Below, piece after piece: positions 1-64,000 of a stretch of DNA of 64,000 nt. A program made the position numbers and the translations under genes. Source of the stretch: Hydrogenimonas cancrithermarum (GTDB taxonomy: Bacteria > Campylobacterota > Campylobacteria > Campylobacterales > Hydrogenimonadaceae); the NCBI RefSeq assembly GCF_030296055.1, contig NZ_AP027370.1, positions 2,034,501 through 2,098,500 on the forward strand. Reading direction: 5' to 3'. The stretch's first letter is position 1, and every line of letters begins with the position of its first letter. The notes beneath the pieces are model-generated. The model worked only from the letters and a program-made list of their open reading frames with translations, was not told the origin of the DNA and did not search any database.

Positions 1-52
1 TGGTTTGCCCCAGCACTGCACAGAGCGGCAGAATCATCAGCACCTTTTTCAT
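1..52 (-). CDS. N-terminus of an exported protein, probably copper-resistance related (partial)
   Basis: Only the first 17 codons are in the window. They read as a typical Sec signal peptide: Met-Lys-Lys, then a hydrophobic stretch with Leu, Ile, Pro and Ala. The ATG overlaps the TGA of the multicopper oxidase by one base (TGATG), so the two genes are translationally coupled in one leftward operon. In many proteobacteria the gene after copA is copB, an outer-membrane copper-resistance protein, so that is the likeliest identity. This is inferred from context only; the visible residues cannot prove it. Confidence 0.6.
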   Translation of the reverse strand, partial: MKKVLMILPLCAVLGQT

Positions 53-1782
53 CACACCACCTCCACTTTTCTGAACATGCCGAGCATGTGGTAGAGCATG
101 TGGCAATGGTAGGCCCACGCTCCCTTCGCGTCGACGGTGACACGGTAGCTGATCTTGCTGCCTGGCTGCACCAGCACCGTATGCTTGCGCACGAGACGGT
201 TTTCATCGCCCGTCTCTAGATCGCTCCAAAGCCCATGCAGGTGCATCGGATGGTTCATCATCGTGTCGTTGATGAAGGTGATGCGCAGCCGCTCGCCATA
301 GTGAAACTTCAAAGGTTCGGCATCGGCATATGTGATGCCGTTGATCGACCAGATGTAGCGCTCCATGTTACCGGTCAGATGAAGCACGATTTCGCGGTCC
401 GGTTTCGGGTCGTTCGCCGTCGAATAGTAGTTTTTCAAATCGGCGTAGGTCAGCACCCTGCGGCCGTTGTTTCGCAAGCCCACGCCCGGATCGCCGAGCC
501 GGTAGCGCGGGTCCATGGCGCGCATCGTCGTACCCACACCCCACTTGATCGGAAGTTGGGTGACTGGGTAGTCCGGCTCTTTTTTCGTCGGCATCTTCAT
601 CTTCGAATGGTCCATTTTCATGCCGCCGTGACCGCCATTCGGATTTTTCCAGTCGCCCATGCCCATATCCGCCATCGTCAGGGGCTGGGGCTTGTCTATT
701 TTCGGACGCAGCACTTTCATCGAAGCGTCTGGCGCCAGCGTGCCAGCCGCGAAACCCGAGCGGTCGATGCTTTGTGCAAAGATGCAGTAGGCTTTTTCCT
801 CGGGCTCGACGATGACGTCGTAGGTTTCGGCCACGGCGATGCGGAACTCATCCACTTCCACCGGTTGCACCGGGTTGCCATCGGCCGCGACCACGCGCAT
901 CTTGAGCCCGGGAATGCGGACATCGAAGATCGTCATCGCCGACTGGTTGATAAAGCGTAGCCGTACTTTGTCACCGCGTTTGAAGCGTGCACGCCAATCC
1001 TGCGTATCGGTCAGCCCGTTCATCAAAAAGGTGTAGGTGTGGCCCGTAATATCGGAAAGATCGCGGTCGCTCATGCGCATCTCGTTCCACATTTTTCGCG
1101 CTTTGAAAGCTTCGACAAAGCCAAACTTCTTCACCTCTTCGAAAAAGTCGCCGAGGGTACGCTGGTTGAAGTTGTAGTAGTCGCTTTGGATTTTCAGTTT
1201 ACGGTAGATGTTTTCCGGTTTTTCATCGCTCCAATCCGAGAGCGAGACGACATAGTCACAGTCAAACGCAAACGGTTCGGGCACTTTGGGCTCGATTACG
1301 ATCGCCCCGTGCATACCGGTCTGTTCCTGAAAACCGCTGTGGGAGTGGTACCAGAAGGTGCCGCTCTGGCGGACTTCGAAGCGGTAGGTGAAGGTTTCGC
1401 CCGGTGCGATGCCCGGGTAGCTGATATCCGGCACGCCATCCATCCGATAGGGCAGGATGATGCCGTGCCAGTGGATCGAACTGCTTACCGGGAGGTTGTT
1501 GGTGACATGAATCGTCACCTTTTCGCCCTCTTTCCACTTCAGCGTAGGGCCCGGCAGCATGCCGTTGATCGTCGTGGCGATTCTTTGTTTGCCCGTGATG
1601 TCGACCAGTGTCTCGTCGATCGTCAGATGGAACTCTTCGCCTTCGAGTACTTCAGCTGGTCTGCGTTTAACGAACGTGCGGCTCTCTTCGCCTGCAAAAA
1701 GCGTTTCTCTTCCACTCAACAATATCGCGGATGCCGCAATGCCCTGCACAAACTTTCTTCGCGAGAGGTAGCCGATATTCAT
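52..1782 (-). CDS. copA: Tat-exported multicopper oxidase, CopA copper-resistance family
   Basis: 576 residues, close to the usual length of CopA-type periplasmic multicopper oxidases, which oxidise Cu(I) and protect the periplasm. The N-terminus has a twin-arginine signal (SRRKFVQG at residues 7-14 followed by a hydrophobic stretch), so the folded, copper-loaded enzyme is expected to be exported by Tat. Copper ligands are clear: HWHG at about 104-107, HSH at about 146-148, HPMHLHG at about 511-517 and HCHMLYHMLGM at about 559-569, giving the type 1 and the type 2/3 trinuclear sites. A Met/His-rich insert near residue 395 resembles the extra copper-binding segments of CopA and CueO. The start is preceded by an AAAGGAAG ribosome site. 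The next gene overlaps its stop. The symbol is a family name; a laccase-like role cannot be excluded. Confidence 0.9.
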   Translation of the reverse strand: MNIGYLSRRKFVQGIAASAILLSGRETLFAGEESRTFVKRRPAEVLEGEEFHLTIDETLVDITGKQRIATTINGMLPGPTLKWKEGEKVTIHVTNNLPVSSSIHWHGIILPYRMDGVPDISYPGIAPGETFTYRFEVRQSGTFWYHSHSGFQEQTGMHGAIVIEPKVPEPFAFDCDYVVSLSDWSDEKPENIYRKLKIQSDYYNFNQRTLGDFFEEVKKFGFVEAFKARKMWNEMRMSDRDLSDITGHTYTFLMNGLTDTQDWRARFKRGDKVRLRFINQSAMTIFDVRIPGLKMRVVAADGNPVQPVEVDEFRIAVAETYDVIVEPEEKAYCIFAQSIDRSGFAAGTLAPDASMKVLRPKIDKPQPLTMADMGMGDWKNPNGGHGGMKMDHSKMKMPTKKEPDYPVTQLPIKWGVGTTMRAMDPRYRLGDPGVGLRNNGRRVLTYADLKNYYSTANDPKPDREIVLHLTGNMERYIWSINGITYADAEPLKFHYGERLRITFINDTMMNHPMHLHGLWSDLETGDENRLVRKHTVLVQPGSKISYRVTVDAKGAWAYHCHMLYHMLGMFRKVEVV

Positions 1783-1850
1783 GATACTCTTCCTTTACTT
1801 CTTTGAAACAAATATAGCGCGGCTATGTGGAAGAAATGTGTAAAAAATAT

Positions 1851-3878
1851 CTACAGCATCGACTCTTTGAGCTCCTTGATAATTTCGAGCTGTCGGTGTG
1901 CGACGAAGGGGGTGAGGATCTCTTCGATAATTTTACATGGCTCCAATGTGATCACGAGTCTGATATTCAGCCCACTCTTTTTCATTTTGAAGATGTGTCC
2001 CGACAAGGTGAGGTTTTCTGTTCGTCCGTTCCAGCGTAGCGTCGTTTCGATTTCGACACGGTCGTCGCGTACCAGATCGGTCATATGGGTCATGAAAATC
2101 GTAAGAGAATCGACCGAAATCGTTTCGATATCGATTGGTACCTGTATCTTCTCTTTGCGCAAGATCCCTTCGAGGGGAGGGACGAGTTCGACATGAACGT
2201 TTTTTCGATCGAGTGGTGAATGCATCACCGGTTCGAAGTGACCCAGGCGCACCCACGACTTCTCTTTGTCCAGATCTTCGACAATCGCTTTGAAGTGGGG
2301 TTTCTCTTCGGTTTTTATATAGATTTCGCTGTTTCGATGCAGTGCATGAACCGCCACTTTGCGTAACCGTACCCAGATAAGATCGTCGATGATTTTGACG
2401 ATTTGCGCTTTCGAGTCGATGGGGACTTCGAAATAGTGGTTGACGATCTCCAGCGGCTGTTTCGTCTCGAAAAGGCGTTGGCACTGTGCCAAAAAGGTTT
2501 TGGTTGCCGCTTTGATCTTCCTATCCTCTTCCACCAAAAGTGTATCGTCCATGATGGCATCACCACCCTGGTTGATGATACATTGAACGACTCTGTCGCC
2601 ACGGCCGAGCATCGTATGGGCATCGTCGTCCGGTTGGCAGGAGACGATCGCGATATTGCCTTTCGTATGCTCCTCTTCATTATAGAAGATCGTATGCAGT
2701 TCTGCCAACACCTTTTTTGCCAACACCTCGGCATTGTCATGGTCGGCTTCTTCCGCCAGCAAAGCGAAACGGTCGCCGTCGATCCGGGCGAAGAAGCTCT
2801 TCTCGTCCAAATGATGAAACATCCCTTCCGCGAAGGTTTTCAATATCAGATCCCCTGCATCCCGGCCGAGCGCTTCGTTGATCTCCGTCAAATTGTGGAT
2901 ATCGATCAGAAGCAGGTAGAATGGTCTCTTTTCCTTCAAATATGTTGCCAGCATTTCATTGAATTTTCGACGGTTGGGCACCTGTGTCAGGGCATCGGTA
3001 TAGACCATCTGTGCCATCGACGCCAATTGCGCTTTCTGTTCGGTGATATCCTGCATCACGACGATATATTCTCCGGTTTCGCCTTTTGGCATCGAACGGA
3101 TCGTCATCTCCATCTGAGCTCTTCGATTCGATCGATAATCGAAGAGTTCCACTTCGCATTTGCCTTCACACTCCCGAATACTCTTTTCGATCCATTCCTC
3201 ATACTTTTTCATAGCGAAAAGCTCTTCGAAGCAGTCGACGTTCTCGATGAAATTCCAGATATCGGGATAGGTGTGCATGAAATCGTCCCGATCGGCGGCA
3301 CCCACTGTTTCGTAGAACGCGCTATTGGCCAGGAAGAGCCGGTTGTCACGTATTTTAAAGATGGCATTTTCCTGCAGATCCAGAATCGTATGAAGCCGTC
3401 TTATATGATCCTGGAAATCTTCCTCGCGCTGTTTTTGGAGCCTCTTTTCAAGGAGCTGTTTTTCGAAATACTCCAGGATACCCGAGAGATTCTGATCGAA
3501 GAGTTCGGAAAGAAGTTCGATGATCCAGGACTCCTCTCTACCGATCTTTCCATGGGTGGCCATTTGGGAAAAAAGTGCACGTCTAAATCCCATACAGATG
3601 AGAAAGACCTCTTTGACGGTAATCTTTTTCTCATACATCAGGTCGATAAATCTGCTCATGACCGGGCAGCGTCCGACAGGCTCCTGTTGGCGGAGGACTT
3701 TCGCGAAATGGTCGATGATTCTGACAGCGATACCGGAACCGAATCTGTCGGGATCCATACGATATTTCGAGAGTATTTGCGAGACACTCTTTTTCGATAC
3801 CCATGCCTTTGCAACCTCTGCTTTTCTATCCTCGAGCAAGAGTGCGACCTGGATAATTTTCTCTTTTTTATCAATCAC
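1851..3878 (-). CDS. PAS-GGDEF protein with degenerate GGDEF site and PilZ-like C-terminus
   Basis: 675 residues, no signal peptide or membrane helix, so a cytoplasmic signalling protein. Residues 1-160 are helical and resemble the RsbRD-type N-terminal sensor region; about 165-285 is a PAS domain ending in the usual DIT linker; about 290-450 is a GGDEF fold starting with DALTQVPNRR. The catalytic signature at about 367-371 reads DGDRF instead of GGDEF, and the metal-binding segment reads IDIHNL rather than the common DxDxFK, so cyclase activity is doubtful. The last 170 residues look like a PilZ-type beta domain, which would make the protein a c-di-GMP reader, but the classic RxxxR and DxSxxG motifs are not clear. 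It lies 34 bases downstream of the GGDEF-EAL gene and is probably co-transcribed. Confidence 0.75.
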   Translation of the reverse strand: MIDKKEKIIQVALLLEDRKAEVAKAWVSKKSVSQILSKYRMDPDRFGSGIAVRIIDHFAKVLRQQEPVGRCPVMSRFIDLMYEKKITVKEVFLICMGFRRALFSQMATHGKIGREESWIIELLSELFDQNLSGILEYFEKQLLEKRLQKQREEDFQDHIRRLHTILDLQENAIFKIRDNRLFLANSAFYETVGAADRDDFMHTYPDIWNFIENVDCFEELFAMKKYEEWIEKSIRECEGKCEVELFDYRSNRRAQMEMTIRSMPKGETGEYIVVMQDITEQKAQLASMAQMVYTDALTQVPNRRKFNEMLATYLKEKRPFYLLLIDIHNLTEINEALGRDAGDLILKTFAEGMFHHLDEKSFFARIDGDRFALLAEEADHDNAEVLAKKVLAELHTIFYNEEEHTKGNIAIVSCQPDDDAHTMLGRGDRVVQCIINQGGDAIMDDTLLVEEDRKIKAATKTFLAQCQRLFETKQPLEIVNHYFEVPIDSKAQIVKIIDDLIWVRLRKVAVHALHRNSEIYIKTEEKPHFKAIVEDLDKEKSWVRLGHFEPVMHSPLDRKNVHVELVPPLEGILRKEKIQVPIDIETISVDSLTIFMTHMTDLVRDDRVEIETTLRWNGRTENLTLSGHIFKMKKSGLNIRLVITLEPCKIIEEILTPFVAHRQLEIIKELKESML

Positions 3879-3912
3879 CTATACCTTTCCTTTTTCCTAT
3901 CATCAGAATTCA

Positions 3913-5892
3913 TCAACCTGTTACGGGTGTGGGTTTCCCGATATAAAATCCCTGGAGGTAGTCGATACCGAGCGCTTTGCACATTTCGGCGATCTCTTCG
4001 GTCTCCACATACTCGGCGATCGTTTCGACACCGAGTTTTCCTGCGAAATGGACGATACTCTCGACAAGCATTCTCGAATTCGGATCTTTCGTGATGTAGC
4101 GAATCAGCGAGGCATCGATTTTGTAGAAATCGACCTTCATCTTCAGAAGATAGTGGAAGTTCGAATAGCCGCTACCAAAATCGTCGATCGCCACTTTCGC
4201 TCCAAGCAGATGAACCGTACGGATAAACTCATTGACCAGCTTGAAGTTCGAAACCTCTTCCGACTCCAGAATTTCGAATGTCACGCGTTCCGGCTCGGGA
4301 TACTCTCTGAGCGATTCATAGATATAGTTTCGGCACATCGGATCTTTGATGTCGTTGATGTGGAGATTCAAAGAGAAACTGTAGTCGCTTTTTTTAAAAG
4401 CGGTGAACGTTTTTTTGATAACGATCTGTGTCAATCTGGCATAGAGACGGCTGTTTTGGACCACTTCCAAAAACTCGCCCGGAAGATGGATCTCTCCATT
4501 ACGGTCGACGAGCCGTACCAAAGCTTCATATTTTTTCACTTCAGGCTGGGAAGCCTTGACGATCGGTTGGTAATAGACGATGAGCCGGTCCTCCTCGATC
4601 GCCTCTTCCACCTCTTTTATCCAGCGAATATGACGCTTGTAGTCCACTTCTATCTCTTTCGCGTTGCGATAGAACTCGAAAGGTTTATTGCGGCGTTTTG
4701 CCGCATTGAGTGCGATCGATGCCTTTTCTATCAGTCGAGTGTTCTGTTGTTGGACGACACCGCCCGTCATGGTGATTCGCAGCTCTTCGAGTGTGGAGCT
4801 TTCGAAGGTCAGGCTTTGAATCTCTGCAAGGATTTCGACAATTTCGTTTGGGTCGAAAGCGTTGAATCGTACCATGCAAAATTCACTGCCACCGATACGG
4901 TAAAGCGTTGTTTCCTCTGGAACGATTTTTTTCAGACGCCTTGCAATATCTTTAAGGACTTTATCGCCGACTTCAAAGCCGTAGTAGTCATTCAACTCCT
5001 TGAATCGGTCGATATTCAGCAGTAACATCGACGCACGTTTGCCCCCTTCGAGATCTTTTTTCAGCCGATTGATATTGTAAAGGCCGGTAAGCGGATCGAT
5101 CGAAAAAGAGGCTATCAGTTTGTCGTAGTAAAAACGTATCTGTTTTATCAGTGTATTGAAGGACTTTTCCAGTGTTTTGAGTTCACGGCAGTTCGAGTCA
5201 ACGTGGATGGTCTCTTCGGGATGCGTTCGAACTTTCGTGGAAGCGATTTTTCTACTCAGTTCGATCAGTGGCTGAACGAGGCGTTTGTCGAACATCCAAT
5301 AAAAAAAGAGGAAAAAGATAAGAAGAAAGATACCGAGTGTCACGATGAAATAGAGAATCATTTTGTCCAACGATACCACGATTTGCCGAGCGGGAAGGGA
5401 AATGTCGATCACGCCGTTGATATCTCCTACCATCGCATTGACATGACACTGCAGACACCGCTTTTCTACGCGTAACGGGTAGAGGTAGCGTATCGTGTTT
5501 TCGCGGTTTACGGTAATGATCTCTTTGCCTTTCATCGCTTTTTGTATCAGATCATCCGATTGGACTTTTCGATAGTCCTCTTCGACACGCCCATATGCAT
5601 CCTCCACGATTTTGCTTCGATATACATGGATCGTCATACCGGGCCTAACGGCATTGAGCCGTTTGAGAATCTTTTCGATATCTTTTTTGCTCCACCCCTC
5701 CTGCATTTTGGTGTAGAGATTCTCGAATACAAGTTCGCTCGTATGGCGGGCATCTTCGATAGCGAGATTGTTCAGGGCCTCTTTTTTGAGATAGATCCCG
5801 ACGAGTATTTCGAACGTAAGACTTACGAGAAGGAAAACTCCAATGATATTCAAAACAAGACGACGTATCGTAATCAGCGTTTCTTTTGGCAT
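3913..5892 (-). CDS. Membrane GGDEF-EAL protein with periplasmic c-type haem motif
   Basis: 659 residues. A membrane helix lies at about 12-33 and another at about 178-200; the periplasmic loop between them resembles the DUF3365/Tll0287-like haem sensor domain and contains CLQCH at 146-150, a c-type haem attachment motif. After the second helix comes a HAMP-like linker, a GGDEF domain with DPLTGLYN near 266 and GGSEF at about 334-338, and an EAL domain from about 425, with EAL at 456-458 and a later DDFGSGYSN stretch. The EAL motifs look complete, so phosphodiesterase activity is plausible; GGSEF differs from the consensus and its activity is uncertain. The haem suggests sensing of redox, oxygen or nitric oxide. 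It is followed by the degenerate GGDEF gene, so the two may form one signalling module. Confidence 0.85.
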   Translation of the reverse strand: MPKETLITIRRLVLNIIGVFLLVSLTFEILVGIYLKKEALNNLAIEDARHTSELVFENLYTKMQEGWSKKDIEKILKRLNAVRPGMTIHVYRSKIVEDAYGRVEEDYRKVQSDDLIQKAMKGKEIITVNRENTIRYLYPLRVEKRCLQCHVNAMVGDINGVIDISLPARQIVVSLDKMILYFIVTLGIFLLIFFLFFYWMFDKRLVQPLIELSRKIASTKVRTHPEETIHVDSNCRELKTLEKSFNTLIKQIRFYYDKLIASFSIDPLTGLYNINRLKKDLEGGKRASMLLLNIDRFKELNDYYGFEVGDKVLKDIARRLKKIVPEETTLYRIGGSEFCMVRFNAFDPNEIVEILAEIQSLTFESSTLEELRITMTGGVVQQQNTRLIEKASIALNAAKRRNKPFEFYRNAKEIEVDYKRHIRWIKEVEEAIEEDRLIVYYQPIVKASQPEVKKYEALVRLVDRNGEIHLPGEFLEVVQNSRLYARLTQIVIKKTFTAFKKSDYSFSLNLHINDIKDPMCRNYIYESLREYPEPERVTFEILESEEVSNFKLVNEFIRTVHLLGAKVAIDDFGSGYSNFHYLLKMKVDFYKIDASLIRYITKDPNSRMLVESIVHFAGKLGVETIAEYVETEEIAEMCKALGIDYLQGFYIGKPTPVTG

Positions 5893-5959
5893 ATAACGAT
5901 TATAACTATTTATTTTTACAATGTACTTAACGATATAGTGAAAATATGGAAGGGAGAAA

Positions 5960-5988
5960 CTTGGAGCCGTCGTTAAAGACGGCCCAAG
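5960..5988 (-). terminator. Stem-loop after the giant surface-protein gene
   Basis: Arms at 5960-5971 and 5978-5988 pair over 11 base pairs with one bulged A and a 6-base loop, just past the stop at 5993. On the minus strand the stem is followed by a short TTTCTCCC rather than a clean T-run, so it is a moderate intrinsic terminator. It separates the 7.7-kb gene from the GGDEF-EAL gene. Confidence 0.55.
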
Positions 5989-5992
5989 AACA

Positions 5993-8900
5993 TTATATTT
6001 TTCCTATTTCGGAAACCTTCAGTGCACGGTCATAGAGGCGAATTTCATCTAAAGTCCCGTTAAAATATCCCCCCATCTCTTCGCTTTCCGGAAGCGGTGC
6101 CGCTCCGATGTAGAGCGGTGTTTTCGATCGGATGAACTCGCTTCGAATTTCGCTTCTTCCAACGGCTTTGCCGTCGACATAGAGAGTGAAGTACTCACCG
6201 TCGTAAGTGATGGCCACATGGATCCACTCTTTCGTTTCCGGAAGTTCGTAACGGAGTTCTATCGGCTCTTCGTCCTCTTCGAGATAGACGAAGGCCACGA
6301 TTTCGCCCTCGACGATTTTGACGCCGTAGGGCCCCCACTCGCCTCGGGTCACCAACTGCCGTACACTCTCACCAGGTTCGCCGGGAAGGAAGTGGAAGGA
6401 GAGGGTCAGGGCTTTCGGATCGAGTTCTGTGTCGTAAGGGACCTCCAGATAACCGCTCTCTCCATCGAAGAGAAGGGCTTGACCACGGTACCCCTCTTCA
6501 CACGTCACTTTGCCGTGGATACTTGCAGGGTGTTTCCCCGACGCATCTCTCCCCTTGCAGTCGTCGAAGTTCCACCATCCTACCAGGGAGGCGGGAGGAG
6601 CGACTTCGATATGTATCCGCTTCCAGCCGCCCCCGTTGGATTCACGCATGACGACGGCTTCGTAGCTGCCCGGATTTTCGTAGGTATGGGTGGCGTCGTG
6701 CCCCTGTGCAGAATCGAATTGGCCGTCTCCTTCGAAATCCCACAGATAGATTCCCACATCGGACGGTTCGGCATGGAACCTGACGGTCAGAGGCGCCTCT
6801 CCCTTTTCCGGTGTTGCACTCACGCTCTCGAGCGGTTCGAAAGGCTCTTCGAACGCTTCGTCGATGTCGTGCATCGCAGTCTCGACCTCTTCGGGTCGAA
6901 GAGCGTAGGTGTAGAGTTTCACTTCGTCGATGTATCCTTTGTACAAGGAGGAGTCGTTCGTTCCGTCGAAACCGAGGTAGATGGGACCTTCCATCTCTCT
7001 AAGTTTCTCCGGTGCCGACATTTTCGCCGCCACCTCACCGTTTTGGTAGAGGGTGATCGTTCCATTCTCGTAGGTGATGGCGAGATGGGTCCAGATATTT
7101 TTCGGAAGGGCGACCCCTTCGGCATAAAGAGTCAATTCTCCCTCTTCGGACGTGACGTACCAACGTGGTTTACCATCCACGATTTTCAATCCGAAGGGTA
7201 TCGCAGAAGCGTCTTCACCCTTTTTAAAAATTCGCGTCGTAAACCAGAGGATCGCGTGTTCTCCTTCGAGCTCCGAAGGTTCGATCCAGAGAGAAACCGT
7301 GAATGGCCCGTTCGAAGTGAATCCCCCGATGGCCGGGAGTTCGATGTAGTCTTCGTCCCCATGAAGGTAGAGTGCCTTGTCTTTCGGTGCCTCCTCGATG
7401 CAGAGGGGGTTTCCATCGATCTCTCCGTCGCGATTTTCGCCCGAACGATCTTTCGCATCGCATTCCGAAAAGTTCCAATAGCCTGTCAGTTTCGCATGGC
7501 GTACAATATCGAACCGTACCGGTTCGCTCTTCATAGATTCGTGGTCGCTGTCGAAACGCTGTTGAAACGAGATATAGAAGGTATCGTGTCCGGCAGGCGG
7601 CGTGAAGCGGATGGTATCGTTCGCATCGAGCTCTCCTTTTTGGACGACCGACGTACATTCGCCGTCGAAACAGATCTTGTACTCTACCATTCCCCTCTCT
7701 CCACGGCAACCTTTCCAGAGATTTTCGAAAGAGACGGGTATGTTCACGCTGCCGTCCTCAGCCTTCTCGTAGGATGAGGCGAGTGACGGTTCGGGGGTAT
7801 AGGATGCGAACCGGTCCGCTTTCCAGAAGCTGAAACAGCGCGTTTCGCTCCAGGGGCCTGGTGCCACAGTATAGGAGAAACGGGCGTGCCAGTACCAGTC
7901 TCCTTCACCCACTTCCGGCGAATAGTGGAAGATCCCCTTGGCATCCATTGCCTCATCTTTGGCGTTCCATGCGCTGATGCTGCGGTCTACGGTGAAGTTC
8001 TCATCTCTCGCCCATTCGTACTGTATGGCACGAATGGCGGAAGTGTTTACATCCTCTTGCGGCATCACCAACAGTTCGAGGGGCGAAGAGATCGCATCGT
8101 CGAAGAGGATGGCGCCGTCTTCGGGAGCGATAGGGATGCCCGAAGGCGGTGGGATGACCTTGAAGATGTGATCGTCGTTTTCGTCACCGAACTGGAGAGT
8201 CTCACCATATCTGGAAACCGCTTGAACGCTGAAGTTGTAAGTTCCCGATTCTACGGGGGTGAAGTACCAGATGGCTCTCCCATCTTCCGAGACATTGGCA
8301 TCCAAGACGGTCGTGGTGCCGTTGTGCGAGATGGCGAGGCGGGCGAAGGCGATGGGGTCGCCGTCCGGGTCCACTAAATTCGCCGCGGTGAAGACGAGCT
8401 CCTGCCCCTCGATGATCGTCTGAGTCGGGGAGGGTCCCGCTATATCCTCGTCCCTCGGCATTCGGGGAACGCAGTTGACGACGGTGAAAACCCCCGCCTC
8501 TTCCTGATGTTCCGCATACCAGTCGCGTTCGAGGCCGGCACCGTAGATATCCTTTCCGAGGGGCTCCACATAAGAGGTGCCGTACCCGGCTTGCGAAGCA
8601 TCGTACTCCGCCTCCATCCAAAGCGATGGAGATGGGTTTTCGACGGTAACGTTGCGTTCGATGGAAAGCGAAGGATATTTGGAGAGGAGAAAGGTCGCCC
8701 CGGAAATCGCGTCTGAGTCGGGGTCTTCGAAATGGAAGCGGATCTTGATCCGTTCGTCGATGCAGATATGGATGTTTTCGCCCAACGTTTTCATGTTTTT
8801 TCCGTTGAGATAGTATTCGTGATCGTCCGGAACCGGCGGTCGGTTTTCCACGACGAAGGATCGGGGGGCGCTCCAGTCGCTCCAGACACCGTTGCATTTT

Positions 8901-11900
8901 GCACGGGCTCTCCACCAGTAGCTACGGCTGTAGGGTTCGCTGTCGAGCGTCGGAAGTGTCGTATTCCATTCTCCTTCCGCCAATGGTCCGGATGACGTCA
9001 CGTCGGAGCTGAAGTCGCTTTTCGGTGCATATTCTATCACGTAACTGTCAGGGAGTGCGTCCGCTGTCACATTGGGCGTGGTGATACGGAAGGATACGAT
9101 ACTGTGATGTGAAAATCGGACACCATCGGCAGGGGTGGTGAGCGTGGGAGTGTCGGGGACGAGTTTTAGATGTACGATGCCACTGGAGACACGATGGATC
9201 GTTCCGTTGGCGTCTTCGAGCGAATAGATGATCCGGATGTAGAAATTTCCGCATTGATAGTCGTTCCAATATGCGGTATCTTCATCCAAGCTGTAGAGCG
9301 TCTGACTGAAGATCGTCTCTTCTTCATCGAAGTCCGGAGCGGTGGCGATCTGCACTTCCGCACCTTCGATGTATTCGATGTTTCCGGCGATTTCAAAAGC
9401 GTATCCCTCGGCGAGCGATGTGTAACGAACGCTCGCATCGTCTCCTTCCACTTCACGAAGTACAGGATCGCCTGCCGTTTTCACCCAGTACGAGATATAG
9501 ACGGGGAGCTCGAGGTGGTAATAGAAGGAGACGGTGTTGCTCCAGCCGCTTTCCGCCACACCATCGGTCGCTTTCGCCCGCAGATAGTATCGGTGTCCCC
9601 AGGATAGGTTGTCGGGCAGATGGAAAGTTGGGGAGGAAATCGTCATCTCGATATAGTTCGTAAATGTCGTATCTTCGGAAATCTGGACGACATAGGTGAC
9701 AGGATCTCCGTCGTCATCGGTTGCTGAGAGAGTGAGTGTGCTGTTTTCGTCCAGATCGAGAATATCCGTGGCAGGTAGGGAGAAGGTAGGTTTAGAGGGT
9801 GCTTCGTTCAATCGTTCGATGGTCAATGTATCGATTCCGTAGGTACCGCCGCTGCCGGCGATACAGGCGATATGAAGTTCACCGGTGATGGCGGGACGAA
9901 GTTGTAAAGTATTGTTTGCCATGGCGATTACGGTCGCGATGGTGTTTCCGTCGTAGAGGAGGGCGTCCGTTCCTTCCACTTTTTCGCCTTCGATATACCA
10001 CGATACATCAGGCGAGACACCATCGGCAGTGGTGACATCGCACGTGAGGGTCGAACTCTCTCCACTTTCGAGGGAACTTTTGTCCGCACTCATCTTCACG
10101 ATGACGTCGGGTTTGAGGTTCACGTTCTGGGTCGCGATACTTTCGGCGCCCGAATCGTTCAGGAAAGGATCGCTCGCCACGGTCCACACTCCGTAGATGA
10201 AGTCGGCCTGGAAAGCTCCTCCGTAACTGAGTTTGACCCCTTCGTCGAAAGAGACTTCGATGGATGCAGTGAAGGGGTAGCTGAGCGTGACTTCGGGATA
10301 GATGCCCGCATGGTCGAGATAGGGGACCGTGGTATCGTTTCCTGCGATGTTCTGAATGATATTGAAAAGGGCTTCGCCGTTGATGGAGAGGGCGGGTTTC
10401 CACTCCATCGTCTCTTCGATCGAAACCGCCTCTTCACCCTCCGCATTCTCTCCGATTTCGAGGCCGAAAGAGAGGCTCATACGCTTGGCCATCTCTCTGT
10501 AGAGGTTTATGAGGTTCGAATTGTCGGTATCGCGCATCTTCTCTATGAGCTGAACGAAAGTGTCTTTGAAGATCAAAGCCGCCTGCTGCATCGGGTTTTG
10601 GTGCAGTAACGCGGCGGCGGGATCACCGCTTTGTGCACTCTCCTCCACCGCTTTTTGCAGCGTTTTGCCCACGCGCTTCATCGGTGAGAGGAAAAAGGTG
10701 TCGATATCGTAGGTGTCGAGAACGACGGCGACGGAGTCTGCGAAGAGCCCCAGATCCCAACTCAATCCCGCTTCGACGCCTATTTTGAGGTTAGCGTTGG
10801 CGCCGCCGGTTCCTGTGCCGCCCGCACCGACTCCTACGCCGATTTCCGGTTCGAACGAGATGCCAAAGGAGATGCTTTGCGCGATTTCGCTGAGGTTGCT
10901 TTCGTCGAGAGCCTCTTTGATCCCCGCGGCATAATTTTTGAGGAAATCGATGAAGAGTTTGTCGTCGGCAAATTGCATGATGCCCGCTTGCACCCCTTCA
11001 TCGAAAGCTTCCGTGACCAGCCCCATGTTCTCTTTGGTGGCGTTGAACTCCTCGAGGACGATGTTTTTGAGAAGCTCCAGCGTGCCTGACTGGAGATTCA
11101 GCGGGTCGATGCCCACGGAGAAGCTAAGCGCCGCTCCGGCCTTGCCGCCCAGTAGAACATGGTAGTTGAACTCCACCCCTATCCCAGCAGACGCCGAAAC
11201 GGAGATATCGGGATGGGTTGTGGCCGAGATGTCCAACAGGTTTCCACGGAAAGGTATCTTCAGATCGGCCGTGATTTCCGGGAAAGCGGGGCAGCTTTGC
11301 TGCAGATGGTTATAGAGTGCCGTGAGAGAGTCCTCTCCCTCCATCGGGGGTACGACTGGGGAGAAGGGGTCGAAGGTCATTCGCAGACGACCATCGCTGC
11401 CGGGGAGAGGAGTCACGAGGAACGTGCTTTTCAGGCTTTCTGAAGAGAGGAGTGTGTCGAAACAGAGGGTCGAGGTACTCTCGGCGTCGCACGGCGAGTC
11501 GGAGGTGCTGTTCTCTTTGGCGTAGAAGCGTATCTTCTTTTCCGATGCCTTGTAATCGAGTGCGGTGGCGTAATCGGGAAAACTTTGCACGAGCAGATTG
11601 AGTTTGTCGTAGAGCCAGACGATCGGAAAATCACTCCCGACTTTCTCGTTGAATGCATCCAGATAGCTTTTGCAGTAGCTGATCGTATCGAATGAGACAT
11701 TTTGGACGGTGGAACCTTTTTTGAGACTCAGGTAGGCCGTTCCATCGGAAATCCAGAGTTTGATCCGGGCGTCTTTGGAGGGGTCGGGCGCGATTTCGGA
11801 GATCATGGTGTCGATATTCCCACGGTAGCTCTTGAAGAGGTCGACGACATCTTCGAGGCTCTTTTTCTTCTCTTGTAGCCGGGAGAAAGCGTAGTCGAAA

Positions 11901-13672
11901 AACGCCTTGACGTTTGTATCCCCTTTGGAGAGGAAATTGCGAAGGTCGTGCATAAGCCGGTCAGGGTCGGTGGCCGTCGCGACGATGTTGCCCGCATTTT
12001 CATAGACCGATTTGAGAGAGTTGTACCGGTTCTTTATCTGAGACGCGATGGCGCTGTAGTCGTCGAGGTTCTCCACTGGATTGAGGCTTTTTACCTTTTT
12101 GACGAGACTTTTGAAAGTTTTGAGCAGGTCGAGAATATCATCACCCACCAATGAAACGAGCGTTTCGATGGCCTGTTCCAGTGCGCTCATTCCTGTATCG
12201 GCCACCTCCTCTCCCGTTTCAATGATTTTGCTGACATACCCGTTAAATGTTCTCCATACCCCTCTTGTCGAAACCATTCCATAAGATCTTCCACTCGCTT
12301 TCTCTTCCTCAAAAACCGGTACTTCCAGCAGCAGTCGTCTCTTTTCGTCCAGATGCAGAATGGGAAGCACCTCCCGAATCTCCCGGGGGAGAGCCTCGGA
12401 GAGGCTCTCAAGTGTTTTGCTTCCGATGGGAACGGAGAGAGTGTAAAGAAGCGGTGTAGGAGTCCCCTCGAGCCGATGAAGAGAGATACTCTGTTTCTCG
12501 TCGCGGTGGGAGATGGCGGTTCTTCCCCTGTCCAGGGCGATATGCAGGAGATAGCCATCCGATGATGGGTTTTCGCTGTAGGAAAGAATGGCGGGTGCGC
12601 CGCCGATGAGAACGATGCCAAGGAAACGGTCGCTTTCAAACAGCTTGTCGAGATAGTTCTCTTTCCATTTCGCGATGGCGTTGGGGCGCATCAGTACGGC
12701 ATGCAGGAGTTTGCCGGAGAAGTTACGCAAAGAAGAGGTCCTCCGTGTTTTCGTTTCGTAGGAGGCTTCGACCGTTTCGATGACGTTTTCGGACTCCTCT
12801 TCGAGCGTTTCGCGTAACGTATCGTCGGGAATCGATTCGATGTCAGTTTTCGCCACTGCCGAAAGAGTGGAACGATTTCGCAATTTCTCTTCGATATCCG
12901 GCAAAACGGTGATCCCATGACGTACGGTTACACTTCTTCCATAAGGGTCTTCCACTTCGGTGACGACGACGTAGTGCCCCTCTTCGGGGTATTCGAACGA
13001 AACTTCCGGATTTTTTTCTTCGGTTTCACCTGAATGTTCCGCTTCGTCGGCGCTCCAGTGGATTTCTTCGGGTGAAAAGAGCGACTTTAAGGTGAAAGTC
13101 GGCGACTCCCCCTTTTTAATGAAGTCGGGCCCTTCGATCGAAGCGAGAGGCACCCCCGTTTGTGTCGTGATTTTGAAGACGACGTCTTTGCCGAGCATCT
13201 TTCCGTCTTTCGATGTGGTCGCCATGGATACGAGAGCTTTGTATTCCGCTCCCTCTTCGAGAAAATCTTTTGGAACGAAAATAAGCTCCATACTGTCGCT
13301 GGAGAGATAGAGCCGGCCTTCCACCTCTTTGCCATCGCGGTAGAGCCGCAGCCAATCGCTGGTGAGAGGCGTGTAATCGTTTGGTCCGGTTACCGTTTTC
13401 TCCCCGTAAAGAGCGAGCGATCCGTTTTCATCCTGTTTCAACGGTCTGGTGAAACCGATTCGAATCACCTGAGAAGGAGCGATACTCCGATATCTCGATT
13501 CCAGATCGGCTTTCGTTGCGGCGAGGTCAAATTTTTCCCTGTTTACTACGCTGCTACCGCCTTTCACCTCATGGCGGTCGAATTCGCATCCGCCCATCCA
13601 GCCTATCATCAGAATGGATAGGAAGAGCATGAGAATTGTCGATCCATAGTTTTCTATCACTCTCTTCATCAC
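5993..13672 (-). CDS. Giant surface lipoprotein-like protein with PKD, Fn3-like and two LamG domains
   Basis: 2559 residues, the largest gene here. It starts with a hydrophobic signal ending in a possible lipobox with Cys at 29, so it is probably lipidated and carried to the outer membrane or surface. A PKD/Ig-like domain sits at about 180-260. Residues about 280-1170 match no family I recognise; they are rich in Ser/Asp/Lys and include Gly-rich beta-looking segments near 830-980. From about 1180 to 2050 there is a chain of Ig and fibronectin-type modules, several opening with Pro-x-x-Pro strands. LamG/concanavalin-like domains begin near 2060 and 2361 with a WNF-D/E-C signature and end in LYxGYIDEVKLYTYAL- or IRLYDRAL-type motifs; a PKD domain lies between them at about 2281-2350. 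This architecture is typical of adhesins or polysaccharide-binding proteins. No protease or hydrolase site was seen. It is monocistronic, with a terminator behind it and AT-rich DNA upstream. Confidence 0.85.
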   Translation of the reverse strand: MMKRVIENYGSTILMLFLSILMIGWMGGCEFDRHEVKGGSSVVNREKFDLAATKADLESRYRSIAPSQVIRIGFTRPLKQDENGSLALYGEKTVTGPNDYTPLTSDWLRLYRDGKEVEGRLYLSSDSMELIFVPKDFLEEGAEYKALVSMATTSKDGKMLGKDVVFKITTQTGVPLASIEGPDFIKKGESPTFTLKSLFSPEEIHWSADEAEHSGETEEKNPEVSFEYPEEGHYVVVTEVEDPYGRSVTVRHGITVLPDIEEKLRNRSTLSAVAKTDIESIPDDTLRETLEEESENVIETVEASYETKTRRTSSLRNFSGKLLHAVLMRPNAIAKWKENYLDKLFESDRFLGIVLIGGAPAILSYSENPSSDGYLLHIALDRGRTAISHRDEKQSISLHRLEGTPTPLLYTLSVPIGSKTLESLSEALPREIREVLPILHLDEKRRLLLEVPVFEEEKASGRSYGMVSTRGVWRTFNGYVSKIIETGEEVADTGMSALEQAIETLVSLVGDDILDLLKTFKSLVKKVKSLNPVENLDDYSAIASQIKNRYNSLKSVYENAGNIVATATDPDRLMHDLRNFLSKGDTNVKAFFDYAFSRLQEKKKSLEDVVDLFKSYRGNIDTMISEIAPDPSKDARIKLWISDGTAYLSLKKGSTVQNVSFDTISYCKSYLDAFNEKVGSDFPIVWLYDKLNLLVQSFPDYATALDYKASEKKIRFYAKENSTSDSPCDAESTSTLCFDTLLSSESLKSTFLVTPLPGSDGRLRMTFDPFSPVVPPMEGEDSLTALYNHLQQSCPAFPEITADLKIPFRGNLLDISATTHPDISVSASAGIGVEFNYHVLLGGKAGAALSFSVGIDPLNLQSGTLELLKNIVLEEFNATKENMGLVTEAFDEGVQAGIMQFADDKLFIDFLKNYAAGIKEALDESNLSEIAQSISFGISFEPEIGVGVGAGGTGTGGANANLKIGVEAGLSWDLGLFADSVAVVLDTYDIDTFFLSPMKRVGKTLQKAVEESAQSGDPAAALLHQNPMQQAALIFKDTFVQLIEKMRDTDNSNLINLYREMAKRMSLSFGLEIGENAEGEEAVSIEETMEWKPALSINGEALFNIIQNIAGNDTTVPYLDHAGIYPEVTLSYPFTASIEVSFDEGVKLSYGGAFQADFIYGVWTVASDPFLNDSGAESIATQNVNLKPDVIVKMSADKSSLESGESSTLTCDVTTADGVSPDVSWYIEGEKVEGTDALLYDGNTIATVIAMANNTLQLRPAITGELHIACIAGSGGTYGIDTLTIERLNEAPSKPTFSLPATDILDLDENSTLTLSATDDDGDPVTYVVQISEDTTFTNYIEMTISSPTFHLPDNLSWGHRYYLRAKATDGVAESGWSNTVSFYYHLELPVYISYWVKTAGDPVLREVEGDDASVRYTSLAEGYAFEIAGNIEYIEGAEVQIATAPDFDEEETIFSQTLYSLDEDTAYWNDYQCGNFYIRIIYSLEDANGTIHRVSSGIVHLKLVPDTPTLTTPADGVRFSHHSIVSFRITTPNVTADALPDSYVIEYAPKSDFSSDVTSSGPLAEGEWNTTLPTLDSEPYSRSYWWRARAKCNGVWSDWSAPRSFVVENRPPVPDDHEYYLNGKNMKTLGENIHICIDERIKIRFHFEDPDSDAISGATFLLSKYPSLSIERNVTVENPSPSLWMEAEYDASQAGYGTSYVEPLGKDIYGAGLERDWYAEHQEEAGVFTVVNCVPRMPRDEDIAGPSPTQTIIEGQELVFTAANLVDPDGDPIAFARLAISHNGTTTVLDANVSEDGRAIWYFTPVESGTYNFSVQAVSRYGETLQFGDENDDHIFKVIPPPSGIPIAPEDGAILFDDAISSPLELLVMPQEDVNTSAIRAIQYEWARDENFTVDRSISAWNAKDEAMDAKGIFHYSPEVGEGDWYWHARFSYTVAPGPWSETRCFSFWKADRFASYTPEPSLASSYEKAEDGSVNIPVSFENLWKGCRGERGMVEYKICFDGECTSVVQKGELDANDTIRFTPPAGHDTFYISFQQRFDSDHESMKSEPVRFDIVRHAKLTGYWNFSECDAKDRSGENRDGEIDGNPLCIEEAPKDKALYLHGDEDYIELPAIGGFTSNGPFTVSLWIEPSELEGEHAILWFTTRIFKKGEDASAIPFGLKIVDGKPRWYVTSEEGELTLYAEGVALPKNIWTHLAITYENGTITLYQNGEVAAKMSAPEKLREMEGPIYLGFDGTNDSSLYKGYIDEVKLYTYALRPEEVETAMHDIDEAFEEPFEPLESVSATPEKGEAPLTVRFHAEPSDVGIYLWDFEGDGQFDSAQGHDATHTYENPGSYEAVVMRESNGGGWKRIHIEVAPPASLVGWWNFDDCKGRDASGKHPASIHGKVTCEEGYRGQALLFDGESGYLEVPYDTELDPKALTLSFHFLPGEPGESVRQLVTRGEWGPYGVKIVEGEIVAFVYLEEDEEPIELRYELPETKEWIHVAITYDGEYFTLYVDGKAVGRSEIRSEFIRSKTPLYIGAAPLPESEEMGGYFNGTLDEIRLYDRALKVSEIGKI

Positions 13673-13991
13673 CGCTCCTTTTTGGTTATATTCGCTTCAA
13701 ATTTAACATATTGTCACGCAAAATTAATAAAAAAATAATTAAATCAACAATATCAATTATTTTATATCCATTTAATAATTTATTTGAAAGATAGAGTTAA
13801 TCAACGTATGCATGATGGTTTGATTGCGCTACGCTGCTGAAGAGTTTACGATGAATATGTTTCCTATGTGAATCAGCGGTACAAAGATTTTGACAAGTCG
13901 ATTCAGGTTTATGTTTAGTTAAGTCGGGGTAGGGAGGGGGATTTCGTTTTTTTGATTTTGTGGCTTGAAATGCCCATTAATAGGGGGTCTG
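13673..13991. other. Gene-free AT-rich stretch between the giant gene and tRNA-Ser
   Basis: About 320 bases without a supported gene. The half next to 13672 is very AT-rich and should hold the promoter of the giant gene, whose start has an AAAGGAGC ribosome site. Nearer the tRNA, a short open stretch on the plus strand at about 13846-13917 would encode some 24 residues of plausible composition but lacks a start and is closed by stops; it may be a gene remnant. No terminator was found for the tRNA. Confidence 0.4.
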
Positions 13992-14082
13992 TGGCGGACA
14001 GGGAGGGATTCGAACCCTCGGTACCCGCAAAGGTACGCACCCTTAGCAGGGGTGTGGTTTCAGCCAGCTCACCCACCTGTCC
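13992..14082 (-). tRNA. tRNA-Ser(GCU)
   Basis: The minus strand folds into a class II tRNA of 91 bases: acceptor stem GGACAGG pairing with CCTGTCC, an anticodon loop CTGCTAA with anticodon GCT (reads AGC/AGU serine codons), a long variable arm (GTACC..GGTAC), a T-loop GGTTCGAATCC and an encoded CCA end. The long variable arm fits serine. Confidence 0.96.
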
Positions 14083-14099
14083 TTGAAGAAGTGGATGAA

Positions 14100-14105
14100 A
14101 TTATA
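14100..14105 (-). promoter_or_regulatory. -10 box for tRNA-Ser
   Basis: A perfect TATAAT on the minus strand ends 18 bases before the mature tRNA 5' end, a normal distance. No clear -35 hexamer was found. Confidence 0.6.
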
Positions 14106-14128
14106 GCGGCTGATTCTTAATATACGGC

Positions 14129-14272
14129 TTAAACGGCTTTGTATTCACCCGATTTCAGGATGTTTTCTAGAAGTTTCTGAAGCTGCTCTACCATGGCCGA
14201 GTTCTGGGTTTTTGCCTCTTCGATTCGTTCTTTGAGCTTGACGACGAGTTCGACTTTGTCCAAAATTTTCAT
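14129..14272 (-). CDS. Small coiled-coil protein, 47 residues, unknown function
   Basis: The start at 14272 is chosen because AAGGAG lies 5 bases upstream; a longer in-frame reading to 14368 has no ribosome site and an unlikely N-terminus. The product starts MKILDKVELVVKL and is almost wholly amphipathic helix with heptad-like Leu/Val spacing and many Lys/Glu, so it should form a short coiled coil. There is no signal or membrane segment. I do not recognise a family. It lies just upstream of tRNA-Ser and divergent from the small membrane-protein gene at 14422. Confidence 0.6.
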   Translation of the reverse strand: MKILDKVELVVKLKERIEEAKTQNSAMVEQLQKLLENILKSGEYKAV

Positions 14273-14421
14273 CACTGCTCCTTGCAATTCGTATTCTGGC
14301 TGCTTGAATGGTTTGCAACCTGTAATAAAAATCAAGCAAGTTTCGTTCCTTCTTTCGCTTTTTTCCAACTCTTCATGATATTTGGATACAATGGCACAAA
14401 TAAAATTTCTTAGGAGTTTGG

Positions 14422-14526
14422 ATGTTTCAAAAGTATGCCCCGTTGGTTTTTGTCATACTCTTTGCACTCTTTGTAGGTTGGATGATCTGGGGAATGGAAA
14501 CGGCAGTTCCACAGGGGAACTGGTAA
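14422..14526 (+). CDS. Small single-span membrane protein, 34 residues
   Basis: An ATG with TAGGAG 5 bases upstream opens a 34-residue frame: a short basic start (MFQK), one hydrophobic helix of about 20 residues rich in Val, Phe, Leu and Trp, and a short polar tail ending in NW. This is a typical small inner-membrane protein. A TACAAT box about 30 bases before the start may be its promoter. The stop is followed at once by the pyrF terminator, which in this direction may end this gene too. No family is recognised; the ribosome site and composition support it being real. Confidence 0.55.
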   Translation: MFQKYAPLVFVILFALFVGWMIWGMETAVPQGNW

Positions 14527-14548
14527 AAAAAGCCGCCCTTTACAGGGC
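14525..14548 (-). terminator. Intrinsic terminator of pyrF
   Basis: GCCCT and AGGGC pair around a 4-base loop at 14535-14548 on the minus strand, followed by GGC and a run of seven T. The stem includes the pyrF stop codon. Its complement could also end the small convergent gene. Confidence 0.75.
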
Positions 14549-15226
14549 TTGAAGAATTTTTTCGACTATTTCCGCCGGTTTGTCGGCTTTGTAAACGGGA
14601 CGGCCGACAACGATGATGTCGACTTTCTCTCTCTTTGCCGTCTCGATATCGGCGACCCGTTTCTGATCGTCGCTCGCTTCTCCAAAAGGACGGATGCCAG
14701 GCGTAAGTGTTAAAAATGCGTTGTCTGTTTCATGTTTGATCATACTGCTTTCATAAACACTGCATACCACACCGTCCAGTCCCGCCTGATAGCTTTGGAG
14801 TGCGAACTGTTTCGCTTTCTCCTCGATATCGGCTCCGTAGATCTCTTTGAAACTGTGGTAATCGAAAGAGGTGAGGGCCGTCACCGCCAGTACCAGGGGC
14901 CTCTTCTCAAATTTGTCAAGCCGCTGCATAACCGTTTGCATCGCTTTTTTCCCGGCACTTGCGTGAATGTTGAACATATCGACATCCATCTTGGCGATCT
15001 CTTCTGCGGCATCGGCCATTGTATTGGGAATGTCGTAAAGTTTGAGATCGAGAAAGATTTTGAATTCGGGGTTGATCGCTTTTACTGCGTCCAAAAAGGG
15101 ACGGCCGTCGCGAATGAATGTTCTGAAACCGACTTTCAGCCACAGGCCACTGTATGACCCAAGCTCTTTTGCGAGTGAAAGATTCTCCTCTTCAGTCGGC
15201 AAGTCGAGTGCTACGCAAAGCTGCAT
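14540..15226 (-). CDS. pyrF: Orotidine 5'-phosphate decarboxylase
   Basis: 228 residues, the normal length. It converts orotidine monophosphate to UMP, the last step of pyrimidine synthesis, in the cytoplasm. The catalytic segment FLDLKLYDIPNT at about 58-69 has the Asp-x-Lys-x-x-Asp core, the N-terminus LCVALDLP holds the first substrate Asp, and the end has the phosphate-gripping IIVVGRPVYKA segment. The start has AAGGAAC upstream. It is last in a leftward run after acs and a lipoprotein gene, 30 bases behind the latter, and ends at a strong terminator. Confidence 0.97.
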   Translation of the reverse strand: MQLCVALDLPTEEENLSLAKELGSYSGLWLKVGFRTFIRDGRPFLDAVKAINPEFKIFLDLKLYDIPNTMADAAEEIAKMDVDMFNIHASAGKKAMQTVMQRLDKFEKRPLVLAVTALTSFDYHSFKEIYGADIEEKAKQFALQSYQAGLDGVVCSVYESSMIKHETDNAFLTLTPGIRPFGEASDDQKRVADIETAKREKVDIIVVGRPVYKADKPAEIVEKILQAL

Positions 15227-15256
15227 GGTGCGTTCCTTTTTTGCAAAATTATACCA

Positions 15257-15940
15257 TCAATCAAGGGAACGGAGGATGTAATGGAGCGTGTGCACAGCGT
15301 TGCCGACCGGAATTTTCAGCGTGAATTCTCGACACCCATTTCCCGGCTTTTTGGGGAATTCGACGACGAGATAACCCACTGTCGTCTTATGCGCTCCGAG
15401 AAGGTTTTTGTTCGGCATTTTGTAATAGGTCAGATCGTTTCTGATTTTTTGGTAGATAACGGTGAGCTCCCGTTCGGTATCGAGAATCGTTCCGTTACTC
15501 TCTTTGTAGTGTTTCGAAAGAAATCTGTGTAAAATTTCATCGTTCTCTTTGAAATTGATCATCGGCTTTGCACAGTCTGGACGTTTGAAATAATCGGGCA
15601 TCATTTCGAGCGGCATCAGCTTGATCTGTTGTCCCGGATTCTCGAGGCGAATTTGATTCCATTTTATTGTAATGGGCTTTTGCGTAAGGTTTTCGACGGC
15701 GATGGCTAGAACACCCTCTCTTCGGCATGCTATGGGATTGTTGATGACGATTGAGGAGACGATGGAGTTCTCTTTTTTCGAAGAATAGATATAGATGCCA
15801 TCATGGTAGCGGAGCGTTTGTCCATTGGTTGGTGACGGGATAATGAAGGAGAAAACGACTTGCTTTTTCTCCTCTTTTTTCTCGTTGCATCCTGTAAAAA
15901 ACAGTATTGCAATAAAAAGACCCGTCACCAATTTTTTCAC
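15257..15940 (-). CDS. Predicted lipoprotein, unknown function
   Basis: 227 residues. It begins with GTG; the ribosome site AGGAT lies within the last codons of acs, only 4 bases separate the genes, and an out-of-frame ATG right beside it stops immediately. The N-terminus is a lipoprotein signal (lysines, hydrophobic run, then FFTGC with Cys at about 18), followed by a Lys/Glu-rich linker. The rest is mostly beta-strand-like with a few Cys and no catalytic motif I recognise. It probably sits in the periplasmic leaflet of a membrane. Confidence 0.75.
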   Translation of the reverse strand: MKKLVTGLFIAILFFTGCNEKKEEKKQVVFSFIIPSPTNGQTLRYHDGIYIYSSKKENSIVSSIVINNPIACRREGVLAIAVENLTQKPITIKWNQIRLENPGQQIKLMPLEMMPDYFKRPDCAKPMINFKENDEILHRFLSKHYKESNGTILDTERELTVIYQKIRNDLTYYKMPNKNLLGAHKTTVGYLVVEFPKKPGNGCREFTLKIPVGNAVHTLHYILRSLD

Positions 15941-15944
15941 ATAA

Positions 15945-17906
15945 TTATCCTATAACACAGGTTTGAATCCTCGCGACGATACTCGGATCTTCGAGTGTCG
16001 AGATATCCTGCTTGATCTCCTCGCCTTTGGCGATGGCACGAAGAATTCGGCGCATCACCTTGCCCGAACGCGTTTTGGGAAGGCCTGGAACGACTTTAAT
16101 TGTATCACATTTTGCGATGTTTCCGATCTCTTTCGCGATGACCTGGTTGATCTCTTTGGCGAGTTCCGCCTCTTCACCGAAGCTGTCTTCGACATCTTTG
16201 AGGACGACATAGGCGAAGATACTTTCACCTTTGATCTCATCCGGTTTTCCGACGACAGCGACTTCCGCGACGTGTGGATGCTTTTTGATCGCCGCTTCGA
16301 TTTCAGCCGTTCCCATACGGTGGCCGGAGACGTTGATGACGTCGTCGACCCGGCCTGTAATTGTGATGTAACCATCTTCGTCGACAATGGCGCCGTCGCC
16401 CGAGAAGTAGACGGGTTTGCCATCTTTTTTGGCATCGCCGAAGTAGGACTTCACGAAACGATCGGGATCGTTCCAGATCGTGCGGATCATACTCGGCCAT
16501 GGTTTGGTGATGCAGAGCAGTCCCTGCTCGCCCGTTTCCAGCGGATTGCCGTCGCGATCGATCACTTCGGCCATGATGCCCGGCAATGGGAAAGTGGCGC
16601 AACCCGGTTTGATCGGTGTCGCACCCGGCAGCGGACTGATCATATGGCCACCCGTTTCGGTTTGCCACCATGTATCGACAATGGAACAGCGGCCGCCGCC
16701 GATTTTCTCGTAGTACCATTTCCATGCCGGCGGGTCGATCGGCTCGCCAACGGTTCCGAGGACTTTAAGGGAACTCAAATCGTACTTTTCAGGCTCGTGT
16801 TCGCCCATTTTATGGAGTACGCGGATCGCCGTGGGTGCAGTGTAGAACTGGTTGATCTTGTACTCTTCGACCATTTTCCATGCGCGTCCCGCATCCGGAT
16901 AGGTCGGAACCCCTTCGAACATCACGGTCGTTGCACCCATTGCAAGCGGTCCATAAACGATGTAGGTGTGTCCGGTGATCCACCCGATGTCGGCTGTACA
17001 CCAGTAGGTGTCGTTCTCCTTGACGTCGAAGACCCACTCCATCGTCATCTGTGCCCAGAGGATGTACCCCGCCTGCGCATGCTGAACGCCCTTCGGCTTG
17101 CCGGTGGAGCCGGAAGTGTAGAGCAAGAAGAGCGGATCCTCGCTCTCCATGGCCTCTGGCTCGCAATTGTCGCTATCCAAATCGATCAGTTCATTATAGC
17201 TGTAGTCGCGTCCTTCTATCCATACGACATCTTCGTGGTTGCGCTGGACGACGAGTACTTTTTCGACGCAATCGCACCCCTCTTCGAGTGCCGTGTCGAC
17301 GACCGGTTTGAGCATGTAGGGTTTGTCTTTTCGGAAGGCCCCATCGGCGGTGATGACCACTTTCGCCTCTGCATCGATGATGCGGTCGCGAAGCGCCTCG
17401 GCACTGAAGCCGCCGAAGACGACCGAGTGGATAGCACCCAGACGTGCACATGCCAGCATCGCGTACGCCGCTTCGGGAATCATCGGCATATAGAGCACGA
17501 CGCGGTCACCTTTTTTGACGCCGAACTTGTTTTTGAGAAGGTTCGCGAAGCGGTTGACGTTGCGGTAGAGCTCGAGGTAGGTGATGATCTGCTTGTCGCC
17601 GCGGTCTCCTTCGAAAATGATGGCCGCTTTGTTCTTACGGACCTCGAGGTGTCGGTCGATACACTGGTAGCTGACATTCAGCTTGCCGCCCACGAACCAC
17701 TTGTAAAAGGGTGCGTTGGATTCGTCCAGTACCTGCGTGTAGGGTTCGAACCAGTCAATCTTCTCTTTCGCCCAGTGATCCCAGTACCCCTCGTAATCCT
17801 CTTTTGCCCAGTTCATCAGGTCATGGTATTCGCACATATTCTTGATGCGGGCTTGTTTGGCGAATTCACGGTTTGGGTAGAAGACTGGTTTTTTCTCTTC
17901 ACTCAT
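15945..17906 (-). CDS. acs: Acetyl-CoA synthetase (AMP-forming)
   Basis: 653 residues, the standard length. It activates acetate to acetyl-CoA through acetyl-AMP in the cytoplasm, the high-affinity route for acetate use. The AMP-binding loop [17 protein letters not shown] is at about 260-276, followed by the WWQTETGG active-site motif near 410, and the C-terminal lysine segment [10 protein letters not shown] near 610 carries the lysine that is acetylated to switch the enzyme off in other bacteria. A good ribosome site (AAGGAG) precedes the start. It is 18 bases behind the exonuclease gene and ends the DUF294-exonuclease-acs run, which lies next to the ActP symporter and porin. Confidence 0.98.
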
Positions 17907-17924
17907 TCTTTTCTCCTTCTAGAT

Positions 17925-18536
17925 TTATAATTTTTTGACGTGTTTGAGTTTGATATACATCATGGCGGTCATGATCGCGTCGTTGAGTGCATCATGCTTG
18001 CCAAGCTTTGGAATATCCAGCGTTTCGATTATCGTATCGAAACGCAGATCGACATGCCCTTGAGGTATTGTGCCGATTTTTTTATCATAGTATAGCGCAG
18101 AAACTTCTATTAGTTGATTGGGCAAAGTCACACCTAATTTTGGTTTGATCCACTTGTTGATCATCGCAACATCGAATTCGAGATAGTAGCCGACCAGCGG
18201 CCTTGGGCCGATGAATCGCAAAAAACGGTCCATCGCTTCGTCTGGGTCGAGTGCATCTTCCATATCGCATACCCTGATCTGGTGGATCTTGATGCTCTCT
18301 TCGCTGATGGCCCGATCACATTTGACTTTGATATACATCTGCGAACTGGTCAGGATGCGGTTACCTTTGACTCGGACGGCACCGATCGAGATGATCTCGT
18401 CTTTTTTAATATCGAGTCCTGTCGTTTCGGTATCGAAAACGACGACTTCATCCTTCGGCGGGGTATCGAACAAAAAAGCGTACCTCGGCTCTTTCAGCAG
18501 CTTTTTCATCCAGTTGCGTTTGAGTCTTTCGAACAT
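17925..18536 (-). CDS. DnaQ-family 3'-5' exonuclease (DEDDh)
   Basis: 203 residues. The fold is that of the DNA polymerase III epsilon exonuclease: Exo I is VVFDTETTGL (DTETTG at 35-40), Exo II lies near 115-130 (GYYLEFDVAMIN), and Exo III is HDALNDA near 181-187 with the catalytic His and Asp. The extra 30 residues at the N-terminus are basic. It overlaps the stop of the CBS/DUF294 gene by one base (TAATG), so the pair is tightly coupled. Exonucleases of this subgroup next to DUF294 genes and acetate transport genes are known in other proteobacteria, yet their substrate is unclear. It is not the replicative proofreading subunit by context. Confidence 0.88.
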   Translation of the reverse strand: MFERLKRNWMKKLLKEPRYAFLFDTPPKDEVVVFDTETTGLDIKKDEIISIGAVRVKGNRILTSSQMYIKVKCDRAISEESIKIHQIRVCDMEDALDPDEAMDRFLRFIGPRPLVGYYLEFDVAMINKWIKPKLGVTLPNQLIEVSALYYDKKIGTIPQGHVDLRFDTIIETLDIPKLGKHDALNDAIMTAMMYIKLKHVKKL

Positions 18537-20344
18537 TATCCCACCATGTTGAGCCTGAAGTGGTAGCCGATGAAATTTTTCAGCTCTTTCACCACCTTCA
18601 GTGCATCTTTGAGCATGTCACGCTCCAGTTTGCTGAATTCCTGCAAGTTTATGGAGTTGTCGGGCGCCTTTCCCTGGGCAAGGCGTGTCAGTTTCCCTTG
18701 CAGGATGAAAGTCAAAATGACATCGAACGATTCGATCAGCTCTGTCGCGAATTTGCGATCGATCAGCCCGATATCGTTGAGCCGTTTGATCCGCTCCACC
18801 GTCGGGGTCGCCTCGATTTTCTGTTCGAGTGCCAGGGCGCGTATGCCGTGCATCAAGATGAAACTACCGCCCTTTTTGAGGTCGATCTGCTCTTTTCCGA
18901 AGGTCCCCATCCATCCCAGCGGTATTTCGAAATTTTCGACCGCTTTTGCGAAGATGGCAAGTGCCGTCGGGTGGTTGCTCATGCGTTCGAAAAGGTAGTG
19001 CCGCAGTTCGGTAACCAGTTCGGTATCGCCTGAGACACAGCGGGCATCGAGGAGGATGGCGAGCTTCATCATCGCTTCGCCTTCGGGCATGTCGACCCAG
19101 CTGTCGATATTTTTCTTGAACGCATCCAGCGGCATGCACCACTCGGGGTTGTTTACCATCACGCGACCCGGACACTGCGGAAACCCAAGCGTTTTCAGTG
19201 CGTGGCTGAACGCGGCCATCTTCTCTTCGAGGCCATCGGCCCGAAAACCGTTTTCGATGACGAGCCCGTTGTCCTGATCGGTTCGGATGATCTGCTCTTC
19301 GCGCCCTTCGCTGCCCATCACCATCAGCGCTACATGTGAATGCCACGCTTTGGGTATGACCAGTTCGAACACCTTTTCGAAGACTTTGGTATTCAGTTCG
19401 CTGACGATACGTGCGATATAGCGGGACTTGACCCCTTTGTTGTGAAGCGACCGGACGATGTTGACGAACCCCTCCGTGACGGTTCTGAGCTCTTCTACCG
19501 AGTGTGCCTTTTCGATTTGTACACTCAGAAGATAGGAGTGGTTGGAGAAGTAGCTGAGCAAGTCGATCTGCTCGATGATTCCGCAGATTTCGCCATTCTG
19601 GGTGACGGCCAGGCGTTTGATGCCGTGACGCGTCATCATGAGAAGGGCGTTGAAGAGGAAATCGTCGCGTTCGATCGTTACAAGCCCGTATGTCGCGATT
19701 TTCCCTATGGGTTCATCCAGTGATACGCTGCCAAGGATCACGCGTCGTCTCAGATCGGTGTCGGTCACGATACCCGTCTGATTTTCATGCTGTACCAAAA
19801 CCGCCGCCGCTTTGGCGGTCTCCATTCCAGCCACCGCTTTGCCGATGGGTGTGGAGCCTTCGACAATATAGGGTGCGTGGATAAAGATGTCGCGGATGCG
19901 GGCTGTCAGAAATTCGGTGAACTCGGTCTGCCGGCTCTGTTCGCGCAGTGCCTGGATACGTGTGGCGATATCTTCGAGATAGAAGGTTTTGAAGGCTTCG
20001 TTGCTTTCGAGCAGTTCCATGAAAAGATTTTTTGGCAGTTCATAACAGAGCAGCTCTTCGATGACACGGTAGGTGCGTGCTTCGCATTTTTGTAGAAGTT
20101 CGGAAGCACACAGCGTATCGAGCGTACCGAAATATTCGATGTTACCTTCCCCGTCACTCGTTTCGACACTCCCTTTGATGATCATGTAGAGGCGATCGAC
20201 CTCTTTGGATGCATCGCAGACGACTGAATCTTTGGGGTAGTAGGCGATATCCATCGCCCCCAGCACCCGTTCCAGCTCCTCGCTGGTGAGAGTGTCGAAA
20301 GGGTGAATGGATGCGAGAAAGGCTTTCTGCTCCACAATGCTCAT
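18536..20344 (-). CDS. Cyclic-nucleotide-binding/CBS/DUF294 nucleotidyltransferase-like protein
   Basis: 602 residues in the full usual order: a cyclic-nucleotide-binding fold at about 10-125, two CBS repeats at about 155-270 (which usually sense adenine nucleotides), a DUF294 putative nucleotidyltransferase domain at about 290-430, and a helical DUF294 C-terminal domain to the end. The nucleotidyltransferase signature is intact: GSEGREEQ at 344-351 and DQDN at 356-359, like the GlnD/GlnE metal site. It is therefore a candidate protein-modifying or nucleotide-transferring regulator. Coupling to the exonuclease and closeness to actP and acs suggest control of acetate metabolism by energy charge, which is inference. 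No experimental role is known to me for this family. Confidence 0.88.
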   Translation of the reverse strand: MSIVEQKAFLASIHPFDTLTSEELERVLGAMDIAYYPKDSVVCDASKEVDRLYMIIKGSVETSDGEGNIEYFGTLDTLCASELLQKCEARTYRVIEELLCYELPKNLFMELLESNEAFKTFYLEDIATRIQALREQSRQTEFTEFLTARIRDIFIHAPYIVEGSTPIGKAVAGMETAKAAAVLVQHENQTGIVTDTDLRRRVILGSVSLDEPIGKIATYGLVTIERDDFLFNALLMMTRHGIKRLAVTQNGEICGIIEQIDLLSYFSNHSYLLSVQIEKAHSVEELRTVTEGFVNIVRSLHNKGVKSRYIARIVSELNTKVFEKVFELVIPKAWHSHVALMVMGSEGREEQIIRTDQDNGLVIENGFRADGLEEKMAAFSHALKTLGFPQCPGRVMVNNPEWCMPLDAFKKNIDSWVDMPEGEAMMKLAILLDARCVSGDTELVTELRHYLFERMSNHPTALAIFAKAVENFEIPLGWMGTFGKEQIDLKKGGSFILMHGIRALALEQKIEATPTVERIKRLNDIGLIDRKFATELIESFDVILTFILQGKLTRLAQGKAPDNSINLQEFSKLERDMLKDALKVVKELKNFIGYHFRLNMVG

Positions 20345-20374
20345 GCAAATCCTTTGAATTCTGGTGAGAACGTT

Positions 20375-20473
20375 AGAGGGTGAGAAGGCAAGAAGGTTTG
20401 TTTTGAAAAGTACTTCTTACCAGGCCCACAGCGCCGAATCACCAAGCGAAGCAAGCTCACCCTTTCACCCTCT
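20375..20473. repeat. Nested imperfect inverted repeats between actP and the DUF294 gene
   Basis: The outer arms at 20375-20388 and 20461-20473 (AGAGGGTGAGAAGG against the complement AGAGGGTGAAAGG) match over 13 bases with one gap. Inside, 20387-20395 and 20413-20421 pair over 9 bases with one mismatch. The whole 128-base gap between the genes can fold into a branched hairpin. It may end or weaken transcription from actP into the DUF294 operon. Confidence 0.5.
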
Positions 20474-22119
20474 TAATGCGACACGGCACCTTCGGCTCCG
20501 ATACCTGTTTGAGACCGAATATCTTGTGCTTCGAACGCTTCACGCTCTTTCTCGGCATCAGCACTCTTGTCGGTGATCGAGAAAAACCAGATTCCGATAA
20601 ACGCGACCGTTACACTGAAGAGTGCCGGGTACTTGTAGGGGAAGACCGCCTCTTCGAAGCCGAAGATCTGCTGCCAGACGATCGGCCCCAGGATTACCAG
20701 CATCACCGCTGTCGCGAGCCCCAGGCTGCCACCAATGACCGCACCGCGTGTGGTGAGGTTTTTCCAGAACATCGAAAGGAAAAGAACCGGGAAGTTGGCC
20801 GATGCCGCGATGGCGAAGGCCAGACCGACCATGAAGGCGATGTTCTGTTTCTCGAATGCGATCCCGAGGATAATCGCGACGATACCCATTGCGACGGTTG
20901 CCATTTTTGAAATGCGCATCTCCTGCATCTCGTCGACTCTGCCGCGTCTGAAGACGTTTGCGTAGAGGTCGTGGCTGATTGCCGAAGCACCCGCCAGTGT
21001 CAGGCCCGAGACGACCGCGAGGATCGTCGCGAATGCAACCGCCGAGATGAAGCCGAGGAAGAAGTTTCCGCCGACTGCGTGGCTGAGGTGGATCGCCGCC
21101 ATGTTGTTGCCTCCGATGATCTTACCGGCCGCGTCGAGGTATTGCGGGTTGGTCATGACCATGACGATCGCGCCGAAACCGATGATGAAGGTCAGAATGT
21201 AAAAATAACCGATGAAACCGGTCGCATAGAAGACCGATTTACGCGCCTCTTTGGCGTCTGCGACGGTGAAGAAGCGCATCAGAATATGCGGAAGACCCGC
21301 CGTACCGAACATCAGGGCGATACCGAGGCTGATCGCGGAGACCGGGTCGCTCACCAGACCGCCGGGGCTCATGATCGAATCGTGGGTCGGATGAATCTCG
21401 ACCGCCTTGGCGAAGAGCGCTTCGAAGCTGAAGCCGAAGTGCGCCATGACAGCGATCGCCATGAATGTCGCACCCGAAAGAAGGAGCCCCGCTTTGATGA
21501 TCTGTACCCATGTCGTCGCCAGCATGCCGCCGAAGGTGACGTAGAGGATCATCAGCACGCCGACCAGGATGACCGCCAGTTCGTACGGAAGGCCGAAGAG
21601 AATCTGGATCAGCTTGCCCGAACCGACCATCTGTGCGATGAGGTAGAGGGTGACAGTCGCGATCGATCCAAGCGCTGCGAGTGTACGGATCGGGGTCTGC
21701 TTGAGGCGGAAGGATGCGACGTCGGCGAAGGTGTACTTTCCGAGGTTTCGCAAGCGCTCAGCGATCAAAAAGAGAATGAGCGGCCAACCGACCAGGAAAC
21801 CGATGGAGTAGATGAGGCCGTCATACCCTTTGAGGTAGACAAGGCCCGAAATTCCCAGGAAGGATGCCGCAGACATGTAGTCGCCCGCGATCGCCAGGCC
21901 GTTTTGAAAACCGGTGATGCCGCCGCCGGCGGTGTAGAAGTCTTTGGCCGTTTTGGTGCGCTTGGCGGCCCAGTAGGTGATACCGAGTGTCGCCGCCACA
22001 AAGACCAGGAACATGATGATGGCCGAAATGTTGAGCGGCTGTTTCTGGACTTCGCCTTCGATGGCGCCGCCCGCGAAGAGCGTCAGTGACGAGAGCGCGA
22101 GAATCAACAGTTTGTTCAT
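20473..22119 (-). CDS. actP: Cation/acetate symporter ActP
   Basis: With the start at 22119 the product has 548 residues, the size of E. coli ActP; the frame stays open upstream but that part is the shadow of the DUF485 gene, while AAAGGAT precedes this ATG. It is a sodium:solute symporter (SLC5) of the inner membrane that imports acetate and related short monocarboxylates. After a cleavable hydrophobic N-terminus come about 13 membrane helices; the family motif [20 protein letters not shown] near 66-85 is clear. The ATG overlaps the stop of the DUF485 gene (ATGA), the same pairing as yjcH-actP in E. coli. The long C-terminal tail is charged and cytoplasmic. Confidence 0.96.
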
Positions 22120-22448
22120 GAAGCATCCTTTGCAAGCTCTTTTTCGAGTTCCGCTTTGACTTCGCGGCTCAGATCGTCGAACTCGCCGTTGGCGCGTTTG
22201 ACATAGATGCCCGTCAGGGCGAAGGCGATGACGATGATGGCGACACCGACAGGAATGCCGATGGTCGTCACTTTGCCCTCTTCGAGCGGAATGCCCAGCA
22301 GGTGCGGATCGAACGCGATGGTGAGAATGAACGCGTAGTAGACCACCAGCATGATGATGGAGAGGGTCCACGCGAATTTGCTGCGTTTCTTGACCAGCAT
22401 CTGGTATTTAGGATTGTTTCTGATATGTTCTATCATCTCTTTGGTCAT
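22116..22448 (-). CDS. DUF485 membrane protein (YjcH-like), ActP partner
   Basis: 110 residues with two membrane helices (about 26-46 and 62-84) and the family pattern [16 protein letters not shown] near the start. DUF485 proteins are nearly always encoded just before an SLC5 acetate symporter and are thought to be its small partner. The ribosome site AAGGAG lies directly after the porin stop, so porin, this gene and actP form one operon. Confidence 0.92.
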
Positions 22449-22460
22449 GACGACTCCTTG

Positions 22461-23768
22461 TTAAAAGTTATAGTTTACAATAACACGGTATTCATCCCAG
22501 TCGAGATCCTTTTTGAAATCTCTCGGGAAATTGCCGCGCAGACGAAGCTGCAGGTTTTCGACATCGGCCGGATAGTACTTGATGTCGAATCCGCTTTCAC
22601 TTGCGGTCCATGCCGTGCCGGTGACATAGGGGTTGTTCTCTCCGATGTCGTAACTGCAGTAGTAAAGTGTGGCATTGGCGTTCAGGCCGAAGTTTTTGAA
22701 GTTGTAGTTTCCGGCCACTTTCCATGCATCGGTATCGGCAAAGAACTGATGGCGCGTTACCATGCCCTGTGTAAATGCCGGCATGCCACCCCATGTTGTG
22801 AGGATGCTCGAACCCAGTTGGTTCGCACTGTCGGAGCCTGTGGTCGAATAGGCAACGTAACCGCTCAAAACGTTGTACTTGGCGGCGAGTTTCAGACCGA
22901 CATAGTCGCTGTCGACATCACCGGCCAGGCTGTCGCCCACATCGTTTTCATGAATATACTGCACGGACGCTTTCATTTTGACGTCGCCGTTCATCAGACA
23001 GTTCCAGCCGAAGTCTCCCTGAAGATATAGGATATTCATGATATCGTGAGCATAGTAGTCCCATGCCTGCAGTGAGAGGTTTTCGATGCCGTTGTATTTG
23101 GCGGCAGCGAGAGAGACGCCGTCGGTTTTTTGCCCGATGGCGTATTCGCCCATGTCTGTAAATTCGCCCGTATCGGCATCGACATAACTGTAACCGGCCG
23201 TCGCAGCCAGTGCTCCTCCACTGTAGACATTGGCAAAGGTTCCTGCGGCGAATTTCGTGATATGTGCCGCGATGAGGGTCGTATCTTTCAGATCCGTGTT
23301 GGTCAGAAGATAGGCTTCGAACATATTGGGAAGCATACGGGCGTCGTCGCTTCCGGCCATCGGCGTGTCGAGGCGCTGGCGTCCCGCTTTGAAGATGGTG
23401 TTTTCGTAGTTGTATTTGAGGTACGCTTCGCCGAGGATCGTATAGCCTTTGAGGTCTTCACCGAAAAGTGACGGGTCGAGAACTTCACCCGGAAGATTGT
23501 CGGCTCCGATGCCGAAGTGGTTGGTCGTGTAGAAAGCGGCACCGGCACTGAAGCCGTAGTAGGCACCCGTTTCAAATTTCAGATGTCCGCCGGCCGCCAG
23601 GGAGGTCCTGTGTACCGTGGCGATGCCATCGTAGTCTCTGTCGAGATAGAAAGCGCGGAATTGTCCGCTTAGTTTGCCGTCGCTGAACGCTTCCGCGAGT
23701 GTATCGGCACCGAAGGCTGTGGTCCCGATTGCCGCAGCGGCTGCGAGTGAGATAAACCGTTTGATCAT
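22461..23768 (-). CDS. Outer-membrane porin of the Campylobacterota OprD-like type
   Basis: 435 residues. A Sec signal of about 20 residues (Ala-rich, ending TAFGAD) is followed by alternating amphipathic strands, Gly/Tyr/Asp-rich turns and a C-terminal VIVNYNF ending in Phe, the usual outer-membrane assembly signal. Segments such as GQFRAFYLDRDY and LKGYTILGEAYLKYNY match OprD-type and Campylobacterota porins that pass small carboxylates. It is the first gene of a porin-DUF485-actP operon, so an acetate or short-acid uptake role across the outer membrane is likely by context. Upstream lie a tandem 11-bp repeat and a hairpin over the ribosome site. Confidence 0.88.
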   Translation of the reverse strand: MIKRFISLAAAAAIGTTAFGADTLAEAFSDGKLSGQFRAFYLDRDYDGIATVHRTSLAAGGHLKFETGAYYGFSAGAAFYTTNHFGIGADNLPGEVLDPSLFGEDLKGYTILGEAYLKYNYENTIFKAGRQRLDTPMAGSDDARMLPNMFEAYLLTNTDLKDTTLIAAHITKFAAGTFANVYSGGALAATAGYSYVDADTGEFTDMGEYAIGQKTDGVSLAAAKYNGIENLSLQAWDYYAHDIMNILYLQGDFGWNCLMNGDVKMKASVQYIHENDVGDSLAGDVDSDYVGLKLAAKYNVLSGYVAYSTTGSDSANQLGSSILTTWGGMPAFTQGMVTRHQFFADTDAWKVAGNYNFKNFGLNANATLYYCSYDIGENNPYVTGTAWTASESGFDIKYYPADVENLQLRLRGNFPRDFKKDLDWDEYRVIVNYNF

Positions 23769-23773
23769 GCTTA

Positions 23774-23795
23774 CTCCTTGTAAATAGGTACAAGG
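23774..23795 (-). promoter_or_regulatory. Hairpin over the porin ribosome-binding site
   Basis: On the minus strand CCTTGTA and TACAAGG (23776-23782 and 23789-23795) pair perfectly around a 6-base loop, and the second arm runs into the AAGGAG ribosome site (23774-23779) that serves the start at 23768. If formed in the mRNA it would hide part of the site. Confidence 0.55.
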
Positions 23796-23807
23796 CTATG
23801 CTACGAA

Positions 23808-23829
23808 GTGAACGTAGCGTGAACGTAGC
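23808..23829. promoter_or_regulatory. Tandem 11-bp direct repeat, putative OmpR-family operator
   Basis: GTGAACGTAGC occurs twice back to back (23808-23818 and 23819-23829), a spacing of one helical turn. OmpR/PhoB-type regulators bind such head-to-tail repeats. The site sits about 40-60 bases before the porin ATG, and the OmpR-type regulator gene lies directly upstream. Confidence 0.65.
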
Positions 23830-23896
23830 ATTTGGTTTTGGAGGATAAAATCGGGATAGATAGATCGTTAGCTGTGCAAAAATGTAACACAAAGTA

Positions 23897-24556
23897 TCAT
23901 GTTCGCTCGATGCAGTAGCCAACGCCGCGGATATTGACGATAAACTCCTCTTTGAGGCTTTTTTTGAGACGGCTCACCTCTGCGCGTATGACGGCGTTAT
24001 CGATGATGGCATCGTCCCATACGTAGTGGCGTAACATTTCGAAGTCGACGACACTGCCCTGATGAATCGCCAGCAGCCGGATAATTTGCATCTGACGCCT
24101 GGTCAACGCCACCGGTGCATTGTCGAAAAGAAGCCTTTCTCCCGCTTTGTCGAAACTGTAGCGTGCACCGAGGCGGATGTGCTGTTTGTCGCGGATACCG
24201 AGAAGCTGGTCGATCTTTTTGATATGCAAAAGCAGTTCAGGCAGATGAAACGGTTTTTTGAGGTAGTCGTAGCAGCCCAGCTCGTATGCCCGCGCGATCT
24301 CCTCCATGCCGCGCATTGCGCTGATGAAGATGGCGGGGGTCTGGATCTTGGCGTTTTGTAGTGTTTCGAGGAACTTCAAGCCGTCGATGTTGGGAACATT
24401 GATATCGAGAATCAGCAGATCGAATGGCTCTTTTTCAACCTGTTCGAGTGCCGCGTTTCCTTCGAAAAAGGGGACGACTTCATGATTGTGTGCCTCCAGA
24501 AACTCTACGATCGCATCGTTTAGCATGGTTTCGTCTTCGAGAAGCAGTATCTTCAT
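23897..24556 (-). CDS. OmpR/PhoB-family response regulator
   Basis: 219 residues: a receiver domain at about 1-115 with the acidic pair at 8-9, phospho-acceptor Asp51 in LLILDINVP and the conserved Lys in KKPF near 100, then a winged-helix DNA-binding domain at about 125-219 (LTRRQMQIIRLL, VIRAEVSRLKKSL, IRGVGYCIE). It follows the histidine kinase by 12 bases, so the two form a two-component system. The porin-DUF485-actP operon starts 128 bases downstream with a tandem operator-like repeat, making that operon the probable target. Confidence 0.93.
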   Translation of the reverse strand: MKILLLEDETMLNDAIVEFLEAHNHEVVPFFEGNAALEQVEKEPFDLLILDINVPNIDGLKFLETLQNAKIQTPAIFISAMRGMEEIARAYELGCYDYLKKPFHLPELLLHIKKIDQLLGIRDKQHIRLGARYSFDKAGERLLFDNAPVALTRRQMQIIRLLAIHQGSVVDFEMLRHYVWDDAIIDNAVIRAEVSRLKKSLKEEFIVNIRGVGYCIERT

Positions 24557-24568
24557 TTCTATACTTTC

Positions 24569-26164
24569 TCATCCTCTTTTGGGGATGGTGTAGGAGAATG
24601 TTACCATGTTTTTATCGTGTCTGAGAGAGACGGCGATCTGGTTTTTTTCACAGATACGTTTGACGAGAAAAAGCCCCAGGCCGAAACCGTTTTCATTCTC
24701 CGACTCCTGGTAAAACGGTTCGAACAGCTTTTCGATACGTGCGATCTCTTTGGTTTCGTTGCTGAAGCCGAGCAGTACATCATTTTCTTCGTTGATCAGT
24801 TCGATCCGGATCTGGCTGCCGGGCAGCGCATATTTGATTGCATTCGAGAGGTTGTTGTCGACCAGGCGGGTGAGCTCTTCGGTATTCATATAAACGGTAT
24901 CGCACGGTTGCAGCTCAAGTGTAAAATCGAGACGGTTGGCGCGTGCGATCTCTTCGAAAAAATCGACGCGCTGCCGAATGAAGGAGCGCGGATCGATCGG
25001 CTCCTTCTCGTGTACGATTCGATGGTGACGCAGCAGATAGCTTAGGTCACCGTAGAGGGTATGGATCATTTTTGTGGCCGCTTCTATTTTTCCGATGTAA
25101 CGGTTGTCACGTTCTTGCATCTTCAGCAGATCGATCTGTGCCATGATGACCGCCAGCGGGGTATTTATTTCATGGATCGAAGTTTTGATAAACGCATCCT
25201 GTGCTTTGACGAGTTGTTCACTGTACTCTTTCTGTTTTCGGAGTTTGGCCGTTTTTTGTCGTACTTTCTCTTCAAGGGAGAGGTTGAGCTGTATCAGTTC
25301 ACGTTTTCTTCGATGGATCGTGTCGACCATATGGTTGACGTAATCGACCAGAGGTATGAACTCCTTGATCTGGATCCGTTGTTTGTTGATGACGCTGTAT
25401 CGTGTCGCCGCCGCATTGAAAAATTCACTGAAGGTCTCGATCTCGTCCTGAATGATTTTGTTGATCAGTTTGATACCTGCGAAGGCGAAACCGAAAAGGA
25501 TAGCTGAGAGCGTGAGAATCTCCATGACATATTTTATCAGGCGGTTTTTCATCGCCTCTTTCTTCTGCTGGACAAGACGGTCGAGTTCGCCCATGTAGAC
25601 GCCGGTTCCGACCAGCCAGTTCCATGGTTCGAATATTTCGGCATAGGAGATTTTCGGGGAGAAACGTTTTGTGGAGGGCTCCTCCCAGCTATACGATAGA
25701 TATCCACCCCCTTTTTTCGCCTTTTGTATCAGTTCCCGAAGGATCGGAATACCCGACGGATCGGTCACGTCGAGTATGTTTTGCCCTTTTATTTCCGGAC
25801 GGTTGGGATCGAAAACATTGGTGCCGTCGAGAGTATAGATGAAGATATAGCGGTTTTCCGGAAGATTGGTATAGAGTTGATTGACGGCGTCGAGAATATG
25901 CTGCTGCAATTTTGTCCAATCAAGAGAATCGCGATAGTTCTCATACTCGTACGCGATAAATTGAATCACTTTTCTGGTCTGGTGCCGGATCTCCGCTTTT
26001 TTTTGCTGAAGATAACGTGTTTTCAGCTGTGTCACTTCCGTTTCGAAATCGCGGTACTCTTCGAAAACGACCAGTGCCGTAAAAAGAAGAGCGAAGAGCA
26101 GCAGAACGGAGATTCCGATCAGATTGATGGTGTTGATACTCAAGTGACATTTGGTTTGTGACAC
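24569..26164 (-). CDS. Membrane histidine kinase with Cache sensor domain
   Basis: 531 residues, starting with GTG. Helices at about 12-34 and 212-235 enclose a periplasmic single Cache domain (PENRYIFIYTLDGTNV near 102-117, WNWLVGTGVYM near 181-191), a fold that in several sensors binds short carboxylates such as acetate or propionate. A coiled-coil linker leads to the dimerisation domain with phospho-acceptor His331 in SIHEINTPL, and the ATPase domain has the N-box LVDNNLSNAIKYA near 430 and GFGLGLF near 505. With the regulator and the acetate genes next to it, sensing of acetate or a related acid is likely, but that is inference. Confidence 0.92.
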   Translation of the reverse strand: MSQTKCHLSINTINLIGISVLLLFALLFTALVVFEEYRDFETEVTQLKTRYLQQKKAEIRHQTRKVIQFIAYEYENYRDSLDWTKLQQHILDAVNQLYTNLPENRYIFIYTLDGTNVFDPNRPEIKGQNILDVTDPSGIPILRELIQKAKKGGGYLSYSWEEPSTKRFSPKISYAEIFEPWNWLVGTGVYMGELDRLVQQKKEAMKNRLIKYVMEILTLSAILFGFAFAGIKLINKIIQDEIETFSEFFNAAATRYSVINKQRIQIKEFIPLVDYVNHMVDTIHRRKRELIQLNLSLEEKVRQKTAKLRKQKEYSEQLVKAQDAFIKTSIHEINTPLAVIMAQIDLLKMQERDNRYIGKIEAATKMIHTLYGDLSYLLRHHRIVHEKEPIDPRSFIRQRVDFFEEIARANRLDFTLELQPCDTVYMNTEELTRLVDNNLSNAIKYALPGSQIRIELINEENDVLLGFSNETKEIARIEKLFEPFYQESENENGFGLGLFLVKRICEKNQIAVSLRHDKNMVTFSYTIPKRG

Positions 26165-26193
26165 GGTTTCGCTTTTCGGGAAGTGTTGAGAGG

Positions 26194-26199
26194 ATTATA
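26194..26199 (-). promoter_or_regulatory. -10 box before the histidine kinase gene
   Basis: TATAAT on the minus strand ends about 30 bases before the GTG start at 26164, giving a short leader. No good -35 was found. Confidence 0.5.
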
Positions 26200-26372
26200 C
26201 CAAAGAAGATTATGAAAAATTAGAGATTTAAAATAAGAAGAAATCTGTGTAGTTATGAAATAAAAGTGTAGTTAAAAGTAATATAAATATCTTAAATATA
26301 AAGAATTATCCATAAATAATGAAGTAAGGTAATAAAAATAACCATTTTAATGTGTATTACAGCTTTCGAAAG

Positions 26373-26378
26373 TATAAT
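26373..26378 (+). promoter_or_regulatory. -10 box placed for a leaderless HTH transcript
   Basis: TATAAT ends 7 bases before the A of the ATG at 26385, so +1 would fall on or next to the start codon. No ribosome site is seen. Upstream AT-rich DNA has two copies of GTGTAGTTA (26247-26255 and 26266-26274) that could be an operator. Confidence 0.5.
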
Positions 26379-26384
26379 TTTATG

Positions 26385-26639
26385 ATGAACGTTAGCGACA
26401 TTTTCAACATTGTCCACAATGCCCTCGAAGCCAAGAACAACGGCCGAAAGATATCTCAAAAGGCGATGGCCGAAGAGCTGGGCGTTTCGATGAGGACTTA
26501 CCAGGATTGGCGTACGGGCAAGGCACAGCCGATTGCGGCACGGGCACTGATGCAGATGCTGGGGGAACTCGACGATGATGAAATTGTACGTGTAGTAAAA
26601 AAGATAAAGGCTTTGGATGAGCAATCTGACGCAAAGTGA
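26385..26639 (+). CDS. Small HTH DNA-binding protein (XRE-like)
   Basis: 84 residues from the second of two adjacent ATGs. A helix-turn-helix is clear at about 20-45: KISQKAMAEELGVSMRTYQD followed by WRTGKAQP, close to phage-repressor/XRE proteins. The tail (DDDEIVRVVKKIKALDEQ) is helical and charged and may dimerise. There is no ribosome site, and a TATAAT box ends at 26378, so the message is probably leaderless. The next small gene overlaps its end by 23 bases. It may repress its own promoter through the GTGTAGTTA repeats; the target is unknown. Confidence 0.8.
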   Translation: MNVSDIFNIVHNALEAKNNGRKISQKAMAEELGVSMRTYQDWRTGKAQPIAARALMQMLGELDDDEIVRVVKKIKALDEQSDAK

Positions 26640-26760
26640 ACGTGAGGGCCTCAATGAACTCTTCTGCCACCTCGAAGTGGCCAATCTCCCTTTTTACAAG
26701 CGTCTGCTGCTCAGGCTCAACCATCTTGTCATTCTCATGAAAATGTATCTGCTGCATTGA
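26617..26760 (+). CDS. 47-residue protein overlapping the HTH gene
   Basis: The ATG has AAAGG 6 bases upstream and overlaps the last 23 bases of the HTH gene in another frame. The product has an acidic, polar N-terminal half and a basic, Leu-rich C-terminal half (LLLRLNHLVILMKMYLLH) that would form an amphipathic or membrane-binding helix. There is no recognised family. The tight overlap with a regulator is a layout seen in toxin-antitoxin or regulator-peptide pairs, but nothing more supports that. A -10 box for the cyclophilin gene follows at once. Confidence 0.5.
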   Translation: MSNLTQSEREGLNELFCHLEVANLPFYKRLLLRLNHLVILMKMYLLH

Positions 26761-26766
26761 GCGTGG

Positions 26767-26772
26767 TATAAT
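26767..26772 (+). promoter_or_regulatory. -10 box of the cyclophilin gene
   Basis: GGTATAATCC lies 40 bases before the cyclophilin start, which has its own AAGGATG ribosome site. The -35 region is weak. Confidence 0.55.
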
Positions 26773-26811
26773 CCCTCCTTTGAAATACCTCCAAAACAAA
26801 AGGATGAAACA

Positions 26812-27345
26812 ATGTTTGGAAAGAAACTTAAAACCTACGATTATGACCAGGATACGCTGAACCAGTTTCAGTATGCGAAGATCAAGACGAACAAAGGCGA
26901 TATCTGGCTCAAGCTCTATGTCGATGAAGTTCCAAATACGGTAGCGAATTTCGCGACACTCGCGAAAGAGGGATTTTACGACAATCTTAAGTTCCACCGC
27001 GTCATCAAAGGGTTCATGGCACAGGGCGGATGCCCTCACAGTGGCCCCGGCGGCAATCCTGCACAGGTCGGGACCGGCGGCCCTGGCTGGGCGATCGCAT
27101 GCGAAACCGAGAAAAACAGACACAAGCATGTCAAAGGGAGTATCTCGATGGCCCATGCAGGGAAAGATACGGGTGGCAGTCAGTTTTTTATCTGTTTCGC
27201 GCCCTGTCCGCATCTGGATGGCGTACACACGGTTTTCGGCGGTATAGAAGAGAGTGACGCCGACAGCATGCTCGTTCTCGATTCGATCGATCAAAACGAT
27301 ACGATCGAAACGATCGAGATTCATTCAACGCGCGAGAACCGATAA
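26812..27345 (+). CDS. Cyclophilin-type peptidyl-prolyl isomerase
   Basis: 177 residues, a single cyclophilin domain that speeds proline isomerisation in protein folding. Family motifs are in order: FHRVIKGFMAQGGCP near 62-76 with the catalytic Arg, GSISMAHAGKDTGGSQFFICF near 105-125, and LDGVHTVFGGI near 130-140. There is no signal peptide, so it is cytoplasmic. It ends back to back with the convergent diguanylate cyclase: the two stop codons touch. Confidence 0.95.
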   Translation: MFGKKLKTYDYDQDTLNQFQYAKIKTNKGDIWLKLYVDEVPNTVANFATLAKEGFYDNLKFHRVIKGFMAQGGCPHSGPGGNPAQVGTGGPGWAIACETEKNRHKHVKGSISMAHAGKDTGGSQFFICFAPCPHLDGVHTVFGGIEESDADSMLVLDSIDQNDTIETIEIHSTRENR

Positions 27346-28662
27346 TTACAAAGGGTGCACGACGATTCGGTCGCGCCCTCTTTTTTTCGCTTCATAAAGG
27401 GCCATGTCGGCCGCTCCGACCAGGTCTGTAGGCTTTCTTCTATCTTTCGGAACACAGTTCGAAATACCGATACTTATCGTCATCTTTATTTTTGTCTTTT
27501 TAGAACCGTTTCGTTCGGCAACCAATTTTTGAATTTCGTTTGCAATGGTGCGTGCACCGGAAAGAGGGGTATCCGGAAGGATGAAAATAAACTCTTCGCC
27601 GCCATAACGCGCGACGATATCCATAGGGCGGCTTATTGTACGTTCGAGGATCTTCGCGATCTCCTGCAGACAGATGTCTCCTGCCAAATGGCCATAGGTG
27701 TCGTTGATTTTTTTGAAGAAATCGATATCGCACATAATGATCGAAATGGCTGTTTTTTCACGCCGTGCGATCTTCCAATAGGTTTTGAGGTTTCGCTCAA
27801 ACACCCTTCTGTTACATAGATTGGTCAGGGCATCCCTCGTTGAGAGCCTTTCGAGCATTCTGTTGGCATTTTTGAGAGCATCTTCGGCTTTGATTCTCTC
27901 TTGAACCTCTCTGCGCAAGCGGGCATTGGTGTTTTCCAGTGTATGTGTACGCTCTTTGACTTTGGTTTCCAGTTCCAGATTGAGTTTTGAAAGGGTTTTC
28001 GTATAATCCTGAATCTTCTCCACCATATCGACAACGGCATTCTGGATGATCCCAACCTCGTCGCTTTTGTCTACCCTCGTTTTCGAAAAATTGAGCTTTT
28101 TGGGATCGTAGGCTATCAGTTCTCCGGCCAACTCCCTCAAAGGCGTCAGTGCGGAACGAAGCATAATGACAAGGAGACCCACAAGTGCGGCCGCTCCGAC
28201 GAGAAGAAGTATCGTGAATTCACGATAATGGCCAAGGAGTTGGGTATACCTGGCATTGGAATAGAGCATTTCGATTTTGCCTATGGGTGTCGAAGTGATT
28301 TTGTCGAAAATAGTCTGTTCCAGGCGAATGGGTTCAAATCCATATGGGTTGAACGTTTTTGAGGAAAACATGAAGTGTATGCCTTCTTCCATGTCTTTGA
28401 CGGAAAGTTCCACGATCATGGGATTTTGCTGGATGATTTTCTGCAAATAGTCATGCATCGGTTCATCCAAACCCAAAAACATGTTGATTGTGATGATCGG
28501 TTCGATCGAATTGAGAAGAAGCGCACTTTTCTCCGTTTCACTCTTTTTTGTGTACTGCTCCATCGAAAGATAGTGGGAATAGCTGACAAGTGCGAGAAGG
28601 AAGAGAAAAAAGAGTGTGACCACGGCGATGATGCGTGTCATGAGTGTTGGACGGCGTTTCAT
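27346..28662 (-). CDS. Membrane diguanylate cyclase (HAMP-GGDEF)
   Basis: 438 residues. Membrane helices at about 9-28 and 150-172 enclose a periplasmic sensor of about 120 residues with no family I can name. A HAMP segment follows (LRELAGELIAYDPKKL), then a coiled coil to about 265, then a GGDEF domain: DALTNLCNRR near 277, DIDFFKKINDTYGHLAGD near 320, YGGEEF near 360. The active site and Asp-x-x-Phe metal segment are intact, so it should make c-di-GMP. The upstream AGGAACC ribosome site supports the start. Confidence 0.9.
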   Translation of the reverse strand: MKRRPTLMTRIIAVVTLFFLFLLALVSYSHYLSMEQYTKKSETEKSALLLNSIEPIITINMFLGLDEPMHDYLQKIIQQNPMIVELSVKDMEEGIHFMFSSKTFNPYGFEPIRLEQTIFDKITSTPIGKIEMLYSNARYTQLLGHYREFTILLLVGAAALVGLLVIMLRSALTPLRELAGELIAYDPKKLNFSKTRVDKSDEVGIIQNAVVDMVEKIQDYTKTLSKLNLELETKVKERTHTLENTNARLRREVQERIKAEDALKNANRMLERLSTRDALTNLCNRRVFERNLKTYWKIARREKTAISIIMCDIDFFKKINDTYGHLAGDICLQEIAKILERTISRPMDIVARYGGEEFIFILPDTPLSGARTIANEIQKLVAERNGSKKTKIKMTISIGISNCVPKDRRKPTDLVGAADMALYEAKKRGRDRIVVHPL

Positions 28663-28995
28663 TCCCGGTTCCTGGCCAAAGGGTGGGAAACAAGAGATGA
28701 CGATGCAGTTTTGAAGAGAGGCCGGTTGGACGTGATACTGAAAATGAGGGGGATTTTCCGAGATTTCGACACGGCAAAAATTGACCGATGCAAGGATGGC
28801 ACTGATGTCACGGGTATAAAGATGAAAAAAATTGATCGCATATTTACCCTCTCTTTTCCTACCATAGCGAAAATCTCATAATGGGACGATTAAAAATACT
28901 TATATAAAATTCTTTTTCATTGAAAATAACCGAAAAACAGAATTTTTGATGATATTCAGTGTCCCTTTATGCAAGTTATACTAAATTTTATCGGT

Positions 28996-31665
28996 ATGAG
29001 AAAAATTCTTTTATCGTTAATTTTATGTTTTACTTTGTCATTTTCCGAACAGCATCTGCGTGTCCAGCTCAATTGGGAAGCGCAATTCGAGTTTGCAGGC
29101 CTCTATATCGCAAAAGAGAAAGGCTATTATGCGGAGGAAGGGTTCGATGTTGAAATCATACCCGGAGGCCCTGCAAACAGGCTCAGTGTCGAGGAAGCTG
29201 TGGATCAGGGGAAGGCCGACTTCGGTATCGGATATGCGGGTGTATTGGTCGATATCGCACAGAAGAGGCCGTTGGTCCTTCTCGGTGCACTCTTCGAACA
29301 CACACCGCTTTTGTTGATGGTCAAAGGAGAAAAACCAGATACGCTGTCCGATCTCGAGGGTATCGATCTTTTCATGAATCCGTACGAAGAGGGGAAGAGT
29401 GCAATTTCATTGTTGCTGAAAAATAGCGGGATCTCCTATGCGATGCATCCATACGACTGGAATGGATTTTGTCGAAAAGAGCGTGCCGCAATCGATGTTT
29501 TCGCAGGGAACGGCCATGTATACGAGATGCAAAAGAATGGGCAACCCTATACCCTGATCAATCCGGCGGCATACGGATACGACTTTTACAACGATTTCAT
29601 CTTCACTTCACGAAGCGTTTGGGAAAAAGATCCGCTGCTCGTGCGCCGCTTCGTGCTCGCGACACTCAAAGGGTGGCGGTATGCACTGGAACACATTCCT
29701 GAAAGTGTCGAGGTGATCCATTCCAAATATGCTACCGACAAAGATATCGATGCCCTTCTTTTCGAAGCGAAGCGTTACAGGCATTATGTCGGAAGCGATC
29801 CTGCCAGGATCGGACTGCTCGGATATGAAAAACTCCATCTGATGCTGGAACGGTATGCGGAAGCCGGCTTTATCGACAAGATCCCGAAAATCGAAGCGAT
29901 TGTCGATCCGCTTTTTTTGCACAATGTTTCCATTACACCGAAGGAGAGAGCGTGGATGGCGAGACATCTCATTCGCTACAGCGAAACCGACTGGCCGCCG
30001 TTTACGATTCCGAAATTCGGCAAAATGGAGGGAATGGCACAGGACTTTTTGGATCTCGTCTACGAGCGTACAGGTCTTAAGATGGTTTATCTTCCACGGC
30101 GGACATGGAGTGAGGTATTGCACGATATCGAGCACAAAAGACTCGATATGGCGATGGCGACGGGTATGACGTCCGAACGGAGAAAATATGCCATTTTCAC
30201 GATGCCTTACGATACTTTTCTTTTTGGGGCCGCGGTGCAGGGAAGTAGAGACGATATAGAGACGCCGGACGATCTGCGGGGCAAAGTGGTCGCGGTCGGT
30301 AAAGATTATACGGCACACCGCTATCTTCAGGAACATTTTCCCGATATCAAACTCCTTTTGGCCCACTCGTCCCGTGAAGCGTTGAAACTGGTTTCGATCG
30401 GGAAAGCGGACGCGGCGGTCGATATCGCTCCGACACTCAAATATCTGATTGGACACTATAATTTCACCAATCTCAGAATCGCGACCCCTATCAAGGAGCC
30501 ATTTGCCCTGCGTGCGATGTTCAGGGACGATTATCGCCAGGCTGTGGAGATTTTCAACAAGGGTTTGATGCAGATTACGGATGAAGAGAAAGCGCAGATC
30601 GCCAATCGATGGCTTCCTGTCGAATTGTATGGCGAATCTTTCAAATGGCTTTTTCTGCCCATTCTCCTGTTGATTGCCGTGGCATTGCTGATGGGGTATA
30701 TGATGATACGGATGAGAAAAGAGATGCGGCTCAGAAAAGCTGCCGAAGAGGAGCTTGTGCGAATGTTCGATATCGTCGATCGCTATGTATTGATGTCGAG
30801 AACCGATACGGATGGCAATATCACCTACGTGAGCCAGGCTTTTTGCAAAATGACCGGCTTCAGCAAAGAGGAACTGGTCGGGCAAAACCATCGTATACTC
30901 AAAGAGCCATCCACTCCCGAATCGTTCTACAGAAAACTCTGGGATACGATAAGCAGCGGAAAAGTCTGGGAAGCGAAAGAGCTCAGAAACAGACGTAAAA
31001 ATGGATCGGACTATTGGGTCGAAGCACATATCATCCCGATTACGGACAGCGATGGCCGGATCAGGGAACATATGGCGATCCGAAAAGATATCACCCCGTA
31101 CAAGGAGATGGAAAAAGCCGCTTCCATCGACACTATGACAGGGTTTTACAACCGGAGGGCCTTTCATCTGATGATGGAGGAGCGCCTTTTGATGGCCCAG
31201 CGTGTCGGCGGAAGGATCGCATTCGGTATCTACGATGTGGATCACTTCAAAGAGTATAACGATATATATGGACATCTGGCGGGCGACGAGGTACTCAGGC
31301 AAATCAGCGAACAGGTACGGAGAATATGCAGGCGTTCTACCGATATGCTTTTTCGGCTGGGTGGCGAAGAGTTCGGGATTTTGATGATGCATGTCAAAGA
31401 TGCCGAGAATGTCGAAGCTTTTGCGACGACGATCGCCAAGGCTATCGAATCGATGAAGATAGAGCATGAGGGCAATCCCCCCTACGGTGTCGTGACTATC
31501 TCCCTGGGTTTCGTCGTTTGCGAAATTCCAAAAGGTACCCGTGTACACATCGAACCCATTTACAGTGCGTGTGACCGTGTGATGTACCGTGTCAAGAAAG
31601 AGGGCCGCAACGGGGCGGCTGTCAAGAGGCTTCCATTGGATGCGTGTATACGAAAAACAGTGTGA
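28996..31665 (+). CDS. Double solute-binding-protein / PAS / GGDEF diguanylate cyclase
   Basis: 889 residues from the ATG at 28996. This start is preferred to the ATG at 28969 because a TATACT box at 28977-28982 lies between them and the protein then begins with a clean signal peptide (MRKILLSLILCFTLSFS). Mature residues about 20-310 are an NMT1/SsuA-type binding protein (LNWEAQFEFAGLYIAKEKGYY); about 320-545 is a second binding fold of the SBP_bac_3 kind (EGMAQDFLDLVYERTGL, ALKLVSIGKADAAVD). A membrane helix at about 555-575 leads to a PAS domain at about 590-710 and a GGDEF domain to the end, with DVDHFKEYNDIYGHLAGDE and LGGEEFGIL intact. It should sense a periplasmic small molecule and make c-di-GMP. 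The ligand cannot be read from sequence. Confidence 0.9.
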   Translation: MRKILLSLILCFTLSFSEQHLRVQLNWEAQFEFAGLYIAKEKGYYAEEGFDVEIIPGGPANRLSVEEAVDQGKADFGIGYAGVLVDIAQKRPLVLLGALFEHTPLLLMVKGEKPDTLSDLEGIDLFMNPYEEGKSAISLLLKNSGISYAMHPYDWNGFCRKERAAIDVFAGNGHVYEMQKNGQPYTLINPAAYGYDFYNDFIFTSRSVWEKDPLLVRRFVLATLKGWRYALEHIPESVEVIHSKYATDKDIDALLFEAKRYRHYVGSDPARIGLLGYEKLHLMLERYAEAGFIDKIPKIEAIVDPLFLHNVSITPKERAWMARHLIRYSETDWPPFTIPKFGKMEGMAQDFLDLVYERTGLKMVYLPRRTWSEVLHDIEHKRLDMAMATGMTSERRKYAIFTMPYDTFLFGAAVQGSRDDIETPDDLRGKVVAVGKDYTAHRYLQEHFPDIKLLLAHSSREALKLVSIGKADAAVDIAPTLKYLIGHYNFTNLRIATPIKEPFALRAMFRDDYRQAVEIFNKGLMQITDEEKAQIANRWLPVELYGESFKWLFLPILLLIAVALLMGYMMIRMRKEMRLRKAAEEELVRMFDIVDRYVLMSRTDTDGNITYVSQAFCKMTGFSKEELVGQNHRILKEPSTPESFYRKLWDTISSGKVWEAKELRNRRKNGSDYWVEAHIIPITDSDGRIREHMAIRKDITPYKEMEKAASIDTMTGFYNRRAFHLMMEERLLMAQRVGGRIAFGIYDVDHFKEYNDIYGHLAGDEVLRQISEQVRRICRRSTDMLFRLGGEEFGILMMHVKDAENVEAFATTIAKAIESMKIEHEGNPPYGVVTISLGFVVCEIPKGTRVHIEPIYSACDRVMYRVKKEGRNGAAVKRLPLDACIRKTV

Positions 31666-31736
31666 TGCAAATGTGTTAAAATATTCGACACTGCGCATGA
31701 GAGTGGTACGATGAAAATAAACGAAAAAGCGGGACT

Positions 31737-33644
31737 ATGTTTGGATTTTACAGAATAGCGGCGGCTGTACCGAAAGTGAGGGTCGCGAATGTCGATTACA
31801 ATGTGGAACAGATGGTCGATCTGTGGAAGATCGCGGCGGAACAGAATGCCTCGGTCGTTCTTTTTCCGGAACTGGGGATCTCGAGTTACAGTTGCGGGGA
31901 CCTCTTCTATCAAGAGAGGTTACACGATGCCGTGAAAGAGGGGCTCGAAAGACTGCTCGAAGTGTCGAAACATTCCATTACGGCAGCGATCGTCGGTCTG
32001 CCGTTGTGGCACCGTGGCAGGCTCTACAACTGTGCCGCCGTTCTTCAGGAGGGACGGATTCTCGGTATCGTACCGAAAAGTTACGTTCCAGAACACAAAG
32101 AGTATTACGAGAAGCGATGGTTCTCCACAGGCAGAGAGATCGTCGGAGAGAGCGTTCGTCTGTTGGACGAAGATGTGCCGTTCGGGACCGATCTTCTTTT
32201 CGAACGGGACGGCGAGTTCGTTTTCGGCATAGAGATATGCGAAGATCTTTGGAGTGTCGTACCGCCAAGCTCCTATCAGGCCCTTGCAGGAGCGACACTG
32301 CTTTTCAACCTCTCTGCGAGTGACGAGATTGTAGGGAAGAGCGACTACAGGGAAGCGCTTGTCGCCCAGCAGAGTGCCAGATGCATGGCTGCTTACGTCT
32401 ATGCATCGTGCGGCGTGGGAGAATCGACGACCGATGTCGTCTTCGGAGGCGATGTGATGATCGCCGAAAACGGTGCGATGCTTGAACGCGGTGAACGTTT
32501 TCTCGACGAGTCACAGGTCATTTTCGCCGATGTCGATCTTCAGCGGCTGAAGACGATGCGTATCGCCGAAGGGAGTTTCGCCGATGGTGAGATAAAGCCG
32601 TTCCGACGCGTGAGACTATACGACCTTCCCCGTATCGTTCAGCTCAACCGCTACGTCGATCCACATCCGTTCGTGCCATCCAAAAAAGGAGAACGCGCGA
32701 AACGGTGTAGGGAGATCTTCGCGATTCAGGCGGCTGCACTGCAGAAGAGATTGGATCATATCGGAGCGAGCGTGAGTGTGTTGGGGATTTCCGGCGGCCT
32801 CGACTCCACGCTGGCGCTGCTGGCGACCTATCATACCTACGAGATTATGCAGCGGGACCCGAAAGATATCGTCGCAGTTACGATGCCGGGGTTTGGAACG
32901 ACGGGAAGGACTCTGGAGAATGCGAAAAAGCTGTGTGAAGGGCTCGGTGTAACCTTTCGACATATCGATATCGCCGATATATGCATGGCGCATTTCCGAA
33001 AAATCGGGCACGATCCATCGGACCATTCCGTCGTATTCGAAAACGTACAGGCGAGAGAGAGGACCCAGATACTGATGGACCTGGCCAACAAGCTCGGAGG
33101 TATCGTCATCGGTACCGGAGACATGAGCGAATCGGCGTTGGGATGGAGCACCTATAACGGGGATCATATGTCGATGTATGCGATCAATACAGGGATTCCC
33201 AAAACATTGATCCGTTATCTGGTGGAGTGGACCACCGAGATTTACCCCGACATTTCAGATGTTCTGCACGATATACTGGCAACACCGGTAAGTCCTGAGC
33301 TTCTGCCCCCTGAAGACAACGAAATTGCGCAAAAAACGGAAGAGGTCGTGGGGCCGTACGAACTGCACGACTTCTTCCTCTACCATATGATAAAGAGCGG
33401 GGCGGAACCGAAAAAGATCCTCTTTTTGGCCAAAACGGCATTCAAGTTCAGATATGACGAGGCGACACTGAAAAAGTGGCTGAAACTCTTTTTACGCCGC
33501 TTCTTTTCACAGCAGTTCAAACGAAGTTGCATGCCGGACGGACCGAAGGTCGGGACCATCGCGCTCTCTCCGCGCGGTGACTGGCGGATGCCAAGCGATG
33601 CCGAGGTTGAGGAGTGGATAAAAGATTTGGAGGAGAGTCGATGA
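31737..33644 (+). CDS. nadE: Glutamine-dependent NAD+ synthetase
   Basis: 635 residues, the two-domain form. The N-terminal nitrilase-type glutaminase (about 1-280) has the Glu in LFPELGIS, Lys in PKSYVP and Cys in GIEICEDLWS; it feeds ammonia to the C-terminal synthetase (about 300-635), whose ATP loop is SGGLDSTLAL near 350 and whose later motif is GTGDMSESALGWSTYNGDH near 462. It makes NAD+ from deamido-NAD+, the last step of NAD synthesis. Its stop overlaps the next start (ATGA). Confidence 0.96.
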   Translation: MFGFYRIAAAVPKVRVANVDYNVEQMVDLWKIAAEQNASVVLFPELGISSYSCGDLFYQERLHDAVKEGLERLLEVSKHSITAAIVGLPLWHRGRLYNCAAVLQEGRILGIVPKSYVPEHKEYYEKRWFSTGREIVGESVRLLDEDVPFGTDLLFERDGEFVFGIEICEDLWSVVPPSSYQALAGATLLFNLSASDEIVGKSDYREALVAQQSARCMAAYVYASCGVGESTTDVVFGGDVMIAENGAMLERGERFLDESQVIFADVDLQRLKTMRIAEGSFADGEIKPFRRVRLYDLPRIVQLNRYVDPHPFVPSKKGERAKRCREIFAIQAAALQKRLDHIGASVSVLGISGGLDSTLALLATYHTYEIMQRDPKDIVAVTMPGFGTTGRTLENAKKLCEGLGVTFRHIDIADICMAHFRKIGHDPSDHSVVFENVQARERTQILMDLANKLGGIVIGTGDMSESALGWSTYNGDHMSMYAINTGIPKTLIRYLVEWTTEIYPDISDVLHDILATPVSPELLPPEDNEIAQKTEEVVGPYELHDFFLYHMIKSGAEPKKILFLAKTAFKFRYDEATLKKWLKLFLRRFFSQQFKRSCMPDGPKVGTIALSPRGDWRMPSDAEVEEWIKDLEESR

Positions 33645-34093
33645 TAAGAGTGTGGCTCGCCATGATTCTGGCCGTCTCGTTTGTATGTGCGGAAAATGGA
33701 ATGATAAGGTACAAAAGCCGTTATACGGTCGATGAAACGACGAAGCGTCTCGTCGAAATTCTTCGTGAAAAAGGGGTGACCCTCTTCAAGGTGATCGATC
33801 ATGCAGAAGGGGCGAAACGGATCGGTTCGCAGCTGCCGCCAAGCAGGCTGGTCATTTTTGGAAATCCCAAGATGGGAACACCTTTGATGAGATGTTCACC
33901 CTCTATCGGGCTCGACCTGCCTCAAAAGATGCTCGTTTACGAAAACGACAGCAGTGAAGTGATGGTTACATACAATGCCCCGGCCTATCTCTTTTGGCGG
34001 CACAACGTTCCTGCCGACTGTGCCCCGGAACTTCAGAAAAAGATGAGTCTCGTTTTGGAAAAATTCGCCAAGTACGCTGCCGGAATAGAGTAG
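33641..34093 (+). CDS. DUF302 family protein, probably exported
   Basis: 150 residues from the ATG with GGAGGAGAG upstream. A signal peptide (about 1-18, ending FVCA) is followed by a DUF302 domain: SRYTVDETTKRLVEILREKG, ending near 128 with the SLVLEKFAKYA helix. The family is of unknown function and is often seen alone in the periplasm. It overlaps nadE by four bases and is 4 bases before queH. Confidence 0.85.
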   Translation: MIRVWLAMILAVSFVCAENGMIRYKSRYTVDETTKRLVEILREKGVTLFKVIDHAEGAKRIGSQLPPSRLVIFGNPKMGTPLMRCSPSIGLDLPQKMLVYENDSSEVMVTYNAPAYLFWRHNVPADCAPELQKKMSLVLEKFAKYAAGIE

Positions 34094-34097
34094 AGAG

Positions 34098-35177
34098 ATG
34101 CTCGTACATATATGCTGCAGTGTCGATAGCCACTTTTTTCTTCAAAAACTGCGAGAGGATTTTCCCGACGAGAAGCTGGTCGGATTCTTCTACGATCCGA
34201 ATATCCATCCATACAGCGAATATCGGCTGAGGCTTCTGGATGTCCAGCGCAGCTGCGACCGCCTGGGTATCGATTTGATCGAAGGCCCTTATGATTTCGA
34301 AAGATGGATGCAGGCGGTCAAGGGGTACGAAAAGGAGCCGGAAAAGGGTGCGCGCTGCGAAATCTGTTTCGACCGCCGCTTCGAAGTGAGTGCGAAAAAA
34401 GCGCAGGAGATCGGCGAAAAACGTATGACCACAACATTGTTGGTGAGCCCCAAAAAGTCCCAGGAACAGCTGAAACGGACGGGAGAGCGTTTCGCAAAAG
34501 ATTACGGGGTGGAATTTGTCCATGTCGATTACCGAAGCGGCGGGGGGACGCAGCTTCAGCAGCGGATCAGCAAAGAGGAGAGACTCTATCGGCAGGATTA
34601 TTGCGGATGTATGTTCGGTTTGACGATCCAACGGGAACAGCAGGGGACGATCGCGGACGAACTCTTTTCACCGCTCGACGGAAACGTATTGCCGGGATCG
34701 ATCGAAGAACGGCTGCAGATCTATGAAGAGAGGCTCGAGCTCGAAGCGTCGGGCCGTGATTACAGAATCGTTCGGCAGAAGTTTCTCAACTACCGGCTCA
34801 AATTCGGATGGGTAAAACGTAAAAAAGAGACACTTGCCAGTTACATTCTTCCCTATTCGGTTATGAAACGGCGCTACACCAACGGCAAGGTAGAGATGGA
34901 AATGAACGGACTTCACTGGTTCAACAGGGAGGAGATCCGTCTTATGACGCTCGAACGCTACAATCTTCTATCCGGCGAGAGTTACACGAGCGTCAAAGCA
35001 CTCGTTTTCAATCCGCCGCCTTTCGAAACCGATATGCGGGTGCGTGAAAAAGCGGGCCTGGGATTGTGGGACCTCTCACCGATGATCGTACTCGAAACGG
35101 TACCGGAGGGAAAACTCGAAATATTAATCGAATCGGAAGCCTACAGAGACGTCAGAGAAAAATTAGTACTCTTGTGA
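34098..35177 (+). CDS. queH: Epoxyqueuosine reductase QueH with C-terminal extension
   Basis: 359 residues. The first 190 form the QueH (former DUF208) domain, which reduces epoxyqueuosine to queuosine in tRNA without cobalamin, replacing QueG. The cysteine motifs are all present: HICCSVDS at 4-11, RCEICFDRR near 83-91 and DYCGCMFGL near 170-178, the ligands of the iron-sulfur/iron site. The remaining 170 residues (about 190-359) form an added domain I do not recognise, with no Cys cluster. It is cytoplasmic and sits in a run of housekeeping genes. Confidence 0.92.
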   Translation: MLVHICCSVDSHFFLQKLREDFPDEKLVGFFYDPNIHPYSEYRLRLLDVQRSCDRLGIDLIEGPYDFERWMQAVKGYEKEPEKGARCEICFDRRFEVSAKKAQEIGEKRMTTTLLVSPKKSQEQLKRTGERFAKDYGVEFVHVDYRSGGGTQLQQRISKEERLYRQDYCGCMFGLTIQREQQGTIADELFSPLDGNVLPGSIEERLQIYEERLELEASGRDYRIVRQKFLNYRLKFGWVKRKKETLASYILPYSVMKRRYTNGKVEMEMNGLHWFNREEIRLMTLERYNLLSGESYTSVKALVFNPPPFETDMRVREKAGLGLWDLSPMIVLETVPEGKLEILIESEAYRDVREKLVLL

Positions 35178-35213
35178 TAAAATAAGAGAATTTTTAATCC
35201 AAGGACTCTTTTC

Positions 35214-35660
35214 ATGATGGATGTTGTACAGATTCAGAAAATTTTGCCACATCGCTATCCTTTTTTGCTGGTCGACCGGGTCGTGGCCTGCGACAAAGGG
35301 ACGGCGATCGAGGCTTACAAAAACGTTTCGATCAGCGAGCCTGTTTTTGAAGGGCACTTTCCCGGCCACCCGATCTATCCCGGTGTCATGATCATCGAGG
35401 GCATGGCGCAGGCGGGCGGTATTCTCGCCTTCGAGAGCATGGGCGAAGAGGATCAGGAAGAGACATCGGACAAAGTCGTCTATTTTATGAGTATCGACAA
35501 ATGCAAGTTCCGAAGTCCCGTTCGACCGGGTGACAAGCTTGTCTACAAACTGGGTGTTGTCAAACACAAAGGTGCCATCTGGGTACTCGACGGCAAGGCT
35601 TACGTCGACGACAAACTGGTCGCGGAAGCCGAGCTCAAAGCGATGATCGTGGATAAATAA
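35214..35660 (+). CDS. fabZ: 3-hydroxyacyl-ACP dehydratase
   Basis: 148 residues, normal length. It dehydrates 3-hydroxyacyl-ACP in fatty-acid elongation. [11 protein letters not shown] near 14-24 and the catalytic [19 protein letters not shown] near 52-70 are conserved. AAGGAC precedes the start and a TAAAAT box lies further up. Its last codon overlaps the lpxA start. Confidence 0.97.
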
Positions 35661-36451
35661 TGGCAGTCACTATCTCTCCCCTGGCCGTTGTGGAAGAGGG
35701 TGCGCAACTGGGCGTCGACGTGGAGATCGCTCCTTTCGCCTACGTCTCTTCGAAAGCGAAAATAGGCGACCGAACGACGATCGGGCAGTGTGCCAGAATC
35801 GACGGTGACACGACGATCGGCAGCGACTGCCGCATCTTTTCGCATGCCGTTGTCGGTTCGATTCCGCAGGACCTGAAATTCCACGGCGAAGATGTTCGGC
35901 TGATCATAGGCGACCGCAACACGATACGGGAATTTACGCTGCTCAACCCCGGTACCGAAGGGGGTGGCGGTATGACGAAAATCGGTGACGACAACCTTCT
36001 GATGGGGTATGTCCATGTGGCACACGACTGTAGAATCGGTGACCGATGTATCTTTGCCAACGCCGCCACGCTGGCAGGGCATGTCGAAGTGGGCAACGGC
36101 GTCGTCGTTGGCGGGATGACACCGATCCATCAGTTCGTGAAAATCGGAGATCTCGCGATGATCGCCGGCGCGTCGGCACTGAGCCAGGATGTTCCGCCTT
36201 TCTGTCTGGCGGAAGGAAACCGGGCCGTATTGCGGGGGCTCAACCTGACGGGTCTGCGGCGTGCACTTTCGCGCGAGGCCATCAACCCGCTGCGCATCGC
36301 ATACAAAGAGCTTTTCGAACGCGGAAAACCGCTCAAGGAGACGGCGCAAAAGCTGTTGGAAACGAGCGAAAGCGAAGAAGTAAAAAAATTGTGCCGTTTC
36401 GTGCTTGAAACGAAACGGGGCATTCCATATGAGAGGACGATGAATGACTAA
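35660..36451 (+). CDS. lpxA: UDP-N-acetylglucosamine acyltransferase
   Basis: 263 residues. It adds the first 3-hydroxyacyl chain to UDP-GlcNAc, starting lipid A. The left-handed beta-helix is seen as six-residue repeats over about 1-190 and the catalytic His lies in [13 protein letters not shown] near 120. The helical C-terminal domain starts near 195 ([16 protein letters not shown]). It overlaps clpX by 8 bases; fabZ-lpxA share the 3-hydroxyacyl-ACP pool. Confidence 0.97.
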
Positions 36452-37664
36452 TAGAAGCTGCAGTTTCTGTGGAGCACACGAAAGCGCTGAAAATCCGCTG
36501 CTCGCAGGAAACAATGTCTATATCTGCAAAAACTGTGTCGTATCGGCGTATAAAATTCTTTTCGGTGAAGTCGAAGAGGAAGAAGAGAATATCGACAAGG
36601 AGTTGATGACGCCCAGACAACTGAAAGAGGCACTCGATCAGTATGTCATAGGACAGGAGCGTGCCAAGAGAATTTTTGCCGTAGCGGTTTACAATCACTA
36701 CAAGCGGATATTCAAGCAGAAACTCCTCGAAGACGACGAAACGGAGATCGCCAAATCGAACGTCCTGCTGATCGGGCCCACCGGAAGCGGAAAGACACTG
36801 ATGGCACAGTCGATCGCGAAGTTTCTCGATGTCCCGATCGCCATTGCCGATGCGACGAGCCTTACCGAAGCCGGCTATGTCGGAGAGGATGTCGAAAACA
36901 TCTTGACACGCCTGCTGCAGGCAGCCGATGGCGATGTCAAGAAAGCGGAGCAGGGCATCGTCTTCATCGATGAGGTGGACAAGATTTCGCGCATGAGCGA
37001 AAACCGTTCCATCACACGAGACGTATCGGGAGAGGGTGTCCAGCAGGCGCTTTTGAAGATCATCGAAGGAAGTATCGTCAACATCCCGCCCAAAGGGGGG
37101 CGTAAACATCCGAACCAGGATTTCATCCAGATCGATACCTCCAACATCCTTTTCATATGCGGCGGTGCATTCGACGGACTTTCGGATATCATCAAACGCC
37201 GGCTCGGCGGGAACGTACTCGGTTTCAATCAGGAGAAACGCTCCAAGCGTGACGATGAAGCGGTATTGAGCTTCGTCGAAGCAGACGATCTTGTCGCTTA
37301 CGGCTTGATTCCGGAACTCATCGGCCGACTTCATGTCCTCGCGACGCTCAACGAAATTACCAAAGAGGATATGGTCCGTATCCTTACCGAGCCGAAAAAC
37401 GCCCTTGTCAAGCAGTACAAGAAGCTTTTCGCAATCGATGGGGTGGAACTGACGTTCGAAAAGGCGGCACTCGAGGCGATCGCGGAACTTGCGATCCGGC
37501 GTAAGACGGGTGCACGGGGGCTGCGTTCCATCATTGAAGAGGTGATGGTCGACATTATGTTCGATCTTCCCGAGTTTGCCGGATATGAGATTGTGATCAC
37601 GGAAGATGTGGTCAAAAACGGCGCAAAACCGTTGCGCATCAAAAAAACGAAAAAGAGTGCGTAA
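36444..37664 (+). CDS. clpX: ClpX ATPase, unfoldase of the ClpXP protease
   Basis: 406 residues. The N-terminal zinc finger has its four Cys (CSFC near 5-8 and CKNC near 28-31). The AAA+ core has Walker A GPTGSGKT near 112-119, Walker [12 protein letters not shown] near 172-182, and the pore loop GYVGED near 143-148. It unfolds tagged proteins for ClpP, which is not in the window. The start overlaps lpxA. Confidence 0.98.
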
Positions 37665-38699
37665 ATGTTTCTCGATAAACTGATCGGTGTATTTTCGAAC
37701 GATATGGCAATCGACCTGGGCACGGCGAATACACTGGTCCTTGTCAAAGGGGAGGGTATCATCATCAACGAACCTTCCGTCGTCGCGATTCAGAGCGACA
37801 GGATGGGACATGAAAAGGTGCTTGCCGTCGGCCATGAAGCGAAAGAGATGGTGGGTAAGACACCGGGTAATATTCGGGCTGTACGCCCGATGAAAGATGG
37901 CGTCATCGCCGATTTCGACATCACGGAGAAGATGATCCGCTATTTCATCGAAAAAGCGCACCATCGCTCCACGTTCATTCGTCCGCGCATCATCGTCTGT
38001 GTGCCGTTCGGTCTGACGCAGGTCGAACGCAAAGCGGTTCGCGAATCTGCGCTCAGTGCGGGTGCACGGGAAGTCTTTCTGATCGAAGAGCCGATGGCGG
38101 CTGCGATCGGTGCCGGCCTTCCTGTCAAAGAGCCGCACGGGAATCTGGTTGTCGATATCGGTGGCGGTACGACCGAGATAGGGGTCGTTTCGCTCGGTGG
38201 TCTGGTGATCAGCAAATCGATCCGCACCGCCGGTGACAAGATCGACCAGGCGATCGTCGACTATGTCAAACGAAAGTACAACCTTCTTATTGGTGACCGT
38301 GTGGCTGAAGAGATAAAGATCGAGATAGGAAGTGCCCTGCCGCTGACAGAAGAGCGGACGATGATGGTCAATGGCCGCGATCAGGTCAGTGGGCTTTTGA
38401 GTTCTGTGGAGTTGACGAGCGAAGATGCGAGAGAGGCGATCAAAGAGCCGCTCCGCGAAATCGGCGAAGCACTCAAGGATATACTGGAACGGACGCCGCC
38501 CGATCTGGCCGGTGATATCGTGGAAAACGGCATCGTTCTGACTGGGGGAGGGGCTCTGATCCGAATGTTGGACAAATATCTTTCCGATATCGTCAAACTT
38601 CCGGTCTATGTAGCTGAAGAGCCGCTTTTGGCCGTAGCGAAAGGAACCGGACGCGCCCTGGAAGAGATCGATCTTCTCCAGCAGCTTTCGTATGACTAG
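37665..38699 (+). CDS. mreB: Rod-shape-determining actin homologue MreB
   Basis: 344 residues. It polymerises along the inner face of the cytoplasmic membrane and guides wall synthesis. Actin-family phosphate and ADP motifs are intact: [11 protein letters not shown] near 16-26, [14 protein letters not shown] near 162-175 and VLTGGGALI near 290-298. It begins immediately after the clpX stop and overlaps mreC, the usual MreBC order. Confidence 0.98.
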
Positions 38700-39459
38700 A
38701 TTTTACGGAAGAAAACTCTCTTTTTTCCTGCTTCTTGTGATTGTAGGGGGGCTGATCCTCTACAATCCTGCGATACGAACACTTTTTACAGCCTTTTCAA
38801 CCACCATCCAGTCACTCTATTTCGACACGAAACACTCCGTTGAAGAGGCGATCGAACACCATTTTTTTCAAAGCAAAACCATCGAAAGGCTCCGCCGGCG
38901 GGAAATCGGACTTGAAAAAGAGCTGCTAGGGTGCCGTCAGGATGCGCGAAAATATTATGCAATTATCGAAGAGCTGGGCATAAGGCCGGACAACAATGCG
39001 ACATTCATTCCAGTTCCTTCGCTGGGGTATGCATTGTTGGGGAACTTTCAGCAGATCTGGCTCAGGCGTTTCGAACGGTACGACCCGTCGAAGAATTATG
39101 GCGTTGTGCGCAATGGTTTCGCCATCGGTATCGTTGTGGAACAGAAGGGCCGGCCTCTGATGATACTGGCAGGCGATCCCTCGTGCAATTTTGCAGTGTA
39201 TATCGGAGACAACCGTGCACCGGGCATTGCGATGGGGCTCGATGCCCGTCATATGGTCGTCAAATATATTCCGGAGTGGATGAAACTCGAAATCGGAGAC
39301 GAAGTGTTCACAAGTGGTCTCGACCGGATTTTTCCGCTTGGCTTACCTGTCGGACGGGTTCTCTCTTTGGAAAAGATGCAGGGGTTCAAAAATGCGAAAA
39401 TCGAACTTTTCGGAGATACGCTCCACCCGGATTACGTATGGATCGTCGACAAACGGTAG
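38692..39459 (+). CDS. mreC: Rod-shape-determining protein MreC
   Basis: 255 residues. One N-terminal membrane helix (about 9-27), a coiled coil at about 40-90 and a periplasmic beta-barrel domain to the end, with [17 protein letters not shown] and [20 protein letters not shown] motifs of the family. It links MreB to the periplasmic wall machinery. It overlaps mreB by 8 bases; mreD is not next to it. Confidence 0.95.
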
Positions 39460-39542
39460 AGAGAATGTTCTGCTCTTTTATTGACCATGTTTTAAGACCT
39501 TTTTTTGTAAAATAGAAAAATTTCTCCAAGGAGTGCGCTTTA

Positions 39543-42500
39543 ATGCCAAAACGTGATGATATTCAGACGATTCTGCTGATCGGATCGGGACCGATCGTCA
39601 TTGGCCAGGCCTGTGAATTCGACTACTCCGGGACCCAGGCTGCCAAAACACTCAAAGAATTGGGTTACCGTGTCGTACTGATCAACTCCAATCCCGCAAC
39701 GATTATGACGGACCCCGAGTTTGCCGACAGAACCTACATCGAACCGATCAATGAAGAGGTGATCGCCAAAATCATCGAAAAAGAGGGGGTCGATGCGATT
39801 CTCCCGACGATGGGAGGACAGACGGCACTCAATGTCGCGATGAGCATGCACGAAAAGGGAATGCTCGAAGGGATCGAATTTCTTGGTGCCAACCCCGAAG
39901 CGATCAAGAAAGGGGAGGACCGCCAGGCTTTCAAAGAGGCGATGATAAGAATAGGCATGGATCTTCCGAAGAGTCAATATGCCTATTCGATGGAGGAGGC
40001 GATGAACGCGGCGGAAAATATCGGTTTTCCGCTCATCATTCGTGCATCCTATACCCTCGCCGGAGGCGGCAGCGGCGTGGCTTACAACATCGATGAGTTC
40101 AAAGCCCTTGCAGCGGCGGGTCTCGAGGCGAGCCCCATCAGTGAAATTTTGATCGAAGAGAGTCTTCTGGGGTGGAAAGAGTACGAGATGGAGGTGATCC
40201 GTGACAGAGCGGACAACTGTATCATCGTCTGCTCCATCGAGAACCTCGACCCCATGGGGGTTCATACCGGTGACTCGATCACCGTGGCACCTGCATTGAC
40301 GTTGACGGACAAAGAGTATCAGCGCATGCGTGACGCAAGCTTCAAAATCCTGCGGGAAATCGGTGTCGATACGGGGGGGTCGAACGTACAGTTTTCAGTC
40401 AATCCTGAAACAGGCCGTATGATCGTCATCGAGATGAACCCGCGTGTCAGCCGCTCTTCGGCACTGGCATCGAAAGCGACGGGATATCCGATCGCGAAAG
40501 TGGCGACGCTTCTCGCCGTAGGGTATACACTCGACGAGATCAAAAACGATATTACCGGAACACCGGCGAGTTTCGAACCCGTTATCGACTACATCGTCAC
40601 GAAGATTCCGCGTTTTACCTTCGAAAAATTTCCACAGGCGGATTCCACGCTGACCACATCGATGAAGAGTGTCGGAGAGGTGATGGCGATCGGACGGACT
40701 TTCAAAGAGTCGGTTCAAAAAGCGCTCTGTTCGCTCGAGACGGGTCTTGTCGGGTTCGATCCGGTAAGCTGTGACGAAGAGACGCTTCGCCGCGAGATAC
40801 GCCGTCCAAACGAAAAAAGACTCCTTTATGTGGCACAGGCATTCAGAGAGGGTTACGGTGTCGAGGATCTCTTCGAACTCAGTAAAATCGACCCTTGGTT
40901 CCTACGGCAGATCAAACAGATCGTAGATCTGGAAAAGCGGATCGATATCGCGATACTGCAGAATCCCACGCTGCTTCGTAGCGTCAAAGCAGACGGTTAC
41001 AGCGATGCGATGATCGCCAGGATCATCAATGAAAAAGAGCACATGGATCTCAGTGAAAACGACATCTACGCCGCACGCAAAAAGTATGGGATCGAACTCG
41101 AATATCACGAAGTCGACACGTGTGCCGCCGAATTCAAAGCGCTCACCCCGTATCTCTATTCGTCGACCAATATTATGAAACTGCCGGATAATCCAAAATC
41201 CGAAGTCCAAAATCAAAAATCGAAAGAGAAGGTTTTGATCATCGGTGGCGGTCCAAACCGAATTGGTCAGGGGATTGAATTCGACTACTGCTGCGTGCAT
41301 GCCGCTTTCGCACTCGAAGATATGAATATCACTTCCATCATGTACAACTGCAACCCGGAAACTGTTTCGACCGATTATGACACAAGCGACATTCTCTATT
41401 TCGACCCGATCGATTTTGAGCATGTTCGAAACGTTATCGAGACCGAAAACCCCGACGGTATTATCGTCCACTTCGGCGGACAGACGCCGCTGAAGCTGGC
41501 AAAAAAGATCACTTCCATCGGCGGGAAGATCATCGGAACCAGTGCGAAGGTGATCGATGAAGCGGAAGACAGAGAGAAATTTTCCACCTTTATCGAGAAA
41601 CTTGGACTGAAGCAGCCGGAAAACGGTACGGCGTTCACCAAAGAGGAAGCGTTTGCGATTGCATCGCGCATCGGATATCCTGTGCTTGTGCGGCCGAGTT
41701 ACGTGCTGGGTGGCCGGGCGATGCGAACCGTCTACAACGAAGATGAGTTACGCGCCTATATGGATGAAGCGGTCAGTGTGAGCAACGAGTCTCCTGTTCT
41801 GATCGACAAATTCCTCGACCATGCCATCGAACTCGACGTCGATGCTATCAGTGATGGCAAAGAGGTCTATATCGGTTCGATTATGCAGCATATCGAAGAG
41901 GCCGGAATTCACTCGGGCGACAGCGCCTGTTCGCTTCCAACCGTCTCGATCAGCGACAAACTGGTCAAAGATGTCGAAAATCAGACCAAGGCGATCGCGC
42001 TTGGACTGGGTGTGAAAGGTTTGCTGAATATTCAGTATGCGATTTTCCGGGACGAAGTCTATCTCATCGAAGTGAACCCCCGAGCGAGCCGTACGGTGCC
42101 GTTCGTTTCCAAAGCGACAGGCGTGCCCCTTGCAAAGGTGGCGACACGTGTCATGGTCAGGGGCGATTTGCGAGAAGCGTTGAAGTACTATGATACATTC
42201 GGGGTCGTTATCGACGATGGAAACGTCCTCAAACCGAAACTAAAAAACCATATCGCCGTCAAAGAGGCGGTTTTCCCTTTCAGCAAACTGACGGGTTCGG
42301 ACCTGATCCTCGGGCCTGAAATGAAGTCCACAGGTGAGGTGATGGGTATCAGCAGATCGTTTGGTATCTCTTTCGCGAAAAGCCAGTTTGCATCCAAAAA
42401 CCGTATACCGACATCGGGTACCATCTTTATGTCGCTTACCGATCACGATAAAAGCGAAGCCGGCGTGATCGGGAAAATGTTTACCGACCTTGGCTTCAAA

Positions 42501-42815
42501 ATCGTCGCGACATCCGGTACACACAAAGTCCTTTCCGAAGCCGGCGTCGTCTCGGAAGTCGTTCTAAAAATCTCGGAAGGGCGTCCCAATGTCGAGGATC
42601 TTCTCAAAAACGGGGATATCGACATGGCTCTCAACACTTCCGACAACAAATCGAGCAAAGATGACGCCAAGCGTATCCGTCAGGCTGTTTTACGTTTCAA
42701 TGTCCCCTATTTCACGACACTTGCCGCAGCCCGCGCGTCGGCAGCTGCGATCCGCGAGATCAGAAACGACGGAGCTCTCGATCCGAAAGCTTTGCAGGAC
42801 TATCTTACCGAGTGA
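39543..42815 (+). CDS. carB: Carbamoyl-phosphate synthase large subunit
   Basis: 1090 residues (E. coli 1073). It makes carbamoyl phosphate from bicarbonate, ammonia and two ATP for arginine and pyrimidines. The two synthetase halves start with [20 protein letters not shown] near 11-30 and [19 protein letters not shown] near 567-585; each has its ATP-grasp motifs, and the C-terminal regulatory domain starts near 950. Between the halves, at about 550-562, is a short low-complexity linker rich in Lys, Ser, Gln and Asn. A ribosome site AAGGAG and a TAAAAT box precede it; the small subunit gene is not in the window. Its TGA overlaps the next ATG. Confidence 0.98.
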
Positions 42816-43252
42816 TGCACCGCGACCTCGTCTATCTGGTTCAAACCGATACGACGGCGGGATTTCTCTCCTGTTCCGCCGAACGGCTCGCCCTCATCAA
42901 GGAGCGGCCGCGGCGAAAGCCCTTTCTCAAAGCGCTGGCCCATTTCAGCGACATTCAAAATATCGGAAGGGTTCCCGCGATTCATCGAGCTATGGTTCGC
43001 AGAAGCAAAAAACGCTCTTTTATTCTTCCCAACGGAGAATCGTTTCGTGTCGTTCATGAGCGGCACAAAGCCTTCATCGAAAAGTTTGGATGGTGTTTTA
43101 CGACCTCTGCGAACAGGCACGGGGAATCGTTCGACGAAGCGTATGCAAGAAAAATGTGTGACGTTGTGGTAGAATCTATAGAAGGGTTCAGCGCCAAAGA
43201 GCCTTCTGGCATATGGCGTCTCCACAGAACCGGAAAGGTGAAGATTCGATGA
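42815..43252 (+). CDS. Short Sua5/YrdC-type protein
   Basis: 145 residues. The start LVYLVQTDTTAGFLS and then KERPRRKPFL match the YrdC/Sua5 beginning (nucleotide site and K-x-R-x-x-K-P motif), and FTTSANRHGE near 109 matches the later TSAN motif. Full YrdC proteins are about 190 residues or more, so it is a shortened member. YrdC makes threonylcarbamoyl-AMP for tRNA t6A; whether this short form is the active enzyme or a divergent paralogue cannot be told here. It overlaps carB (TGATG) and the next gene (ATGA). Confidence 0.75.
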   Translation: MHRDLVYLVQTDTTAGFLSCSAERLALIKERPRRKPFLKALAHFSDIQNIGRVPAIHRAMVRRSKKRSFILPNGESFRVVHERHKAFIEKFGWCFTTSANRHGESFDEAYARKMCDVVVESIEGFSAKEPSGIWRLHRTGKVKIR

Positions 43253-43698
43253 TGAACCGGCTGTTGACGATCTTTTTTTTCGGTACACTCTTCTGGATGG
43301 CGTTCGATTTTATATTTTATGCCGGATTGATGGTCAACTATATCGAGGCACACGGTATTCCGATCTTTTTTAACGAGTTTTTCACGGATACACAATATTG
43401 GTGGCTGTGGATCATAGGAATTTCCCTTTATGGAACCATCTTCCTCGTAAAAAACAAAACACGGGAGAAGATACTGTTTTTTCTACTCTCGTGTATGCTC
43501 GCGGCTATTCCATGGATTCCGGATTTTGGAGAACAGATTGGTCGGGCGATTTTTTCGAAAGAGAATGTGGCATACCGTTTCGACAATGTTTTGGTCAAAA
43601 ATGCCACGCTGCTCTACAGCGGAAGGGGTTACGATTATGTCGTTATACCGGGAAACGACAGGACGCTTCGTTACCTCTCCTCCAAGCGGGTGAAATAA
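43249..43698 (+). CDS. Membrane protein of unknown function
   Basis: 149 residues with a good AAAGGTG ribosome site 8 bases before the ATG. There are three likely membrane helices at about 4-28, 51-70 and 75-93, with aromatic-rich loops, then a basic C-terminal half ending in SKRVK. No family is recognised. It overlaps the YrdC-like gene by 4 bases and converges on the PAS gene. Confidence 0.7.
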   Translation: MMNRLLTIFFFGTLFWMAFDFIFYAGLMVNYIEAHGIPIFFNEFFTDTQYWWLWIIGISLYGTIFLVKNKTREKILFFLLSCMLAAIPWIPDFGEQIGRAIFSKENVAYRFDNVLVKNATLLYSGRGYDYVVIPGNDRTLRYLSSKRVK

Positions 43699-43701
43699 CC
43701 G

Positions 43702-44154
43702 TTATCTTTCGTTTTCGAGCATCTGTCGATACTCCAGCTCGATTTTTTTGATCATGTTTCTGTCCGGTACTTTCCGTCCGGCGATGTACCCTACGATATT
43801 GCCTTCATTGTCGAATTTCGGTTTGATCCATACGATAACCCAGTAGTATTTTCCGTCTTTGCGCATGTTCTTGACATACCCTTCCCACATTTCACCGCGT
43901 TTTATCGTCTCCCACATCTTTTCGAATGCGGCTTTTGGCATGTCGGGATGGCGATTGATGCTGTGAGGCGTTCCGATGAGCTCCTCTTTCGAGTAGACCG
44001 TCATCTCCCGAAATTTTCGGTTGGCGTAGGTGATGATGCCGGCCGTATCGGTTTCGGTGATCATCACGCCTCCTTCGAAAAAGACCTCCTCATTGACCGG
44101 ATCCGGTTTCGCGATGCTCGCTCCGTTTTTTATATTTTTGATTGTTTTTCCCAT
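43702..44154 (-). CDS. Single PAS-domain protein (Aer-like PAS)
   Basis: 150 residues: a short polar N-terminus and one PAS domain at about 30-135 with VMITETDTAGIITYANRKF, then MTVYSKEELIGTPHSINRHPDMP, the signature of the redox PAS of Aer-type energy sensors, which bind FAD or haem. There is no output domain, so it must act through a partner. It lies divergent from metH with a TATAAT box at 44178-44183. Confidence 0.85.
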   Translation of the reverse strand: MGKTIKNIKNGASIAKPDPVNEEVFFEGGVMITETDTAGIITYANRKFREMTVYSKEELIGTPHSINRHPDMPKAAFEKMWETIKRGEMWEGYVKNMRKDGKYYWVIVWIKPKFDNEGNIVGYIAGRKVPDRNMIKKIELEYRQMLENER

Positions 44155-44224
44155 ATCTGCGGCCTTACTTGGAAGAAATTATAGGAATCATAGCATTGTG
44201 AGAGTAAAATAAAGCTAATAGACT

Positions 44225-44307
44225 TTTTGCATAACCTCTCTTCGGCCGATGGGTGATATCGACCGAGAGGCCATGCAAGATGTCTTGTATCTTACCTGTC
44301 GACATGG
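44225..44307 (+). ncRNA. Structured leader of metH, candidate riboswitch
   Basis: The plus strand folds into a strong hairpin at 44227-44278: TTGCAT/ATGCAA, a small internal loop, CCTCTC/GAGAGG, a bulge, GG/CC, and CGAT/ATCG around a 7-base loop. The 3' half can instead join a second fold: CCATG (44271-44275) with CATGG (44303-44307) enclosing CAAGA/TCTTG (44276-44280 and 44283-44287). The two cannot exist together, as expected of a switch. It is 40 bases before the metH ribosome site. It does not match the cobalamin, SAM-I, SAM-II or SAH consensus I know. Ligand unknown. Confidence 0.5.
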
Positions 44308-44345
44308 ATAGATGGGAACAGATAATTAAAACGAAGGAAAGCAGT

Positions 44346-47300
44346 TTGGTTGCAGCTGATAAAATCAAAGAGTTGATGGAGGAGAAAATCCTCGTCATCG
44401 ACGGGGCGATGGGGACACAGATCCAGTCGATGGAGATTCCCGACGAGGCATGGGAAGGAAAAGAGGGATGCAATGAGCTGCTTAATGCCACGGCCCCCGA
44501 GTTGATACGCCGTATCCATGAACGCTACGCGATGTCGGGTGCGGACCTGATCAAGACCAATACCTTCGGCGCTATGGACTGGGTTCTGGACGAGTATCAA
44601 ATCGGCGACCGGGCGTACGAGCTGAGCAAAAAGGGATGTGAACTGGTCAAGTCGGTCTGTGAGCAGTACAGCACGCCCGATAAGCCGCGTTTCTGTCTCG
44701 GATCGATCGGGCCCGGGACGAAACTGCCGTCTCTGAAACATATCGAGTATGATGAAATGTATGCCGGCTACTATGAGATGGCCGAGGGGATGATCGACGG
44801 TGGTGTCGACATCTTTTTGCTCGAGACGTGCCAAGATCCGCTACAGATCAAAGCGGCGCTGCACGCCTGTCAGGATGCAGCGAAAGAGAAGGGTGTCCGG
44901 ATTCCGGTTATGGTCTCGGTGACGATTGAACTGAGCGGGTCGATGCTGATTGGTACCGATGCCGGGACGATCGCGACGATCATGGAGCCGTTCGAGATCC
45001 TCTCTTTGGGATTCAATTGCGGCACGGGGCCGGAACAGGTCGAAAAGCATGTCAAAACCCTCTCGCAGCTTTGGCACAAGCCGATCTCCGTCCATGCAAA
45101 TGCAGGCCTTCCGCAAAACCGTGGTGGTTACACCTATTATCCGATGGGGCCCGAAGAGTTCAGCGCACTGCAAAAGAGTTTCACAAAGTATGACGGCGTT
45201 ACCTTTCTGGGCGGTTGCTGCGGAACGACGCCGCAGCATATCAAGGCGCTTTGCGATGCCGTCGAAGGAGTGAAGCCACGGCCGGCTTCCGGAAGCCATC
45301 CCGCTTCGCTCGCCTCGCTTTTCAACTCCGTTCCCCTCATGCAGGATCCGCCGCCCCTACTGATCGGCGAACGCTCCAACGCCACCGGTTCCAAAGCCTT
45401 TCGCGAATTGCTTTTGGCGGAAGATTATGAAGGCACACTCACGGTCGGACAGCAGCAGGTACGTGCTGGTGCCCATGTACTCGACGTTTCCGTCGGATTC
45501 GCCGGCCGAGACGAAACAAAAGATATGCACGAGGTGATCAGCCTCTATGCGCAGAAGATACCGCTACCGCTGATGCCTGACTCGACCCAGGTCAAAGGGC
45601 TGGAGACGGCACTCAAGTGCATCGGAGGCAAACCGATCCTCAATTCGGTCAACCTCGAAGACGGTATCGAGAAGTTCGATGCCGTCTGCCGGCTCGCCAA
45701 ACGCTATGGTGCATCGCTGGTCTGTCTGACGATCGACGAGACAGGGATGGCCAAAACGGTGGAACGCAAGCTCGAAGTGGCGGAGCGCATCTACAAACTG
45801 GCGACCGAAAAACACGGTATCAGGGCTGAAGACCTGGTCTTCGATGTTTTGACATTCACCGTCGGATCGGGGGATGAAGAGTACCGCGACGCGGCGGTTC
45901 AGACGATCGAGGCGATCCGCGAACTGCGCCGCAGGCACCCTGAAGTCGGTGCGACGCTGGGCCTCTCGAATATCTCCTTTGGGCTCGACAAAGATGCAAG
46001 GCCCTATCTGAACTCGGTCTTTTTGCACCACTGTCTGGAGGCGGGACTGACGTCCGTCATCATCAATGTCAAGCATATCATTCCGATGAACCGTATCAGC
46101 AAAGAGGATCGCAAAGTGTGCGAAGACCTTCTCTTCGACAATCGGGAGGAGGGGGACCCGCTCTTCAAGTTTATCGAACACTTCAGTAAAAAAGAGGCGG
46201 TCGACCAGGGGGCGGAGGATGAAGCCTATCTGAAGATGAGCGATGAGGAGAAGATCCACAAACTGCTGCTCGACGGCGACAAAGACCGGATGATCCCACT
46301 GGTGGAGGAGGTGCGCCACCGTATCGCGCCAGAAAAAATCGTCAACGAGATTCTAATCGAAGCGATGAAGGTGGTAGGAGAGCTTTTCGGAAGCGGCCAG
46401 ATGCAGCTGCCGTTCGTTCTTCAAAGCGCCGAAACGATGAAGGCGGCGGTGGATCACCTGAACCCTTATCTTCCGAAAAAAGAGAAGGCGAGCGATACGA
46501 CACTGGTGCTCGGCACCGTCAAAGGGGATGTGCACGACGTCGGCAAGAACCTGGTAGACATCATCCTCACCAACAACGGCTTCAAAGTGGTCAATCTCGG
46601 TATCAAGGTGGAACTGGAGCAGTTTCTGGAGGCGGCGAAAGAGTACAACGCCGACGCGATCGGCTTCAGCGGCCTACTGGTCAAATCGACGCAGGTGATG
46701 AAGGAGAATCTCGAACTGATGAGAGAGAAAGGAGTCGATATCCCGATTCTCATGGGCGGCGCCGCACTGACCAAAGGGTTCGTCGATGACTACTGCCGGC
46801 CGATCTACAAAGGGCCCATCTTCTATTGTCGCGACGCATTCGACGGTGTCATCGCAATGAGCCGCATCGAGGAGGGGAATTTCGATACGCGGCTTGCCAG
46901 CGATGGCAAAGAGGAGGAAGAGATTGCCGTACCGAAGAAGAAGGAGGTGGTCATTCCGCCTCTGGAAGAGATTCCGATGCCCTCGCGCGAAGTCAAAGTA
47001 CCGGTACCGCCGTTCTGGGGACGCCGTGTCATGACCAAAGCCGACTTCGACCCGGCGATCGCTTTCGAGTGGCTCAACCATCGCATTCTCTTCAAGTCGC
47101 GCTGGGGCTACCGCTCCAAAGGGATGACGAAAGAGGCATACGAGAAGCAGCTCGACGAGGTGGTGCGCCCGGCCTACGAGCGGCTCAAGGCGCAATTTTT
47201 GGACGAAGGGCTCTTCGAGCCAACGATCATCTACGGCTACTATCCGTGCCGTGGCGACGACACGACGCTGCTGGTATTCGATGAAAGCGAAGGATGGAGC

Positions 47301-47837
47301 AGTGACAAGGACGCCAATCGCGAACCGCTCGAGGAGGTGATCGGACGCGCGCGCGAAGCGATGACATTCCCGCGCCAGACCAAGAAGCCGTGGCGATGCC
47401 TCGCCGACTACTTCCACAGCGACCGCCACGATGTCGTAGCGTTCACGACGGTGAGTGCCGGCAGCAAAATCAGCGAGTACGAACGAAAGCTCTACGATGA
47501 AGGGAAGTTTCACGAGTACTATCTTGTCCATGGGCTGGGAGTCGAACTGGCGGAAGCTTTGGCCGAGGTGGCGCACAAGCAGATTCGACTCGATCTGAAC
47601 ATCGCCGACAAAGAGGGGCATACACTGCGCGATGTCGAGATGCGAAAATACCAGGGGGCGCGTTATTCGCCGGGTTATCCCGCATGCCCCGACCTGGAGC
47701 TCAACAAACCGATCTTCGATCTTCTCAAACCGGAGGATTTCGGGATCGAACTGAGCGAAACGTTTCAGATACACCCCGAGCAGTCGACGGCGGCGATCGT
47801 CGTTTACCATCCCGAAGCGATGTACTACAGTATTTAG
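44346..47837 (+). CDS. metH: Cobalamin-dependent methionine synthase
   Basis: 1163 residues with the TTG start at 44346, which has AAGGAAA upstream; earlier in-frame starts fall inside the structured leader, and an ATG at 44376 is a rival. It transfers a methyl group from methyl-tetrahydrofolate to homocysteine. Domains in order: homocysteine-binding (LVIDGAMGTQIQ, zinc Cys in GCCGTTPQHI), pterin-binding (IGERSNATGSKAFREL), B12-binding with DVHDVGKN holding the cobalt-ligand His, and the SAM-binding activation domain ending near YSPGYPACPD. All four are complete. It is the B12-user of this region; a cobalamin adenosyltransferase gene lies 1.8 kb downstream. Confidence 0.96.
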   Translation: MVAADKIKELMEEKILVIDGAMGTQIQSMEIPDEAWEGKEGCNELLNATAPELIRRIHERYAMSGADLIKTNTFGAMDWVLDEYQIGDRAYELSKKGCELVKSVCEQYSTPDKPRFCLGSIGPGTKLPSLKHIEYDEMYAGYYEMAEGMIDGGVDIFLLETCQDPLQIKAALHACQDAAKEKGVRIPVMVSVTIELSGSMLIGTDAGTIATIMEPFEILSLGFNCGTGPEQVEKHVKTLSQLWHKPISVHANAGLPQNRGGYTYYPMGPEEFSALQKSFTKYDGVTFLGGCCGTTPQHIKALCDAVEGVKPRPASGSHPASLASLFNSVPLMQDPPPLLIGERSNATGSKAFRELLLAEDYEGTLTVGQQQVRAGAHVLDVSVGFAGRDETKDMHEVISLYAQKIPLPLMPDSTQVKGLETALKCIGGKPILNSVNLEDGIEKFDAVCRLAKRYGASLVCLTIDETGMAKTVERKLEVAERIYKLATEKHGIRAEDLVFDVLTFTVGSGDEEYRDAAVQTIEAIRELRRRHPEVGATLGLSNISFGLDKDARPYLNSVFLHHCLEAGLTSVIINVKHIIPMNRISKEDRKVCEDLLFDNREEGDPLFKFIEHFSKKEAVDQGAEDEAYLKMSDEEKIHKLLLDGDKDRMIPLVEEVRHRIAPEKIVNEILIEAMKVVGELFGSGQMQLPFVLQSAETMKAAVDHLNPYLPKKEKASDTTLVLGTVKGDVHDVGKNLVDIILTNNGFKVVNLGIKVELEQFLEAAKEYNADAIGFSGLLVKSTQVMKENLELMREKGVDIPILMGGAALTKGFVDDYCRPIYKGPIFYCRDAFDGVIAMSRIEEGNFDTRLASDGKEEEEIAVPKKKEVVIPPLEEIPMPSREVKVPVPPFWGRRVMTKADFDPAIAFEWLNHRILFKSRWGYRSKGMTKEAYEKQLDEVVRPAYERLKAQFLDEGLFEPTIIYGYYPCRGDDTTLLVFDESEGWSSDKDANREPLEEVIGRAREAMTFPRQTKKPWRCLADYFHSDRHDVVAFTTVSAGSKISEYERKLYDEGKFHEYYLVHGLGVELAEALAEVAHKQIRLDLNIADKEGHTLRDVEMRKYQGARYSPGYPACPDLELNKPIFDLLKPEDFGIELSETFQIHPEQSTAAIVVYHPEAMYYSI

Positions 47838-47873
47838 TTATAATGAAAGATAGAGATGTTTCGGAGGTGAGCG

Positions 47874-47996
47874 ATGGTGCCGGGTGAAAATTCGGAAAAT
47901 TACAGTCACGAAGATTCTCTTCAGATCGACCAGACGACGAAAAAGAAGGAGCGGAAAACGTTCGTTTTCGAGGTTCTCGAAAGGGAGAGGGGGTGA
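47874..47996 (+). CDS. 40-residue charged protein
   Basis: An ATG 3 bases after a full GGAGGTGA ribosome site opens a 40-residue frame that is polar and highly charged (TTKKKERKTFVFEVLERERG at the end). Its TGA overlaps the GTG of the next gene, so the two are coupled. A TATAAT box at 47839-47844 may start this transcript. There is no recognised family, and the ribosome site is the main evidence. Confidence 0.55.
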   Translation: MVPGENSENYSHEDSLQIDQTTKKKERKTFVFEVLERERG

Positions 47997-48172
47997 TCGA
48001 ACATTTCTTCACATGCCCCTACTGCTGGCAGCGTGTCTCTCTACTGATCGATGCAGGAACCGACCGTTTCGAGGGGATCGAAGACTGCGAAGTGTGCTGC
48101 AACCCCATCGAATTCGATGTTTCCGTCGAAGCGGGCAGCGTCGTCGGCTTCTCCGCACGTAAAGCCCAATAA
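47993..48172 (+). CDS. CPXCG-type cysteine-rich protein
   Basis: 59 residues from a GTG preceded by AGGGAGAGG. It begins VIEHFFTCPYCWQRVSLLID and has CEVCC near 38-42, the two Cys pairs of the CPXCG (Cys-rich) family, small proteins of about 60 residues that likely bind zinc. The end ARKAQ is basic. It is coupled to the 40-residue gene and 10 bases before the DUF4139 gene. Confidence 0.8.
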   Translation: MIEHFFTCPYCWQRVSLLIDAGTDRFEGIEDCEVCCNPIEFDVSVEAGSVVGFSARKAQ

Positions 48173-48182
48173 GGATGAAACG

Positions 48183-49595
48183 ATGAAAGTTTTGAAACCC
48201 CTTCTGATTGTCTTGGCGGCGACGCTCGTGACGCATGCCGCGACGCTCGAAGTCTATCGTGACGGCGCAATCTACACCTATAGACCGTCCGGGAAGTTTG
48301 TCGGTTTTCCCCCGAAAGATCTCAAAGCGGAGTGCAATGGACGGGCCGTTACGCTCTATCATGCATCCGAATGTCCGAAACAAAGTCGTCTGTGCAAAGA
48401 GAAAAGAGCCATTGAGAAGTTTTCCCTCGCCTCTTTTTCGGCGCTGCAACAGATGCATTTTATCGACACGTTGATCGAGCGGGCCGAAGTGAAGATCGCT
48501 GCACCGGACAAGGTGCTCGAGATGTCGAAAAAAGCGGCGGAAATCTATTCTGCACTGCAGAAGAGAAAACGTGAAAGCGACAACGAAGTGAAATGGCGCA
48601 ATACACGTTTTATGCAGCAGGCCCCCTCGATGGAGCCAAAACAGCTGCCACTCGGCTGCAAAGGTGACGTGAAGTTGACGATTCCTTCGGGCTACATCCG
48701 TTTCGGCCTCTACTACGAAGCGGATCTCTCCAAGAGTGCGACGATCGGTGTGACGCGCCACCTCGAACTCACCAACAGAAGCGGCATCGATATCGATGCC
48801 GATCGTGCGGTACTTTTTTATCAGCCGATCAAGCGTTACCTGCGTCCGATCCATTTTTCTCCCTGGGTGATTCACGACAAACGTTTGCCCCGGCCCGTGG
48901 CGACGGAGCGCAAAATGTCACTGCAGGCACGCGCTCCCGTGGTAGAGGATGCGGCTGGTAAACGGTTTGAAAGCGTGGCGTCGTCATCACCGAGATCCTA
49001 CCGTATAGAACGGCTGCATCTGCCTTCCGACGGGGAAACCGTCGATATCGCCATCGATTCATGGAGCGTCGCCGCCCAGAGATTCGAGGTTGTCTATCCC
49101 TATCGTGACGTCAATGTCTACGAAGCGGTGAAGTTCAGCCCCAAAGAGGTCATCGAAACCAACCGCTGGCGGATACGCTCGGGGAAGAAAGTGCTTGCCG
49201 ACTATGCTTACGGTGAATTTTTCGAAAGAAAATACAGACTCTACACGGGGGTTGACGAAGATCTCGTCGTCCGCAGGGAAAAGATGATTTTAAAAGAACG
49301 TGAAACCGGAATTTTCGGTAAAACCGTCCGTAAAAAGGATGGCTATACGATCCGTATCTTCAATCAGTCGAAACGGCCGAAAACATTGCAGGTCGTCGAG
49401 CGGATTCCCGTCGCTAGTCGTGAAGATGTCGAAGTGAAACTGCTACACGTCAAATCCGACCGCGGTTCGATGGATCATAGGCTGGAAAAAAAGGGAAAGC
49501 TTTTGATCGACGTGACGGTTCCGGCACATGAAGAGGCCAGGATCGATGTGCTTTTCGAAGTGAGCTACGACAAAGATAAACCGGTGGTCTTTTAA
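48183..49595 (+). CDS. DUF4139-type exported protein
   Basis: 470 residues from the ATG with AAGGATG upstream. A signal peptide (about 1-18) is followed by an N-terminal strand region, a helical coiled-coil stretch near 85-135, and a beta-rich DUF4139-like part with RHLELTNRSGIDIDAD near 188-203 and QSKRPKTLQVVERIPV near 400-415. DUF4139 proteins are of unknown function and are often periplasmic or surface-attached. It is likely co-transcribed with the small Cys-rich gene. Confidence 0.75.
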   Translation: MKVLKPLLIVLAATLVTHAATLEVYRDGAIYTYRPSGKFVGFPPKDLKAECNGRAVTLYHASECPKQSRLCKEKRAIEKFSLASFSALQQMHFIDTLIERAEVKIAAPDKVLEMSKKAAEIYSALQKRKRESDNEVKWRNTRFMQQAPSMEPKQLPLGCKGDVKLTIPSGYIRFGLYYEADLSKSATIGVTRHLELTNRSGIDIDADRAVLFYQPIKRYLRPIHFSPWVIHDKRLPRPVATERKMSLQARAPVVEDAAGKRFESVASSSPRSYRIERLHLPSDGETVDIAIDSWSVAAQRFEVVYPYRDVNVYEAVKFSPKEVIETNRWRIRSGKKVLADYAYGEFFERKYRLYTGVDEDLVVRREKMILKERETGIFGKTVRKKDGYTIRIFNQSKRPKTLQVVERIPVASREDVEVKLLHVKSDRGSMDHRLEKKGKLLIDVTVPAHEEARIDVLFEVSYDKDKPVVF

Positions 49596-49600
49596 AGCAG

Positions 49601-50128
49601 ATGGCATTGCGGCAAGGATATATTCAGCTCTATACCGGTGAAGGAAAGGGCAAAACGACGGCGGCAGTCGGGCAGACACTTCGGGCGCTCGGAAATGGAT
49701 TGAAAGTCGTTTTCGTCCAGTTTATGAAGAGTGTGCCGAGCGGCGAGATCACGATGCTCGAGCGCTGCGGCGGTGAGAAGATAGCGATATTTCGTGAGTG
49801 GGATGACAGCTTTGTCATCGGTGAGCCAAGTGAGAAACAGGTTGCGATGAGCCGTGGGTTGTGGTCCCGGATGGTCGAAGCCATGCGATCGATGCAACCG
49901 GACATGCTGGTGCTCGACGAAGTGGCTGTGGCGCTCACATACGGTCTGCTGAATGAGCAGGATGTCCTCTCTTTTTTAAAACAGAAACCTGCCAAACTCG
50001 AGATCGTACTGACCGGCCAGAACGCTTCTGCGTCATTGATCGCCGCAAGCGATCTCGTGACGGAGATGAGAAAGGTCAAACACTATTACGACAGAGGTGT
50101 CATGGCGCGCAAGGGGATCGAATATTGA
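49601..50128 (+). CDS. cobO: Cob(I)alamin adenosyltransferase, CobO/BtuR family
   Basis: 175 residues. The P-loop GEGKGKTTAAVGQTLRALG near 14-32 and the VVFVQFMKS strand define the CobA/CobO/BtuR family, which attaches the adenosyl group to corrinoids using ATP; the later LVLDEVAVALTYGLL near 105-119 is the Walker B. It serves B12 assimilation, fitting the nearby B12-dependent metH. Its stop overlaps the next gene. Confidence 0.93.
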   Translation: MALRQGYIQLYTGEGKGKTTAAVGQTLRALGNGLKVVFVQFMKSVPSGEITMLERCGGEKIAIFREWDDSFVIGEPSEKQVAMSRGLWSRMVEAMRSMQPDMLVLDEVAVALTYGLLNEQDVLSFLKQKPAKLEIVLTGQNASASLIAASDLVTEMRKVKHYYDRGVMARKGIEY

Positions 50129-50709
50129 GAATCCTGCCGCGCAACTATATCGGTTACAAGGGAGTCAACTCCTTCTTTACGGGAATGACCGTCGGTGCCG
50201 TCTTTACGATCTATGCGGCGCTCGATCCTTCGATCTTTTCGCTCGGCGGCATAGTGCTGGCAGTCGGGATGCTGGTGATCGCGAAGTTTTACGAAACCAT
50301 TCTCAATCTCAGGGCCTTTTACCGTATCTCGCTGCTGGTGGAGTGGGTGATGCTGGGTCTTGTGGCCTTGTATCTTTTCAGACCCTACGCTTTTTCGACG
50401 GCACTGCTTGTCTATGCGGGTTATCAGGTGACGTTCATGTTCGGTGCCTATCTGGTACGTGCGGAAACGCTTTTTTTGAACCGAAAACGCATTCTTTCAT
50501 GGCTCGATATGGCCAAACAGACGGGGTATCTGGCCGGGATGCTGGTATCGTGGCTCTTTTACAAGATGCTGGTATGGGGCTGGCATATCGAAGATCATGC
50601 AAGGCAGGTTTATTATCTTCACTGGCTTCTACTCGTGACGGAGATCCTCATTCTCCGGCTTCTTGTCCGGTCGTTTGAAAAGGTCGAGCAAAGAGCAACG
50701 ACCCGGTGA
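50125..50709 (+). CDS. Polytopic membrane protein, unknown function
   Basis: 194 residues from a TTG start that overlaps the cobO stop (TTGA), with AAGGGG 8 bases upstream. About five or six membrane helices alternate with short basic loops. The conserved-looking N-terminus is RILPRNYIGYKGVNSFFTGM. No family is recognised. Translational coupling to cobO suggests, weakly, a link to corrinoids. Confidence 0.75.
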   Translation: MRILPRNYIGYKGVNSFFTGMTVGAVFTIYAALDPSIFSLGGIVLAVGMLVIAKFYETILNLRAFYRISLLVEWVMLGLVALYLFRPYAFSTALLVYAGYQVTFMFGAYLVRAETLFLNRKRILSWLDMAKQTGYLAGMLVSWLFYKMLVWGWHIEDHARQVYYLHWLLLVTEILILRLLVRSFEKVEQRATTR

Positions 50710-50868
50710 ACATCTCCCCTTTTTTCTCATAATCGCCTTGATGTTGTTTTGAAGCAGCCAGATGAAAAAGGTGGCGATGGTACCATAGAGCGCTGCGAAA
50801 ACCCAGTCGTTTTGCATTACGGCTCCAATAGCTAAAACGAGAAATAAAACTGTTAAAATTAAACACAC
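50629..50868 (-). CDS. Small membrane protein, 79 residues, overlapping its neighbour
   Basis: The GTG start has AAGGA 8 bases upstream. The first 45 residues make two hydrophobic helices (about 1-18 and 24-42) and the rest is basic and polar. The C-terminal 27 codons overlap the end of the convergent membrane-protein gene by 81 bases, which may mean that the true protein is shorter or the overlap is real. The start region also overlaps the promoter of the DUF255 gene. No family is known. Confidence 0.45.
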
Positions 50869-50911
50869 TTATAATCCTTTGTGCTATGATAGGTCAAAAA
50901 CGGACGTTCGA

Positions 50912-52912
50912 ATGCGCTATTTTATCCTAATCCCCATATTCTTGACGACCCTCTTGGCGTCAGAACCGGACTACACCAACCATCTGATCGACGAACCCTC
51001 GCCCTATCTGCAGCAGCATGCCCACAATCCGGTCGACTGGTACCCCTGGGGCGAGGAGGCATTCGAGAAGGCGAAGCGCGAACACAAGCCGATCTTTCTC
51101 AGCATCGGCTACAGTACCTGCCACTGGTGCCATGTGATGGCACACGAATCGTTCGAAGATCCCAAAATCGCCGAAATCATCGACCGCTGGTTCGTACCCG
51201 TGAAAGTGGATCGCGAGGAGATGCCCCATCTGGACAAATATTTTCAGAAAGTCTATGCGCTGCTGCACCGAAGAAGCGGCGGATGGCCGTTGACGATTCT
51301 GTTGACGGAAGATCTCAAACCCTTTTTCGCCGCCACCTACATTCCGCCAGTCGATTCATATGGCGTGGAAGGGCTGGAGACACTGTTGCCGAAAATGGGC
51401 CGTCTCTATCGCAACAACCGCATGAAAATAGATCAGCGTGCCGATGCGATTGAAGCGTTGATGCGGCGGGTGCAGAATCTTCCTTCCAAGCCAATCGATG
51501 CCGATCTGAAAATCGCAGATAAAGCGATCGAGGCGATGCACGGCTATTACGACCCCCTCTATAAAGGTTTCGGCGACCGGCCGAAATTCCCGGAGAGTTC
51601 CCGGCTTCGTCTGTTGCTGGATATCTACCGCCTCAACGGCAACGAGAGGGCACGGACGATGGCTCTCGAGACGCTGGATGCGATGCAAAGAAGCGGTCTT
51701 TATGATCAGATCGACGGAGCCTTTTTCCGCTACTGTGTCGATCGCCGCTGGCGGATGCCTCACTTCGAGAAGATGCTCTATACCAATGCAGAGCTGATAC
51801 CTCTATATCTACAGGCGTGGAAGATGACGGGTAAAGAACGCTACAAAGAGGTTGTGAAGGAGACGATTTCGGAGATCGATCGCAGATTCAGAACCCAAGA
51901 GGGGCTCTACTTTAGTGCGAGCGATGCCGACAGCGACCATCAGGAAGGCGGGTATTTTATCTACCGCTATGATGAAGCGCTCGAGGCATTGAAGCGTGCC
52001 GGTTACGACGAGATGCATGCGAAGATGATTTTGAAATTTTTCGATATCGAAGAGGATGGCAATTTCGATACCGAATTTTCACACCCGAGACGGGCGGCCG
52101 AGAGGGAACCTGAAGGGTTCGAAAAGGCGAAAAAGGTGCTTGGAGCGATGCGAAACGGGCGAACTTATCCTTTTATCGATAAAAAGGTCATTACGGCCTG
52201 GAATGCCATGATGATCAAAGCGCTTTTTGTAGCTTCTGGACTCGACGACCGCTATATGGCAGAGGCAAAGCGATCTTACGCGGCATTGAAGCATCTGATG
52301 CAGCAAAACGACGGGTCGTTGTACCATCAGGTGCTGTTCGGCAACCGGCCGGAGCAAGGCGGATTGCTCGAGGATTACGCATTTTTGATCGATGCCGCAT
52401 TGACAGCCTATCAGATGACATTGGAGGAAGCCTATTTGAACGATGCCGACCGTTGGACGAAGATCGCGTTGAAAATGTTTTACAGAGAGGGGCGCTGGCT
52501 GCTTGGAAGCGACGGATTCGAGAGCTATGCCGATCTTCAGGACAACTACTATACCTCTTCGCTTTCGGTCATGCTCGATAATCTTCTCGATCTGGCGCTG
52601 TTGGAGAGCTCGTTGTCTTATGAAACCGCCGTGAAAAAGACGCTCGATGCCAACGGTGCCGTGATAACGAAACGGCCCGATGCCTATCCGGAAGCGCTGC
52701 GTGCCTATCTTCGCCTCAAGCGTGGCATCGTCGGGATCAAGTCCAGTCGCGCTACGCTGCTGGCAAATGCACGAAAGATCGAAGCGGTTGGTTACCCATT
52801 CCTGTTGAAAAAGGCGGAGGAGCTCCACATTTTCATCGCATGTGATATGCGGACCTGCTTCGCATTCGGTGAAGATTTCGAGAGTATAAAAGAGAGTATC
52901 GAGAGCCGTTGA
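50912..52912 (+). CDS. Thioredoxin-like DUF255 protein (SSP411/YyaL type)
   Basis: 666 residues. A signal-like N-terminus ([17 protein letters not shown]) suggests export. Residues about 25-150 are the thioredoxin-like DUF255 domain with [14 protein letters not shown] and the CHWCH active site near 70-74; the rest is an alpha/alpha toroid of glycosidase type with [15 protein letters not shown] and [19 protein letters not shown]. Family members are widely conserved and of uncertain function; the exported form is notable. A TATAAT box at 50870-50875 is its probable promoter; no strong ribosome site is seen. Confidence 0.9.
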
Positions 52913-52943
52913 GAAGGGGAATGGGTATCACTCCCTCTTCGCG

Positions 52944-54926
52944 TCAGACTTTGAATTGGCTGATCTGTTGAAGAACTTCATCGGCGAGTTGACCGATATG
53001 TTTGATATTTTCTTCGCTTCCGAGAATGCTCTCTTTGTTGGTTTCCGAGAGCGCTTTGATCTGGTTCATCTTTTCGATGAAAGTCGCCATGATAGTGGCC
53101 GCCTCGTCGATTGCCTGAACCGTGTTCTCGACACTACCGACAGCTTCGGTCATTTTTGACGACACGTTTCCGATTTCGTTCTGGACATTGGAAGTGTCTT
53201 CGGTCAGACGGTTGACATTTTCGATATTTTTGTTCATCTCGGAACTGCTGTCCATGATCGCCTGGACGATGATGTTGATGGTCGCATTGATGTCGGCCAG
53301 GCTCTTTTGGGTCCGTTCCGCAAGTTTTCTTACCTCGTCCGCGACGACGGCGAAACCGCGTCCGTGTTCACCGGCGCGTGCCGCTTCGATCGCAGCATTG
53401 AGGGCTAGAAGATTGGTCTGGTCGGCAATATCGGAGATGACGGTCAGTACCTCTTTGACCTGCTCCGCATCGTGGCTCAATTGCTGCAGGCGCTGAGCCA
53501 ATTCGTTTTCAACCACTGCATTGTTTTCGATCTGGTTGATCGTATGTTGAATGAGTTCGATGGCGTGATGAAGATTTTCGTTGGCCTGAAGCATGTTCGT
53601 TTTCGTCAACAACGCCTCTTCCGTGCTCGCGATCAACTTGTCTTTCAGATGGGCGGCTTCGTTGGCTCCCTCCTCCACGATATCGGCTTCGGTCTGTATG
53701 TTGTCGGTGATGGATCGGAACGCCTTGTCGAGGTTGACCGATACACGCTTGTTCTCGTTGGCACTGCTTTGCGTATGGGAAGTGAGGTCGTGAAGGGCCT
53801 TCAGGAAATCTCTCAGTGCCGCGCGTATGCTGCCGAATTCATCATGCTCATAGATGCGGACTTCGGTCGTCAGGTCTTTTGTCTGGGCGATATTGGTAAT
53901 AAGCGACTTAAGCGAGTTGAGTCGTTTTTCCAGATCCTGAACGGAGAAGAATGCAATGATTAGCATGAAAAGGATGACGCTGAAACCGATAAGGGCATCG
54001 ATAAAGGCACTGTCGTGAAAACTGTTCAGATCTCTTTCTATCTGTTGTGCGATCGTGTCGTCGATCTTTTTAAGGACATTGATTTTTCGGGTAATGGTGT
54101 CGAACCACGCTTCGGCATCCACGTCGAATCCACCTTCGATCGCATGTGCTATGGCGATACTACGCAGTTTTTCCACTTCGGAAAATGAAGGATCTTCCGT
54201 CGCTTTTTTGTAGAGTGCAACCATCGAAACGGGTGCGAAAGAGAGGAAGTCGTCCAGGTAGGCGTTCTGTTCGGCCATAAGGGTAATGAATTTTCTGTAC
54301 ATCCCGGGTGCAAATCTGTCGGCGCCGAACGTGGCACTCAGTACGGCTCGTTCGATTCCAGCCCTCTCTTTCGACTTCAGGAAAGATGTGTAGGCGACGA
54401 GATCGATCGTGATGCGTTCATCGGGCGAAATTTTGGAGGTCGTCGCGATGATATTGAGTATTTTGGCGTTCATACCGGAATAAAAAGCGACGACATCTTT
54501 GAGTGGAAGTTCGAGACGTGATACTTTTTGGCGGATTTTCGGAAGTTTTTCAAGATCGAGATTCAGTTCGTCGATCTTCGTTTTGAGTTCGTTGGAAAAT
54601 TTCGAAAGATCGATTTTCGAAAGGGTCTCTTTGTACTCTTGGATGCGCAGATCGGTGATTTTGCGTTGCTCGGGAAGTTTGGTGGCGAACTTTTCTCCTC
54701 TGCTTCCAGTGTATCCGGCACTCGCTCCCCGCTCTTTTTGTGTTTCGTGTACCAAACGGCTCAGAGCTTCACTCAAGTGGACAAGCTCTTTGACTCGTTG
54801 AACTTTGTCGGCGAATTCGAAATGTTTTGTCAGTTCGGTTCCAGTAAAATAAAGCAGTGCCAAAATCGGCAGCACGACCAAAAGGAGCATTTTCCCTTTG
54901 ATCGTTAGACGCGAGAGAGGATTCAT
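52944..54926 (-). CDS. Methyl-accepting chemotaxis protein with NIT-type sensor
   Basis: 660 residues. Helices at about 13-31 and 305-325 enclose a helical periplasmic domain of the NIT (nitrate/nitrite sensing) kind, with [17 protein letters not shown] near 55-71 and the second repeat near 185-200. A HAMP-like segment follows, then the signalling coiled coil with the hairpin tip [20 protein letters not shown] near 500-519 and [16 protein letters not shown]. It relays attractant or repellent signals to CheA. It overlaps the small lipoprotein gene (ATGA), its probable operon partner. Confidence 0.93.
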
Positions 54927-55120
54927 TCTTGTCCTTTCAACAGTTTGTTGGGAATATCTTTGTAGTCCACGAGGTTCTCATCGCATTCGCAATGATAGAG
55001 CCCCTCCGCATCGTAGTATTCGATACAATCTCGATAGCGTTTGGAGGAGATTCCGTCATCGTTGAAATAGACGCAACCTTGGATTGAGAGTAATATCGAC
55101 AAAATCAAAATATATTTCAT
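54923..55120 (-). CDS. Small lipoprotein, 65 residues
   Basis: A lipoprotein signal (about 1-15, LSIQGC with Cys16) precedes a 50-residue acidic, Tyr/Cys-rich domain with three more Cys ([17 protein letters not shown]). It overlaps the chemoreceptor start by four bases, so the two are coupled. No family is recognised; it might help the receptor sense its ligand. Confidence 0.7.
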
Positions 55121-55189
55121 GCGTTTATTCTACAAAACGAGGCTTAAATCTACTCAATTTCGTTAAAATCCGGAAAAAAAAGGTCGAAA

Positions 55190-56485
55190 ATGGTTGAAGA
55201 GGTCATAAAGCTCTTTCTGGAGATCACCAAAATTCCCCATTGCAGTGGGGATACCGTAGCGATGAAAAATCATATCATGCAGATTGGAAATGGGAACGGA
55301 TATCGGGTCGAGTGCGACGATGCAGGAAATATCATGGCGTATGCGAAGAAGAGCCGTCTGACACTGCAGTCGCATTACGATATGGTCTGCATCGGTTCCG
55401 CACCGAAGATAGAGACGGTCATCGAGAATGGCTGGATGTCTGCCAAAGGGAGTTCACTCGGTGCCGACAACGGCATGGGTGTGGCGATGATGCTCTATCT
55501 GATGAAAAAAAAGATGGAGGTCGATTTTCTCTTTACGAACGACGAAGAGATCGGTTTGATCGGAGCGAATCACCTGGAACTTCCGATCAGGACGCCGTAT
55601 CTGCTCAATCTCGACAGTGAAGAGTTGGGAAAAGTCTATATCGGGTGTGCAGGTGGTGAGGACATCCATGTTCAAAAGAGGATTTCTATGGCATTTCCAC
55701 AAAAAGGAGGCAAGTGGTTCAAACTCCGATCCACTGCACCGGGAGGGCACTCGGGAGTCAATATAGCCGACGGAATTCCAAATGCCGTGACCGAGCTTTG
55801 CGGCGTGATATACGACACCCCTTCGATGATGCTTCACTCACTGAGCGGCGGAGAGCGGATCAATGCAATTCCCGCGCATGCGGAGGCGGTGGTATGGATG
55901 CCCGAAGAGGAGACACTGCATCTGGAGCATCCGGATATCGATGTTGAAGCGCTCCCGTCTGCCGAGAGAAAATTGATGAAAGATGGACGTGCGTTGGTCT
56001 CCGCGGTTTTTGGTTTCGCACACGGAGTTCGGGCTTGGAATCGGGATCTCGATTTGCCCCAGAGCAGTATCAACCTGGCGGAGGTTTCGGCGAAAGGAGG
56101 GAAGGTGAAGATCTCGCTTTCTGCCCGTGCGATGGCCAACGAGGATCTTCATCGGCTTGTCGTTCAGACGAGAGCAGGGTGGGAAGCGTTGAATTTCACG
56201 ACTGCCACCGAAGGGAAATATCCGGCGTGGAGACCGGTTGTCAACGATTTCAGCGAGAAGGTTTTGAAACACTATAGAAAGATCGTTCCCGACGCCGAAT
56301 ATGCCGCAATCCATGCCGGTCTGGAGTGTGCGCTTTTCGCCAAAAAGTTTCCGGAACTTAAAATCACATCGGTAGGGCCGACGATTCTCGATCCCCATTC
56401 AGAGCGAGAACGTGTCGATCTCTCCTCTGTTGAAAAAATCGTTGATTTGGTTATGGCGCTCGTCGACGATTTATCGTCGATTTAA
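55190..56485 (+). CDS. pepD: Aminoacyl-histidine dipeptidase PepD (M20)
   Basis: 431 residues. It is an M20 zinc peptidase that cleaves Xaa-His dipeptides in the cytoplasm. Metal motifs are in place: QSHYDMV near 63-69, SLGADNGMGVAMMLYLM near 87-103, and FTNDEEIGLIGA near 112-123. The lid domain fills about 170-370. An AAGGTCGAAA stretch precedes the start. Its last codons include a 7-bp palindrome followed by a T-stretch. Confidence 0.94.
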   Translation: MVEEVIKLFLEITKIPHCSGDTVAMKNHIMQIGNGNGYRVECDDAGNIMAYAKKSRLTLQSHYDMVCIGSAPKIETVIENGWMSAKGSSLGADNGMGVAMMLYLMKKKMEVDFLFTNDEEIGLIGANHLELPIRTPYLLNLDSEELGKVYIGCAGGEDIHVQKRISMAFPQKGGKWFKLRSTAPGGHSGVNIADGIPNAVTELCGVIYDTPSMMLHSLSGGERINAIPAHAEAVVWMPEEETLHLEHPDIDVEALPSAERKLMKDGRALVSAVFGFAHGVRAWNRDLDLPQSSINLAEVSAKGGKVKISLSARAMANEDLHRLVVQTRAGWEALNFTTATEGKYPAWRPVVNDFSEKVLKHYRKIVPDAEYAAIHAGLECALFAKKFPELKITSVGPTILDPHSERERVDLSSVEKIVDLVMALVDDLSSI

Positions 56486-56496
56486 ACTTTTGGTGT

Positions 56497-56502
56497 TATA
56501 AT
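56497..56502 (+). promoter_or_regulatory. -10 box of the host-attachment-family gene
   Basis: TATAAT lies 33 bases before the start, which has a separate AAGGAG ribosome site. The region follows the pepD stop by a few bases. Confidence 0.6.
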
Positions 56503-56535
56503 CCTTTCAATTTAAAAGAACAAGGAGATAGTGTT

Positions 56536-57015
56536 ATGAAAATCGGTGATATCGTTATCGTGAGCGATCTTGGAGAGATGAAAATATACAGAGCCGAACC
56601 TCGTGGTCTCGAGGCGGAAGCGGGCCTCAAACCGGATCATGTCAAGCTCGATCTGATCGATGCGAAAGATTATGTGGCATCCCACTGGAAAGTTCAAGAT
56701 ATCGTGACGGATCAGGCGGGCCAGTTCAAAGGCGGAAGCCAAGGCCGTGGTGAGTTTTCTCAAGGCAGTGTCGGAGAGCGGCATGAACTCGAAAAGCATC
56801 TTGAAGAGGAAGTGATCGAAGCGATCGCGAAAGATATTTCCGATACGGTTTCCGCCAACAATCCCCCAAAATGGTACCTTGGACTTCCCGAAACGATCTA
56901 TGCCCGTGTGATGGAAAAAGTCTCTCCCGCCGTGAAAGAGAAGCTTTTTCTCGGTCTGAAAAAGGATCTGGTCAAAACGGACAAAAACGATCTCGTCGAA
57001 ATCTTCAAAAAGTAG
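56536..57015 (+). CDS. Host-attachment/baeRF-family protein
   Basis: 159 residues, a normal length for the family named after an Agrobacterium attachment gene, now linked to the baeRF release-factor-like fold. The start VIVSDLGEMKIYRAEP and a variable middle with HELEKHLEEEVIEAIAKDI support it, with PPKWYLGLPETIYARV near 112-127 matching the family. Its biological role is not settled. It ends at a terminator shared with nth. Confidence 0.8.
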   Translation: MKIGDIVIVSDLGEMKIYRAEPRGLEAEAGLKPDHVKLDLIDAKDYVASHWKVQDIVTDQAGQFKGGSQGRGEFSQGSVGERHELEKHLEEEVIEAIAKDISDTVSANNPPKWYLGLPETIYARVMEKVSPAVKEKLFLGLKKDLVKTDKNDLVEIFKK

Positions 57016-57035
57016 TCCGGTTTAACCTGACGCCA

Positions 57036-57061
57036 AGGCAGTTTCCGATCGGAAACTGCTT
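57036..57061. terminator. Bidirectional terminator between the host-attachment gene and nth
   Basis: GCAGTTTCC and GGAAACTGC (57038-57046 and 57051-57059) form a perfect 9-bp stem with loop GATC in the gap between two convergent genes. The T-runs on either side are short. Confidence 0.65.
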
Positions 57062-57709
57062 CTATCTCGCTTTGAAACTCTCTTTGCTTTTGCACAAATC
57101 CGTCAAAAAACACTCGGTATAGCATTTCGGATTTTTCGCCGTACAGATATAGCGTCCGAAAAGGACCATCGCCTGATGAATCCGATGCAGATCGGTTTTG
57201 AATTTTTTTACGAGATCTTTCTCGGTTCCTTCCGCCGTTTTGGCATCGCTCAGCCCCAGCCTATGAGCGACGCGGAAAACATGGGTGTCGACTGCCATCA
57301 GATTGGCCCCGGTATATTCGATCATGACGACATGAGCGGTTTTCTGGCCGACACCCGGCAGTTTGACGAGCTCCTTTTCGTCCAATGGGATCTCTCCATT
57401 ATACTTTTCCATCACCATCTGTGCCATTTTGATGAGATTTTTTGCTTTGTTGTTGAAGAAAGAGCAGCTTTTGATGAGTTCCTTCACGTCGTCGAGATCT
57501 GCGTTTGCGAGGCTCGGAATGTCTGGATACTTTTCAAACAGCGCCGGCGTGATCAGATTGACACGTTTATCGGTGCACTGTGCCGACAGCATGACTGCGA
57601 CCAGGAGTTCGTAGAGGTTGTGATAGTGCAGTTCCGTTACCGAATCGGGGTAGTGCTCGAGAAGCCGTCTTTTTATCTCTTCGATCTCTTTTTTCGTTGC
57701 GAGTTTCAT
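57062..57709 (-). CDS. nth: Endonuclease III
   Basis: 215 residues, usual length. It removes oxidised pyrimidines and nicks at abasic sites. The HhH motif LVKLPGVGQKTAHVVM is at about 109-124 with the catalytic Lys in GQKTA and Asp in AVDTHVFRV near 140. The C-terminal 4Fe-4S ligands read C-x6-C-x3-C-x5-C (CTAKNPKCYTECFLTDLC), whereas the standard pattern has x2 in the middle, so there is one extra residue between the second and third Cys. The start region is supported by the ORF length and motif order. Confidence 0.95.
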   Translation of the reverse strand: MKLATKKEIEEIKRRLLEHYPDSVTELHYHNLYELLVAVMLSAQCTDKRVNLITPALFEKYPDIPSLANADLDDVKELIKSCSFFNNKAKNLIKMAQMVMEKYNGEIPLDEKELVKLPGVGQKTAHVVMIEYTGANLMAVDTHVFRVAHRLGLSDAKTAEGTEKDLVKKFKTDLHRIHQAMVLFGRYICTAKNPKCYTECFLTDLCKSKESFKAR

Positions 57710-57874
57710 GGAAAACCTTTGGTTTTTGGATTGGAGCGATGACGGGTGAAAAGGTATGGTTTAGACTCTTTTCCATCCGTTGACCAGTGCGAAGCACGAT
57801 CTCGTCCTTTTTTAACGAAATTATACTTGATAAAAGGTATAATATGCCCAAATTTCTTCGATAAGAGGGTATTA

Positions 57875-58588
57875 ATGGCAGGTCATAACAAATGGTCGAA
57901 AGTCAAACACATCAAAGCGAAAGAGGATGCGAAAAAAGGCAAACTCTTTACCAAAGCCGTGCGTGATATTACCACCGCGGCCAAAGCGGGCGGTGGCGAC
58001 CCCGACACGAATGCCGCGCTTCGGCTCGCGATCGAACGTGCACGTGCCGTTTCGATGCCGGCTGAGAACATTCAGCGTGCCATCGACAAGGCGACCGGCA
58101 ATCTAAAAGGCGTCAACTACGAAGAGATTACCTACGAAGGATACGGTCCGGGCGGTGTGGCGATCATGGTCGAGACGATGACCGACAATAAAAACCGCAC
58201 CGTGGCGAACGTCCGTCATGCCTTCAGCAAAGCGGGAGGAAGTCTGGGCACGAGTGGAAGTGTCGCATGGATGTTCGAGAAAAAGGGGATCATCACGATT
58301 GAAAGAAGCGATAAAGACGACGAAGTGATGGAAGTGGCGCTTGAAAATGGTGCAACCGATATCAAGGAGTTCGACGAAGTCCTGGTCATCGAGAGCGAAC
58401 CGGCGGACTTCGATACACTTTTGCAGGCGGTCGAGAAAACCGGTGTCAACATTCTTGAGAGCTCTGTCGGACTCGTCGCGACCAACATGATCGATGTCGA
58501 TGACGAAACGGCAGAGAAGGTTGAAAAACTTATCGAGACGCTCGAAGAGGATGACGATGTTCAAAATGTCTATCACAATATGGCATAA
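57875..58588 (+). CDS. YebC/PmpR-family protein
   Basis: 237 residues from the ATG of [20 protein letters not shown], the invariant family start; longer in-frame readings upstream are not coding. Members are DNA- or RNA-binding factors; some act as transcription regulators and recent work links YebC proteins to translation of proline-rich stretches. The three-domain fold is seen: helical N-terminus, then two alpha/beta parts ([20 protein letters not shown] near 88-107). Weak ribosome site AGAGGG. Confidence 0.94.
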
Positions 58589-58656
58589 GAACGGAGATTA
58601 ACCTTCATTAATCGATGTTTGAGTACAATACCACAATCAATCACAAAAGGAACAGA

Positions 58657-59475
58657 ATGAAAAAACTGATCATGGCCGGCCTCAGTGCGGCGACACTGGC
58701 ACTTTCGCTTCCAGCATCGGATGTTCTGGCGACCGTCAACAGTCATAAAATCACAAAAGAGGATGTCCAGTCGGTACTCAATGCGATGGGTGCCCGTACA
58801 AGTTACGATGCACTTCCGGACGATGTGAAAAAGAAGGTACTCGACCAGGTGATCGAACAACAGCTTCTTCAGGAGAAAGCACTCGCAAGCGGTATCGAGA
58901 AAGACAAAGAGTACAAAGAGGCGCTTGAAAAACTGAAAAAGAAGTTGGCACTCGATATCTGGATGAAAAAGCAGCTCGATACGATCGAAGTGAGCGATGC
59001 CGAAGCGAAAAAGGCGTATGAGGAGCACAAAAATGCATTTCAGCGACCCGAAACCGTCCATGCGCGGCATATCCTTGTAAAAACCGAAGCGGAAGCGAAG
59101 CAGATTATAGAAGAGCTTAAAAAAACACCCAAATCGAAACTCAAAACGAAATTCGAAGAGCTTGCCAAAGCGAAGTCGACCGGGCCGAGTGCACCGCGTG
59201 GAGGAGATCTTGGGACATTCGGGCGCGGACAGATGGTCAAGCCGTTTAGCGATGCGGCTTTTGCGCTTAAAGCCGGAGAGTTCACACAAACTCCTGTCAA
59301 AACACAGTTCGGCTACCATGTGATCTATGTCGAAGAGAAGCACCCAGCACAGACCGTTCCCTTCGATGAGGTCAAAGAACGCATAAAGCAGAATCTGAAG
59401 ATGGAGAAATTCAAAGAGAATATCAAAAAGATTGCACAGGAACTTCGCACCAAAGCGAAGATCAAATACCAGTAA
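58657..59475 (+). CDS. Periplasmic parvulin-type isomerase, PEB4/SurA-like
   Basis: 272 residues from the ATG preceded by AAAAGGAAC. A signal peptide of about 20 residues (Ala/Leu-rich) is followed by a helical chaperone domain (about 30-120) and a PpiC parvulin domain at about 125-230 with HARHILVKTEAEAK, RGGDLGTFGRGQMVKPF and FGYHVIYVEEK. It is the layout of Campylobacter PEB4 (Cj0596), which helps outer-membrane proteins fold. The fba gene follows by 20 bases, as in Campylobacter. Confidence 0.93.
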   Translation: MKKLIMAGLSAATLALSLPASDVLATVNSHKITKEDVQSVLNAMGARTSYDALPDDVKKKVLDQVIEQQLLQEKALASGIEKDKEYKEALEKLKKKLALDIWMKKQLDTIEVSDAEAKKAYEEHKNAFQRPETVHARHILVKTEAEAKQIIEELKKTPKSKLKTKFEELAKAKSTGPSAPRGGDLGTFGRGQMVKPFSDAAFALKAGEFTQTPVKTQFGYHVIYVEEKHPAQTVPFDEVKERIKQNLKMEKFKENIKKIAQELRTKAKIKYQ

Positions 59476-59495
59476 TTTTTCAAGAAGGAGCGATG

Positions 59496-60572
59496 ATGAA
59501 GGGTGTAAAGATTTCAGATTACGTCGATGCCGGTGTCGCAACGGGTGATGATGTCCAGAAGATTTTTGAGATCGCCAAAGCGAATGAGTTCGCGTTGCCG
59601 GCGGTCAACGTTGTCGGAAGCAACTCGATGAATGCGGCGATGGAAGCGGCCAAAGAGGTCAACTCCCCGATTATTATTCAGTTCAGTAACGGCGGTGCGG
59701 TATTCAATGCGGGCAAAGGGCTCGATAGCGAAAAGGCCGGGGTGCTCGGCGCCATAAGCGGTGCACAGCATGTCCATACGCTGGCGGAAGCCTACGGCAT
59801 TCCCGTGATGCTTCATACCGATCATGCAGCACGTAAACTGTTGCCATGGATCGATGCACTGCTCGAAGCGAGTGAACAGCACTTCGCCAAAACCGGCAAA
59901 CCGCTCTTCAGCTCCCATATGATCGATCTGAGCGAAGAGCCGTTGGAGCAGAACATCGAAACCTGCAAAGTCTATCTCGAGCGGATGAGCAAGATGGGAA
60001 TGACACTCGAGATCGAGCTTGGTATCACGGGTGGGGAAGAGGATGGTGTCGACAACACCGATGTCGACAACAAACTTCTCTACACACAGCCTGAAGAGGT
60101 CGCCTATGCCTACGAAGAGCTCAGCAAGGTCAGCGATCGTTTCACGATCGCAGCATCGTTCGGAAACGTGCATGGCGTCTACAAGCCGGGCAATGTCGTG
60201 TTGCGCCCGGAGATTCTGGACAACTCCCAAAAATACATCGAGCAAAAGTACAATACGGCACTCAAGCCAGTCAGCTTCGTCTTCCACGGCGGAAGCGGAT
60301 CGGACCTGAAGGACATCCGCGATGCAATCAGCTACGGTGTCATAAAAATGAATATCGATACCGACACACAGTGGGCTTTCTGGGCTGGAGTGAAGGGGTA
60401 TGTCGAAAAATATCATGATTATCTTCAGGCGCAGATCGGCAATCCCGAAGGGGAAGACAAACCGAACAAAAAGTATTATGACCCGCGCAAATGGCTACGT
60501 GAAGGTGAAAAGTCGATGGTCGCCCGTCTCAAAGAGGCCTTCGAGGATCTTAACTGCATTGACCGCTTCTAA
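59496..60572 (+). CDS. fba: Class II fructose-bisphosphate aldolase
   Basis: 358 residues. The second of two adjacent ATGs is used because AAGGAG lies 5 bases before it; the other adds one Met. It cleaves and forms fructose 1,6-bisphosphate with zinc. The first zinc His pair is in MLHTDHAAR near 107-115; further ligands lie in the LEIELGITGGEEDG and NVHGVY segments, and VFHGGSGSDLKDI near 262-274 binds substrate phosphate. A terminator-like hairpin follows 10 bases after the stop. Confidence 0.97.
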   Translation: MKGVKISDYVDAGVATGDDVQKIFEIAKANEFALPAVNVVGSNSMNAAMEAAKEVNSPIIIQFSNGGAVFNAGKGLDSEKAGVLGAISGAQHVHTLAEAYGIPVMLHTDHAARKLLPWIDALLEASEQHFAKTGKPLFSSHMIDLSEEPLEQNIETCKVYLERMSKMGMTLEIELGITGGEEDGVDNTDVDNKLLYTQPEEVAYAYEELSKVSDRFTIAASFGNVHGVYKPGNVVLRPEILDNSQKYIEQKYNTALKPVSFVFHGGSGSDLKDIRDAISYGVIKMNIDTDTQWAFWAGVKGYVEKYHDYLQAQIGNPEGEDKPNKKYYDPRKWLREGEKSMVARLKEAFEDLNCIDRF

Positions 60573-61461
60573 ACTCCTCTTTCCACCCTCCCGGGTGGAC
60601 TCTTTTCATTGGAGGGGGCATGAATGGTTCGTCAAGCGTGACGACCTTATCGATCCCCGTTTTTCCGGCAATAAACTTCGAAAACTCTATACGCTTTTAC
60701 AAACCGATTCGAAACGTTATTCTCTCTTGATGAGTTATGGTGGCTCCCAATCGAATGCGATGCTTTCCCTCGCCTACCTGGCAAAGTCGAAAGGGTGGGA
60801 TTTTGTCTATTATGTCAAAAAGCTCCCCGACTGGCTTGCCAAAAATCCGACAGGCAATCTCAAACTTGCGCTCGATCTTGGAATGAAAGCCGTCGAAATT
60901 CCCCATTCGGAATTTTATGGCCGGATCGAAGATGTTCGAAGCACTCTATCGGACGATACTCTCCTTGTCGCTCAGGGAGGTGCCGAAAAGATAGCGGAAG
61001 AGGGCGTCCGTCTTTTGGCGAAGGAGATTCTCTCTTGGGCAAATAGAAAAGGCATCGGCAGCTGCAGCGTCGCCACGCCGAGCGGCACGGGGACTACGGC
61101 ACTCTATCTCAGACGCCATTTGCCGAAAGAGATTGAAGTGTTGACGACACCTGTCGTCGGTGATCGTGACACGCTTTTGGCCCAATGGCACGAACTCGAA
61201 CCGGATGAACCGTTTTTACCGAAAATCTTGGAACATTGGCCGAAACATCCTTTCGCAAAACCGAAAAAGTGCTATTTCGATGCATGGCACTCTCTCAAGC
61301 GATCGGGGGTCGAGTTCGACCTGGTCTATGCCCCGAAAATGTGGCTGGAGTTACTAAGCGCCTACGAGAATCTGCAAAAACCGATTCTCTATATCCATTC
61401 CGGAGGTGTCAGTGGAAATATGTCCCAAATTGAGCATTATCGATACAGTGGCATTCTATAA
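60559..61461 (+). CDS. PLP-dependent ACC deaminase/D-cysteine desulfhydrase family protein
   Basis: 300 residues. The likely start is the TTG at 60559, with AGGAT about 13 bases upstream and overlapping the end of fba; a later start would cut the family's FVKRDDLIDPRFSGNKLRKL motif near 25-44, which holds the PLP lysine. Other motifs: MSYGGSQSNAMLSLAYLAK near 55-73 and TPSGTGTTALYLRR near 173-186. Family members break down ACC or D-cysteine, or act on other amino acids; the substrate is not settled. An intrinsic-terminator-like hairpin lies at its 5' end, so expression may depend on read-through from fba. Confidence 0.82.
   Translation: MTASKLLFPPSRVDSFHWRGHEWFVKRDDLIDPRFSGNKLRKLYTLLQTDSKRYSLLMSYGGSQSNAMLSLAYLAKSKGWDFVYYVKKLPDWLAKNPTGNLKLALDLGMKAVEIPHSEFYGRIEDVRSTLSDDTLLVAQGGAEKIAEEGVRLLAKEILSWANRKGIGSCSVATPSGTGTTALYLRRHLPKEIEVLTTPVVGDRDTLLAQWHELEPDEPFLPKILEHWPKHPFAKPKKCYFDAWHSLKRSGVEFDLVYAPKMWLELLSAYENLQKPILYIHSGGVSGNMSQIEHYRYSGIL
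60582..60599 (+). terminator. Hairpin just after fba, inside the start of the next gene
   Basis: CCACCC (60583-60588) and GGGTGG (60593-60598) pair with one extra T-A pair around the loop TCCC, followed by ACTCTTTTC. It is 10 bases after the fba stop and within the first codons of the PLP enzyme. Confidence 0.5.
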
Positions 61462-61544
61462 GCTCTCAAAAATACATGATATTCAATCTTTTAAAAGTTA
61501 AACTGTTTTAAAATTATGAAATACTGCAACAAGGTAGGTTCGCT

Positions 61545-61775
61545 ATGGAAAACATGGTAGCAGAAAGCTTCAAGTATATGATTCTCGGAATGGGAATCGT
61601 ATTTGCGTTTCTTTATATTATGGTCTTGGTTTTGCAAACGCAGGCAAAACTGATCGCCAAATATTTTCCCGAAAAACCGGCAGGACCGGCTGGAGGTGCT
61701 TCGACGGGAGTTGACAAGAAGAAGGTTGCAGCAGTGATTGCGGCCATTCAACACCACAAAAATCTCGGCAAATAA
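61545..61775 (+). CDS. oadG: Oxaloacetate decarboxylase gamma subunit
   Basis: 76 residues. One membrane helix at about 11-32 (MILGMGIVFAFLYIMVLVL) is followed by an Ala/Pro/Gly linker and KKKVAAVIAAIQHHK, the typical OadG shape; the His pair may bind zinc. It holds the alpha and beta subunits together in the sodium-pumping decarboxylase. AAGGTAGG precedes the start; oadA follows by 19 bases. Confidence 0.9.
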   Translation: MENMVAESFKYMILGMGIVFAFLYIMVLVLQTQAKLIAKYFPEKPAGPAGGASTGVDKKKVAAVIAAIQHHKNLGK

Positions 61776-61794
61776 CGCTTTACAAAGGAATTTT

Positions 61795-63606
61795 ATGGCG
61801 AAAAAGAAAAAGTATATCGATGTAATGGACACCACCTTCCGCGACGGCTTTCAATCCGTTTTCGGCGGGCGGGTCCTGATGGAGGATTTCCTCCCTGCGG
61901 TCGAGGCGGCGAAAGATGCCGGCATTACCCACTTCGAATTTGGCGGTGGTGCACGTTTTCAGAGTCTCTTCTTCTATCTGCAGGAGAATGCGTTCGAGAT
62001 GATGGACAAGTTCCGTGAAACCGTCGGTCCGGAAGTCAATCTTCAGACGCTGGCACGCGGCATCAACACCGTCATGCTCGATACCGGCAGCCGAGAGATG
62101 ATCGATCTTCATGCCAAACTTTTCAAAAAGCACGGTACGACGACGATCCGAAACTTCGATGCACTCAACGATGTCGACAACCTTGCATACAGTGCCAAAT
62201 GTATCAAAGATCACGGGCTCAAACATGAAGTGGTTGTAACGATCATGGACCTTCCTCCGGGATGCCACGGTGCGCATGATGCACCGTTCTATGAAAAGGT
62301 GCTTCGCAAAATTCTCGATTCGGGTCTGCCGTTTGACAGTGTCTGTTTCAAAGACGCGAGTGGAACCTCCAACCCGAACAAAGTCTACGAGACGATCAAA
62401 ATGGCACGTAAACTTCTTCCGGAAGGGACCCATCTGCGCCTACATACACATGAAACCGCGGGTGTCAGTGTCGCATGTTACCTCGCAGCTCTCGAAGCGG
62501 GTGTGGATGGAATCGACATGGCCGCACACCCGGTAAGCGGTGGCACGAGCCAGCCCGATATTCTGACGTTGCTTCATGCGACCAAGGGAGGAGACTACGA
62601 TCTCGGTGGTCTCGAACTTGAAAAAATTCTTGCCTATGAAGAGGTTCTCAACGACTGTCTGAAAGACTATTTCATTCCGCCGGAAGCGACACAGGTTTCA
62701 CCACTTATTCCGTTCTCTCCGATGCCTGGCGGCGCTTTGACGGCAAATACGCAGATGATGCGCGACAGCGGCATCTTGCACAAGTATCCGGAAGTGATCC
62801 GTGCGATGCAAGAAGTGGTCGAAAAAGGTGGGTATGGCACATCGGTCACACCCGTATCGCAGTTTTACTGGCAGCAGGCCTTCAACAACGTCATGTTCGG
62901 GCCATGGAAGAAGATCGCACCAGGGTACGGGCGCATGGTGCTTGGATATTTCGGAAAAACACCGACCGAACCGGATCCGGAAGTGGTGAAGATCGCATCG
63001 GAACAGCTCAAACTCGAGCCGACAAAAGAGAATCCTCTCGATATCGCGGATCGCGACGAAACAAAATCGATCGCGTACTGGAAAAAAGTGCTCGAAGAAG
63101 AGGGTCTCGAAACGACGGAAGAGAATATCTTCATCGCAGCAGCGTGCGATAAGAAAGGCATCGACTTCCTCAAAGGCGAATCGCCGCTGATGGTACGCAA
63201 AAAAGATCAAGAAGAAAACAAAAAAGAAGGTGAATGTATGAGTAGTGCAGCAGGTGTATATACGGTTGTAGTTGACGGTCAGAAGTTCAAAGTCGAAGTT
63301 GCCGAAGGCGAAGGAGAAATCGTTGTCAAAGAGGCATCGAGCACACCGGCACCGGCGCCGGAAAGCGAAGTTCCTGCAGAGAATGCACCGGGCCTTACAG
63401 AAGTTCCTGCACAGGTTCCGGGCAATGTCTGGAAAATTCTGAAAAACCCGGGCGACAGTGTCGAAGAGGGTGAAGTGATCATGATTCTCGAGGCGATGAA
63501 AATGGAGATCGACATTCCTTCGCCGAAAGCGGGAAAGATCGCGAAAATCAACGTGGCTACCAACCAGGCGGTACAAGAGGGTCAGATTCTGGCACTGGTT
63601 GAGTAA
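61795..63606 (+). CDS. oadA: Oxaloacetate decarboxylase alpha subunit / biotin-bearing carboxyltransferase
   Basis: 603 residues from the ATG with AAAGGAA upstream. The carboxyltransferase domain (about 1-300) opens with [14 protein letters not shown] and has [11 protein letters not shown] near 222-232 and the zinc region [13 protein letters not shown] near 244-256. The conserved carboxylase domain runs to about 470. The biotinyl domain at about 535-603 carries the biotin Lys569 in EAMKMEID, joined by a Pro/Ala/Glu linker. In this order with oadG and oadB it is the alpha subunit of the sodium pump. Confidence 0.94.
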
Positions 63607-63616
63607 GGTTTTGACG

Positions 63617-64000
63617 ATGAAAAAAAGTATCGTTGCAGTATTGCTGCTTTTTATTACGCTTTTCGCTACAAATGCGGCAGCGAGCGGCCACGAACAGGTC
63701 GCACAGCAGACACACGCTATTGAGCATCATGCCGCTGTCGACTCTTCCGAAAAAGCGGTTGCTCATGACAAGGGAGTTTGGGAACTGTTGAAGTCATTCT
63801 ACAAAACAACAGGTCTTTACGCCTTCACGACACCTCAGGAGGGAATGGTCAACGGTGAGGGCGAACCGGTCAATGCATTCCATCAAACATGGGGACGCGT
63901 CATCATGATCGGTATTACGCTGTTGCTCTTCTATCTGGCGATTGCAAAAGGTTTTGAGCCTCTGCTGCTTTTGCCGATCGGTTTCGGGGGGCTGCTGGCA
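63617..64000 (+). CDS. oadB: Oxaloacetate decarboxylase beta subunit, N-terminal part (partial)
   Basis: The first 128 residues are in the window; the gene runs off the right edge. It starts with a signal-like hydrophobic segment (about 1-22, [16 protein letters not shown]) and a His/Ala/Glu-rich stretch, then a helical part (about 50-70) with [14 protein letters not shown], and two membrane helices near 92-128 ([17 protein letters not shown], then [13 protein letters not shown], the OadB start). OadB carries out decarboxylation and sodium export. The extra 90 residues before the first core helix are more than I expect for the shortest OadB forms. Confidence 0.85.

Follow-up and report, generated by a model that had tools for sequence, protein, structure and literature searches.

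Very large proteins built from chains of LamG, PKD and Ig domains are typically exposed proteins, LamG domains occur also in enzymes and other exported proteins, and accessory surface proteins commonly sit at tRNA sites with varying content. Described systems close to the locus analysed here include the LapA-type RTX adhesins, which we take to be large and modular, and a class of pilus-associated LamG proteins of the MSHA type, presumably encoded with pilin-like genes nearby. Literature searches, with most subscription journals outside their scope, returned nothing on LamG in Campylobacterota or Hydrogenimonas or in lipoproteins of Epsilonproteobacteria, and nothing that joined a LamG domain with lipoprotein, PKD domain and adhesin, or with a bacterial surface adhesin. 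Here we describe a gene of Hydrogenimonas cancrithermarum, located in a window of 64,000 nucleotides (the whole stretch of DNA analysed, from contig NZ_AP027370.1). We propose, with what we judge to be an even chance of being right, that it encodes a species-specific, lipid-anchored, modular cell-surface adhesin, of which we infer the surface exposure, the export route and the ligand.

Gene, product and export signals

The gene is a single uninterrupted reading frame on the minus strand (5993-13672 of the window), 2559 codons long when counted from a GTG. It is a real gene, since 7.7 kb without a stop and neighbour-like codon usage exclude a chance frame: codon usage correlates with that of eight neighbouring genes at 0.92 for the N half and 0.94 for the C half, compared with 0.76 when the frame is shifted and 0.78 on the antisense strand. 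The sequence AGGAG lies 5 bases upstream of an ATG at 13669, which makes a product of 2,558 residues likelier than the 2559 of the initial annotation, whose gene is otherwise upheld. GC content (about 0.50-0.57), like codon usage, resembles that of the neighbours and does not look foreign, which speaks against a very recent foreign origin and lends no support to recent acquisition. A 519-residue plus-strand open reading frame (6218-7777) runs antisense to the C-terminal tail. The features are listed below, with residue positions in GTG numbering unless stated.

5993..13669, minus strand: whole gene, ATG start, 2,558 residues; GTG at 13672 is an alternative start
13586..13669, minus strand: predicted signal peptide and lipobox WMGGC (pattern and hydropathy); Cys to be lipidated is residue 28 (ATG numbering)
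13148..13525, minus strand: N-terminal stretch, residues 50-175, possibly beta-rich and Ig-like (low-confidence model)
12932..13129, minus strand: PKD-like domain, residues 182-247; 20.8 bits, Pfam cut-off 23.5
10118..12907, minus strand: orphan middle, residues 256-1185; no credible relative in our searches
9971..10093, minus strand: Ig-like fragment, residues 1194-1234; Ig_3 20.5 of 30 bits and Big_2 18.3 of 22.8, both below cut-off
9515..9808, minus strand: Fn3-like module, residues 1289-1386; fn3 19.2 of 25 bits, below cut-off
8837..9178, minus strand: Fn3-like module, residues 1499-1612; z = 7.9 to the module at 1289-1386
8207..8428, minus strand: bacterial Ig domain Big_9 (PF17963), residues 1749-1822; 31.2 bits, above the cut-off of 23.6
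6884..7360, minus strand: LamG domain 1 (Laminin_G_3); 97.2 bits, cut-off 27.6
6626..6823, minus strand: PKD domain of the tail, flanked by LamG domains 1 and 2; residues 2284-2349
6005..6466, minus strand: LamG domain 2 (Laminin_G_3); 83.3 bits, cut-off 27.6

An adhesin is suggested by the lipobox, by two LamG domains and a PKD domain above their cut-offs, by Big_9 and the weaker Ig and Fn3 modules, and by the presence of 19 Cys among 2,558 residues together with an acidic stalk and tail. In such a protein, export would proceed by the Sec pathway, and the lipobox Cys would receive a lipid and be retained in the outer membrane. The chain of Ig, Fn3 and PKD modules would be a spacer; at its far end, both LamG domains would bind glycan, whether exopolysaccharide or a mucus-like or host matrix, and would in this way attach cells to particles, to biofilm or to the surface of a host. 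At a guess, the orphan middle might form a folded base near the membrane with a possible role in export or self-association. Against an adhesin stand the roughly 930 residues that lack an explanation, the occurrence of LamG in enzymes and other exported proteins, and the lack of an export system tied to the protein.

The N-terminal sequence SILMIGWMGGC matches what we take to be the general lipoprotein pattern, and the segment that it closes is the sole strongly hydrophobic one in the protein, with 19-residue hydropathy windows above 1.6 starting solely at residues 4-12. Because this segment terminates in the lipobox Cys, the N-terminus has the sequence character of a bacterial lipoprotein, in agreement with the lipoprotein-like signal proposed in the initial annotation. 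Its statement that no autotransporter or type I signal was recognised likewise agrees with the Pfam table of the protein, which holds no autotransporter domain, and with a motif scan that returned 0 matches to RTX GGxGxD repeats; the same kind of scan found no LPXTG motif. At the genome level, a search for the surface-lipoprotein translocator SlipAM gave no match, as did its control (0 of 14 genomes), and three secretin matches were present. The protein could instead be an outer-membrane lipoprotein that faces the periplasm as an envelope scaffold and never reaches the outside, given that the lipobox is the sole targeting feature found and RTX and LPXTG are absent; the missing SlipAM match, with a control that was equally empty, counts for little. 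We consider a periplasmic scaffold unlikely, since LamG/PKD/Ig chains of this size are generally those of exposed proteins, and retain the surface adhesin as the preferred reading.

The LamG-PKD-LamG tail and the stalk

The tail is firmly assigned by profile comparison. Laminin_G_3 (PF13385) reaches 171 bits over two stretches of the whole protein (cut-off 27.6), aligning one LamG domain with the other gives z = 30, and PKD (PF00801) scores 43 bits with the whole protein and 29.2 bits with the tail alone (cut-off 23.5), which places the C-terminal copy above the threshold. The LamG-PKD-LamG order read earlier thus holds for all three domains, and the chain of Ig and Fn3 modules read alongside it holds in part: Big_9 exceeds its cut-off, but Fn3 (PF00041, 19.2 bits against 25) and Ig_3 (20.5 against 30) fall below theirs. 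The Fn3-like modules at 1289-1386 and 1499-1612 resemble each other (0 of 200 shuffles reach the score of their alignment); the first also matches a phage minor tail family (phrog_6977, 5.8e-7), and the piece that holds the second has no Pfam match. Three of the 66 pairs of pieces compared exceed z = 4, one of them being the N-terminal stretch with LamG domain 1 (z = 5.3), whereas the two PKD pieces and a third Fn3 candidate (1833-1945) do not. An N-terminal PKD/Ig domain had also been claimed, and there a PKD-like match exists at 182-247, but at 20.8 bits this copy stays below the Pfam cut-off of 23.5. Residues 50-175 match nothing in Pfam; an AlphaFold2 model of residues 40-264 is mostly strand at a pLDDT of 45, and Foldseek with this model returned nothing at E <= 0.001, its list being led by an S-layer protein with CopC lower down. 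From this model, residues 50-175 may at most be beta-rich. Elsewhere in the genome, a 779-residue frame at C1:1001241-1002026 (L012, L014, L015) has three matches to the PKD domain.

Among PDB sequences, the tail is matched best by a chain named extracellular arabinanase (5hon; residues 2059-2264, E 4.2e-11), which fits sugar binding; an S-layer domain-containing protein (residues 2178-2556, E 1.1e-7) and pappalysin-2 (residues 2481-2553, E 0.002) follow. These three matches add to the case for an adhesin. The arabinanase match would also suit a different role, in which the LamG tail, as a carbohydrate-binding module, supplies the cell with sugar or brings an enzymatic middle into place; so would two scores just below the cut-off of 26.8 (20.2 and 26.6 bits) for 3-keto-disaccharide hydrolase in the LamG region. 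Polysaccharide capture of this kind is quite improbable in our judgement, because no catalytic family was found in the middle and among the 9 neighbours scanned there is no match to a glycoside hydrolase or SusCD-like family; an adhesin with a predicted glycan-binding tail remains the reading we prefer. A match to the TafC fimbrial protein (NF052521) was rejected, at 61.7 bits against a cut-off of 410 and with its best stretch (2052-2265) in the region of LamG domain 1; no literature linking TafC with fimbrial was found, and TafC alone led to a fungal siderophore among the matches listed.

Relatives of the protein were found through this tail. All 17 congeners were searched; 5 match, through the LamG part, and 0 of the 17 match outside the LamG and PKD part, so that there is no conservation to back a function. 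In a set of 60 relatives that includes the genome itself, 11 match at E <= 0.001, and the listed matches other than the gene itself, three further ones in its own genome included, all lie within residues 2042-2558. At E <= 1e-6, residues 1180-2559 match 16 of 72,556 plasmid records, one of which, from Nonomuraea, spans residues 2100-2556. The full protein matches 65 of 50,697 phage records, and the best 20 of the 65 lie within residues 2012-2315, around LamG domain 1. A pattern scan of genomes with the tail alone gave 26 pattern matches, 0 of them confirmed.

The orphan middle and the tRNA-Ser site

The long unassigned middle of the initial annotation is borne out. Residues from about 256 to 1185, some 930 in all, have no convincing match in Pfam, NCBIfam, PHROGs, PDB sequences, plasmids or phages, and profile searches found no catalytic family there. 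Weak matches to Pfam CRC_subunit, DUF6689 and DUF7018, to PHROG tail and unknown families, and to NCBIfam Mce and RalF (E 0.004-0.09) disagree with one another and were rejected. AlphaFold2 without an alignment gave residues 255-1200 a mean pLDDT of 34.9, which is no usable fold; the segment-wise modelling proposed earlier therefore yields, with the piece at 40-264, a beta-rich character at most and no confident fold.

The search for homologues in related genomes, also proposed earlier, separates the two halves: 5 of the 17 congeners match by the LamG part, and the N half has no credible relative in the 397 other genomes of the order. At E <= 0.001, the first 1,180 residues match 3 of 398 genomes of the order (own included), the gene itself among them; the two further matches (L017, L018) were set aside as chance, being short alignments (18 and 17 bits) to unrelated-looking proteins. 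The same three came back from 397 genomes drawn from the phylum, a set that overlaps the one from the order and is not independent of it, and within its own genome the N half matches only itself. At E <= 0.01, none of the 72,556 plasmid records matches the first 1,180 residues; a viral pattern scan gave none, and the single PDB match (E 1.4) is not credible. When one genome from each of 84,980 species was scanned by pattern, an approach that detects close relatives only, 54 pattern matches were found and 0 confirmed; since the wide scan has this reach, distant relatives outside the phylum are only weakly excluded by these sequence searches.

The gene lies past a tRNA gene:

13992..14082, minus strand: tRNA-Ser(GCT), at the edge of a conserved block; 319 bases separate its 3' end from the start of the gene

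The conserved block contains pyrF, present in 17 of the 18 genomes of the genus (own included), and of the 16 other genomes with this gene, we compared its flanks in 12. acs is beside pyrF in 11 of the 12 stretches and a gene for a 227-residue lipoprotein-like product in 10; tRNA-Ser(GCT) follows in 10, and the two stretches without it reach a contig end within 0.5 kb of pyrF. The 227-residue gene, which lies between acs and pyrF (15257-15940 in the window), diverges faster in the genus (about 35-65% identity in 10 stretches) than pyrF does (78-89% in 12). Beyond the tRNA, the 10 congener stretches reach 1.3 to 15.3 kb and contain no match to our gene at E <= 1e-8, and the 319 bases between tRNA and gene have short matches only (14-26 bases, E 0.03 or worse). 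Three of the 10 start alike past the tRNA (L061, L064, L070; pqiAB-like by eye), and their large gene sits elsewhere in our genome (55% identity). In one congener an integrase adjoins the tRNA (Phage_integrase, 77.5 bits), another has a Cas9-like gene (over the threshold for HNH_4, under it for Cas9_a and RuvC_III), and another has an Ig/cadherin/VWA protein within 9.5 kb. The block before tRNA-Ser is largely conserved in the genus, and the varying content downstream suggests an insertion hotspot; the position of our gene where congeners differ points to an accessory adhesin. The window plus 19.9 kb to its left holds no exact second copy (>=15 bases) of the tRNA-Ser 3' end, and a looser search gave 11- to 15-base matches only; since no repeated end was found, an intact island is not shown, and a rearrangement would account for the site equally well.

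To the left of the gene lie GGDEF-EAL, GGDEF and multicopper oxidase genes and then, by eye, metal-efflux genes (L076). The GGDEF-EAL gene begins 100 bases past the end of ours, and no terminator-like site is listed between the two, so that the two genes might be transcribed together. Its orthologues occur in 9 of 17 congeners at 61-69% identity, and five orthologue flanks lack our gene and the oxidase gene (E <= 1e-8) as well as a GGDEF gene above 80 bits. Two GGDEF-EAL matches elsewhere in the genome (C1:1133020-1134261 and 1244037-1245278), about 111 kb apart, have identical score, identity and frame length and are possibly a recent duplication. That the middle is an effector or pore-forming part directed at neighbouring cells, displayed on the stalk and aimed by LamG, would suit its orphan status and a site with varying content next to a tRNA, but is highly improbable, given that no toxin family matches the protein in Pfam, PHROGs or NCBIfam, that no immunity gene was identified, and that the next gene downstream is the GGDEF-EAL gene with these orthologues.

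It is conceivable, though unlikely, that the 930-residue middle represents a new domain family, with a new fold or a new surface route for lipoproteins, carried as exchangeable cargo at the tRNA-Ser site. If exposed, the protein would be a concrete candidate for the means by which this bacterium attaches to particles or partners, and would exemplify an adhesin gene located at a tRNA where the content varies. Its orphan middle offers a case in which to look for export or assembly modules that escape existing profiles; in other respects it would be an ordinary large modular surface protein.

Comparison with described systems

In resemblance to the LapA-type RTX adhesins, our protein is large, modular and adhesin-like and is followed 100 bases downstream, on the same strand, by a GGDEF-EAL gene. 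It differs in having a lipobox instead of RTX repeats, and the GGDEF-EAL gene has genus orthologues without our protein alongside. The arabinanase 5hon shares a LamG-like region with it, matching LamG domain 1 by sequence, but is named as a glycan-degrading enzyme, whereas Pfam found no catalytic family in ours. The Nonomuraea gerenzanensis record of the plasmid collection (NZ_LT559118.1) covers most of the tail at 25.9% identity (E 2e-17) but only 33% of the 1,380-residue query.

Pilin-like (N_methyl) genes are absent from the nine neighbours scanned, which sets our gene apart from what we take to be the MSHA-type class. A 4,036-residue LamG and DUF11 protein of the same genome is likewise very large, but has 20 DUF11 stretches and a single LamG and adjoins two N_methyl pilin-type genes (one match above and one below cut-off). 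It is encoded at L077:2337-14447 (C1, about 1778336-1790446) and is the one other LamG protein of the genome; frames of 4,024-4,079 residues with LamG were seen in three other genomes of the order survey, one a congener. In another contig of the survey (G099:C74:296-2116), the LamG matches contain in-frame TGA codons (8, 13 and 12 of them), which might reflect TGA recoding in the contig or decay.

LamG proteins of the order, including ones in the genus that we take to be MshQ-like, resemble ours in having LamG domains in large, exported-looking proteins. A survey of 199 genomes of the order, with our own among them, gave LamG matches in 51 (48 over the cut-off) and in 26 of 70 genera, so that this kind of protein is ordinary. 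They differ in that the order yielded no credible relative of our first 1,180 residues, and at five loci (two congeners, three other genera) the LamG regions are just 21-26% identical to our tail. Thus, the kind of protein is familiar, and its orphan middle is the unusual part.
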